The position numbers were made by a program, and so were the translations under genes. From positions 1 through 34,777 of the forward strand of contig JAJXVL010000003.1 in NCBI GenBank assembly GCA_021782175.1: a stretch of 34,777 bases of DNA. Reading direction: 5' to 3'. Within the stretch, counting starts at the first letter, position 1. The number at the start of each line of letters is the position of its first letter. The DNA comes from a bacterium (lineage in GTDB: Bacteria; Patescibacteriota; Minisyncoccia; Phycocordibacterales; PALSA-1337). This document shows, piece after piece, positions 1 to 34,777 of the stretch. The notes beneath the pieces are model-generated. The model did no database searches. It worked only from the letters and a program-made list of their open reading frames with translations, and had not been told where the DNA came from.

Positions 1-13
1 AATCCGCAAAGCT

Positions 14-523
14 ATGAACAATTTAAAGCGCTTATTGACGCAGCCGCTCGCTGAAGTCGGCTCAGTCGTCCTGGGGATTTTCCTCCTGGTCGCGATTATC
101 GGTTTTGCCGACGCTTCCTATCTGACCGTGGAGCATTATCTCGGCGTAGTGCCGCCATGTACTCTCGAACAGGGTTGTGAAGTCGTCCTGACCAGTGGCT
201 ATTCCGTGCTTTTTGGTGTGCCAACTTCACTCCTGGGGGCTCTGTATTATCTAGCAGTGGCGACCGGCGCTTTTTTCTATCTGGAGTCCAAACATGGCCA
301 AGGAAAGGTGGCAGCTCATCATAGTGCCATCCTCCGGTGGACGCTTGTGGCCACCGCTCTCGGTTTCGGCATGTCTCTGTGGTTTGTTTATCTGCAGCTC
401 TTCATCCTCCACTCCATCTGCGTGTACTGCATGGGTTCGGCTACGAGCTCAACCGTCCTGTTCCTCCTGGCTCTCTGGATGCTGCACAAGCACACTTCCC
501 AAAATCATGAAAAACAAAATTGA
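14..523 (+). CDS. Vitamin K epoxide reductase (VKOR) family membrane protein
   Basis: Multi-TM protein with the VKOR pattern: ADASYLTVEHY, PCTLEQGCEVVLTSGYSVLFGVPTSLLGALYY, and the CVYC redox motif. Confidence 0.9.
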   Translation: MNNLKRLLTQPLAEVGSVVLGIFLLVAIIGFADASYLTVEHYLGVVPPCTLEQGCEVVLTSGYSVLFGVPTSLLGALYYLAVATGAFFYLESKHGQGKVAAHHSAILRWTLVATALGFGMSLWFVYLQLFILHSICVYCMGSATSSTVLFLLALWMLHKHTSQNHEKQN

Positions 524-1382
524 AGTTCTCGCGACCAACGGCAGTGCCGACTATGAACTGATCGACTCCGGCGAGGGTGAGAAGCTCGAACGGTACGGCC
601 AGTATCTGCTCGCCCGGCCGGATCCGCAGGCTCTGTGGGCCAAGCGCCAAACAGCGGCTGTCTGGAAAAAAGCCGATGCCTACTTCATTCGTGATAGCGA
701 CAAAGCCGAATGGACTTTCCGTGGCCAGGTGCCGCCGGAATGGCCGATTGATTTTGGTGGTCTGCGCATGCTTATCAAACCTTCGGCTTTCAAACATACC
801 GGCCTTTTTCCGGAACAGGCGGCCAACTGGGATTGGTTGCGTCAAAAAATCGCCGGTCATAGCGATATTGAGGTTTTGAATCTCTTCGGTTATACCGGCG
901 GTGCTTCGCTAGCTTGCGCGGAAGCCGGCGCCAAAGTGGTCCATATCGATGGTTCGCGCGCGGCCGTGACTTGGGCTCGTGAAAACGCCTCTCTCTCCGG
1001 CCTCGCGGAAAAGCCGATCCGTTGGATTATTGAGGATGCCCGACTCTTCGTGGAGAGGGAAATCCGACGGGGCCGACACTATGACGGCATCATCATGGAT
1101 CCGCCGGCTTTCGGGCACGGTCCGGACAAGGAACTTTGGAAAATTGAGGAAGATCTCCTGCCGCTCATCGAGAACTGCCGGAAACTCTTGAAGCCCAACC
1201 CCCGCTTCTTCCTCATCAACGGTTATGCGGCCGGCTATTCAGCTGTGGCTTATCAGAATATTTTGCGACCACTAGAAGAACAGTTTGGCGGAAAAACAGA
1301 GATAGGGGAGCTGACCATCGCCGAGAAGGATAGTGAGCGACTCTTGCCTTGCGGTATCTTTGCCCGCTGGTCGGCCAAATAA
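507..1382 (+). CDS. Class I SAM-dependent methyltransferase, RlmI/RlmK-like
   Basis: NLFGYTGGASLACAEAGAKVVHID SAM-binding motif and MDPPAFGHG catalytic motif. ATG at 507 overlaps the VKOR end; the longer upstream ORF is antisense-like read-through. Confidence 0.85.
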   Translation: MKNKIEVLATNGSADYELIDSGEGEKLERYGQYLLARPDPQALWAKRQTAAVWKKADAYFIRDSDKAEWTFRGQVPPEWPIDFGGLRMLIKPSAFKHTGLFPEQAANWDWLRQKIAGHSDIEVLNLFGYTGGASLACAEAGAKVVHIDGSRAAVTWARENASLSGLAEKPIRWIIEDARLFVEREIRRGRHYDGIIMDPPAFGHGPDKELWKIEEDLLPLIENCRKLLKPNPRFFLINGYAAGYSAVAYQNILRPLEEQFGGKTEIGELTIAEKDSERLLPCGIFARWSAK

Positions 1383-1400
1383 TCCAGGCCAGCCAAAAGT

Positions 1401-1432
1401 AAAATAAAAAAGCGCCGCCGATTGGCCGCGCT
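1401..1432 (-). terminator. Rho-independent terminator of the minus-strand hypothetical gene
   Basis: On the minus strand: AGCGCGGCC-AATC-GGCGGCGCT followed by TTTTTATTTTAC. Confidence 0.7.
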
Positions 1433-1468
1433 AGAAAACTCTCGAACGATCCTCATTCCGAAACCGAT

Positions 1469-2005
1469 TCAATGTCGGAGCAATATCCGGATGTCCGTGA
1501 TGATCTCCGTGAAGTTGCGTGTAGAACGCTCCTCGAAGTCCTCCACATCATCCTTCTCAAATGGTACATACCAGAAGGCTTCGCGTCGCCCTTCTTTCCT
1601 TTCAGAAAGAGGGTCCATCATGGCGATAATGTGATCATAGATGGGCACATGCATGGCCCTGATGACCACATCGCAAACATACCCTCTGGCCTCAGAGTCG
1701 GCTCGTTGTGTCCTGTGAGAGAGATGCATCCCGTTGTCATCGGGGTAGTTTATTTCACTGAAACTGATCGGCTCCAGCAAATGCTCATCCCTGAACAAGA
1801 ACAAGGAGTATGTTCGCCGATCTGGCCTCAGCTCTCTGATCTGGAAGTTTATCGCGGCCTGTTCTTTTTCGTTGCGTAACATCATTTCGCCCTTCAGGGC
1901 GGGCAGACGCTGTTTACCCATGCAAGTTTTTTCCAACAGGAAGAAATAGCCAAAAGGCCACTCTCTCGAAGGCACGCCTTCCATTTCTTGTGACGCGGTA
2001 CTCAT
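1469..2005 (-). CDS. Hypothetical protein (178 aa), no family recognised
   Basis: ORF with a strong SD (AGGAGGT, 7 nt before the ATG), a TTGACT-17-TAGGAT promoter on the minus strand and a downstream terminator; preferred over the overlapping plus ORF 1472..1879. Confidence 0.75.
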   Translation of the reverse strand: MSTASQEMEGVPSREWPFGYFFLLEKTCMGKQRLPALKGEMMLRNEKEQAAINFQIRELRPDRRTYSLFLFRDEHLLEPISFSEINYPDDNGMHLSHRTQRADSEARGYVCDVVIRAMHVPIYDHIIAMMDPLSERKEGRREAFWYVPFEKDDVEDFEERSTRNFTEIITDIRILLRH

Positions 2006-2091
2006 GGTCAGACCTCCTTTTTTTGGTTTTTTGGTACAAATTCAAGAATATCCTACCCTCGACACTGCAAGTAGTCAAAGTGTGTTATCTT

Positions 2092-2961
2092 ATGTCCATG
2101 AGTCATATTATTCTCGATGGTCGCATGGTGCGCGAAGCCAGACTGCCGGCTCTGAAGGAGTTTTTTGGTGGCTTGGCCAAGCCACCAGTCATGACTATTA
2201 TCCAGGTCGGCGATCGGCCTGATTCGACGGCCTTCATCAGAGCCAAGAGTACTTTTGCGACCAAGATCGGCGTGACCGTGAGACATATTCATCTGCCAGA
2301 AAGCATAACCCAAGCGGAACTCCTGGATGTCATTGCCGAAAACAATAGAGCAGTCGATGTTCAAGGGATCATCGTGCAATTACCTCTGCCTTTGTCATTG
2401 GATCAGGAAGCTGTGATTGAAGCTATCGATCCATCCAAGGATGCCGACGGTCTCTCGGCCGCCAATGTCAAACGCTGGCTCTCCGGTCATCCCGCGGCTC
2501 TCTATCCAGCCACTACCCGCGGTGTGCGCGAACTCCTGGCGCATTATCAGATTGAAATTTTTGGACGCAAAGTGGCGATCGTTGGCCGTTCAATGCTGGT
2601 GGGGAAGCCGCTCGCGGCCTGGGCCTTGAATGAGAACGCTACTGTCATCATTTGCCACAGCAAGACATCAGACTTGGTGGCGGAAACCAAACAAGCTGAC
2701 ATCGTGATTGTCGCCGCAGGCCGGCCGGGACTTGTCAGTGCCAAGCATCTCAAACCAGGAGCGGTCGTTGTGGATGTGGGAATCAATACGATTCAAGGAG
2801 AAAAACTCGAGGAAGAAGTCGGTCGGCGACTGGTCGGTGATGTGGATTTCGATTCGGCTAGCACGGTAGTTTCGGCGATTTCGCCTGTACCCGGCGGCGT
2901 CGGGCCAATGACGGTCCTGGCCCTTTTCGAAAATTTGGCTGACCTGATCAGGAAGTATTAA
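2092..2961 (+). CDS. folD: Bifunctional methylenetetrahydrofolate dehydrogenase / methenyltetrahydrofolate cyclohydrolase
   Basis: VQGIIVQLPLP, PATTRGVRELL, VGRSMLVGKPLA, SAISPVPGGVGPMTV signatures. Start at 2092 or 2098. Confidence 0.97.
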   Translation: MSMSHIILDGRMVREARLPALKEFFGGLAKPPVMTIIQVGDRPDSTAFIRAKSTFATKIGVTVRHIHLPESITQAELLDVIAENNRAVDVQGIIVQLPLPLSLDQEAVIEAIDPSKDADGLSAANVKRWLSGHPAALYPATTRGVRELLAHYQIEIFGRKVAIVGRSMLVGKPLAAWALNENATVIICHSKTSDLVAETKQADIVIVAAGRPGLVSAKHLKPGAVVVDVGINTIQGEKLEEEVGRRLVGDVDFDSASTVVSAISPVPGGVGPMTVLALFENLADLIRKY

Positions 2962-3010
2962 AGGATCACGCCTTCTTCCTCACACACGATCCTTGATCAG
3001 AGACGCGAGA

Positions 3011-3112
3011 GAGCCCTAGCATATCCTTTTGTACCAAAGCCGAAGGTCGTGCCGAAACAATCGATGAAGGTCCGGCAGGTTCGTTTTGGTACAAAAGGAT
3101 ATGCTAGGGCTC
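3011..3112. repeat. Long imperfect hairpin with a 28-bp perfect inverted repeat
   Basis: GAGCCCTAGCATATCCTTTTGTACCAAA (3011-3038) is the exact reverse complement of 3085-3112; CGAA/TTCG and GCCG/CGGC extend it inward. Confidence 0.9.
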
Positions 3113-3166
3113 AGCACCCAATGCTTCCGGTGATTCTGGTGTTGATGAAGAATGATGGCACACCTC

Positions 3167-3745
3167 CTAACTACCATTAGCTGTGCTATCACCCGCGCAA
3201 CCAGGTTGATTCCAATTATCTGGGCAACTTCCAGCATTGCATTGCTCGCTTTGGGAAGAGGCATTATTGCTGCCAATACAATAAAAGATTCCCTTATAAG
3301 GTAACCAAACCAGAAGTGACAGGCGAGGATAAGTCGGTGCCCCCCAGGAACTTTCCCAGAAGGTATAACCACCATCGGCACCATTCTCGAGATTGGCAAT
3401 CTTCTGGCAGGCCGCGATAAGGGCAGCCTGGTTCGAAGTGCCAGAATAATAACTGGAACAAGTGCTGGCGTCGCCGGGCCAGAGCGACGCATAGTGAGCT
3501 GAATAATTCTGGGTCGACAGGGAATCAGCCTGAGCCATGCGCATCATCGAAATGGCAGTCTCGATGATTGAAGTATCATTGGCTTTGCCGCGGGCGCTAT
3601 TCAGAGAGACCAAGATGACTGAAGCCAAAATAGCGATGATGGAGATGACCACCAGAAGTTCAATGAGCGTAAAACCACGACGCCATCCAGTCTCGGGCTG
3701 AAGTTGTCTTATTGCTCGAAAGTCGCGGGGACGATAGAATATCAT
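3167..3745 (-). CDS. Type IV prepilin-like protein (N-terminal methylation motif), Cys-rich C-terminus
   Basis: RRGFTLIELLVVISIIAILASVILVSLNSARGKA prepilin signal; TATAAT 7 nt upstream of the ATG. Confidence 0.9.
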   Translation of the reverse strand: MIFYRPRDFRAIRQLQPETGWRRGFTLIELLVVISIIAILASVILVSLNSARGKANDTSIIETAISMMRMAQADSLSTQNYSAHYASLWPGDASTCSSYYSGTSNQAALIAACQKIANLENGADGGYTFWESSWGAPTYPRLSLLVWLPYKGIFYCIGSNNASSQSEQCNAGSCPDNWNQPGCAGDSTANGS

Positions 3746-3788
3746 CGAGTCAATTATACATTATTATTAAACTAAGCTAATTAATATC

Positions 3789-4595
3789 ATGCACACTCCT
3801 TCGAAATTTTGGCAGACAGCTATGGCCTTCCTGGCCGCTCTGACGATTTTGGCCCTGGTCTTCATCGTCAAAGAGATCAAGGCTATTGGCTATGTCGGAG
3901 CCAATCCCAATCAGACCAATACTATTACAGTCAGTGGTACTGGTGACGCTTTTGCCGCGCCGGATGTGGCCACTTTTACTTTCACGGTGACACAGACCGC
4001 CAAGACGGTGGCTGATGCCCAGACCGCGGCTACCAGTAAGATCAATGCCGCTCTCAAAGCTGTCCGCGACGGCGGCGTGGCTGACAAGGATATCTCCACG
4101 CAGTCCTACAATATCAACCCGCATTATGAGTATCAGAATGCTGTTTGTCCGGCTTCGACCACTGTCGGCGGTACGACTTATTGTCCGCCTGGTCGTCAGG
4201 TCTTGACCGGTTATGATGTCTCGGAAACGGTTCAGGTCAAGGTTCGTGATTTGAGCCAGGCTGGCACGCTCTTCTCGGCCATTGGGGCCTTGAATGTGGA
4301 GAGCGTCAATGGTCTGACTTTCTCGGTGGATGATCCGACGGCTGTCCAGGCCGAGGCCCGCGCCAAGGCTATCGCTGACGCCAGGACCAAGGCCAAGGAA
4401 TTGGCGGAGCAGCTCGGTGTCGAGCTCGGTCCGGTCATGAGCTTCTCAGAGAATAATGGTTCGTACCCGCGGCCCATGGTCTACGGTATGGGTGTATCTG
4501 ATGTGATGTCATCCAAGGCAGTGATGGCTCCGGAAGTACCGACCGGTGAACAGAAGGTGACTGACAATGTCTCGATCACTTATGGGATTGAGTAG
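3789..4595 (+). CDS. SIMPL-domain (DUF541) secreted/periplasmic-type protein
   Basis: N-terminal TM, NTITVSGTGDAFAAPDVATFTFTV, YDVSETVQVKVRDL, ARAKAIADARTKAKELAEQLGVELG. Confidence 0.9.
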   Translation: MHTPSKFWQTAMAFLAALTILALVFIVKEIKAIGYVGANPNQTNTITVSGTGDAFAAPDVATFTFTVTQTAKTVADAQTAATSKINAALKAVRDGGVADKDISTQSYNINPHYEYQNAVCPASTTVGGTTYCPPGRQVLTGYDVSETVQVKVRDLSQAGTLFSAIGALNVESVNGLTFSVDDPTAVQAEARAKAIADARTKAKELAEQLGVELGPVMSFSENNGSYPRPMVYGMGVSDVMSSKAVMAPEVPTGEQKVTDNVSITYGIE

Positions 4596-4624
4596 TTTGT
4601 AATCACTCAAATTCGAGCAAAAAG

Positions 4625-4652
4625 CCCCGCGACCAAAAAGCGCGGGTTTTTT
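4625..4652 (+). terminator. Rho-independent terminator after the SIMPL-domain gene
   Basis: CCCGCG-accaaaaag-CGCGGG-TTTTTT. Confidence 0.85.
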
Positions 4653-4691
4653 GTTGATTGATTGGTCAGTAGGGTCTTCGATAACGTTGTG

Positions 4692-4720
4692 TTGACGACC
4701 CCGCCAAACGGGTGTATTAT
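4692..4720 (+). promoter_or_regulatory. Sigma70-like promoter of secE-nusG-rplK
   Basis: TTGACG (4692-4697), 17 nt, TATTAT (4715-4720). Confidence 0.8.
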
Positions 4721-4733
4721 ATTGTTTGTAAGG

Positions 4734-4750
4734 CCCCGCAGGGGTTTTTT
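4734..4750 (+). promoter_or_regulatory. Short GC hairpin plus T-run inside the secE 5' leader (possible attenuator)
   Basis: CCCC-GCA-GGGG-TTTTTT between the promoter and the secE ATG. Confidence 0.5.
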
Positions 4751-4764
4751 AATACTCCAAAAAC

Positions 4765-4944
4765 ATGGGAATCAATCAATACATCAAGGACACACAAGCA
4801 GAGATGAGTCATGTCAACTGGCCGACCAGGGAACAGACCATCGTCTTCACGGTCGAGGTCATCGTTATTTCTATTGCCACTGCCATCTTGCTCGGTGTTT
4901 CCGATTTTGTCTTTTCCAAGTTGCTCACGCTGCTTTTCCATTAA
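4765..4944 (+). CDS. secE: Preprotein translocase subunit SecE (59 aa)
   Basis: MGINQYIKDTQAEMSHVNWPTREQTIVFTVEVIVISIATAILLGVSDFVFSKLLTLLFH; directly upstream of nusG. Below the length cutoff of the supplied ORF track. Confidence 0.93.
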   Translation: MGINQYIKDTQAEMSHVNWPTREQTIVFTVEVIVISIATAILLGVSDFVFSKLLTLLFH

Positions 4945-4965
4945 TAGATCCATTTTTCCAAGACT

Positions 4966-5511
4966 ATGGCCAAACAACAAATCACTGGCGAGCGCAATTG
5001 GTACGCCATCCATACTTATGCCGGCTATGAGAATGCCGTGGCGCGCAATCTGAAGCAGCGCATCGAGTCTCTCGGCATGGACGACAAGATCTTTGCCGTA
5101 GTGGTACCGACCGAGAAGAAGATCAAGGTCAAGAGCGGCAAGCGCGTCGAAGAAGAAGAGAAGATCTACCCGGGTTATGTTCTGGTGGATATGGTGGTGA
5201 CGGATGATTCCTGGTATGTGGTACGCAACACGCCGCGCGTGACCGGCTTCGTCGGATCAGGCGTCTTCCCGGTGCCACTCGACAAGGCCGAAGTTGATTC
5301 TCTCTTTGCCCGTATGAATAGCTCTGAGACGGAACATGCGATCGACCTGGTGCCCGGGGACTTGGTCAAGGTCGCTGACGGACCCTTCAAGGATTTCGAG
5401 GGCAAGGTTGGCGAGGTTGATACTCAGCGCGGCAAGATCAAGGTCTTGGTCTCAATGTTCGGCCGCGAAACGCCGGTCGAGCTCGATTTCTTGCAAGTCA
5501 AGAAGGTATAA
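4966..5511 (+). CDS. nusG: Transcription termination/antitermination factor NusG
   Basis: NWYAIHTYAGYENAVARNL, YPGYVLVDM, PRVTGFVG, VADGPFKDFEGKVGEVD (KOW). Confidence 0.98.
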   Translation: MAKQQITGERNWYAIHTYAGYENAVARNLKQRIESLGMDDKIFAVVVPTEKKIKVKSGKRVEEEEKIYPGYVLVDMVVTDDSWYVVRNTPRVTGFVGSGVFPVPLDKAEVDSLFARMNSSETEHAIDLVPGDLVKVADGPFKDFEGKVGEVDTQRGKIKVLVSMFGRETPVELDFLQVKKV

Positions 5512-5560
5512 GCTAAGGTATATGGCGCTGCTTCAATAAGTTTCGCTTCCAATCAATAAT

Positions 5561-5983
5561 ATGGCCAAGAAAATCATCAAGAAAGTCAAAGTGATCGCTC
5601 CGGCCGGCAAAGCTACGCCGGCCCCACCACTCGGTCCGACCCTCGGTCAGGCCGGTGTGAATATCGGTGACTTCACCAAGAAGTTCAACGACGCCACCAA
5701 GGCGATGGGTAACGATATGATCCCGGTGGTCATCTCTGTATACGAAGATCGTACTTACGATTTTGTCCTGAAAACGCCGCCGACATCGAGCTTGATCTTG
5801 AAGGCTCTCGGCAAGGAAAAAGGCTCCGGCAAACCGAACCTCTCGAAGATCGGTACTCTCACCAAGGCTCAACTCAAGGAGATTGCTGAGAAGAAGCTGC
5901 CTGACTTGAATGCTACTGACATCGAGGCCGCCATGAAAGTCGTGGCTGGCACGGCTCGTCAGATGGGTGTCGATGTGAAGTAG
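5561..5983 (+). CDS. rplK: 50S ribosomal protein L11
   Basis: [30 protein letters not shown] ... [10 protein letters not shown]. Confidence 0.98.
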
Positions 5984-6035
5984 TGTCTAGATACTTTTTG
6001 ATTAGTTACAAATTGTAGTTTTTCGAGCAAGTACA

Positions 6036-6148
6036 AAGCAGTCATGAAATTGGTCGAGAGGACCCCACGAGCGCGACTGGCGCGAGTGCAGAGGAATTTC
6101 CCAGCAGGGAAATTCCGTGTCCTCGAGGTCAATTTCATGACTGCTTTT
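6036..6148. ncRNA. Candidate structured RNA: three-way junction between convergent genes
   Basis: P1: 18-bp perfect arms 6036-6053/6131-6148 plus GAGGAC/GTCCTC. P2: CAC-GA-GCGC-gactg-GCGC-GA-GTG (6067-6089). P3: GGAATTTCCC-AGCA-GGGAAATTCC (6094-6117). Confidence 0.55.
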
Positions 6149-6188
6149 GAGCTAAAGATAACTTCCTGGTCGTGAGATCGGAGTTTTT

Positions 6189-6698
6189 TTATTTCTTGAC
6201 CTCGTAAGTGAGGAAAAGGGTACCGGTGGCTGTGCGCTCAGTTTCGATGAGCTCTAAACGAACTTCCGGTATCTCTTCAAAAAGTTTGATGCCGCGACCA
6301 AAGAGGACCGGCTCAATTGTGATATAGAGCCGGTCGATGAGGCCAGCTTTGAGGAAGAGGGTATAGATAGAGGCGCCGCCGCAGATAGCTACTTCACGGA
6401 AGCCGCGGTCTTCGAGTTCATGGAGCAATTCGGCTGGAGTCTTGTTCGTTGTCTCCACACCAGCCGGTAAATCAGTGAACTGCCGGCGGCTGTAGACAAT
6501 ATTCAGCCGCTCCTTGAGCGGCCGACTACCGAAAGTCTGCCAAGTCTTGGATCCCATGATACAAACGCCCGCTGCCTTGGTCAGAGAGACGAAGCGAGTC
6601 TTGTCCTCCGGACTGGTCCAGGCTGTCGAAGGAGCCGTGGAATCCCTAGCGATGAAGCCGTCAGCGGAGAGGGCGGCGATCAGGAATGCTTTTATCAT
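6189..6698 (-). CDS. Dihydrofolate reductase family protein
   Basis: MIKAFLIAALSADGFIARD, MGSKTWQTFGSRPLKERLNIVYSR, ICGGASIYTLFLKAGLIDRLYITIEPVLFGRGIKLFEE; TATAAT 8 nt upstream of the ATG. Confidence 0.9.
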   Translation of the reverse strand: MIKAFLIAALSADGFIARDSTAPSTAWTSPEDKTRFVSLTKAAGVCIMGSKTWQTFGSRPLKERLNIVYSRRQFTDLPAGVETTNKTPAELLHELEDRGFREVAICGGASIYTLFLKAGLIDRLYITIEPVLFGRGIKLFEEIPEVRLELIETERTATGTLFLTYEVKK

Positions 6699-6736
6699 TG
6701 AGATGTATTATACTATTTTTTGTAATCATCACTACT

Positions 6737-7270
6737 ATGAAGAATGAAGAACACAAATACCACCGACCGTCCTGGGATGAATATTTCATGTCGATCGCTG
6801 AGCTAGTCGGTAGTCGCGGCACTTGTGATCGTGGTCGCTCCGGCTGTGTCATTGTCAGGGACAAACGTATCTTGGTGACGGGCTATGTCGGCTCACCGGC
6901 TGGTCTGCCGCATTGTGATGAAGTCGGTCACGAAATGCACAAGGTGGTCAACGAGGATGGCTCCACTTCTGAGCACTGTATCCGCACCGCTCACGCCGAG
7001 CAGAATGCTATTGCCCAAGCCGCCAAGATCGGCATTTCGGTGGATGGCGCCACGGTCTATTGTCACATGACGCCTTGCTATACCTGCGCCAAGATCCTGA
7101 TCAACGCCGGCATCAAGAAGGTCGTGGCCGCCAAGGACTATCATGCCAGCAAACGTACCAAGGAGATTTTCGAAGCCTGTGGTCTGAAATTGCAGATCGT
7201 CAACAAGGAAGTAGAGAACTACAACCAAGATCGTTTTGCCGCCAAAGTGGAAGAAGCCGCCCAGAAATAA
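6737..7270 (+). CDS. Deoxycytidylate (dCMP) deaminase
   Basis: Zinc motifs HAEQNAIAQAAK and PCYTCAKILINAGIKKVV; RPSWDEYFMSIAELVGSRGTCDR. Confidence 0.93.
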   Translation: MKNEEHKYHRPSWDEYFMSIAELVGSRGTCDRGRSGCVIVRDKRILVTGYVGSPAGLPHCDEVGHEMHKVVNEDGSTSEHCIRTAHAEQNAIAQAAKIGISVDGATVYCHMTPCYTCAKILINAGIKKVVAAKDYHASKRTKEIFEACGLKLQIVNKEVENYNQDRFAAKVEEAAQK

Positions 7271-7279
7271 TCAGCTCAG

Positions 7280-7702
7280 ATGAAAATCCGCATCAAAAAA
7301 CTTCATCCTGACGCGCAGATTCCGCAGTATGCCAATCCGGGCGATGCAGGCATGGACCTCTTCACAGTAGAACCCTTTGAGCTAGAGCCGGGCGAACGCA
7401 AATCAGTGCCCCTCGGTCTGGCTCTGGAAATTCCAGACGGTTATGTGGGTCTGATCTGGGACAAGAGCGGCCTTTCCCACAAGTATGGTCTCAAGAACTT
7501 TGGCGGCGTGATCGATTCCGGTTATCGCGGGGAAGTGCATGCCGGCATCATGAATCTCTCAGACAAATATTTCAGTTTTGAAAAAGGCCACAAGATCGCC
7601 CAACTCCTGATCCAAAAAGTAGACCGGATCTCCTTCGAGGAAGCCGAATCTCTCTCAGAAACTTCGCGTGGTCAGAACGGTTTTGGTAGCAGTGGCCGCT
7701 AA
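7280..7702 (+). CDS. dut: dUTP diphosphatase
   Basis: NPGDAGMDLFTVE, IWDKSGLSHKYGLKNFGGVIDSGYRGEVHAGIMN, GHKIAQLLI, GFGSSGR. Confidence 0.97.
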   Translation: MKIRIKKLHPDAQIPQYANPGDAGMDLFTVEPFELEPGERKSVPLGLALEIPDGYVGLIWDKSGLSHKYGLKNFGGVIDSGYRGEVHAGIMNLSDKYFSFEKGHKIAQLLIQKVDRISFEEAESLSETSRGQNGFGSSGR

Positions 7703-7711
7703 ACAAAAGCT

Positions 7712-8560
7712 CTAGACAGCCATTTTGGCCTTGATCGGCGGATGGTGCTGGTAGTTTTCTAGCTTGACCCAGTTGTAGATATCATCTGGTGTCTGGAGTT
7801 TTTGCACCTCTATATCAGAGAGGCTCTTGAGTTCCGGATTGAGCCAGAGCTTGGGCAGAGGTAGAGGTTCGCGGGAGAGCTGCTCCTTCACGGCCTCGAA
7901 ATGATCATGATAGATGTGGACATCGCCGAGAGTCAGGATGAGCTCGTCCGCTATGAGGCCGGTCATCTGAGCTACGAGGTGGAGCATCAGAGCGTAGGAA
8001 GCGATATTGAAAGGCACCCCCAGGAACATGTCACAGCTACGCTGGAACATGTGCAGGGAGAGCTTGCCGTTGGTCACGAAGAATTGGTAGATGATGTGGC
8101 AGGGCGGCAGAGCCATCTCATCCAGCTCCCCGGGGTTCCAGGCTGTGACGATCAAACGGCGGTCATTGGGATCTTTTTTGATTTTCTCAATTACCTGGGC
8201 GATCTGATCCACGGTGGTGCCGTCCGGTTTGCGCCAGGATCGCCATTGGACGCCGTAGATGCGACCGAGGTCACCATCGAATTTGGCTTTGGGTTTCCAA
8301 TAATCAGCGTTGGCATTGGCTGTCCAGATTTCGCAGCCAAGTTTCCTGAGAACATTGTTGTCGCTGTTGCCGGACATGAACCAGAAGAGTTCCGCGGCTA
8401 CACTGCGGAAAGCCAGCTTCTTGGTGGTGGTGGCGGGGAATCCGTCAGCCATGCGGAAACGTAGCTGTTTGGTGAATAGGCCTCTGGTCCAGCCATTGCG
8501 GCCTTCACGATCGGCACCGGTCTCCATAATCTCTCTGAGAAGTGAGTTGTAGTTGGTCAT
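7712..8560 (-). CDS. thyA: Thymidylate synthase
   Basis: SPLIT-type ThyA motifs: AELFWFMSGNSD, RIYGVQWRSWR, DPNDRRLIVTAWNPGELDEMALPPCHIIYQFFV, RSCDMFLGVPFNIASYALMLHLVA, GDVHIYHDH. Start at MTNYNSLLREI; TATAAT 6 nt upstream. Confidence 0.97.
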   Translation of the reverse strand: MTNYNSLLREIMETGADREGRNGWTRGLFTKQLRFRMADGFPATTTKKLAFRSVAAELFWFMSGNSDNNVLRKLGCEIWTANANADYWKPKAKFDGDLGRIYGVQWRSWRKPDGTTVDQIAQVIEKIKKDPNDRRLIVTAWNPGELDEMALPPCHIIYQFFVTNGKLSLHMFQRSCDMFLGVPFNIASYALMLHLVAQMTGLIADELILTLGDVHIYHDHFEAVKEQLSREPLPLPKLWLNPELKSLSDIEVQKLQTPDDIYNWVKLENYQHHPPIKAKMAV

Positions 8561-8633
8561 GGACTTATTATACCTGCTTGTTTTGTTTTTGGCAGTTGCT
8601 CTGTTAGGATTATTCCAGAAAATATCACCCACT

Positions 8634-9296
8634 ATGAATAAACCAAAATTCATCACTATCGAGGGGGGAGAAGGCTCAGGCAAATCTTCACTCTGGCAAG
8701 CCATGAAAGCCGAGTTTGGCGATCAGGTCTTGTTCACTCGTGAACCGGGTGGTTCGCCATATGGTGAAGCTATCCGTGAGACCACGCTCAAGAATCCTCT
8801 GGCTGCTACGGCGCCGGCAGAAACAACCCTCTGTCTCATGTTTGCCGCCCGTTTCGACCATTTGGTCAACTTGGTCAGGCCGGCGCTTGCTTCAGGGAAA
8901 TCGGTGGTGTCGGACCGCTTCGATGCCTCATCGTACGCTTACAATGTCCACGCTCAATCCGGCGGCTTGGTCAGCAGACTCTTCTGGCAGTTGCGCCGTC
9001 AGTTGATGATCTTGCCGGACCTCTATGTCTACATTGATGTGGAGCCGGAGGAGGGTATGCGTCGAGCCCAGAAACGCAATCAGGCTGGTTCGAGTAGTGG
9101 CCATTATGACCACTTCGATGATCGGGCCGTGGCCTTCCATCAGAAAGTCCATGAGGGTTACGAAAAGTTTTTTGGCCGGAGGCGTTGGCTCACTCGCCGA
9201 CTGCTCGTGCCTATGGTGAGGATCGATGCCAATCGTCCGTTTGCCGAGGTCAAAGCGGACTTCATGGCCTTGATGAAGGAGCAGTTGGGTCTGTGA
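8634..9296 (+). CDS. tmk: Thymidylate kinase
   Basis: FITIEGGEGSGKSSLWQAM P-loop, FTREPGGSPYGEAIRE, VVSDRFDASSYAYN. Confidence 0.95.
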   Translation: MNKPKFITIEGGEGSGKSSLWQAMKAEFGDQVLFTREPGGSPYGEAIRETTLKNPLAATAPAETTLCLMFAARFDHLVNLVRPALASGKSVVSDRFDASSYAYNVHAQSGGLVSRLFWQLRRQLMILPDLYVYIDVEPEEGMRRAQKRNQAGSSSGHYDHFDDRAVAFHQKVHEGYEKFFGRRRWLTRRLLVPMVRIDANRPFAEVKADFMALMKEQLGL

Positions 9297-9325
9297 TCTT
9301 CCTAGACATTTCTATATTGGATAGC

Positions 9326-9357
9326 AGTCTGTTGCTCGAGTAGGGTAGCAGACTTTT
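9326..9357 (+). terminator. Probable Rho-independent terminator after tmk
   Basis: AGTCT..GCT / AGC-AGACT stem followed by TTTTTCTTT. Confidence 0.5.
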
Positions 9358-9382
9358 TCTTTGACCATGATACAATCTAGCC

Positions 9383-10606
9383 ATGAAAGACCCTCAAATC
9401 AAAAAGCTTATAGTCACTGAGAAGAAACGCCAAAAGAGCGTGGTCAATCTGATCGCTTCAGAGAACTACGTCTCGGCCGATGTCCTAGAAGCTCTCGGTT
9501 CGGAATTGACGAACAAATATGCCGAAGGTTACCCGGGGCGACGCTACTATGGTGGCAATTTGATCACCGACAAGATCGAGCGGTTGTGTGTCGAGCGAGC
9601 CCTGAAACTTTTCAAGTTGGGCGCCTCGGAATGGCATGTCAATGTCCAGCCACTCTCCGGTTCGCCGGCCAATCTGGCTGTCTATACCGCACTGGTACCT
9701 TTGGGTGGCAAGATTATGGGCATGTCGCTTGATCATGGCGGTCATCTCACTCATGGTCACAAAGTATCTATGACGGGTAAGTCCTGGATCCAAATACCGT
9801 ACGGTATCGATCCGATCACGGAGACGCTCAACTATGATCAGCTCTTGGAACAGGCTATCGAGGCCAAGCCGCAAATCATCGTGGCGGGCTATACGGCTTA
9901 TCCGCGCATAATCGATTGGGCCAAATTGCGGAATATCGCTGATGCCTCCGGAGCTTTACTCATGGTCGATATGTCTCATATTGCCGGTCTGGTAGCTGGT
10001 GGTGTCTATCCGCCACCTTTCTCATATGCTGATATTGTGACCACGACGACACACAAAACCTTGCGCGGGCCACGCTCGGCCATGATCTTCGTGCGCAAGG
10101 ATGATCGCGAACTAGACAAGAAGATAGACAAAGCGGTTTTTCCTGGTTTGCAGGGTGGTCCGCACTTGAACCAGATTGCTGCTGTGGCGGTGGCTCTGCG
10201 CGAAGCCGATACGCCGGCTTTCCGACGCTACGCTCATCAAGTTCTCAAGAATGCTCAAGTACTCGCAGGTGAACTCAAACAGCGTGGTTGGCGGCTGATC
10301 TCAGGTGGCACTGATTCGCACTTGATCCTCGTTGATACCTGGATGGCCAATGTCATCAATGAAAAAGGCGCTGGCGGCGTACCTGGCAGTTTGGCCAGTG
10401 AAGTATTGGAGAAAGAAGGCATCATCGTCAACAAAAACGCTATTCCTTTTGATAGTCGGCCGCCGGCCGATCCCTCCGGTATCCGGTTGGGCACAGCCGC
10501 CGAGACTACGCGTGGCCGCAAGGAAGCTGATTTTCACAAGATTGCCGTGCGCATTGATGAGCTCTTGAAGAAACAGACCGCCAAGAAAAGCAGCTCGAAA
10601 AAATAG
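9383..10606 (+). CDS. glyA: Serine hydroxymethyltransferase
   Basis: NLIASENYVSADVLEALGSELTNKYAEGYPGRRYYGG, DMSHIAGLVAGGVYPPP, VTTTTHKTLRGPR. Confidence 0.98.
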   Translation: MKDPQIKKLIVTEKKRQKSVVNLIASENYVSADVLEALGSELTNKYAEGYPGRRYYGGNLITDKIERLCVERALKLFKLGASEWHVNVQPLSGSPANLAVYTALVPLGGKIMGMSLDHGGHLTHGHKVSMTGKSWIQIPYGIDPITETLNYDQLLEQAIEAKPQIIVAGYTAYPRIIDWAKLRNIADASGALLMVDMSHIAGLVAGGVYPPPFSYADIVTTTTHKTLRGPRSAMIFVRKDDRELDKKIDKAVFPGLQGGPHLNQIAAVAVALREADTPAFRRYAHQVLKNAQVLAGELKQRGWRLISGGTDSHLILVDTWMANVINEKGAGGVPGSLASEVLEKEGIIVNKNAIPFDSRPPADPSGIRLGTAAETTRGRKEADFHKIAVRIDELLKKQTAKKSSSKK

Positions 10607-10638
10607 GCAACGAAAATAGGCAAAAAGATAAAAAGAAT

Positions 10639-10900
10639 AGCGCGGTCGCTTCTTATCGAAAATTCGATGAAGCAAACCGCGCTGCGACCCCTCACTCGTG
10701 TGTGTCCCCAAAGGACGATCGGACACCACACGAGGAGGGGAGGAGGTACTTGGAATGTTGTCCTGCGGCCCCAGCCAGGACCTAGGGAAGCATCGGAGAC
10801 GCGATACTGGGCGAACAAGTCAGGACAATTTGTCCGTCCCAGTATCAGCCACCAGCTAGCCTTGCGACTCCGCTTCGTTGCCCCGACTTGCGTCGGCAAC
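10639..10900. other. Intergenic cluster of five hairpins between glyA and argS
   Basis: H1 10639-10683 (AGCGCGGT.GCTTC.ATCGAA/TTCGAT.GAAGC.ACCGCGCT); H2 10688-10740 (CCCCTC.CTCGTGTG.TGTCC/GGACA.CACACGAG.GAGGGG); H3 10760-10781 (GTCCTG/CAGGAC); H4 10803-10846 (GATACTGGG/CCCAGTATC); H5 10877-10900 (GTTG.CCGAC/GTCGG.CAAC). Confidence 0.8.
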
Positions 10901-10993
10901 ACCCCGTTCCTTTATAATAATAGCTCATATGTCAGAAAAAGTCAATAATAATATTTATCGCCAGTGCCGAGTGGCTCTGTTACAATGGCATTC

Positions 10994-12763
10994 ATGCAAA
11001 TGAAAGAAGTTTTGATACAGAGGTTGTCTGCTCTAGCCGAGGAGGCCGGTTTGGCTGCCGATCTGGTCACGGTTGGTTATCCGGAAGATGCCACCAACGG
11101 TGATTTCACCACCAATCTGGCTCTGGTAGGAGCCAAATCACTCAAACTCTCCCCCAGAGCTTTGGCGGACAAGCTCATAGCCGCCGCCACGGGGAAGTGG
11201 CCTGATTTCGTTGCTGAAGTTTCGGTCGCCGGGCCAGGCTTCATCAACTTCAAGATCAAGCCCGATTCTCTGACCAAACAAATCATCATGATGGCTTCGC
11301 ACATCAAGTCTGGTGCCAAGTCGGGTGATTGGTTGAAATCCAATTTGGCGGAAATGCGCGCCGGGGAGGCTGGTGCCATCACGGCTCCGGTGATGATCGA
11401 GTATACTGATCCAAATATTTTCAAAGTTTTTCATATCGGCCATTTGATGTCGAATACGATCGGCGAATCCATATCGCGCTTGATCGAAGCAAGCGGCACG
11501 CCAGTCATCCGTTTGTGTTACCCGGCTGACATTGGTCTCCATGTGGCCAAGGCTGTCTGGGCCGTCCAGAAAAATCTATCTGAAATGCCAGCTGATCAGG
11601 CACCCATTGCTCTGCGTACCGCCTTCTTGGGACGAATGTATGTTCTCGGCACCCAGACTTATGATGCCGATCCGGTCGCCAAGGCCGAGATCGATGAATT
11701 GAACAAGAAGTTGTATGAGGGTACGGACCCGGCGGTTCAGAAGATCTATCATCGAGGCCGCACCTGGAGTCTAGATCATTTCGAGGAGCTCTACCGGATT
11801 CTGGGTACCAAGTTCGATACTTATTTCTATGAGAGCAACATGGCCCCGATCGGTCTCTCGGTGGTCCGCCAAAATCTCGGCAAAGTTTTTGTCGAGAGTG
11901 ATGGAGCTATCGTTTTCCACGGGGAAGAACACGGTCTGCACACACGTGTCTTCGTGAATTCGCACGGTCTGCCGACTTATGAGGCCAAGGACTTGGGCTT
12001 GAATATCACCAAATTCGAGCACTATCCAGAAGCGGCCCAGTCCATCATCGTGACGGCCAGCGAACAGAACGAGTATTTCAAAGTAATGCTCAAAGTTTTG
12101 AGTCTGGTGGATGAGCGTGATGGGTCCAAGACCAAACATATCGGTCACGGTATGATGCGTTTCGCCTCCGGCAAGATGTCCTCGCGCACTGGCAATGTCA
12201 TCACCGCGGAAAGTTTGCTCTCTGATATGCGCGAATTGGTGCGAGCCAAGATGGCTGAGCGGGCCGAGACTCTGGATCCCGGCGAAGCTGATAAGATTGC
12301 TACCCAGGTAGCCATTGCCGCTATCAAATACACTATCCTGCGCCAGACTGTCGGCAGTGATATCGTTTTTGATTCGGCCAAGTCGATTTCTTTCGAGGGC
12401 GATTCTGGCCCATACCTGCAATACGCGGCGGTGCGTGCGGCGGCCGTCCTGGCCAAGGCAAACGCCGCGGGCATCAAGCCGGCCGAGAAAATTCCTGCCA
12501 GCATGGTGCCGGGCCAACTGGAGCGGCTCCTGGGGCGGTTCGCGGATGTTATGGCTCGGGCCGGCCTCGAGCAGGCGCCGCAATTAGTGGCTACTTATCT
12601 CATTGAGCTCGCTGCGGCCTTCAATAGTTTCTATAGTGATCATACGATCGCCGATCCGGCTGAGCCGCAGGCCCCGTATCGCGTGGCTCTGGTCCAAACT
12701 TTCCTCGCGGCCATGACTGACGGTTTGTGGCTCTTGGGTATCACGGTTCCGCGGTTGATGTGA
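10994..12763 (+). CDS. argS: Arginyl-tRNA synthetase
   Basis: EYTDPNIFKVFHIGHLMSNTIGES, GEEHGLHTRVFVNSHGLPTYEAKDLGL, MSSRTGNVITAESLL. Start at 10994 (TACAAT 7 nt upstream) or 11000. Confidence 0.97.
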   Translation: MQMKEVLIQRLSALAEEAGLAADLVTVGYPEDATNGDFTTNLALVGAKSLKLSPRALADKLIAAATGKWPDFVAEVSVAGPGFINFKIKPDSLTKQIIMMASHIKSGAKSGDWLKSNLAEMRAGEAGAITAPVMIEYTDPNIFKVFHIGHLMSNTIGESISRLIEASGTPVIRLCYPADIGLHVAKAVWAVQKNLSEMPADQAPIALRTAFLGRMYVLGTQTYDADPVAKAEIDELNKKLYEGTDPAVQKIYHRGRTWSLDHFEELYRILGTKFDTYFYESNMAPIGLSVVRQNLGKVFVESDGAIVFHGEEHGLHTRVFVNSHGLPTYEAKDLGLNITKFEHYPEAAQSIIVTASEQNEYFKVMLKVLSLVDERDGSKTKHIGHGMMRFASGKMSSRTGNVITAESLLSDMRELVRAKMAERAETLDPGEADKIATQVAIAAIKYTILRQTVGSDIVFDSAKSISFEGDSGPYLQYAAVRAAAVLAKANAAGIKPAEKIPASMVPGQLERLLGRFADVMARAGLEQAPQLVATYLIELAAAFNSFYSDHTIADPAEPQAPYRVALVQTFLAAMTDGLWLLGITVPRLM

Positions 12764-12797
12764 TAAAGTTGTAGCTGAACCCAGCACAAAATTTGCC

Positions 12798-13217
12798 ATG
12801 AAAAAAATCGAGATGGTCCGAGTCGTCGGGCCAGTCAGTCAATTCCTCTCCACGATTTCGGAAGAGGAGAGACAGCAATTTGACCTGCTCCTAGGGCAGA
12901 TCAACAAGCGGCGGTCCGGCAGCGCAGCTGAACGGCAAAAGTTCCTGCATTTTGTCGACGGCCTGATTGCTTTCAAGTGTCTCCAGCGTGAAGCTGGCAG
13001 TATACCCGAGGCTCTGTCTGGCCGACTCAATCCATGTTGTGTCGGCATGACTGAGCGAATCGCTCTTTTCCTAGGGGGAGATTTGCTAACCATGGCTCTA
13101 GGAAGGGGCCGAACCAGGGAAGCCACAGCCTTCCTGAACGCGATTCTTCTCATTGCCTATGATATGTACCTGCGCTTTCCGCTCAAGGTGCATGCCCGAT
13201 CCTACGAAACAGTTTGA
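12798..13217 (+). CDS. Hypothetical protein (139 aa)
   Basis: Plausible ORF between argS and a good terminator; no family recognised. Confidence 0.65.
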   Translation: MKKIEMVRVVGPVSQFLSTISEEERQQFDLLLGQINKRRSGSAAERQKFLHFVDGLIAFKCLQREAGSIPEALSGRLNPCCVGMTERIALFLGGDLLTMALGRGRTREATAFLNAILLIAYDMYLRFPLKVHARSYETV

Positions 13218-13233
13218 TCGGTAAGCTTCACAA

Positions 13234-13256
13234 CGAACCTCAGGGTTCGTTTTTTG
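13234..13256 (+). terminator. Rho-independent terminator
   Basis: ACGAACC-TCA-GGGTTCG-TTTTTT. Confidence 0.9.
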
Positions 13257-13309
13257 TTTTTCCAGACCTGCTTCTTGACTCAGCACCCCCCCTGTGAGAG
13301 AATTATTGC

Positions 13310-14161
13310 ATGAAATCAGCTCGGTTTGGTTCACGCCGATTGCGCGATGGTTTTTGCCAATTCCGCGCCTTCACTCTCATTGAACTTCTGGTGGTGATAT
13401 CTATCATCGGTCTTCTGGCATCTGTGGTATTGGTTTCACTCAACAGTGCCAGAGCCAAAGGACAGGTTGCCGCCGGTCTACAACTGGATTCGAATATATA
13501 TCAGACCACCGGCGTCAATCTGGTAGGTGAATATAAGTTTACTGATGGTTCAGGCAGTACACTCACAGACTCTTCAGGTAATCATTACAACGGTGTCCTG
13601 ATCAATGGCCCGACTTGGGTTAATGGCGATACACCTACCGGTGCTGGATACTCATTGAAATTAAACGGTGCCAGCCAATATGTGAATGTTAGCGGTATAC
13701 CATTAAATTTTAATAATATAACTGTTACCGCCTGGATCAAGGAGAACCAAGTTACAGGCAGTAATCAAACCTTTGTTATTGCGAGTACAGGTAATGTTTA
13801 CGGTGGTTTTTTGAGAGATGATGGCGCTGGACATTATGAATGGGATGTTTACTCCAATGCAGAGTATAATCTATATGTTCCGATCGCTTCTTATAATCAG
13901 TGGCATTTTTTGGCTGGTACTTATGACGGCACAACGCAAACAATTTATATTGATGGAACCAAGGCGGCGTCTCGGTCTCTCAGTGTCAACACTTCTCCGA
14001 CTACCAATCTGGCGATAGGAGCTTGTGATTTTTGTGGTCCAGGGCAATTCACCTATGGACAGATCGCGGAAGTGCGTGTTTACAGTAGTGCCCTCACTGC
14101 TGCTCGGATACAAAGTATCTATGCTATGGATTCTAAGAAATATTTAGCTCTCACAAGATAA
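13310..14161 (+). CDS. Type IV prepilin-like protein with LamG/concanavalin-like domain
   Basis: RAFTLIELLVVISIIGLLASVVLVSLNSARAKG, then GEYKFTDGSGSTLTDSSGNHYNG...YSLKLNGASQYVNV...ITVTAWIKE...GTYDGTTQTIYIDGT...GQIAEVRVYSSALTAARIQSIY. Confidence 0.92.
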   Translation: MKSARFGSRRLRDGFCQFRAFTLIELLVVISIIGLLASVVLVSLNSARAKGQVAAGLQLDSNIYQTTGVNLVGEYKFTDGSGSTLTDSSGNHYNGVLINGPTWVNGDTPTGAGYSLKLNGASQYVNVSGIPLNFNNITVTAWIKENQVTGSNQTFVIASTGNVYGGFLRDDGAGHYEWDVYSNAEYNLYVPIASYNQWHFLAGTYDGTTQTIYIDGTKAASRSLSVNTSPTTNLAIGACDFCGPGQFTYGQIAEVRVYSSALTAARIQSIYAMDSKKYLALTR

Positions 14162-14225
14162 ACCAAATGATGATAAAACCGGTCTATGATTGAAATAGAG
14201 CCCTTTTTGCCGTAAGCTGTAGCTC

Positions 14226-17200
14226 ATGTCAAACAACCCGTCCGTTTCTCCCAATCCCGAACCGACTGACAAGCCGGCTCGCGTCCTGCGCGAAGAAGCC
14301 ACGCTCAAAAAATGGCAGGAGCAGGATATTTTTGGCCAGACGCTGAAGAAAGCTTCGCCGCGCGGCGAATTTACTTTCTATGAAGGACCGCCGACGGCCA
14401 ATGGTCATCCGGGCATTCACCATCTCGAAGCCCGTGCTTTCAAGGATGCTATTCCGCGCTATCGCACCATGCGTGGCTATCATGTCCGCCGCAAGGGAGG
14501 TTGGGATACACATGGTCTGCCGGTGGAGCTCCAGGTGGAGAAACAGCTCGGTCTCAAATCCAAGAAGGAGATCGAGTCCTACGGTGTGGAGGCTTTCAAT
14601 GAGAAGTGCAAGGAGTCCGTCTGGACTTATGTGCATGAATGGGAAGACTTCACCCGCCGCATGGGGTACTGGGTGGACCTCAATGATCCTTATGTTACCT
14701 ACAAGCCCCAATATATAGAATCAGTCTGGAATGTGATCAAAACCGCTGATGACAAAGGTTTGGTCTACAAGGATTACAAGGTCGTGCCTTGGTGTCCGCG
14801 TTGTGGTACGGCCCTGTCATCGCACGAGCTCGCTCAGGGCTATGCCGATGTGAAGGATATGTCGGTGACGGTGAAGTTTAAGGCTAAGCCAAATCAAAAA
14901 ATTGGGAATCTTGTTACTGACGACAAAACTTTTATTTTGGCTTGGACGACTACACCCTGGACATTACCTGGCAATGTTGGATTGGCTGTTAACCCAAATA
15001 TTCAATATGTCCAGATAGATATGGATAAACAGTCCGTTGATGATAAAGGCAAGTACATTTTAGCTTCTGATCGAATGATTGTTTTGGAGGAGAAAGCAAA
15101 GAAAAAAGACACAACAAAGCCTTTCTATATAGATAACTTAATTTATGGAAAAGAATTAGTCGGCCTCGAATACGAGCCGCTCTACCCATTCTTGCGAGAC
15201 AATATCTCGCATCATGAGAAGGACAAGCTCGTGAATGCCTTCAAGGTCTATGCGGCTGATTTTGTCACCACGACTGACGGTACGGGCATCGTGCACACGG
15301 CGGTGATGTACGGTCAGGACGACTTCGAACTCGGCACCAAGGTTGGTTTGCCGAAGCATCATCTCGTCCACGAAGACGGCACTTTCAAGAAGGAGTGCGG
15401 CTTCCTGGCGGGAGCTTTTGTGAAAGACGAAGGGACCGAGGTAGCCATCATCAAGGATCTCGCCGGCCGCGGCCTCTTGTTCGCCAAGGAGAAGTATCAG
15501 CACAGTTATCCATTTTGCTGGCGCTGCAAAACACCGCTCATCTACTTTGCCCGCGATAGCTGGTATATCCGCATGTCTGAATTGCGCGAGAAGATGATGG
15601 CTGAAAATGAAAAAATCCACTGGGAACCAGGCTATATCAAGGAGGGCCGTTTCGGTGAATGGCTCCGCGAGGTCAAGGATTGGGCTATCTCTCGCGAGCG
15701 CTATTGGGGTACGCCGCTGCCGATCTGGACTTGTCATCAATGTCACGCCCGCAAGGTCGTTGGCTCGATCGCTGATGTCACGCAGACGCCCAAGAACCAT
15801 TATTTCGTCATGCGCCATGGTGAGGCTGAGGATAATGTGAAGAATATCCTGAACTCTGACGAAAAAGTCGCCAACCATCTCACGGCTCATGGCCGAGCCA
15901 AAGCCACCGCTACGGCAGAAACCCTCAAGGCTCAAAAAATCGACTTGATCATTGCTTCGCCTTTGCCGCGTACACAGGAGACAGCCAAGATTGTCCAGCA
16001 GACTGTCGGTTTGCCGGCTGACAAACTGATTACCGACAAGCGTATTCGCGAGATGGGTCTGGGTGAGCTCGATGGTCATAGTCTGGATGAGTTCATGAAA
16101 GTTTTTCCTATGAGTGTGGGTCGCTTCGATCCGGCGCCGCGGGGCATTGAGAGTTATGCCGCGCTCAAGAAGCGCATGGGTGACTTCCTCTATGACATCG
16201 AGAGCAAATACGCCGGCAAAAATATCCTCATCGTCACGCACGGTAGTCCGGCCATGATGCTCATGGCCGCAGCCGCTGGCTGGGATCGGAGCGAGACTAT
16301 CGCTTATGAAAAGGATCATTATATCCACAAGGCCGAGGCCCGCCCACTCGATTTCCGCATCGTGCCGCACAATACGGAGTATGAGCTGGATCTGCACAAG
16401 CCTTTTATCGATGAGGTGAAGCTTACTTGCGCTTGTGGTGGGGAAATGCACCGCGCCAAGGAAGTCTTGGATGTTTGGTTCGATTCCGGCTCCATGCCTT
16501 TTGCGCAGGATCATTATCCTTTCGGAGGGTCGAAAGCCCGCGGTTGGCGCGCTTGGTTCGGCGGCGCCAAGGAACAAAAGATAGCTTATCCGGCCGACTT
16601 CATCTCTGAAGCCATCGACCAGACGCGTGGTTGGTTCTACACTCTGCATGCCGTCGGAGCTATTCTCGGCAAGGGTCGGGCCTACAACAATGTCATCTGT
16701 CTCGGCCATATTCTCGACGCCGAGGGCAAGAAGATGTCCAAGTCACTCGGCAATATCGTTGACCCGATGATGCTCATGGATCGTTATGGTGCCGACGCCC
16801 TGCGTTTCTGGATGTATTCCATCAACCAGCCGGGCGAGTCCAAGAACTTCGATGAGAAGACCGTCGACGAGGTGGTCAAGAAAGTTTTCAACCTAGCGGC
16901 CAATGTGGCTTCGTTCTACGAAATGTACGCCAAGCCCGAGGTGATCGTATCGCGGGATTCAAAGAATGTGCTCGATCGCTGGATCATCGCCAAGCTTGAT
17001 GAGTTGACCGTGACCGTAACCAAACATCTCGAAAGTTATGTTTTTTTCGAGCCGACGCGTGCTATCCGCGATTTCATTGCCGACTTGTCGCAGTGGTATC
17101 TCCGCCGTTCGCGTGACCGCTTCAAGGAAGAGGGCAGCGGCAGAGTGGAAGCTCTGCAGACTACGCTTTATTTCCTGTTGACGCTCACCAAGATCATGGC

Positions 17201-17753
17201 ACCATTCACGCCATTCTTTGCCGAGGAGCTCTATCAGAATGCCGGTGGGACCAAGGACAGTGTGCATCTGGAAGATTGGCCGGAGGCAGGAAAAATTGAT
17301 CAGACCCTCATCAATGATATGGAACTGGTACGCAAGGCTAGTTCGCTTGGTTTGGAGGCGCGCATGAAAGCCAAGTTGAATGTCCGCCAGCCTCTAGCCA
17401 CTCTCTTTGTCAAAGACCAGAAGTACCAGAAGCTTGAACCGGCTCTGGTGGAGCTCATTCAGGCCGAAGTGAATGTGAAGCGAGTTGTCTTCGATTTGAC
17501 TCATGCCGAGGAAGTAGTCCTTGATCTCGAGATCACCCCCGCTCTCAAGGAAGAAGGGGAACTGCGCGAACTTCTGCGCAAGATCCAGGATCTGCGCAAG
17601 GAAAAAGGTCTGACCGTCAATGACATGGCGATTCTCTCAGTCCCTGAAGAATTCAAGGCACTGATCTCCAAGAATGAGACCGAAATCAAGCGTCTGACCA
17701 AACTGGTCAAACTTGAGCCTGGCGCGACTCTGGACTTGCGCCGCAGCGAGTAG
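14226..17753 (+). CDS. ileS: Isoleucyl-tRNA synthetase with inserted histidine-phosphatase domain
   Basis: GPPTANGHPGIHH, GGWDTHGLPVELQVEKQLG, TTTPWTLPGNVGLAV, DVWFDSGSMPF, KKMSKSLGNIVDP; histidine-phosphatase motifs in the middle. Confidence 0.97.
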   Translation: MSNNPSVSPNPEPTDKPARVLREEATLKKWQEQDIFGQTLKKASPRGEFTFYEGPPTANGHPGIHHLEARAFKDAIPRYRTMRGYHVRRKGGWDTHGLPVELQVEKQLGLKSKKEIESYGVEAFNEKCKESVWTYVHEWEDFTRRMGYWVDLNDPYVTYKPQYIESVWNVIKTADDKGLVYKDYKVVPWCPRCGTALSSHELAQGYADVKDMSVTVKFKAKPNQKIGNLVTDDKTFILAWTTTPWTLPGNVGLAVNPNIQYVQIDMDKQSVDDKGKYILASDRMIVLEEKAKKKDTTKPFYIDNLIYGKELVGLEYEPLYPFLRDNISHHEKDKLVNAFKVYAADFVTTTDGTGIVHTAVMYGQDDFELGTKVGLPKHHLVHEDGTFKKECGFLAGAFVKDEGTEVAIIKDLAGRGLLFAKEKYQHSYPFCWRCKTPLIYFARDSWYIRMSELREKMMAENEKIHWEPGYIKEGRFGEWLREVKDWAISRERYWGTPLPIWTCHQCHARKVVGSIADVTQTPKNHYFVMRHGEAEDNVKNILNSDEKVANHLTAHGRAKATATAETLKAQKIDLIIASPLPRTQETAKIVQQTVGLPADKLITDKRIREMGLGELDGHSLDEFMKVFPMSVGRFDPAPRGIESYAALKKRMGDFLYDIESKYAGKNILIVTHGSPAMMLMAAAAGWDRSETIAYEKDHYIHKAEARPLDFRIVPHNTEYELDLHKPFIDEVKLTCACGGEMHRAKEVLDVWFDSGSMPFAQDHYPFGGSKARGWRAWFGGAKEQKIAYPADFISEAIDQTRGWFYTLHAVGAILGKGRAYNNVICLGHILDAEGKKMSKSLGNIVDPMMLMDRYGADALRFWMYSINQPGESKNFDEKTVDEVVKKVFNLAANVASFYEMYAKPEVIVSRDSKNVLDRWIIAKLDELTVTVTKHLESYVFFEPTRAIRDFIADLSQWYLRRSRDRFKEEGSGRVEALQTTLYFLLTLTKIMAPFTPFFAEELYQNAGGTKDSVHLEDWPEAGKIDQTLINDMELVRKASSLGLEARMKAKLNVRQPLATLFVKDQKYQKLEPALVELIQAEVNVKRVVFDLTHAEEVVLDLEITPALKEEGELRELLRKIQDLRKEKGLTVNDMAILSVPEEFKALISKNETEIKRLTKLVKLEPGATLDLRRSE
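15790..16365 (+). other. Histidine phosphatase (phosphoglycerate mutase-like) domain inside IleS
   Basis: HYFVMRHGEAEDN, LIIASPLPRTQETAKIV, IREMGLGELDGHSLDEF, NILIVTHGSPAMML. Confidence 0.9.
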
Positions 17754-17783
17754 ATTCGCGGCACCAAGCTCAACCGGCATCAT

Positions 17784-18365
17784 ATGTATAGCGTCCACAC
17801 CACCCCCGGTTTCATCATCAATGCTCAACCTTATGGCGAAGCCGGTAAAGTGCTGCAGATTTTCACTAGGGACTTGGGCCTAGTGACCGCCATTGCTCAA
17901 GGTATCCGTCTGGAAAAATCAAAGTTGCGCTACCACACGATCGATTTGTCCCGAGGAAGTTTCTCCCTAGTGCGGGGTCGTGATCTCTGGCGCTTGGTCG
18001 GCGCAGAGGCTGATCAGAGAATCACACTGAATAGGGAAGCTCAAGCCCTGCTGGCCAGATTGGCTCAGCTACTCCGGCGTCTGCTTCAAGGTGAGGATGC
18101 TGAGCCGGCACTCTATGATTGTCTGGCGGATAGTCTCGGCTATATAGAGCGACAGAGCATCGATGGTCCGTCGACGCTCAAGCTCGCGGAAGTCCTGATA
18201 GTTTTCCGGCTCCTGCATCAGATGGGCTATATTGGTGATGATACGCGTTTCGCTGTTTTCCTGACTGAGCCGGTGATCACCGCGGACCTGGTCGAAAAAG
18301 CTTTGCCACTCAAGAAGCTCCTCGTCCAACAGATCAACCAAGCTCTTGCCGCTAGTCATCTATAG
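17784..18365 (+). CDS. recO: DNA repair protein RecO
   Basis: GFIINAQPYGEAGKVLQIFTRDLGLVTAIAQGIRLEKSKLRYHTIDLSRGSFSLVRGRDLWRLVGAE: RecO N-terminal OB-domain pattern. Confidence 0.85.
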   Translation: MYSVHTTPGFIINAQPYGEAGKVLQIFTRDLGLVTAIAQGIRLEKSKLRYHTIDLSRGSFSLVRGRDLWRLVGAEADQRITLNREAQALLARLAQLLRRLLQGEDAEPALYDCLADSLGYIERQSIDGPSTLKLAEVLIVFRLLHQMGYIGDDTRFAVFLTEPVITADLVEKALPLKKLLVQQINQALAASHL

Positions 18366-18415
18366 TTCTCGGGTTCTATTCTCCAACCTCTGCCGCTTGG
18401 GGTATAATATGGCCC

Positions 18416-20371
18416 ATGGCCAATGAGGAACCAAATCGTTTGGAAGATCTCAAGGAATCTCTCTATTCGCGCAATGCGCCGGAGGTGCGCACTCGCCGCA
18501 AATTGCGTTTCGCTGATCGGACAGTCGATCTCAAGACTGATTGGGATCATCCTGATAGCGAAGAAGACAAGGACACGCGGGCCAAGACCGCGGCCGGTCT
18601 AGACTATCAGCCCCAAAAAAAACACATGTCTCTTTTCACCAAAATCCTCATCGCCTCGGCCATCTTCTGCGTGGCGGCTGTTTCTACCGGAGCCTACCTC
18701 TTCTTCAACGGCTCCAATTTCATTTCTGGTAATAATATTGATGTGACCATCAGCGGCCCGGTTTCTATTCCCGGCGGTACGCCTATTTCGCTGGATATCA
18801 CGGTCGTCAACAAAAACAGCGTAACTCTGAAGGGAGCGGATCTGGCTGTGCAATTCCCGGCGGGCACTACCAATCCCAATGACACGACTATTGCTCTAGA
18901 TACTCATCAGGAATTGTTGGGCGACATTGCTCCAGGCGGCTCAGTGACGCGGACTGTCAAAGCTATTATCTTCGGCGAACAGAATCTCCAGAAGGAAGTT
19001 ACCGCCACAATCACTTATGGTATCCAGGGTTCTAGTTCGGTTTTCACCAAGGTCCAGACTTATGATGTCCTGATCAATTCTTCGCCAGTGACGCTCAATG
19101 TCACTGCTCTCTCGGAAGCTTCTTCGGGTAGTAATTTTGACCTGACTGTCGATGTGCATTCAAACTCGGTCAATGTTCTCAAGAATGTACTTCTGTCGGC
19201 GGTTTATCCCTTTGGTTACAAGTTCACCAGTGCCTCACTGCCGTCGGCAGACAATAGTAATACTGTTTGGAATATTGGTGACTTGCCGCCGGGAGGCAGC
19301 CGCAGTATTACCATTCACGGTGTGTTGACCGGTGAGGATGGTGACCTTCGAGCCTTCCACTTCTCGACAGGCGCGCGCAATCCGGACTCTATCCTGGTGA
19401 TTGGTACGCCTTACGCCTCTACCGAAGCCGATGTCACGATCAAGAAACCTTTCATGTCTTTGGTTGTTTCAGTGAATAATGACAACTCTACGGCTGATTA
19501 TATTGGGAATCTGGGCCGCTCCGTCACGGTCTTCGTTCGTTGGTCCAACAATACGCCCAATCCGCTAACGAACGCGATCATCTCGGCGCATCTGACAGGC
19601 GGTGCCTATGACAAGAGCCAGGTCAATGCTCTGAGTGGTTACTTCCGCTCGATCGACGACAATATGATCTGGAATCAGCAGACCAACCAGGAGCTGGCTT
19701 CGGTCGCGGCTGGCGCTACGGGTAATGTTTCCTTTGCCATCGTGCCTTCCTTGAATCAGCAGAACAATATCATCAATCCGGAAATAACCATTGCGGCCTC
19801 GGTCACGGCTGATCGGACCGATCAGAGTAATGTGCCGCTCAATACGGAACAAGTCGTTAGGAATATCAAAGTTCCTTCGACACTGTCTCTCTCAGGCCGC
19901 GTGCTCCGTAACGAAGGACCCTTCACCAACACTGGTCCGATCCCACCCCAGGCAGAAGCCAAGACGACTTATACGATTACTTGGGCTGTCGATAATACTT
20001 CCAGTGTCGTCAACAATGCGGTAGTGACAGCCACCTTGCCCCCGTATGTTACTTGGCTCAATCAGGTTAGTCCGTCTAGTGAGGATGTTTCCTACGATAG
20101 CAACAGCGGCACGGTGACTTGGAATGTCGGTACTGTGGGTACTTACACCGCCGGTACCACACGCCGTCGCGAGGCTTCTTTCCAAGTATCTCTCTTGCCA
20201 TCAGTAGATCAGATTGGCCAAGCCCCGGTCCTAGTCAATCAGGCCAATTTGACCGGCACGGATACTTGGACCAACACCACACTCAAGGATACACAGAGCT
20301 ATCTGACAACTAGCTATAGCACGGACAGTTCCTTCCAGAATGGTTTCGAAACGGTAGTCAAAAAACCCTAG
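18416..20371 (+). CDS. Membrane-anchored protein with DUF11-like extracellular repeats
   Basis: N-terminal cytoplasmic segment, one TM (LFTKILIASAIFCVAAVSTGAYLFF), then repeats such as PPGGSRSITIHGVL and VVTATLPPYVTWLNQVSPSSEDVSYDSNSGTVTWNVG. Confidence 0.85.
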   Translation: MANEEPNRLEDLKESLYSRNAPEVRTRRKLRFADRTVDLKTDWDHPDSEEDKDTRAKTAAGLDYQPQKKHMSLFTKILIASAIFCVAAVSTGAYLFFNGSNFISGNNIDVTISGPVSIPGGTPISLDITVVNKNSVTLKGADLAVQFPAGTTNPNDTTIALDTHQELLGDIAPGGSVTRTVKAIIFGEQNLQKEVTATITYGIQGSSSVFTKVQTYDVLINSSPVTLNVTALSEASSGSNFDLTVDVHSNSVNVLKNVLLSAVYPFGYKFTSASLPSADNSNTVWNIGDLPPGGSRSITIHGVLTGEDGDLRAFHFSTGARNPDSILVIGTPYASTEADVTIKKPFMSLVVSVNNDNSTADYIGNLGRSVTVFVRWSNNTPNPLTNAIISAHLTGGAYDKSQVNALSGYFRSIDDNMIWNQQTNQELASVAAGATGNVSFAIVPSLNQQNNIINPEITIAASVTADRTDQSNVPLNTEQVVRNIKVPSTLSLSGRVLRNEGPFTNTGPIPPQAEAKTTYTITWAVDNTSSVVNNAVVTATLPPYVTWLNQVSPSSEDVSYDSNSGTVTWNVGTVGTYTAGTTRRREASFQVSLLPSVDQIGQAPVLVNQANLTGTDTWTNTTLKDTQSYLTTSYSTDSSFQNGFETVVKKP

Positions 20372-20439
20372 ACTTATCATTCAATAGGGTAGGTTTAGAA
20401 GCGTTGCGTGAGCAGTGTCTTCTAGGCTAGAATGCCCTC

Positions 20440-21756
20440 ATGCCCAAAAAAGAAGATCTCATGGAGATGCTCGTTTCGCTAGCCAAAAGGCGTGGCTTTA
20501 TTTTCCAAGGCTCGGAAATATACGGTGGCTTGGCCGGAACCTGGGACTATGGTCCCTATGGCGTGGCTCTGAAGAATAATATCAAGGCTCTCTGGTGGAA
20601 GCGCTTCGTCACGGATCGTGATGATATGTATGGCATGGACGCGGCTATCCTCATGAATCCGCGCACCTGGGAGGCGACTGGTCATGCGAGTGGTTTCTCA
20701 GATCCGTTGGTGGAGTGCAAGAAGTGTCATCATCGCTTCCGCGAAGACCAACTCACTGATCCCAAGAAGTGTCCTGATTGCGGCGGTACATTCGGCGAAG
20801 TAAAACAATTCAACATGATGTTCAAGACACAGGTAGGCGCTACTGGCGAGGCCTCCTCGATTTCCTACCTGCGCCCCGAGACTGCCCAGGGCATGTTCGT
20901 GAACTTCAAGAACCTGATGGATTCCCAGCATCCGGCTATGCCTTTTGGTATGGCTCAGATCGGGAAGGCTTTCCGGAATGAGATCGCCCCGCGAGACTTC
21001 CTCTTCCGCTCGCGTGAATTCGAACAGATGGAAATCGAGTATTTCGTTGATCCGAAAGATTGGGAGAAGACCTTCGAACATTTCCGCGATGAAGTGCACG
21101 CCTTCAACAATGATATCGGTCTCAAGCGCGAGCAAGTCCACGAGCTCGAAGTGCCGGATGCTGACCGCGCTTTCTATTCCAAGCGTACGATCGACTTCGA
21201 ATTCGACTTTCCGTTTGGCCGCAAGGAGCTCTATGGTCTGGCCTATCGCACGGACTATGATCTCACGCGCCACGCCGAATACAGCAAGGTAGACCTATCC
21301 TATTTTGATGAGGCCGAGAAACGCCGCTTCACCCCGCATGTGATCGAACCGTCTTTTGGTGTTGATCGTTCACTCCTGGCTGTTCTCTCGACGGCTTATA
21401 CCGAGGACGAGATGGGCGGTGAGAAGCGTGTCTTCTTGAAGTTTGCTCCGGCTGTAGCTCCGGTCAAAATCGCTGTTTTTCCGCTCCTGAAGAATAAGCC
21501 TGTCCTGGTTGAAAAGGCTCGTGATATCTTCAGAATGCTCAAAAAGGAATTTGGGGCCGTGGAATTCGATGATAATGGTAATATCGGCAAGCGCTATCGC
21601 CGCCAGGATGAGATCGGTACGCCGTACTGTGTGACTGTAGACTTCGACACCATTGAGAAGAATGCTGGTGTGACCGTGCGTGATCGTGATACTGGTAAGC
21701 AGGAGAGAGTGGCGGAAGGCAGCTTGCTGGATTATCTCCGAGGCAAAATCAAATAA
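20440..21756 (+). CDS. glyS: Glycyl-tRNA synthetase (single-chain type)
   Basis: YGGLAGTWDYGPYGVALKNNIKALWW, CKKCHHRFREDQL...CPDCGG, RPETAQGMFVNFKN, EFEQMEIEYF, PHVIEPSFGVDR. Confidence 0.97.
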   Translation: MPKKEDLMEMLVSLAKRRGFIFQGSEIYGGLAGTWDYGPYGVALKNNIKALWWKRFVTDRDDMYGMDAAILMNPRTWEATGHASGFSDPLVECKKCHHRFREDQLTDPKKCPDCGGTFGEVKQFNMMFKTQVGATGEASSISYLRPETAQGMFVNFKNLMDSQHPAMPFGMAQIGKAFRNEIAPRDFLFRSREFEQMEIEYFVDPKDWEKTFEHFRDEVHAFNNDIGLKREQVHELEVPDADRAFYSKRTIDFEFDFPFGRKELYGLAYRTDYDLTRHAEYSKVDLSYFDEAEKRRFTPHVIEPSFGVDRSLLAVLSTAYTEDEMGGEKRVFLKFAPAVAPVKIAVFPLLKNKPVLVEKARDIFRMLKKEFGAVEFDDNGNIGKRYRRQDEIGTPYCVTVDFDTIEKNAGVTVRDRDTGKQERVAEGSLLDYLRGKIK

Positions 21757-21805
21757 AATAGGTCCACTAGACTTGGCGGTGTTTCTATTGTATAAATCCT
21801 GACGG

Positions 21806-22210
21806 ATGAATATCCCAACTTGTTTTGACATTGCTCAGATGTCGGCGATTGGTCTGCGCCAGTTGCCCGGCCGACACAAATTCTTCCTCCCAGCGGAAGT
21901 CGACAGTCTGGAGAGGCAGTTCCTTCTCTTCGAACTCGTGAAGGACTGCTCTCCTCAGGTTGTTTTTGAAAGTTTCGGTGTGGATCTTGTGGATTTGTGT
22001 CTGACTGAGGCGCAGATTCGCTGGATTGTCCATGAGCATCGCTTCTTGTTACGAGGAGACGGCGTCGCCACAGCCTTCATGTTGTACGACAAAGGAATCC
22101 AGGTTGTTCTGGAAAATCACCTCGCTAGTCACAGCATCAGATGGCTCCTCTGGGACGCTCCGGAATGTTATGGCGAACAGAGGGTGATCTTCGTGGTGCC
22201 AGTTGTGTAG
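21806..22210 (+). CDS. Hypothetical protein (134 aa)
   Basis: ORF followed by a terminator, TATAAA upstream; no family recognised. Confidence 0.6.
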   Translation: MNIPTCFDIAQMSAIGLRQLPGRHKFFLPAEVDSLERQFLLFELVKDCSPQVVFESFGVDLVDLCLTEAQIRWIVHEHRFLLRGDGVATAFMLYDKGIQVVLENHLASHSIRWLLWDAPECYGEQRVIFVVPVV

Positions 22211-22218
22211 TTTGTTCC

Positions 22219-22242
22219 AGCCTCGTTTGACGGGGCTTTTTT
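22219..22242 (+). terminator. Rho-independent terminator
   Basis: AGCCtCG-tttga-CGgGGCT-TTTTT. Confidence 0.7.
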
Positions 22243-22287
22243 GTTGGCTTATTGGCCAAGTATAGCCGCATATAGTACGATAAGCCC

Positions 22288-22938
22288 ATGCATATCAAAA
22301 AACTCAAACATTGCTGTATGGTGATCAAGGTTCCGGGTCAAGGAGGTAAACATACGGTCATCGTCACAGATCCGGGGTCGTACTCGATCGAGGAACATGA
22401 CAAGATCGCTTATGCCGATATTATCCTGATTACCCACGAACACGCCGACCACTTCCATCTCGAATCGGTCAAAGCTCTCGCCAAACGCTCGCCCGGTGTC
22501 TCGGTGATTGCCAATGATGCTGTCGGTGATCTTCTTGCGCGAGAGGGAATCGAGCACCACATCATGAAGCATGGTAACGCCATCGAGGTAAAAGGTGTTC
22601 ATCTTGAAGCTTATGGCGAGCTCCACGCCGTCATCCATTCGTCTTTGCCGCGTGTATCCAATGTGGGGTTTCTTATCGAGAATAAACTCTTCTATCCTGG
22701 TGATGCTATGGTTGATCCGGAGAAGCCTGTCGATGTTCTGGCTCTGCCGGTGGCTGGTCCTTGGATCAAGATCGGTGAAGCTGTCGACTATGCTCTCCAA
22801 GTGAAGCCGCGCTTGGCTTTCCCGGTACACGATGCCGTCCGTAGCGCCTTCCAGCACACTCTTCCGGAAATGGTTCTTTCCCAGAATGGAATTGAGTTCA
22901 TCAAGCTGGAGGATGGCGGCGAATTCGAAGTGAAGTAG
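22288..22938 (+). CDS. MBL-fold metal-dependent hydrolase
   Basis: ILITHEHADHFHLESVKAL, FYPGDAMVDPEKPVDVLALPVAGPW, FPVHD. Confidence 0.9.
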   Translation: MHIKKLKHCCMVIKVPGQGGKHTVIVTDPGSYSIEEHDKIAYADIILITHEHADHFHLESVKALAKRSPGVSVIANDAVGDLLAREGIEHHIMKHGNAIEVKGVHLEAYGELHAVIHSSLPRVSNVGFLIENKLFYPGDAMVDPEKPVDVLALPVAGPWIKIGEAVDYALQVKPRLAFPVHDAVRSAFQHTLPEMVLSQNGIEFIKLEDGGEFEVK

Positions 22939-22940
22939 TA

Positions 22941-22974
22941 AGCATATCAGACATATGCATATGTCTGATATGCT
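22941..22974. repeat. 34-bp perfect palindrome
   Basis: AGCATATCAGACATATGCATATGTCTGATATGCT equals its own reverse complement. Confidence 0.97.
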
Positions 22975-22989
22975 AATATCTGTACTATC

Positions 22990-24261
22990 ATGAAATTTAC
23001 CAAAACTACTTTGGCCAACGGTCTCCGTCTAGTGACTATACCTATTCCGGAGAACCCTTCGGTGACCGTACTGGTCATGGTGGCGGCCGGCTCCAAATAC
23101 GAGACCAAAGATATCTCGGGGATTTCGCATTTCTTGGAGCACATGGTTTTCAAAGGGACTCCGCGTCGACCAAGCGCCAGTGATATTTCGAGAGAGCTCG
23201 ATGCTATCGGGGCTCAGTACAATGCCTTCACCTCCCAAGAGTTTACCGGCTATTACGCCAAGGCTGATGCCAAGCATCTCGATCGGGTGCTCGACGTGGT
23301 GGCTGATATGTGTCAGAACCCACTCTTTGATGAGTCAGAGATTGCCAAGGAGAAGGGGGTGATTATCGAGGAGTTGCGTATGTACCGCGATTTGCCACAA
23401 CACCGGGTTCATAATGTGCTGACCAATCTGCTCTATGGTGATCAGCCAGCCGGCTGGGAAGTAATCGGCACAGAAGAAACAATCAAGTCTTTCACGCGTC
23501 AGAGTTTCTTGGAATATCGAGCTCATCACTATGTAGCTTCAGCTACAACTGTGGTCGTCTCCGGCAACCTAGAAGAAGTCTCAGTTCGTAAGGCCGTGGA
23601 GCAAGCCTTCGACAAGATTTCCACGGAAGGGAAGGGCTCCAAATTGCCAGTCCTAGAAAAACAAACTGCTCCAGCTCTGCGTATAGAAGCCAAAGACACC
23701 GATCAAACCCACTTGGTCCTGGCGGTGAGAACCTTTCCGATACTCGATAGTCGCGCACCGATCATGCAAGTACTCACGGCGGTACTTGGTGGTGGTATGA
23801 GCTCCAGACTTTTCAGTAAAATGCGTGATGAGCTCGGTATTTGCTATTACATTCGAGCTTCTCATGATCCATCAACTGATCATGGTTCCTTCACTATCGC
23901 GGCCGGCGTTGATAATAGTCGAGTGGTCGAGGGTCTCCGAGGTATTATCGGTGAATGTCGTCGGCTCAAGGATGAGCTGGTACCCGCTGCCGAACTGCAA
24001 AAGGCCAAAGATTACCTCGCAGGTACGACCATGCTAGAGCTCGAAACTTCTGATGCTCAAGCCGAGTTTGTTGGCTTGCAGGAAATCCTCAAATCGCAAG
24101 TCGAGACACCTCAGGAATTCATTGCCAAAATCAGCGCCGTGACAGCTGAGCAGATTCAAACTCTGGCCAGGGAAATCTTTGTCGATAAGGGCTTGAATCT
24201 GGCTCTCGTCGGACGCTCCAAAGAACAAGATCTTCGACCAATCCTGACTTTCCAGGCCTAG
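22990..24261 (+). CDS. M16 family zinc peptidase
   Basis: GISHFLEHMVFKGTPRRPSASDISRELDAIGAQYNAFTSQEFTGYY (inverted HxxEH motif). Confidence 0.95.
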   Translation: MKFTKTTLANGLRLVTIPIPENPSVTVLVMVAAGSKYETKDISGISHFLEHMVFKGTPRRPSASDISRELDAIGAQYNAFTSQEFTGYYAKADAKHLDRVLDVVADMCQNPLFDESEIAKEKGVIIEELRMYRDLPQHRVHNVLTNLLYGDQPAGWEVIGTEETIKSFTRQSFLEYRAHHYVASATTVVVSGNLEEVSVRKAVEQAFDKISTEGKGSKLPVLEKQTAPALRIEAKDTDQTHLVLAVRTFPILDSRAPIMQVLTAVLGGGMSSRLFSKMRDELGICYYIRASHDPSTDHGSFTIAAGVDNSRVVEGLRGIIGECRRLKDELVPAAELQKAKDYLAGTTMLELETSDAQAEFVGLQEILKSQVETPQEFIAKISAVTAEQIQTLAREIFVDKGLNLALVGRSKEQDLRPILTFQA

Positions 24262-24328
24262 TTCCTAGCGAAATGAAGCCGGTCAGCGTTCTAGATAGTT
24301 ATCGTATTGATTGTGCTACAATATAGCC

Positions 24329-25432
24329 ATGCCCGACGCGCCTTTTAGCAGCAAAACCAGACTTTCGCTCTCGACTGGTACTATTGTCCGGTTTTTCATG
24401 GTGGCTATTTTGCTCTTGGCTCTCTACTATATTTCCGATATTCTGTTGCTCCTGGTGGCTTCGGTAGTTTTTGCTTCAGCTGTAGAGCCGATTGTCCTGC
24501 GCCTGACACGCTACAAGCTCAACCGTATTCTGGCGGTAATCTTCGTCTATTTGGCCATCGCTTCGGTCTTGGGTTTCCTCATTGCTTTCTTCGTGCCGAT
24601 GGTCGTCAATGATCTTCTGACCTTCCTGGCCAACTTGCCCAAAACTATTTCGCTCGAAGACTTGTGGACGCCGATCCAGAGTATGGGCTTCCATGTCGGT
24701 TCGACCGCTCTGGCTCCCGGCGCTATTTCGCTTTCAGACTTTGTGAATGGCTTGCGCGGTCTCCTGGTCGGCAGCTCGGCCGGCGCCTTCCAGACGGCCA
24801 GCGTGCTCTTCGGTGGTTTCTTCGGCTTCACCTTGATCGTAGTCTTGTCATTCTATCTATCCGTCCAAGAAGAGGGTGTGGCGGACTTCCTGCGTATTGT
24901 TTCGCCGACCAAGCATCACGACTATGTCATTGATCTGTGGCGCCGCTCACAACGCAAGATTGGCTACTGGCTCCAGGGTCAGCTCTTGCTCGGGGTAGTG
25001 GTTGGTGTGCTGGTCTATCTAGTCCTCATGGTTGTCGGTATTCAGCACGCGCTGGTCTTGGCGATTCTTGCCGCCGTTTTCGAAATCATTCCGGTTTTTG
25101 GTCCGATCATCAGCTCTGTGCCGGCTATCCTGATCGCCTTTGCTCAAGGCGGAGTAGGCACCGGTCTGCTCCTGATCGGTCTTTACATCATCATCTATCA
25201 GTTCGAAAGTCAGCTTTTCTATCCGCTGGTGGTCAAGAAGATCGTGGGTATCTCGCCGATTGTGGTCATCTTGGCCTTGGTGATTGGTGCCAAGCTGGCC
25301 GGCTTGCTGGGTGCTATCATCGCGGTGCCGCTCTCGGCCGCTCTCATGGAATATGTTCATGATATCGAGAAGTACAAGAAGCAGGAGATTGCCGAGAGAG
25401 CCGTGACGAACAGCCATCATACCGAGTCATGA
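24329..25432 (+). CDS. AI-2E family transporter-type membrane protein
   Basis: Multi-TM protein: LGVVVGVLVYLVLMVVGIQHALVLAILAAVFEIIPVFGPIISSVPAILIAF, PLVVKKIVGISPIVVILALVIGAKLAGLLGAIIAVPL. Confidence 0.93.
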   Translation: MPDAPFSSKTRLSLSTGTIVRFFMVAILLLALYYISDILLLLVASVVFASAVEPIVLRLTRYKLNRILAVIFVYLAIASVLGFLIAFFVPMVVNDLLTFLANLPKTISLEDLWTPIQSMGFHVGSTALAPGAISLSDFVNGLRGLLVGSSAGAFQTASVLFGGFFGFTLIVVLSFYLSVQEEGVADFLRIVSPTKHHDYVIDLWRRSQRKIGYWLQGQLLLGVVVGVLVYLVLMVVGIQHALVLAILAAVFEIIPVFGPIISSVPAILIAFAQGGVGTGLLLIGLYIIIYQFESQLFYPLVVKKIVGISPIVVILALVIGAKLAGLLGAIIAVPLSAALMEYVHDIEKYKKQEIAERAVTNSHHTES

Positions 25433-26892
25433 AGGAAAAACCGTTTTATATTACGACCACCCTGCCATATGTCAACGCAGAGCCTCATGTCGGGCATGCG
25501 CTAGAGTTTATTCGGGCTGATATCATTGCTCGCTGGCAGAGCCTGACTGGCCATGAAGTCTTCTTCAATACCGGCACCGACGAACACGGCAGCAAGATTT
25601 ACCAGAAGGCCGCTCAGGCGGGGATTTCGACACAAGCTTTCGTCGATCAGAATGCGGCCAAGTTCAAGGAGCTTTTGCCACTTCTCGGTATCCAGGACAA
25701 GGTCAACTTCGTGCGGACCACGGATCCCCATCACATCGCGGCCGCCCAAGAGTTCTGGCGCCGAGTAGCCAAGAACGGCTATATCTACAAGAAAGACTAT
25801 GCCATCAAATATTGCGTTGGTTGCGAATTGGAAAAAACTGATTCAGAGCTTGTGAATGGTCGTTGTCCATTGCACCCGCTCCAGGAGCTTGAGATCATTC
25901 AAGAAGAGAATTATTTCTTCAAATTCAGTGCCTTCGGTCCGAAGTTAGCGGCTTTCTATGAAGCTCACCCGGACTTCGTGGTGCCGAATTTCCGCTACAA
26001 CGAGATCAAGGCTTTTGTCAGCCGCGGCCTGGAGGACTTCAGTATCTCCAGACTCAAGAGCAAAATGCCCTGGGGTATCGAAGTACCTGATGATCCAAAT
26101 CAGGTGATGTATGTCTGGTTCGATGCGCTGGTGAACTATATTTCTGCCATTGGTTGGCCCGACGATCAGGTCCGTGGTGAGACAGTGCCGGGGGCTTTCG
26201 AGAAATGGTGGGTTCTCTCTGGCGGGGTAGTGCAGTACTGTGGCAAGGACAATCTGCGTCAGCAGAGCGCCATGTGGCAAGCTATGCTCATGGCAGCCGG
26301 TCTACCACCTTCACGGACGATTGTGATAGACGGTTTTGTAACTGGTGAAGGCGGCGTCAAAATGTCCAAGTCTCTCGGCAATACCATCGACCCTCTGGAG
26401 ATTATTCATGAATACGGCACAGAAGCCATGCGCTATTTCGTTTCGCGCGAATTATCGCCGTTCGAGGATAGTCCTTTTACCAAGGAGAAATTCAAAGAAG
26501 CCTACAATGCCAATCTGGCCAACGGTGTCGGTAATCTGACCAGTCGCATCATGAAGATGGCCGCCGACAATCTACCCCAGCCGATCTCTCTGCCGGCCGT
26601 GGAGTATCCGGAGGCTTATCGCCAAGCTATGGATGCTTACAATATCCAGGCGGCTGCCAATATCATCTGGCAGGAAATAGGGGAGGCTGATCGGATCATT
26701 CAGAGTCAGGCGCCCTTCAAGCTAGTCAAGACCGATCGTGAGGCCGCTCTGCTCATCATCAGTGATCTGGTCGCGCGGTTGTACAAAGTCGCTTATTTAC
26801 TCGCGCCGATTTTGCCAGAGACCGCGGAGACGATTCGAGGTTTGGTGGAGGGCAATAGTATGCCGACCGCGCCACTTTTCCTGAGGAAGTAA
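25429..26892 (+). CDS. metG: Methionyl-tRNA synthetase
   Basis: TTTLPYVNAEPHVGHALEFIRADIIAR, FNTGTDEHGSKI, VIDGFVTGEGGVKMSKSLGNTIDP; ATGA overlap with the previous stop. Confidence 0.97.
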   Translation: MKEKPFYITTTLPYVNAEPHVGHALEFIRADIIARWQSLTGHEVFFNTGTDEHGSKIYQKAAQAGISTQAFVDQNAAKFKELLPLLGIQDKVNFVRTTDPHHIAAAQEFWRRVAKNGYIYKKDYAIKYCVGCELEKTDSELVNGRCPLHPLQELEIIQEENYFFKFSAFGPKLAAFYEAHPDFVVPNFRYNEIKAFVSRGLEDFSISRLKSKMPWGIEVPDDPNQVMYVWFDALVNYISAIGWPDDQVRGETVPGAFEKWWVLSGGVVQYCGKDNLRQQSAMWQAMLMAAGLPPSRTIVIDGFVTGEGGVKMSKSLGNTIDPLEIIHEYGTEAMRYFVSRELSPFEDSPFTKEKFKEAYNANLANGVGNLTSRIMKMAADNLPQPISLPAVEYPEAYRQAMDAYNIQAAANIIWQEIGEADRIIQSQAPFKLVKTDREAALLIISDLVARLYKVAYLLAPILPETAETIRGLVEGNSMPTAPLFLRK

Positions 26893-27066
26893 TCACAGTT
26901 GATTGTTTTTACTAAAAGTCAGAATCTGAAAAATTCATCAAAATTTGAGACTTTTTTGAAGGAAATTTGAACTTGAAAATGTTAGGTTGAAACAACCTAT
27001 TTGGCCCGTCTGTTCTTGCGTATGGCAAAAAGTCGTGTTAATCTCGAGTGGTATTATCAAATAATC

Positions 27067-27137
27067 GCAGCCAGTCCCACGAGGCTCTATTGAGCCAGAT
27101 GGGTCCCCGAAATCATCAAAAAGGGGCCGCTGACTGC
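27067..27137 (+). promoter_or_regulatory. Structured rpsF leader (candidate ribosomal-protein autoregulatory element)
   Basis: GCAGcCAG/CTGaCTGC closing stem, GGCTC-tatt-GAGCC hairpin, GG(t)CCCC/GGGGCC hairpin immediately before the rpsF ATG. Confidence 0.45.
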
Positions 27138-27144
27138 CAAAACT

Positions 27145-27660
27145 ATGCAAGAAAACATTCGAGATGACCGTCAAAAGGTCTATGAGGTCGGGTATTTGAT
27201 CGCTGGTGTGCCAGAAGAGCAGGTAGCTGCCGAAGCTGATAAGGTGCGTACTCTGATCACTGAGGCTGGTGCCACCGTGATCGCTGAGGAGGCCCCGCAT
27301 CATGAGCAGCTTGCTTACGCTATTAGCAAGAAGACCGTCTCTGGTTCGTATGACAAATACGAAGTAGCTTCTTTCGGTTGGATCAAGTTCGAGGTCGGAT
27401 CGGACAAGATCGAAGCCTTGAAAAAGGCCATAGAAGTTGTACCGAGCGTCTTGCGTCTGCTTCTCATCACTACTACCAGTGAGAATACTTATCTCGGTAA
27501 GCGTGCTCCGGTCATGGCCGCGGCTTTCGTCAAGCAATCCTCGAGCAATCAGGGAACTGTGGCTGAGGATAGCGCCGCCAAGAAGGAGGTCGCTCCAGCC
27601 GCTCCGGCTACCATCGAAGAGATGGACAAGAGTATAGACAATATGGTCAAAGAGGCTTAA
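27145..27660 (+). CDS. rpsF: 30S ribosomal protein S6
   Basis: YEVGYLIAGVPEEQVAAEADKVRTLI, HHEQLAYAISKKTVSGSYDKYEVASFGW; followed by ssb and rpsR. Confidence 0.93.
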   Translation: MQENIRDDRQKVYEVGYLIAGVPEEQVAAEADKVRTLITEAGATVIAEEAPHHEQLAYAISKKTVSGSYDKYEVASFGWIKFEVGSDKIEALKKAIEVVPSVLRLLLITTTSENTYLGKRAPVMAAAFVKQSSSNQGTVAEDSAAKKEVAPAAPATIEEMDKSIDNMVKEA

Positions 27661-27684
27661 TCCTAGTACACTAGTATTACCACT

Positions 27685-28146
27685 ATGTATCTAAACAAAG
27701 CACTCATTATCGGCAATCTGACCCGCGACCCAGAGCTCAAAGCTCTGCCGTCCGGCTCCAAGCTCGCTAGTTTCAGTCTGGCTACCAACCGCTCCTTCAA
27801 GGACAAGGATGGCAATCGCCAAGATACCACCGAGTATCACAATATTGTGGCTTTCGGCCGTCTTGGTGAGTTGTGTGCCCAATATCTCAAGAAAGGTTCT
27901 CAGGCTTATGTCGAAGGCCGCCTGCAAACTCGTTCCTGGGATGCCGGTGATGGTTCCAAGAAATATCGCACAGAGATCATTGCTGACAATGTTCAGTTTG
28001 GTTCTCGGGCGCCTGGCGCCGGTTCAGCGAGTGGTACTCCGGCATCTACCGAGAAGAGCGAGACGGCTCCTTCTGGCGGGGAAGCCCCCGGCGATACCAT
28101 CGAGTATCCCCAAGAAGAGATCAATCCGGACGACATTCCTTTCTAG
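27685..28146 (+). CDS. ssb: Single-stranded DNA-binding protein
   Basis: LNKALIIGNLTRDPELKALPSGSKLASFSLATNRSFKD...TEYHNIVAFGRLGELCAQYLKKGSQAYVEGRLQTRSW; acidic C-terminal tip DDIPF. Confidence 0.98.
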   Translation: MYLNKALIIGNLTRDPELKALPSGSKLASFSLATNRSFKDKDGNRQDTTEYHNIVAFGRLGELCAQYLKKGSQAYVEGRLQTRSWDAGDGSKKYRTEIIADNVQFGSRAPGAGSASGTPASTEKSETAPSGGEAPGDTIEYPQEEINPDDIPF

Positions 28147-28205
28147 TTACCTCTAGTTACCCCAAGCAACATCATTCAATCAAGTTATAGTAAAAGTCTA
28201 CCAAT

Positions 28206-28409
28206 ATGAAAAAACAATGTTATTTCAGCCAGCATAATATCAAGCATATCGATTACAAGGATACGGAGATTTTGCGCAAGTTTCTCAACCCACACGGCCG
28301 TCTCATCAGCCGCAAGCGTTCGGGCATCTCTGCCAAGTACCAGCGTCAGCTGGCTATGGCCGTCAAGCGCGCGCGCTTCATGGGTCTCCTGCCTTACGTC
28401 GCTAAATAA
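28206..28409 (+). CDS. rpsR: 30S ribosomal protein S18
   Basis: [52 protein letters not shown]. Confidence 0.97.
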
Positions 28410-28417
28410 TCCAACAT

Positions 28418-29476
28418 ATGCCCAGCAAAAAAAACAAACCCGCCGCTTCTCATGCTGATACGGTGGAGGCTCCTTCGCGCAAGCCGAGCGGCTCGCACGC
28501 CGCCGCGGATATGAGCGTGGCTCTGGATGCCATCAGAGTCAAATTTGGTGATGAAGCTATCATGCGTCTCGGTGACAAGCCGCGCGTTGATGTCGGAGCG
28601 ATTCCGACTGGTTCACTCGGACTCGATGCCGCTCTCGGCATTGGTGGTTTGCCTCGGGGACGTATTGTGGAGATTTTTGGTCCGGAATCTTCCGGCAAAA
28701 CCACGCTAGCCCTACATGTCGTAGCTGAAGCTCAGAAATTGGGCGGCATGTGCGCTTATATCGATGCGGAGCACGCTATGGATCCGGAGTATGCCAAGCG
28801 ATTGGGAGTGCAGATCAATGACCTCCTGATCTCCCAGCCGGATACGGGCGAGCAAGCACTGGAAATTGTCGAGAGCCTGATCAGGACCGGCAATATGGAT
28901 GTTGTAGTGATTGACTCGGTGGCCGCTCTCACGCCGCGCGCGGAGATTGAGGGTGATATGGGTGCCGCGCATGTCGGCATCCAGGCTCGTCTCATGTCGC
29001 AAGCTCTGCGCAAACTCACAGCTATCGTGGCCAAGTCCAAGACCGTAGTTATTTTCATCAATCAGATCCGCATGCAGATCGGTATTATGTTTGGCAATCC
29101 GGAAACCACGCCGGGCGGCAAAGCTCTGAAGTTCTATTCCTCAGTACGTCTCGATATCCGCCGTATTGCCCAGATCAAGAAGGGTGAAGAGATCATGGGT
29201 GGTCGGGTGAGGGTCAAGGTGGTCAAGAACAAGGTGGCCGCGCCATTCAAGCAAACAGAGTTTGATCTGATGTACAACGAGGGTATTTCTCGAGAAGGGG
29301 AACTGATCGCTCTGGGTGAGAAGTACGGTCTCTTGAGCCATAGCGGCGCCTCATACGCCTATGGCGAGCTCAAGCTTGGTCGTGGCTATGATGCCACGCG
29401 CCAGTTCCTGAAAGAACATCCCGAAATTAGCGAAGAAATTCTCAAGGCTGTGCGCGTCAAATTCGAAGAGAACTAG
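28418..29476 (+). CDS. recA: Recombinase RecA
   Basis: [87 protein letters not shown]. Confidence 0.99.
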
Positions 29477-29495
29477 AGTAGATTGGAGTGTAAGG

Positions 29496-29526
29496 CAAAA
29501 CCGCCAGACCTGGCGGTTTTTGCATT
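29496..29526 (+). terminator. Rho-independent terminator after recA
   Basis: AAAACCGCCAG-acc-TGGCGGTTTTTGCATTTTT. Confidence 0.88.
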
Positions 29527-29578
29527 TTTGGCCTGGTTCGGCTAGGATAAGGCTCTATTAACGCATATCCATACCACT

Positions 29579-30151
29579 ATGTCTTTGCTTGAATACAATG
29601 AAATTACGGAGAAGAAGTTCATCGTTTTGGACGGAGCCCCGTACGAAGTCATTTCTTCTCATGTTTTCCGCAAACAGCAGCGCAAGCCCGTCAACGCTAC
29701 CAAGCTCAAGAATCTGATGACCGGCAAGGTGACGGAGTACTCATTCCACCAGTCCGAAAAAGTCGACGAAGCCGAGATTGAGTCTCGCGAAGTGAAGTAT
29801 CTATATAACAATCGTGGCGAATGGTGGTTCTGCGAGGCTAGCGATCCATCCAAGCGTTTCAAGGTTGATGAAGAGACTGTTGGTCCTCAGGGACGCTTCC
29901 TCAAGCCCAATACGGTGATTGAGCAGCTCTTGTTCCGAGAACAGCCGATGGGTTTCAAATTCCCAATCACGGTAGAGCTCAAGGTGACAGAAGCACCACC
30001 CAATGTCAAAGGCGACACCGCTACGGGTGGTCAGAAAACCGTTACTCTGGAAACAGGAGCCACTATCAATGTACCGCTCTTCGTCAATGCTGGTGAAATC
30101 ATCAAGATCAACACTGAGACTGGCGAATATCGCGAGCGTGTTGGTAAATAA
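29579..30151 (+). CDS. efp: Elongation factor P
   Basis: FIVLDGAPYEVISSHVFRKQQRKPVNATKLKNLMTGKVTEYSFH, KYLYNNRGEWWFCE, VTEAPPNVKGDTATGGQKTVTLETGATINVPLFVNAGEIIKINTETGEYRERV. Confidence 0.96.
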   Translation: MSLLEYNEITEKKFIVLDGAPYEVISSHVFRKQQRKPVNATKLKNLMTGKVTEYSFHQSEKVDEAEIESREVKYLYNNRGEWWFCEASDPSKRFKVDEETVGPQGRFLKPNTVIEQLLFREQPMGFKFPITVELKVTEAPPNVKGDTATGGQKTVTLETGATINVPLFVNAGEIIKINTETGEYRERVGK

Positions 30152-30174
30152 AAAAGCTAACCTTTTTGGGTTAG
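30150..30174 (-). terminator. Terminator of the ftsK-side minus-strand operon, overlapping the stop codon
   Basis: On minus: CTAACC-CAAAAA-GGTTAG-C-TTTTTT. Confidence 0.75.
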
Positions 30175-30557
30175 GGCTGAGTAGTAGTGGCCGGTAGAGG
30201 TACCGTACCCAAAACCTTGAGTATGTCCTCAGTCTGTCGACCGAATTGGTCGGTAGCACGAATAGTGATGGTATTGGAACCAGGGAAGATCACCCGATTG
30301 GCCTTGAAGGACCCAGATTGGTCCATTGATAAGGGGACACCGTCAACAGAAAGACTGTTGACTCTTTCGGCGCGGCCAATGATCGTGACAGTCGAAGAAG
30401 CGATTGATGATCCGGAAAAGGGCTGGAAAATGATAACACTTGGTCCGTTGAGGTATGGTAGGGAACGCCATAGGGCATAAGCCGCGATCAAGACAATAAC
30501 CAACAAGCCGATAGCCCAGCGTATCAGGCTGATGATTTTAAGGCGTGAGGATATCAT
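30171..30557 (-). CDS. Membrane-anchored protein with Ig-like/glucodextranase-B-like domain
   Basis: N-terminal TM (IIRWAIGLLVIVLIAAYAL region), then FQPFSGSSIASSTVTIIGRAERVNSLSVDGVPLSMDQSGSFKANRVIFPGSNTITIRATDQFGR; start overlaps the ftsK end. Confidence 0.7.
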   Translation of the reverse strand: MISSRLKIISLIRWAIGLLVIVLIAAYALWRSLPYLNGPSVIIFQPFSGSSIASSTVTIIGRAERVNSLSVDGVPLSMDQSGSFKANRVIFPGSNTITIRATDQFGRQTEDILKVLGTVPLPATTTQP

Positions 30558-32880
30558 TTGAATTGTCAGTCGTACCGGTCTGCTCAATACCTGTACCGAC
30601 ACCGATCACTTCGCGAGGCTTTGAGCCATTGGCTGGACCGATCACGCCGCGTTCCTCGAGCATATCCATGAGTTTGGCGGCTCGGGAATAGCCGATGCCA
30701 AGTTTGCGCTGGATGTAGGAAGTCGAGGCTTTGCCGGCGGAAACTACGGCTTCACGAGCTGGTTCGTACATCTCATCTTCTTCCTCGAGATTGTCACCAT
30801 CGAGAGCGCCGGACAAGCCGCCCATGGAGTCAAAGGCCGCACTAGAACCAGCCTCCGGGGTGGTCAGGCTGATTTCACCCATAATCTCATCTTTGTATTG
30901 ATCAGCCAGGAATTTGACGACTCTTTTGACCTCAGATTCGGAGATATAGGCTGATTGCAGACGGACAGGCTTGGACATTTCGCCGCCCAGATAGAGCATA
31001 TCACCAGCACCGAGTAGTTTCTCAGCGCCCTGCTGATCCAGGATAGTCCTAGAGTCAATCTGAGAAGCCACCTGCAAGGCTACACGGGTAGGGATGTTCG
31101 CTTTGATGAGGCCGGTGATGACGTTGACGCTCGGTCGCTGAGTGGAAATGATGAGGTGGATACCGACAGCGCGGCTCATCTGGGCCAGACGAACAATGGC
31201 TGATTCGAGTTCACGCGGGTAAGTCTGCATAATATCAGCCAATTCATCAATCACGATGACGATATAAGGCATCGTTTCCGGCAAAGTCTCACTGTCGGCA
31301 TTTTCCTCGTCGTCTTTGTGATTCTTGCGGTATTTGGCCAGAGCAGGAGCCAGAACATTCTTGTGATAGGAATCGATATCACGAGTGGCGCTTTTCTCGA
31401 GGACATCATAGCGACGACTCATCTCCTTGGCGGCCCATTTGAGAGCCAGGATTGCTTTCTTGGGATCGGTGATGACTGGGGTGAGTAGGTGGGGAATCTT
31501 GTTGTAAAGGGTCATTTCCACACGCTTGGGATCGATCATGATGAACTTGAGATTTTCCGGTGAATTGCGGAAGAGCAGGGAAGTGACCACGGCATGAATA
31601 GTGACAGACTTGCCTGAACCCGTGGCACCGGCAATGAGCATGTGCGGGGCTTTGGCCAGATTGGTGAAATGGGCCCGTCCGGCAATGTCCTTGCCGAGGG
31701 AAGTGAGGAGGGGTTTCTCGGACTCTTGGTAGTCCGGTGAAGATAGAAGGGTGGCCAGACCAACCGTAGTCTTGGCTGTATTGGGCACCTCAATACCTAC
31801 TAGTGATTTGCCAGGAATAGGGGCCTCGATGCGGATAGGGTGGGCGGCCAAGGCCAAGGCCAGGTCATTGTTCAAGCCGACGATTCGGGAGAGTTTGACA
31901 CCCTCGGCCGGCTTGAGGGCATAGCGAGTAACCGACGGGCCGATAGAGATCTCATCCATTTCGACGGTAATACCGAAGTTCTGGAGGGTACGCTTGATGA
32001 TGTTGGCATTGGCCTTGATATCGCCAGTTTCTGGTTTGCCGCGATCTTTTTCGAGTAGGGACAACGGCGGGGGAGTGAAAGGTTTGAGGAGAGGTACTAC
32101 CACGGAAGAAGCAAAACCGCTCTCTTCTTCCTCGCTCCACTCCAGTTTCTTGGCTTTGACAGTCTTCTTGACTTCGGTCATGGGTGGCTTGGCCTTGGGG
32201 TTCTGTTCGGCGGGCTCCTCATCAGTACCACTTTCCTCGGCATTGGCCGCAGCGACGGCCGAAGCCACCATCGCTTCTTCGTCAGAGTCCATTTCAGCTG
32301 AGGCCGCTAGTTTGCGTTTGCTGGAGACCTTGGATTCGGCTTCTTCATCCTCGGCATGGTGCCAAAAGGCCAGGCCTTCCCAGGTGATATGCCACTCGAA
32401 CATTACCACGAGGGAAGCAGATAGGAGAGCGATGAGGAAAAGGGCTGTCGCCCAAACATCGACGAGTTTGACCAGAGGTCTAGCGATCCAGCCGCCTACC
32501 ACACCACCCAGATCACCAGGCAGGAGATAGATCAGGCCCAGACCAGAGAGGAAGAAAATCACTGCGCTCATAGTCTTGATCAGATCGAAGCGCCGTTCCA
32601 CCCCCTTGATAAAAGCGATGCCAAGGAGGGTAGTAACTATCGGTATCAGGAAATAGCCTACGCCAAAAGCCTTGGTGAGGAAATCAAAAGCAAACTGACC
32701 AACCAATCCAGCCAAATCACTGCCATCAGTCCGGTGGAAAGCCGCTAGGAGGGAGATCAGAGCTATCAGGAAAGAGAAGATGGCCATGATAGCATGCACC
32801 GTCTCATCTTTGAGAGAGTTCCAAAACCGAGTCTGTTTGCCTGGGTCAGCCTTTTTCTTCTTGGCCATGCCAGTCATCAT
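30538..32880 (-). CDS. ftsK: DNA translocase FtsK
   Basis: Four N-terminal TMs, acidic linker, MLIAGATGSGKSVTIHAVVTSLLFRNSPENLKFIMIDPKRVEM, IVIDELADIM, LIISTQRPSVNVITGLIKANIPTRVALQVASQIDSRTILDQQGAEKLLGAGDMLY, C-terminal gamma-type wHTH. Start could be 32868. Confidence 0.98.
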   Translation of the reverse strand: MMTGMAKKKKADPGKQTRFWNSLKDETVHAIMAIFSFLIALISLLAAFHRTDGSDLAGLVGQFAFDFLTKAFGVGYFLIPIVTTLLGIAFIKGVERRFDLIKTMSAVIFFLSGLGLIYLLPGDLGGVVGGWIARPLVKLVDVWATALFLIALLSASLVVMFEWHITWEGLAFWHHAEDEEAESKVSSKRKLAASAEMDSDEEAMVASAVAAANAEESGTDEEPAEQNPKAKPPMTEVKKTVKAKKLEWSEEEESGFASSVVVPLLKPFTPPPLSLLEKDRGKPETGDIKANANIIKRTLQNFGITVEMDEISIGPSVTRYALKPAEGVKLSRIVGLNNDLALALAAHPIRIEAPIPGKSLVGIEVPNTAKTTVGLATLLSSPDYQESEKPLLTSLGKDIAGRAHFTNLAKAPHMLIAGATGSGKSVTIHAVVTSLLFRNSPENLKFIMIDPKRVEMTLYNKIPHLLTPVITDPKKAILALKWAAKEMSRRYDVLEKSATRDIDSYHKNVLAPALAKYRKNHKDDEENADSETLPETMPYIVIVIDELADIMQTYPRELESAIVRLAQMSRAVGIHLIISTQRPSVNVITGLIKANIPTRVALQVASQIDSRTILDQQGAEKLLGAGDMLYLGGEMSKPVRLQSAYISESEVKRVVKFLADQYKDEIMGEISLTTPEAGSSAAFDSMGGLSGALDGDNLEEEDEMYEPAREAVVSAGKASTSYIQRKLGIGYSRAAKLMDMLEERGVIGPANGSKPREVIGVGTGIEQTGTTDNSNDILTP

Positions 32881-32893
32881 ATCATATGGAAGC

Positions 32894-32921
32894 TTGCTTT
32901 TCTCCTTTTGGCCTATATAAT
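32894..32921 (+). promoter_or_regulatory. Sigma70-like promoter of the HTH gene
   Basis: TTGCTT (32894-32899), 16 nt, TATAAT (32916-32921). Confidence 0.65.
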
Positions 32922-32936
32922 ACTTCTGTCTGATAT

Positions 32937-32989
32937 GGGTTTGTGCGATGTCTTTTTCAATAAGACATCAGAAGATAAAAGACAAACCC
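32937..32989 (+). promoter_or_regulatory. Nested hairpin in the HTH gene leader
   Basis: GGGTTTGT-gc-GATGTCTT-tttcaat-AAGACATC-...-ACAAACCC, ending 11 nt before the ATG. Confidence 0.6.
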
Positions 32990-33000
32990 TATTTACTCTG

Positions 33001-33771
33001 ATGGACAATAAAGACAAACAAAATCCTATACCGCCTTCTCAGGATCCTATAAACTGGAAATCGCTAGGTTTCTTCTCGGCAGAAGATTATCTAGTCTACA
33101 TCTTCAAAAAGACAGAGAAGATTACCGCCGCCCTGTACCTGGTCTCAGGATTACTCAAGGACGATGAACCCTTGAAGTGGGAATTGCGCGATCGCGGCAT
33201 GAGTCTGATATCCTCGTCCTTTACAGCCTCATCGTCGGTGCCTGGGGATAAGAATGCCGTTATCCAGTCACTTTTTGGTTCGGCTCTAGAAACGATCTCT
33301 CTACTCAATGTGGCCAGAGTTTCCAATCTGATATCTGAGATGAACCATATATTGTTGGTAAGGGAGATAGACAGCATTATCATCATGCTCCGTGATCGTT
33401 TGGCTCAGAGCGCTGAGAATGCCGGATATGTTCTGTCAGAGTCCTTCTTCAAGACACCAGATCTCTTCAGTTCCGGTTTCAAGGCGGATGTTCGCGGGAC
33501 TAGTCATAATGAGAAGAACAAACCAGGGCTAACCATCCAAGATCAAAATACCAATAAAGGACATGCCCAAAGTCTGGTCAAGAAGAACCAGAGACAGGAA
33601 CATATCCTGGCTATTCTGCAGAAACAGTCCAATTTGACGATCAAAGATTTCTCGCGAGCTATTCAGGATTGCAGTGAGAAGACCATCCAGAGAGAGTTGC
33701 TGGAACTAGTCGAAAAGGGGGTTATAAAGAAGGAAGGGGAGCGCCGTTGGAGCCGGTATTCACTCAAATAA
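33001..33771 (+). CDS. DeoR-like winged-HTH protein (putative transcription regulator)
   Basis: C-terminal NQRQEHILAILQKQSNLTIKDFSRAIQDCSEKTIQRELLELVEKGVIKKEGERRWSRYSL (HTH_DeoR-like). ATG at 33001 lies downstream of the promoter; the longer ORF overlaps the ftsK start. Confidence 0.8.
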   Translation: MDNKDKQNPIPPSQDPINWKSLGFFSAEDYLVYIFKKTEKITAALYLVSGLLKDDEPLKWELRDRGMSLISSSFTASSSVPGDKNAVIQSLFGSALETISLLNVARVSNLISEMNHILLVREIDSIIIMLRDRLAQSAENAGYVLSESFFKTPDLFSSGFKADVRGTSHNEKNKPGLTIQDQNTNKGHAQSLVKKNQRQEHILAILQKQSNLTIKDFSRAIQDCSEKTIQRELLELVEKGVIKKEGERRWSRYSLK

Positions 33772-33859
33772 GCGCTCGAAGACTATAAATAGACGCCCAA
33801 TGCCAGAGCACGGCTAGGGAGGGCCCTAAACTTGACTTTTCGGGTCAAATAACCTAGAG

Positions 33860-33868
33860 TTATCCACA
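33860..33868 (+). promoter_or_regulatory. Single DnaA-box-like site
   Basis: TTATCCACA matches TTATNCACA exactly. Confidence 0.4.
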
Positions 33869-33878
33869 TTAAACATTT

Positions 33879-33908
33879 TTGCCGTACCGCTTAACTATGC
33901 GCTATAAT
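33879..33908 (+). promoter_or_regulatory. Sigma70-like promoter of the S-layer-like gene
   Basis: TTGCCG (33879-33884), 18 nt, TATAAT (33903-33908). Confidence 0.75.
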
Positions 33909-33914
33909 GCTTTG

Positions 33915-34160
33915 CAACGAGCGCCAGATCAGTCGTTTGGTCAGGCGTTCGTCCCAAGGCGTAAGCTCTGGGTTTAGTCGGACTTTGACAACTGAACATG
34001 TCACTTGTCTCTAGTCCTATTTGTGCACCACTAACTCTTCTGTTCGGACGTCGATAGTACGACGGAGGAATGTGGATTTATCAGTCTTACTAGGCAATGT
34101 CTCCCCGAAATATTAAAAAGTAAGACCGGGGGTCCATTGTTAATTATCAAAAACATAGCT
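33915..34160 (+). ncRNA. Long structured 5' leader with predicted H-type pseudoknot
   Basis: ACGAGCGCC.GATCA/TGGTC.GGCGTTCGT stem (33917-33952); CGTCG/CGACG (34049-34064); GTCTTAC 34084-34090 with GTAAGAC 34120-34126, crossing CAATG..CCCCG 34095-34107 with CGGGG..CATTG 34127-34139. Confidence 0.5.
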
Positions 34161-34777
34161 ATGAAAAAAGTTATCTTCGCGACCGGCGTAGCCGTCTTGG
34201 CTCTCGCCACCGTCGTAGGAGCTCAGGGCTATACCTTCTCGGCTAACCTCACGGTTGGTTCGACGGGCTCTGACGTTGTTGCTTTGCAGACGGCTCTTAT
34301 GTCTGCTGGTTTCAACATTCCGGCCATTGCTTCGGGTGCTGCTGCCAAGGGTTACTTTGGTTCGCAGACTCAGGCCGCTGTTAAGCTTTACCAGGCTGCT
34401 CACGGTGTTCCGAATACCGGCTTCGTCGGTCCTCTGACTCGTGCGGCTTTGAACGGCAGTGCTTCAGCTTCGTCAGCCACTGGCTCGACCGTCGCTGTTG
34501 CTTGCCCGGCTGGTTACGTCTGCACGCCGGCTGCCGGCTCGACGACCACCACCACGACCACCGTCACTGGCGGCGCTACCGGCGGTATTACTACCCCGGG
34601 TGTCTCCGGTGTCATGACCGTGACCTCTGGCCCGCTCTCAAGCTCTGTCTTGAACGTCGGTCAGCAGAAGGTTGCCATTGAGACCGTTCGCGTTCAGGCT
34701 CAATACTCTGACATTGATGTCCAGAGCATCACCATGAACCTCGGTAGCAATACGTCTCGGAAGCATCGCCGTATAGG
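34161..34777 (+). CDS. Secreted peptidoglycan-binding-domain / S-layer-like protein (partial, runs off window)
   Basis: Signal peptide MKKVIFATGVAVLALATVVGAQG, PG_binding_1-like LTVGSTGSDVVALQTALMSAGF...KGYFGSQTQAAVKLYQAAHGVPNTGFVGPLTRAALN, Thr-rich linker; open to the window end. Confidence 0.85.
   Translation, partial: MKKVIFATGVAVLALATVVGAQGYTFSANLTVGSTGSDVVALQTALMSAGFNIPAIASGAAAKGYFGSQTQAAVKLYQAAHGVPNTGFVGPLTRAALNGSASASSATGSTVAVACPAGYVCTPAAGSTTTTTTTVTGGATGGITTPGVSGVMTVTSGPLSSSVLNVGQQKVAIETVRVQAQYSDIDVQSITMNLGSNTSRKHRRI

Follow-up and report, generated by a model that had tools for sequence, protein, structure and literature searches.

The ileS locus analyzed here raises the question of why an isoleucyl-tRNA synthetase (IleRS) would carry a whole histidine phosphatase (HP) inside its own chain. 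The gene lies in a window, i.e., the entire stretch of DNA that was analyzed, of 34,777 nucleotides from a patescibacterial genome. Patescibacteria are a major bacterial radiation with tiny genomes, from which most metabolism is missing.

Structure of the ileS gene and its inserted domain

A sequence-only reading of the locus had described a single uninterrupted ORF of 1175 amino acids, in which a phosphoglycerate-mutase-like domain with its full set of catalytic motifs is situated inside IleRS, after the editing domain and ahead of the KMSKS half. Our analysis agreed with this description. The gene occupies positions 14226..17753 of the forward (+) strand, as do all of its parts described below, and is read in a single frame as a type 2-like IleRS with a nested phosphatase. 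Pfam analysis of the 1175-aa protein identified two stretches of tRNA-synt_1, His_Phos_1 and Anticodon_1, and the whole protein matched the NCBIfam ileS model (TIGR00392) at 885.7 bits, above the curated cut-off of 621.4. This was the single copy of IleRS found in the genome of the window (84% complete).

With respect to the class I synthetase motifs, KMSKS is intact (aa 836-840; 16731..16745), and the HIGH signature is present as the GXHH form, G63-I-H-H66 (14412..14423). A HIGH variant of the GIHH type is known to be active in IleRS2, and the GXHH or AXHH signature of type 2 IleRS has been linked to mupirocin hyper-resistance (PMC10485003). The window protein has the type 2 GXHH signature (GIHH, aa 63-66), and its nearest structures are those of IleRS2; the best match of the synthetase in both structure and sequence is Priestia megaterium IleRS2 (8c8w; PMC10485003), at 33% identity in a structural alignment, and the GXHH signature is held in common with the hyper-resistant IleRS2 (PMC10485003). 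The same signature was present in 32 of the 45 single-insert IleRSs that were read, and the IleRSs with two HPs have HxGH. We rejected a link between the insert and the GXHH signature because HxGH is found in these tandem-HP IleRSs and in the second IleRS type of the window's genus. The AXHH variant of the HIGH motif was observed in L083 and L122.

The borders of the guest were determined by comparison with the insert-free IleRSs L095 and L096, of which L095 is from the same order as the window (...CGTCKQFTVLGSMQELKERSRERVPDNLDLHRPF...) and served as the reference. The guest, comprising the histidine phosphatase and short linkers, extends over aa 519-719 (15780..16382) and takes the place of approximately 12 loop residues of L095. 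The borders proposed earlier, 15790-16365, were thus correct in location but slightly too narrow. The insertion point is in the second zinc-knuckle loop, after the second CxxC knuckle and ahead of the DLHKP strand. One half of this motif, C503xxC506 (15732..15743), directly precedes the insert, and the other half, C735xC737 (16428..16436), follows it; the zinc-knuckle role of C503xxC506 follows the one established for T. thermophilus IleRS.

The His_Phos_1 (PF00300) core covers aa 527-691 (15804..16298) and scored 114.6 bits against a gathering cut-off of 21.7, in agreement with the genome scan. All residues of the catalytic set of branch-1 histidine phosphatases are present, namely R530 and the phospho-accepting H531 of the RHG motif (15813..15818), which are invariant among the aligned inserts, the second catalytic arginine, R582, in SPLPRTQETA (15969..15971), the acid/base glutamate, E609, in IREMG (16050..16052) and the second catalytic histidine, H672, in VTHG (16239..16241). 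No PF00300 protein other than this IleRS was found in the 84% complete genome of the window. A role in a defense system was considered and rejected, as PADLOC gave no match.

Upstream of ileS is the arginyl-tRNA synthetase gene argS (10964..12763, +). Four synthetase genes are located within 16 kb (10964-26892): argS, ileS, a proS-like class II synthetase gene (20440-21756; tRNA-synt_2b and HGTP_anticodon) and a metG-like gene (25429-26892). Directly upstream of ileS, a pilin-like protein (N_methyl) with a Laminin_G_3 domain is encoded at 13310-14161. A RecO-like gene (17784-18365) lies downstream, and it is followed by a gene for a DUF11 surface-type protein of 651 aa (18416-20371), two genes downstream of ileS.

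Distribution of the fusion in Patescibacteria

Examination of IleRSs from CPR genomes, which the sequence-only reading had proposed, revealed that the insert recurs widely among Patescibacteria. A query spanning the junction gave a one-frame match in approximately 55 of 60 relatives; a few of the others are broken by contig ends, and one (G056) is cleanly insert-free. In a sample of the order with one genome per genus, an HP was located within a frame of at least 790 aa in approximately 62 of 69 genomes, with these frames confirmed as IleRS or ValRS only in a subset of the 69. Where a genome of this sample had a single HP (n=24), that HP was in such a frame in 23 cases. Among 380 Patescibacteria, the ileS model was split by a large insert in 16 of 17 members of the order, 9 of 15 of the class and approximately 40 of 348 others, counts that are an estimate read from the score table. 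Named carriers include Paceibacterota, Nomurabacteria, Zambryskibacteria, Yanofskybacteria, Giovannonibacteria, Sungbacteria, Peregrinibacteria and Peribacteria. Insert-free IleRSs are also common within Patescibacteria.

The junction-spanning query matched none of 251 Chloroflexota genomes and none of 97 genomes of the Micrarchaeota phylum, and the non-Patescibacteria IleRSs among the homologues returned had short spacing and no insert. A Myxococcales IleRS frame (L152:1736-5863) is longer than usual, at 1376 aa, and lacks an HP.

The window comes from a fragmented metagenome-assembled genome (MAG), which might suggest an assembly chimera, but the same junction was found in dozens of independent assemblies, including the single-contig genome G037. 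Moreover, the GC content of the insert (0.53-0.55) equals that of the surrounding gene and is even across the junctions. Because the junction is present in most relatives of the order, in G037 and in the named, independently assembled MAGs L116-L136, neither chance nor a chimera explains it, and we assign the latter a vanishingly small probability.

Histidine phosphatases at several sites of IleRS and ValRS

Patescibacterial IleRSs were found to contain one, two or three HPs, distributed over four sites (A, A', B and C). IleRSs with two HPs are 1440-1550 aa in length and carry them at site A, before the DLHK strand, and at site A', after it. The L078 IleRS combines site A with site C, which is between the catalytic and anticodon domains, and the 1572-aa IleRS of L093 (L093:2167-6882) has three HPs, at A', C and site B, the latter following the WFESG...HYPF stretch. 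HPs were also found in valyl-tRNA synthetases (ValRSs), at no fewer than two sites, in L068, L069, L073 and L091, as well as in L222, which was assigned by sequence reading. In the ValRSs of L068 and L073, a Ser_hydrolase domain (RBBP9-like, alpha/beta serine hydrolase) is located just before the HP, and the L068 ValRS also has a HAD-like hydrolase domain nested within its editing region. Elsewhere in Patescibacteria (L106-L110), HPs are fused at the C terminus of a 2-hydroxyacid dehydrogenase, an MFS transporter, a NUDIX protein and a VTT (DedA-type) protein. The sequence-only reading had missed both this recurrence, in IleRS and ValRS and in one to three copies, and the type 2 nature of the host with its GIHH motif.

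Conservation of the inserted phosphatases

Conservation of the RHG and VTHG residues in homologues, on which the sequence-only reading had depended, was evident in single, two-HP and ValRS-borne inserts alike. In 19 junction segments with identity down to 32%, R46, H47, S94, R98, E125, E158, R166 and H188 (alignment numbering) were invariant. The complete R-H-R-E-H set was found in 64 of 66 single inserts, the exceptions being one Glu-to-Asp replacement and one truncated domain, in 28 of 28 HPs of the two-HP IleRSs and in all four of the ValRS-borne HPs that were checked. In L093, the set is intact in two HPs, and the third has Asp in place of Glu. In close pairs, dN/dS, derived from the listed dN and dS only where dS was unsaturated, was approximately 0.05-0.11 for the HP and 0.06-0.09 for the C-terminal half of the synthetase.

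The full-length AF2 model, based on 23 aligned sequences, had a pLDDT of 88.6 and a pTM of 0.81, with values of 83-96 (pLDDT) in the HP stretch, and its synthetase part superposes on the IleRS structures 8c8w and 1ile. A model of the HP domain folded alone and without an alignment was poor (pLDDT 46) and was left unused. At the level of sequence, these comparisons establish that the HP is under purifying selection, with a predicted fold and active site that are intact. A degenerate passenger was ruled out by the catalytic conservation and the dN/dS values.

Repeated capture and exchange of the phosphatase

In an 84-row tree of HPs, the inserted domains were scattered over several places, and the trees were weakly resolved. 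Approximately unbiased (AU) tests rejected the grouping of every inserted HP in a single clade (p 1e-6), so that these domains would have no single origin, and also rejected a single clade of the ValRS HPs (p 0.0025). We conclude from this phylogenetic evidence that HPs have probably been captured several independent times by IleRS and ValRS. A single clade for both HPs of the two-HP IleRSs was not rejected (p 0.08), and a simple tandem duplication may be their source; the two copies are located at different sites (A and A') and in different parts of the tree. Furthermore, on a 155-row tree of IleRS bodies, which includes one duplicate of the window gene, the presence or absence of the HP requires at least 12 changes (gains and losses pooled), 10 of which are forced by well-supported branches.

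The surroundings of ileS were read in 20 insert-free genomes, and in two of these a separate HP gene is present upstream of ileS on the same strand. The order in G333 is argS, HP and ileS, end to end, and that in G391 is argS, HP, two small frames and ileS, with argS recognized by sequence reading in both. The argS-ileS neighborhood is thus common to the window and to the two genomes with a separate HP gene. The G333 HP nests with the inserted HPs of L094 and L131 (support 100/98) and, because of this position, may be either a released guest or a donor line.

In three species of the window's genus (L223, L224 and L235), the IleRS body belongs to a distant HYGH type and is approximately 50% identical to that of the window, but the HPs share 47-49% identity with the window HP, a range also found for genus mates with bodies 66-71% identical to the window's. 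The window's genus is rejected as a clade by the body data (p 3e-5) but not by the HP data (p 0.28), and a grouping according to body type is mildly rejected by the latter (p 0.043); for these p-values, the pattern was noticed before testing and there was no prior hypothesis. Within the genus, the HP evolves faster than the IleRS body. These results indicate that the HP and the IleRS body have recombined and that, in the window's genus, the body was exchanged around a genus-like HP. The opposite arrangement is seen in L014 and L029, whose HPs share 41% identity and whose IleRS bodies (C-terminal half) share 78%, pointing to replacement of the guest on much the same chassis.

Relationship of the insert to known phosphatases and synthetases

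By profile comparison, the closest solved HPs are PhoE (1ebb/1h2e), PspA (4ij5) and CobC (6nru), with E values of 2e-28 to 1e-25. These belong to the same fold family as the window HP and have the same catalytic residues, but they are free-standing enzymes, whereas the window HP is a nested guest. The window HP scored below the curated cut-off of every named NCBIfam equivalog, including CobC (alpha-ribazole phosphatase; 78 bits vs 162.9) and PspA (phosphoserine phosphatase; 58.6 bits vs 350). Therefore, a substrate is not transferable from the named families.

The archaeal-type dPGM was the top NCBIfam match of the domain, at 93.5 bits, which might suggest that the insert is the phosphoglycerate mutase (PGM) of lower glycolysis. 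However, this score is far under the cut-off of 225 (dPGM NF038349, TIGR01258), and dPGM structures align over only the first ~110 positions, the phosphatases being the better solved relatives. In addition, the window's genome has a separate PF01676 protein of the type and size of cofactor-independent PGM, and the HP occurs both in relatives with PF01676 (16 of 40) and in those without it. We consider a PGM role to be highly improbable.

The closest precedent is that of the CAAD synthetases of cyanobacteria, in which one domain was repeatedly inserted inside class I synthetases (PMC4893482). CAAD occurs in ValRS, IleRS and others, within one phylum and at more than one site, and is absent elsewhere (PMC4893482). 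A separate homologous gene beside the synthetase gene in some relatives is a trait shared by the two systems (PMC4893482). In contrast, CAAD lacks enzymatic residues and is a membrane anchor, and the patescibacterial guest is a complete HP with conserved catalytic residues and up to three copies per protein. The Pfam scan of the window IleRS detected no CAAD (CURT1-like membrane) domain, His_Phos_1 being its only guest. NCBIfam NF040702 (ileS_w_GNAT) is a named IleRS family with an added domain of enzymatic type, in this case an N-acetyltransferase; the window protein scored 311.6 against its cut-off of 1999. Mycobacterial MutT1 joins a histidine phosphatase to a nucleotide-handling enzyme, as does the patescibacterial NUDIX-HP fusion (L109), but its HP is fused C-terminally to NUDIX, unlike the insertion into the synthetase of the window. 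IleRS2 is not known to carry a phosphatase insert, and a search of open-access literature yielded no description of HP or PGM domains in synthetases.

Possible functions of the tethered phosphatase

The explanation that we prefer, for which the case appears to us evenly balanced, is that the inserted domain is a predicted catalytically competent, tethered phosphomonoesterase of the PhoE/CobC/PspA type, whose linkage to IleRS has been selected. It would hydrolyze a diffusible phosphomonoester via the usual phosphohistidine mechanism, with the phosphate accepted on H531 in the attack step and E609 acting as the proton donor. Selection would keep the attachment because both the quantity and the location of the phosphatase are thereby linked to the translation machinery, and not for a fixed-geometry hand-over of substrate between both active sites. 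The variable sites, the ValRS cases and the neighboring genes suggest that the HP need not hold a fixed geometry relative to the editing or synthetic site, and we therefore favor a tethered enzyme acting on a diffusible phosphomonoester over direct coupling and over a passenger. Against this explanation, the fusions of HP to unrelated proteins mark it as a frequent fusion partner in Patescibacteria generally, and the abundance of insert-free IleRSs in the phylum implies that the HP-IleRS linkage is not universally needed. We suggest, more tentatively, that phosphatase activity might have been selected repeatedly as a third function of IleRS, and sometimes of ValRS, in addition to aminoacylation and editing, and that it might act on a metabolite connected with the charging of tRNA, a reading that includes the several captures, the four sites and the retention of the HP through exchange of the synthetase body.

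The sequence-only reading had suggested that the domain could act on an aminoacyl-adenylate, another phosphorylated by-product or a tRNA end. If the HP were coupled directly to aminoacylation, it would clear a product, side product or inhibitor arising at the synthetase and thereby make charging or editing faster or cleaner; candidates would be AMP, the phosphate at the end of a tRNA, and breakdown products of Ap4A or of a misactivated adenylate. The capture of HPs more than once by IleRS and ValRS, two related editing synthetases, and by no other synthetase seen so far, the persistence of the HP when the IleRS body was exchanged and the presence in some IleRSs of two or three copies that look active are in line with such coupling. 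However, the four sites of IleRS, the two or more of ValRS and the separate gene beside ileS offer no shared geometry and weaken the case for a direct channelling role, which makes direct coupling unlikely in our estimation. We are also doubtful that the HP is a passenger at permissive sites, i.e., a needed phosphatase that is merely tolerated in the loops of a long essential enzyme, that has no function in its position and that could not easily be lost after the free copy had disappeared. Such tolerance would fit an HP that is often the sole one in its genome, the HAD-like and alpha/beta serine hydrolases likewise inserted in ValRSs, and the unrelated fusion partners; the exchange of HPs on one chassis in L014 and L029 could be compatible with a passive passenger, too. 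Nevertheless, several independent captures by IleRS and ValRS, an operon-like neighborhood with ileS where the HP is a separate gene and multiple retained copies would probably exceed a neutral expectation. Finally, nesting in a large enzyme and the faster evolution of the HP relative to the body in the genus might point to a non-catalytic structural or regulatory module, but the catalytic residues are kept in HPs down to ~30% identity, extra copies included, and we regard such a module as very improbable.

Implications

Guest domains in synthetases usually add targeting or complex formation. The guest described here is an entire enzyme whose active site is conserved; it is found across Patescibacteria and has apparently been captured repeatedly by IleRS and ValRS. 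The exchange of domains between distant types of IleRS (GXHH and HYGH) in one genus bears on the spread of antibiotic-relevant synthetase types. Altogether, the recurrent capture suggests an unexplained tie between the phosphatase reaction and tRNA charging, and it raises the testable question of which phosphoester is tied to isoleucine or valine charging in symbiont-like cells.

Follow-up and report, generated by a model that had tools for sequence, protein, structure and literature searches.

A candidate boxA-bearing leader RNA, coupled to a DnaA-box promoter, precedes an S-layer-like gene in Paceibacteria

The S-layer-like gene and its promoter

The window, the whole 34,777-nt stretch analyzed here, ends within an S-layer-like gene of Candidatus Taylorbacteria (Paceibacteria) whose product has a signal-peptide-like start and a PG_binding_1 domain (Table 1). 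The gene continues on a second contig (C51), with which the window shares a 126-bp identical overlap and on which the reading frame runs on. The last 20 bases of the window (34758-34777) depart from the C51 match and end the frame prematurely; this mismatch is probably an assembly edge artefact. Orthologs are approximately 590-680 aa long, related proteins are encoded in all 35 genus genomes (35/35), and the named relatives belong to Candidatus Taylorbacteria and other Patescibacteria. An intrinsic terminator lies 3′ of the gene in every ortholog with a readable end. The gene likely encodes the main surface protein of these ultra-small bacteria. Where one contig holds both genes, in the genus (G000 C51 and relatives) and in other genera, the S-layer-like gene lies ~8-24 kb upstream of a 23S rRNA gene on the same strand.

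Table 1. Features of the S-layer-like locus, in window coordinates
Feature	Position	Strand	Basis
Perfect DnaA box TTATCCACA, 34 nt spacer to −10 box	33860..33868	+	Sole copy in window; conserved in orthologous leaders
Sigma-70-like promoter TTGCCG-18-TATAAT	33879..33908	+	Best local match; TATAATG kept in most orthologs
P1, long hairpin at leader 5′ end	33917..33952	+	Fold; swap test z −5.9; pair scan
P2, CCCA..TGGG hairpin	33953..33972	+	Fold; weak covariation, z −3.3 (scan); missing in some orthologs
P3, boxA-containing hairpin	33980..34017	+	Fold; swap test z −4.3; 5/5 pairs with two-sided changes
boxA GACTTTGACAACTGAACA, rRNA-type Nus-factor site	33981..33998	+	Rank 1 of 69,520 window positions, 16S+23S leader matrix
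P4, long hairpin, CCAC..GTGG closure, apical loop GTCGATAG (34050-34057)	34028..34075	+	Swap test z −13.8; model-fitted alignment; loop recurs in other Paceibacteria
5′ half of proposed helix A, AU-rich conserved strand	34084..34090	+	Sequence conserved; pairing unsupported
Stem-loop B, 34095-34107 with 34127-34139, ~21 nt 5′ of ATG	34095..34139	+	Swap test z −9.7; its two helices 83% and 93% paired, all pairs compensatory
3′ half of proposed helix A, GTAAGAC, inside B loop	34120..34126	+	Perfect complement only in 5 close species
S-layer-like gene, N-terminal PG_binding_1 domain, truncated by contig end	34161..34777	+	Pfam PF01471

No site near the gene is a better sigma-70 match than the promoter named in the original prediction (10/12), and the sequence strings on which that prediction was built are all present where it had placed them. 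In most orthologs TATAATGnTTTGnAACGAG follows the promoter at an unchanged position. Based on the promoter match and on the conservation of TATAATG and the following bases, transcription likely starts near 33915, which gives a leader of ~246 nt, in keeping with the ~245 nt proposed earlier.

Upstream of this promoter, a DnaA box is present in 27 of the 29 orthologous leaders, nearly always 40-44 nt (about 42) upstream of the −10 box. Among S-layer-like loci of named genomes, 46/80 carry a DnaA box within 600 nt upstream (23/55 outside the genus), with 6 copies elsewhere in 747 kb. The box is not enriched genome-wide in the close relative G021 (16 vs ~10 expected), and this genome encodes a DnaA with the GGRDHTTV box-binding signature. 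In the genome of the window itself, perfect DnaA boxes are found 20-50 nt before TATAAT at four promoters (33860-33868; L096, L097, L098). By eye, the other three precede a ribonucleotide reductase-like gene, a mechanosensitive-channel-like gene and another surface-like gene. Judged from sequence, the four promoters possibly form a small DnaA regulon; nrd genes are classic DnaA targets.

Conserved helices of the leader RNA

The predicted fold of the leader (−80.8 kcal/mol) beats 200 of 200 dinucleotide shuffles (z = −3.3). For individual helices, we used a swap test across the 29 orthologous leaders, in which the duplex energy of a helix formed by its own two strands is compared with that of strands exchanged between species. 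The resulting z values are inflated by species kinship, and the distribution over all window pairs (sd 1.3) is a fairer yardstick. When 4,186 window pairs were scanned without bias, the helices that came out on top were P4, P1, B and P3; P2 scored weakly and no long-range pair emerged.

Strong compensatory change is seen in P1, P3, P4 and the terminal stem B. The 14-bp upstream stem of the original prediction (33917-33952) corresponds to P1, and its stem B pairing (34095-34107 with 34127-34139) is likewise conserved, both with compensatory changes. The CGTCG/CGACG hairpin that it described is present, but as part of the larger conserved hairpin P4 (34028-34075), whose loop sequence is GUCGAUA. 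The AU-rich stretch 3′ of B is also conserved. In some orthologs (L034, L035, L048, L052, L031, L037), an additional hairpin with a conserved GTCGACC..GGAAC/GGACAT internal loop separates P4 from B. By eye, the P3 loop ACTnAATA and TATTAGT (34081-34085 region) suggested a long-range pairing in some species; this pairing is not found in the unbiased scan. We also rejected a candidate leader peptide, ATGTGGATTTATCAGTCTTACTAG, a 7-codon ORF at 34070 behind GGAGG in the window's genome (G000), as unconserved, since its ATG is replaced by AAG, GTG or ACG in many orthologs.

With a covariance model built on P3, P4 and the 3′ domain, 29 of 35 genus genomes each yielded a single copy, and 8 genomes from five other genera of the family yielded weaker ones. 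All copies, including these 8, lie directly 5′ of an S-layer-like start codon. In the model-fitted alignment, which is biased towards structure by construction (the swap tests are free of that bias), covariation is 0.507 compared with 0.236 when shuffled and at most 0.178 when slid, 84.6% of cells pair compared with 68.4% when shuffled, and 27/31 pairs vary on both sides. The reach of the model is limited, as an order-level search with strict filters yielded only genus members and two 23S leaders as matches. Rfam gave no match at the gathering score and chance-level matches only at relaxed thresholds, and the leader RNA represents a candidate RNA family new to Rfam. The leader is thus real, conserved and structured, and the original prediction correctly took it for the long structured leader of an abundant surface protein.

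The same prediction had raised a riboswitch-like regulator as another option. Conserved hairpin loops such as GUCGAUAG could form a binding core, but nothing points to a metabolite riboswitch, because the RNA occurs once per genome, always precedes the same structural gene and has no Rfam match at the gathering score and no meaningful one below it. A metabolite-sensing role is very unlikely for this RNA.

It had further proposed that the leader folds near the ATG into an H-type pseudoknot of the order A-B-A′-B′, or into two mutually exclusive states; such a switch could control translation. Its appeal lies in a perfect 7-bp complementarity at the right place in five close species. When leaders of relatives are compared for covariation, B, P1, P3 and P4 are supported and helix A is not. 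The helix (GTCTTAC/GTAAGAC) is perfect in 5 of 28 species only (G000, G028, G008, G026, G033), and as the sequence is invariant in those five they say nothing on pairing. Across the genus, the swap test for helix A is no better than chance (z = +0.7, p = 0.74), and in the model-based alignment 67% of its positions pair compared with 64% when shuffled. In 23 of 37 sequences the closing C-G pair is lost with the C itself retained, because TTAC is preserved in the 5′ strand and the 3′ strand varies between GTAA and ATAA; the three A-U pairs are nearly invariant and hence uninformative. Helix A is also missing from the matches of the unbiased scan, and the predicted fold contains B alone. We conclude from these alignments that the helix A region is best read as a conserved AU-rich sequence and not as a demonstrated helix, which makes translational control by a pseudoknot or two-state switch highly improbable.

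The rRNA-type boxA

The most informative features of the locus, boxA and the DnaA box, were absent from the original prediction. To score boxA we built a weight matrix from 40 rRNA sites, all of them in 16S or 23S leaders of the genomes under study. The rRNA sites were chosen and aligned by eye, a weakness partly answered by a k-mer count and by a held-out genome. In the unprompted count over 17 genus 16S leaders, no 8-mer is shared more widely than CTTTGAAA, which adjoins the −35 string CTTGACTT there, and TTGAAAAT ranks with the top strings of 23S leaders. Among 1.67 million positions in the held-out genome G021, which lies outside the matrix, the top score falls in the 23S leader and the fourth-best in the S-layer leader.

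In the window, boxA lies between promoter and gene, ~66 nt 3′ of the predicted start and ~180 nt 5′ of the ATG. It is kept in 28 of the 29 orthologous leaders and is the top-scoring match of the locus in 27 of them; in G019 boxA is present and the other strand scores higher, and in G003 both P3 and boxA are lost and the S-layer-like gene is retained. No other primary sequence in the leader is conserved as well. Outside the family, the only order-level matches of the covariance model are two stretches immediately 5′ of 23S rRNA genes, which share GAACTTTGAYAAC, a string that fits the pattern of rRNA boxA, the NusB-S10 site (PMC5725501).

The site recurs in distant Paceibacteria. A strong boxA is found within 450 nt upstream in 36 of 80 S-layer-like loci of named genomes, compared with 1/80 on the reverse strand, and 12 of the 36 boxA-bearing loci belong to other genera, with Vogel-, Kaiser- and Nomurabacteria among them. 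A long hairpin with a GTCGA loop, mostly closed by CTA/TAG, occurs in 14 of 53 leaders of other Paceibacteria (control words, 0-1). When a genus-trained P4 model was run over 55 outside-genus loci, 6 of its 10 matches fell at the expected place with weak E-values (0.06 to 6), so that homology outside the family rests on architecture and not on the P4-model search.

NusB, S10 (NusE), NusG and NusA are all encoded in G021 (tblastn, Pfam). Rho was not found in this one near-complete genome (~837 kb) by tblastn with a partial, approximate query.

The S-layer leader resembles the rRNA operon leaders of E. coli, mycobacteria and the 16S and 23S genes of the same genomes in having a boxA (CTTTGAMAAYNNNATA) that lies 3′ of a sigma-70 promoter and is surrounded by hairpins. 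In contrast to these, it drives a protein-coding gene, its boxA lies inside a conserved hairpin, and it has P4 and B in addition; a boxC-like GAGAATGTA is found in the 16S leaders and not in the S-layer leader.

Non-rRNA boxA sites have been described in the mRNA 5′ leaders of suhB and other genes (Baniulyte et al. 2017, PMC5725501), and the S-layer leader is like these in its placement of boxA in an mRNA 5′ leader. It differs in phylum, in its surface-layer gene, in the large structured RNA that holds boxA and in the distance of boxA from the start codon. As the studied sites in E. coli suhB and Citrobacter repress (PMC5725501), Nus factors bound to the S-layer leader could lower translation in the same manner and provide feedback between ribosome supply and coat synthesis. 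Such repression is improbable here, since the known sites lie at most ~50 nt from the start codon, whereas two hairpins and ~180 nt separate boxA from the ATG in the S-layer leader, and since suhB repression uses Rho, for which the search in G021 gave no match.

A proposed Nus-factor leader for coat synthesis

We consider it probable, on the strength of sequence comparison, that a Nus-factor (NusB-S10) leader gives the S-layer-like gene rRNA-like elongation, probably timed by DnaA. RNA polymerase would start beside the DnaA box and transcribe P1 and P2 and then the rRNA-type boxA. NusB-S10 would bind boxA, joining NusA and NusG on the polymerase, and this putative antitermination complex would provide rRNA-like elongation and assist the folding of the structured leader, allowing one gene to supply a very abundant protein. 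P4 and B may shield the mRNA and leave the AU-rich stretch 5′ of the ATG accessible to ribosomes, and the DnaA box may couple initiation to replication or growth. Because boxA is enclosed by the covarying P3, this hairpin may tune its accessibility. In rRNA, boxA acts single-stranded, and the partial pairing of boxA within P3 in the predicted fold counts against Nus-factor action.

Since an intrinsic terminator follows the gene in all readable orthologs, there is no long operon in need of antitermination, and since Rho was not found in G021, protection from Rho is not an obvious purpose. Faster elongation or co-transcriptional folding is for these reasons likelier than terminator read-through. 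Gains in elongation speed and co-transcriptional folding have been proposed for rRNA.

The leader could alternatively act only post-transcriptionally, with the 5′ hairpins and B stabilizing the mRNA and holding the AU-rich start region open, and with the boxA likeness as a relic or an aid to RNA folding alone. A stable 5′ hairpin at the predicted start, the best-kept terminal position of stem B, the conserved AU-rich stretch after it, the single gene before the terminator and the search for Rho in G021, which found none, are all consistent with this. We regard it as somewhat unlikely, as it leaves unexplained both the DnaA box and why boxA, of all sequences in the leader, is conserved so well and over such distances.

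The EAR element, HK022 put RNA and LoaP leaders are structured processive-antitermination leaders. The S-layer leader resembles them in its structured RNA, in its proposed action on RNA polymerase and in its position ahead of a surface-related gene. Unlike them, it relies on boxA and serves a single gene and not a long operon, and it shows no sequence or Rfam match. Long stabilizing untranslated leaders are also found on S-layer-type genes, such as Lactobacillus slpA; the likeness is the long leader, and we know of no boxA or DnaA box reported for slpA-type leaders.

CPR/Patescibacteria regulate envelope synthesis with few transcription factors. A literature search turned up no such element and nothing relevant on S-layer genes with boxA or DnaA in Patescibacteria. 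A boxA leader and a DnaA box on the likely main surface protein provide a concrete candidate link between ribosome production, replication and the cell coat, and suggest that coat synthesis may keep pace with that of ribosomes and with DNA replication. If Nus factors act as proposed, Nus-factor leaders would extend to a structured mRNA leader in this phylum. More tentatively, Paceibacteria may share a class-wide unit in which the main surface-layer gene has rRNA-type Nus elongation and DnaA initiation, and in which the shared factors couple coat, ribosome and chromosome synthesis in regulator-poor cells.

Two further arrangements were observed around boxA sites elsewhere in these genomes. 23S leaders (for example L133, L132 and L129) have a terminator-like hairpin, GCCGCTCAnnnAAGCGGTTTTTCTTT, 3′ of the 23S promoter and 5′ of boxA; it is the most conserved string of the 23S leaders and is attenuator-like in its position before boxA. 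At L277:2443 (G021 C1:342443), a boxA-like site and a short tRNA-like sequence (GTGCG..GGTTCAAATCC..CGCACC) stand in this order between a promoter and a 648-aa ORF.
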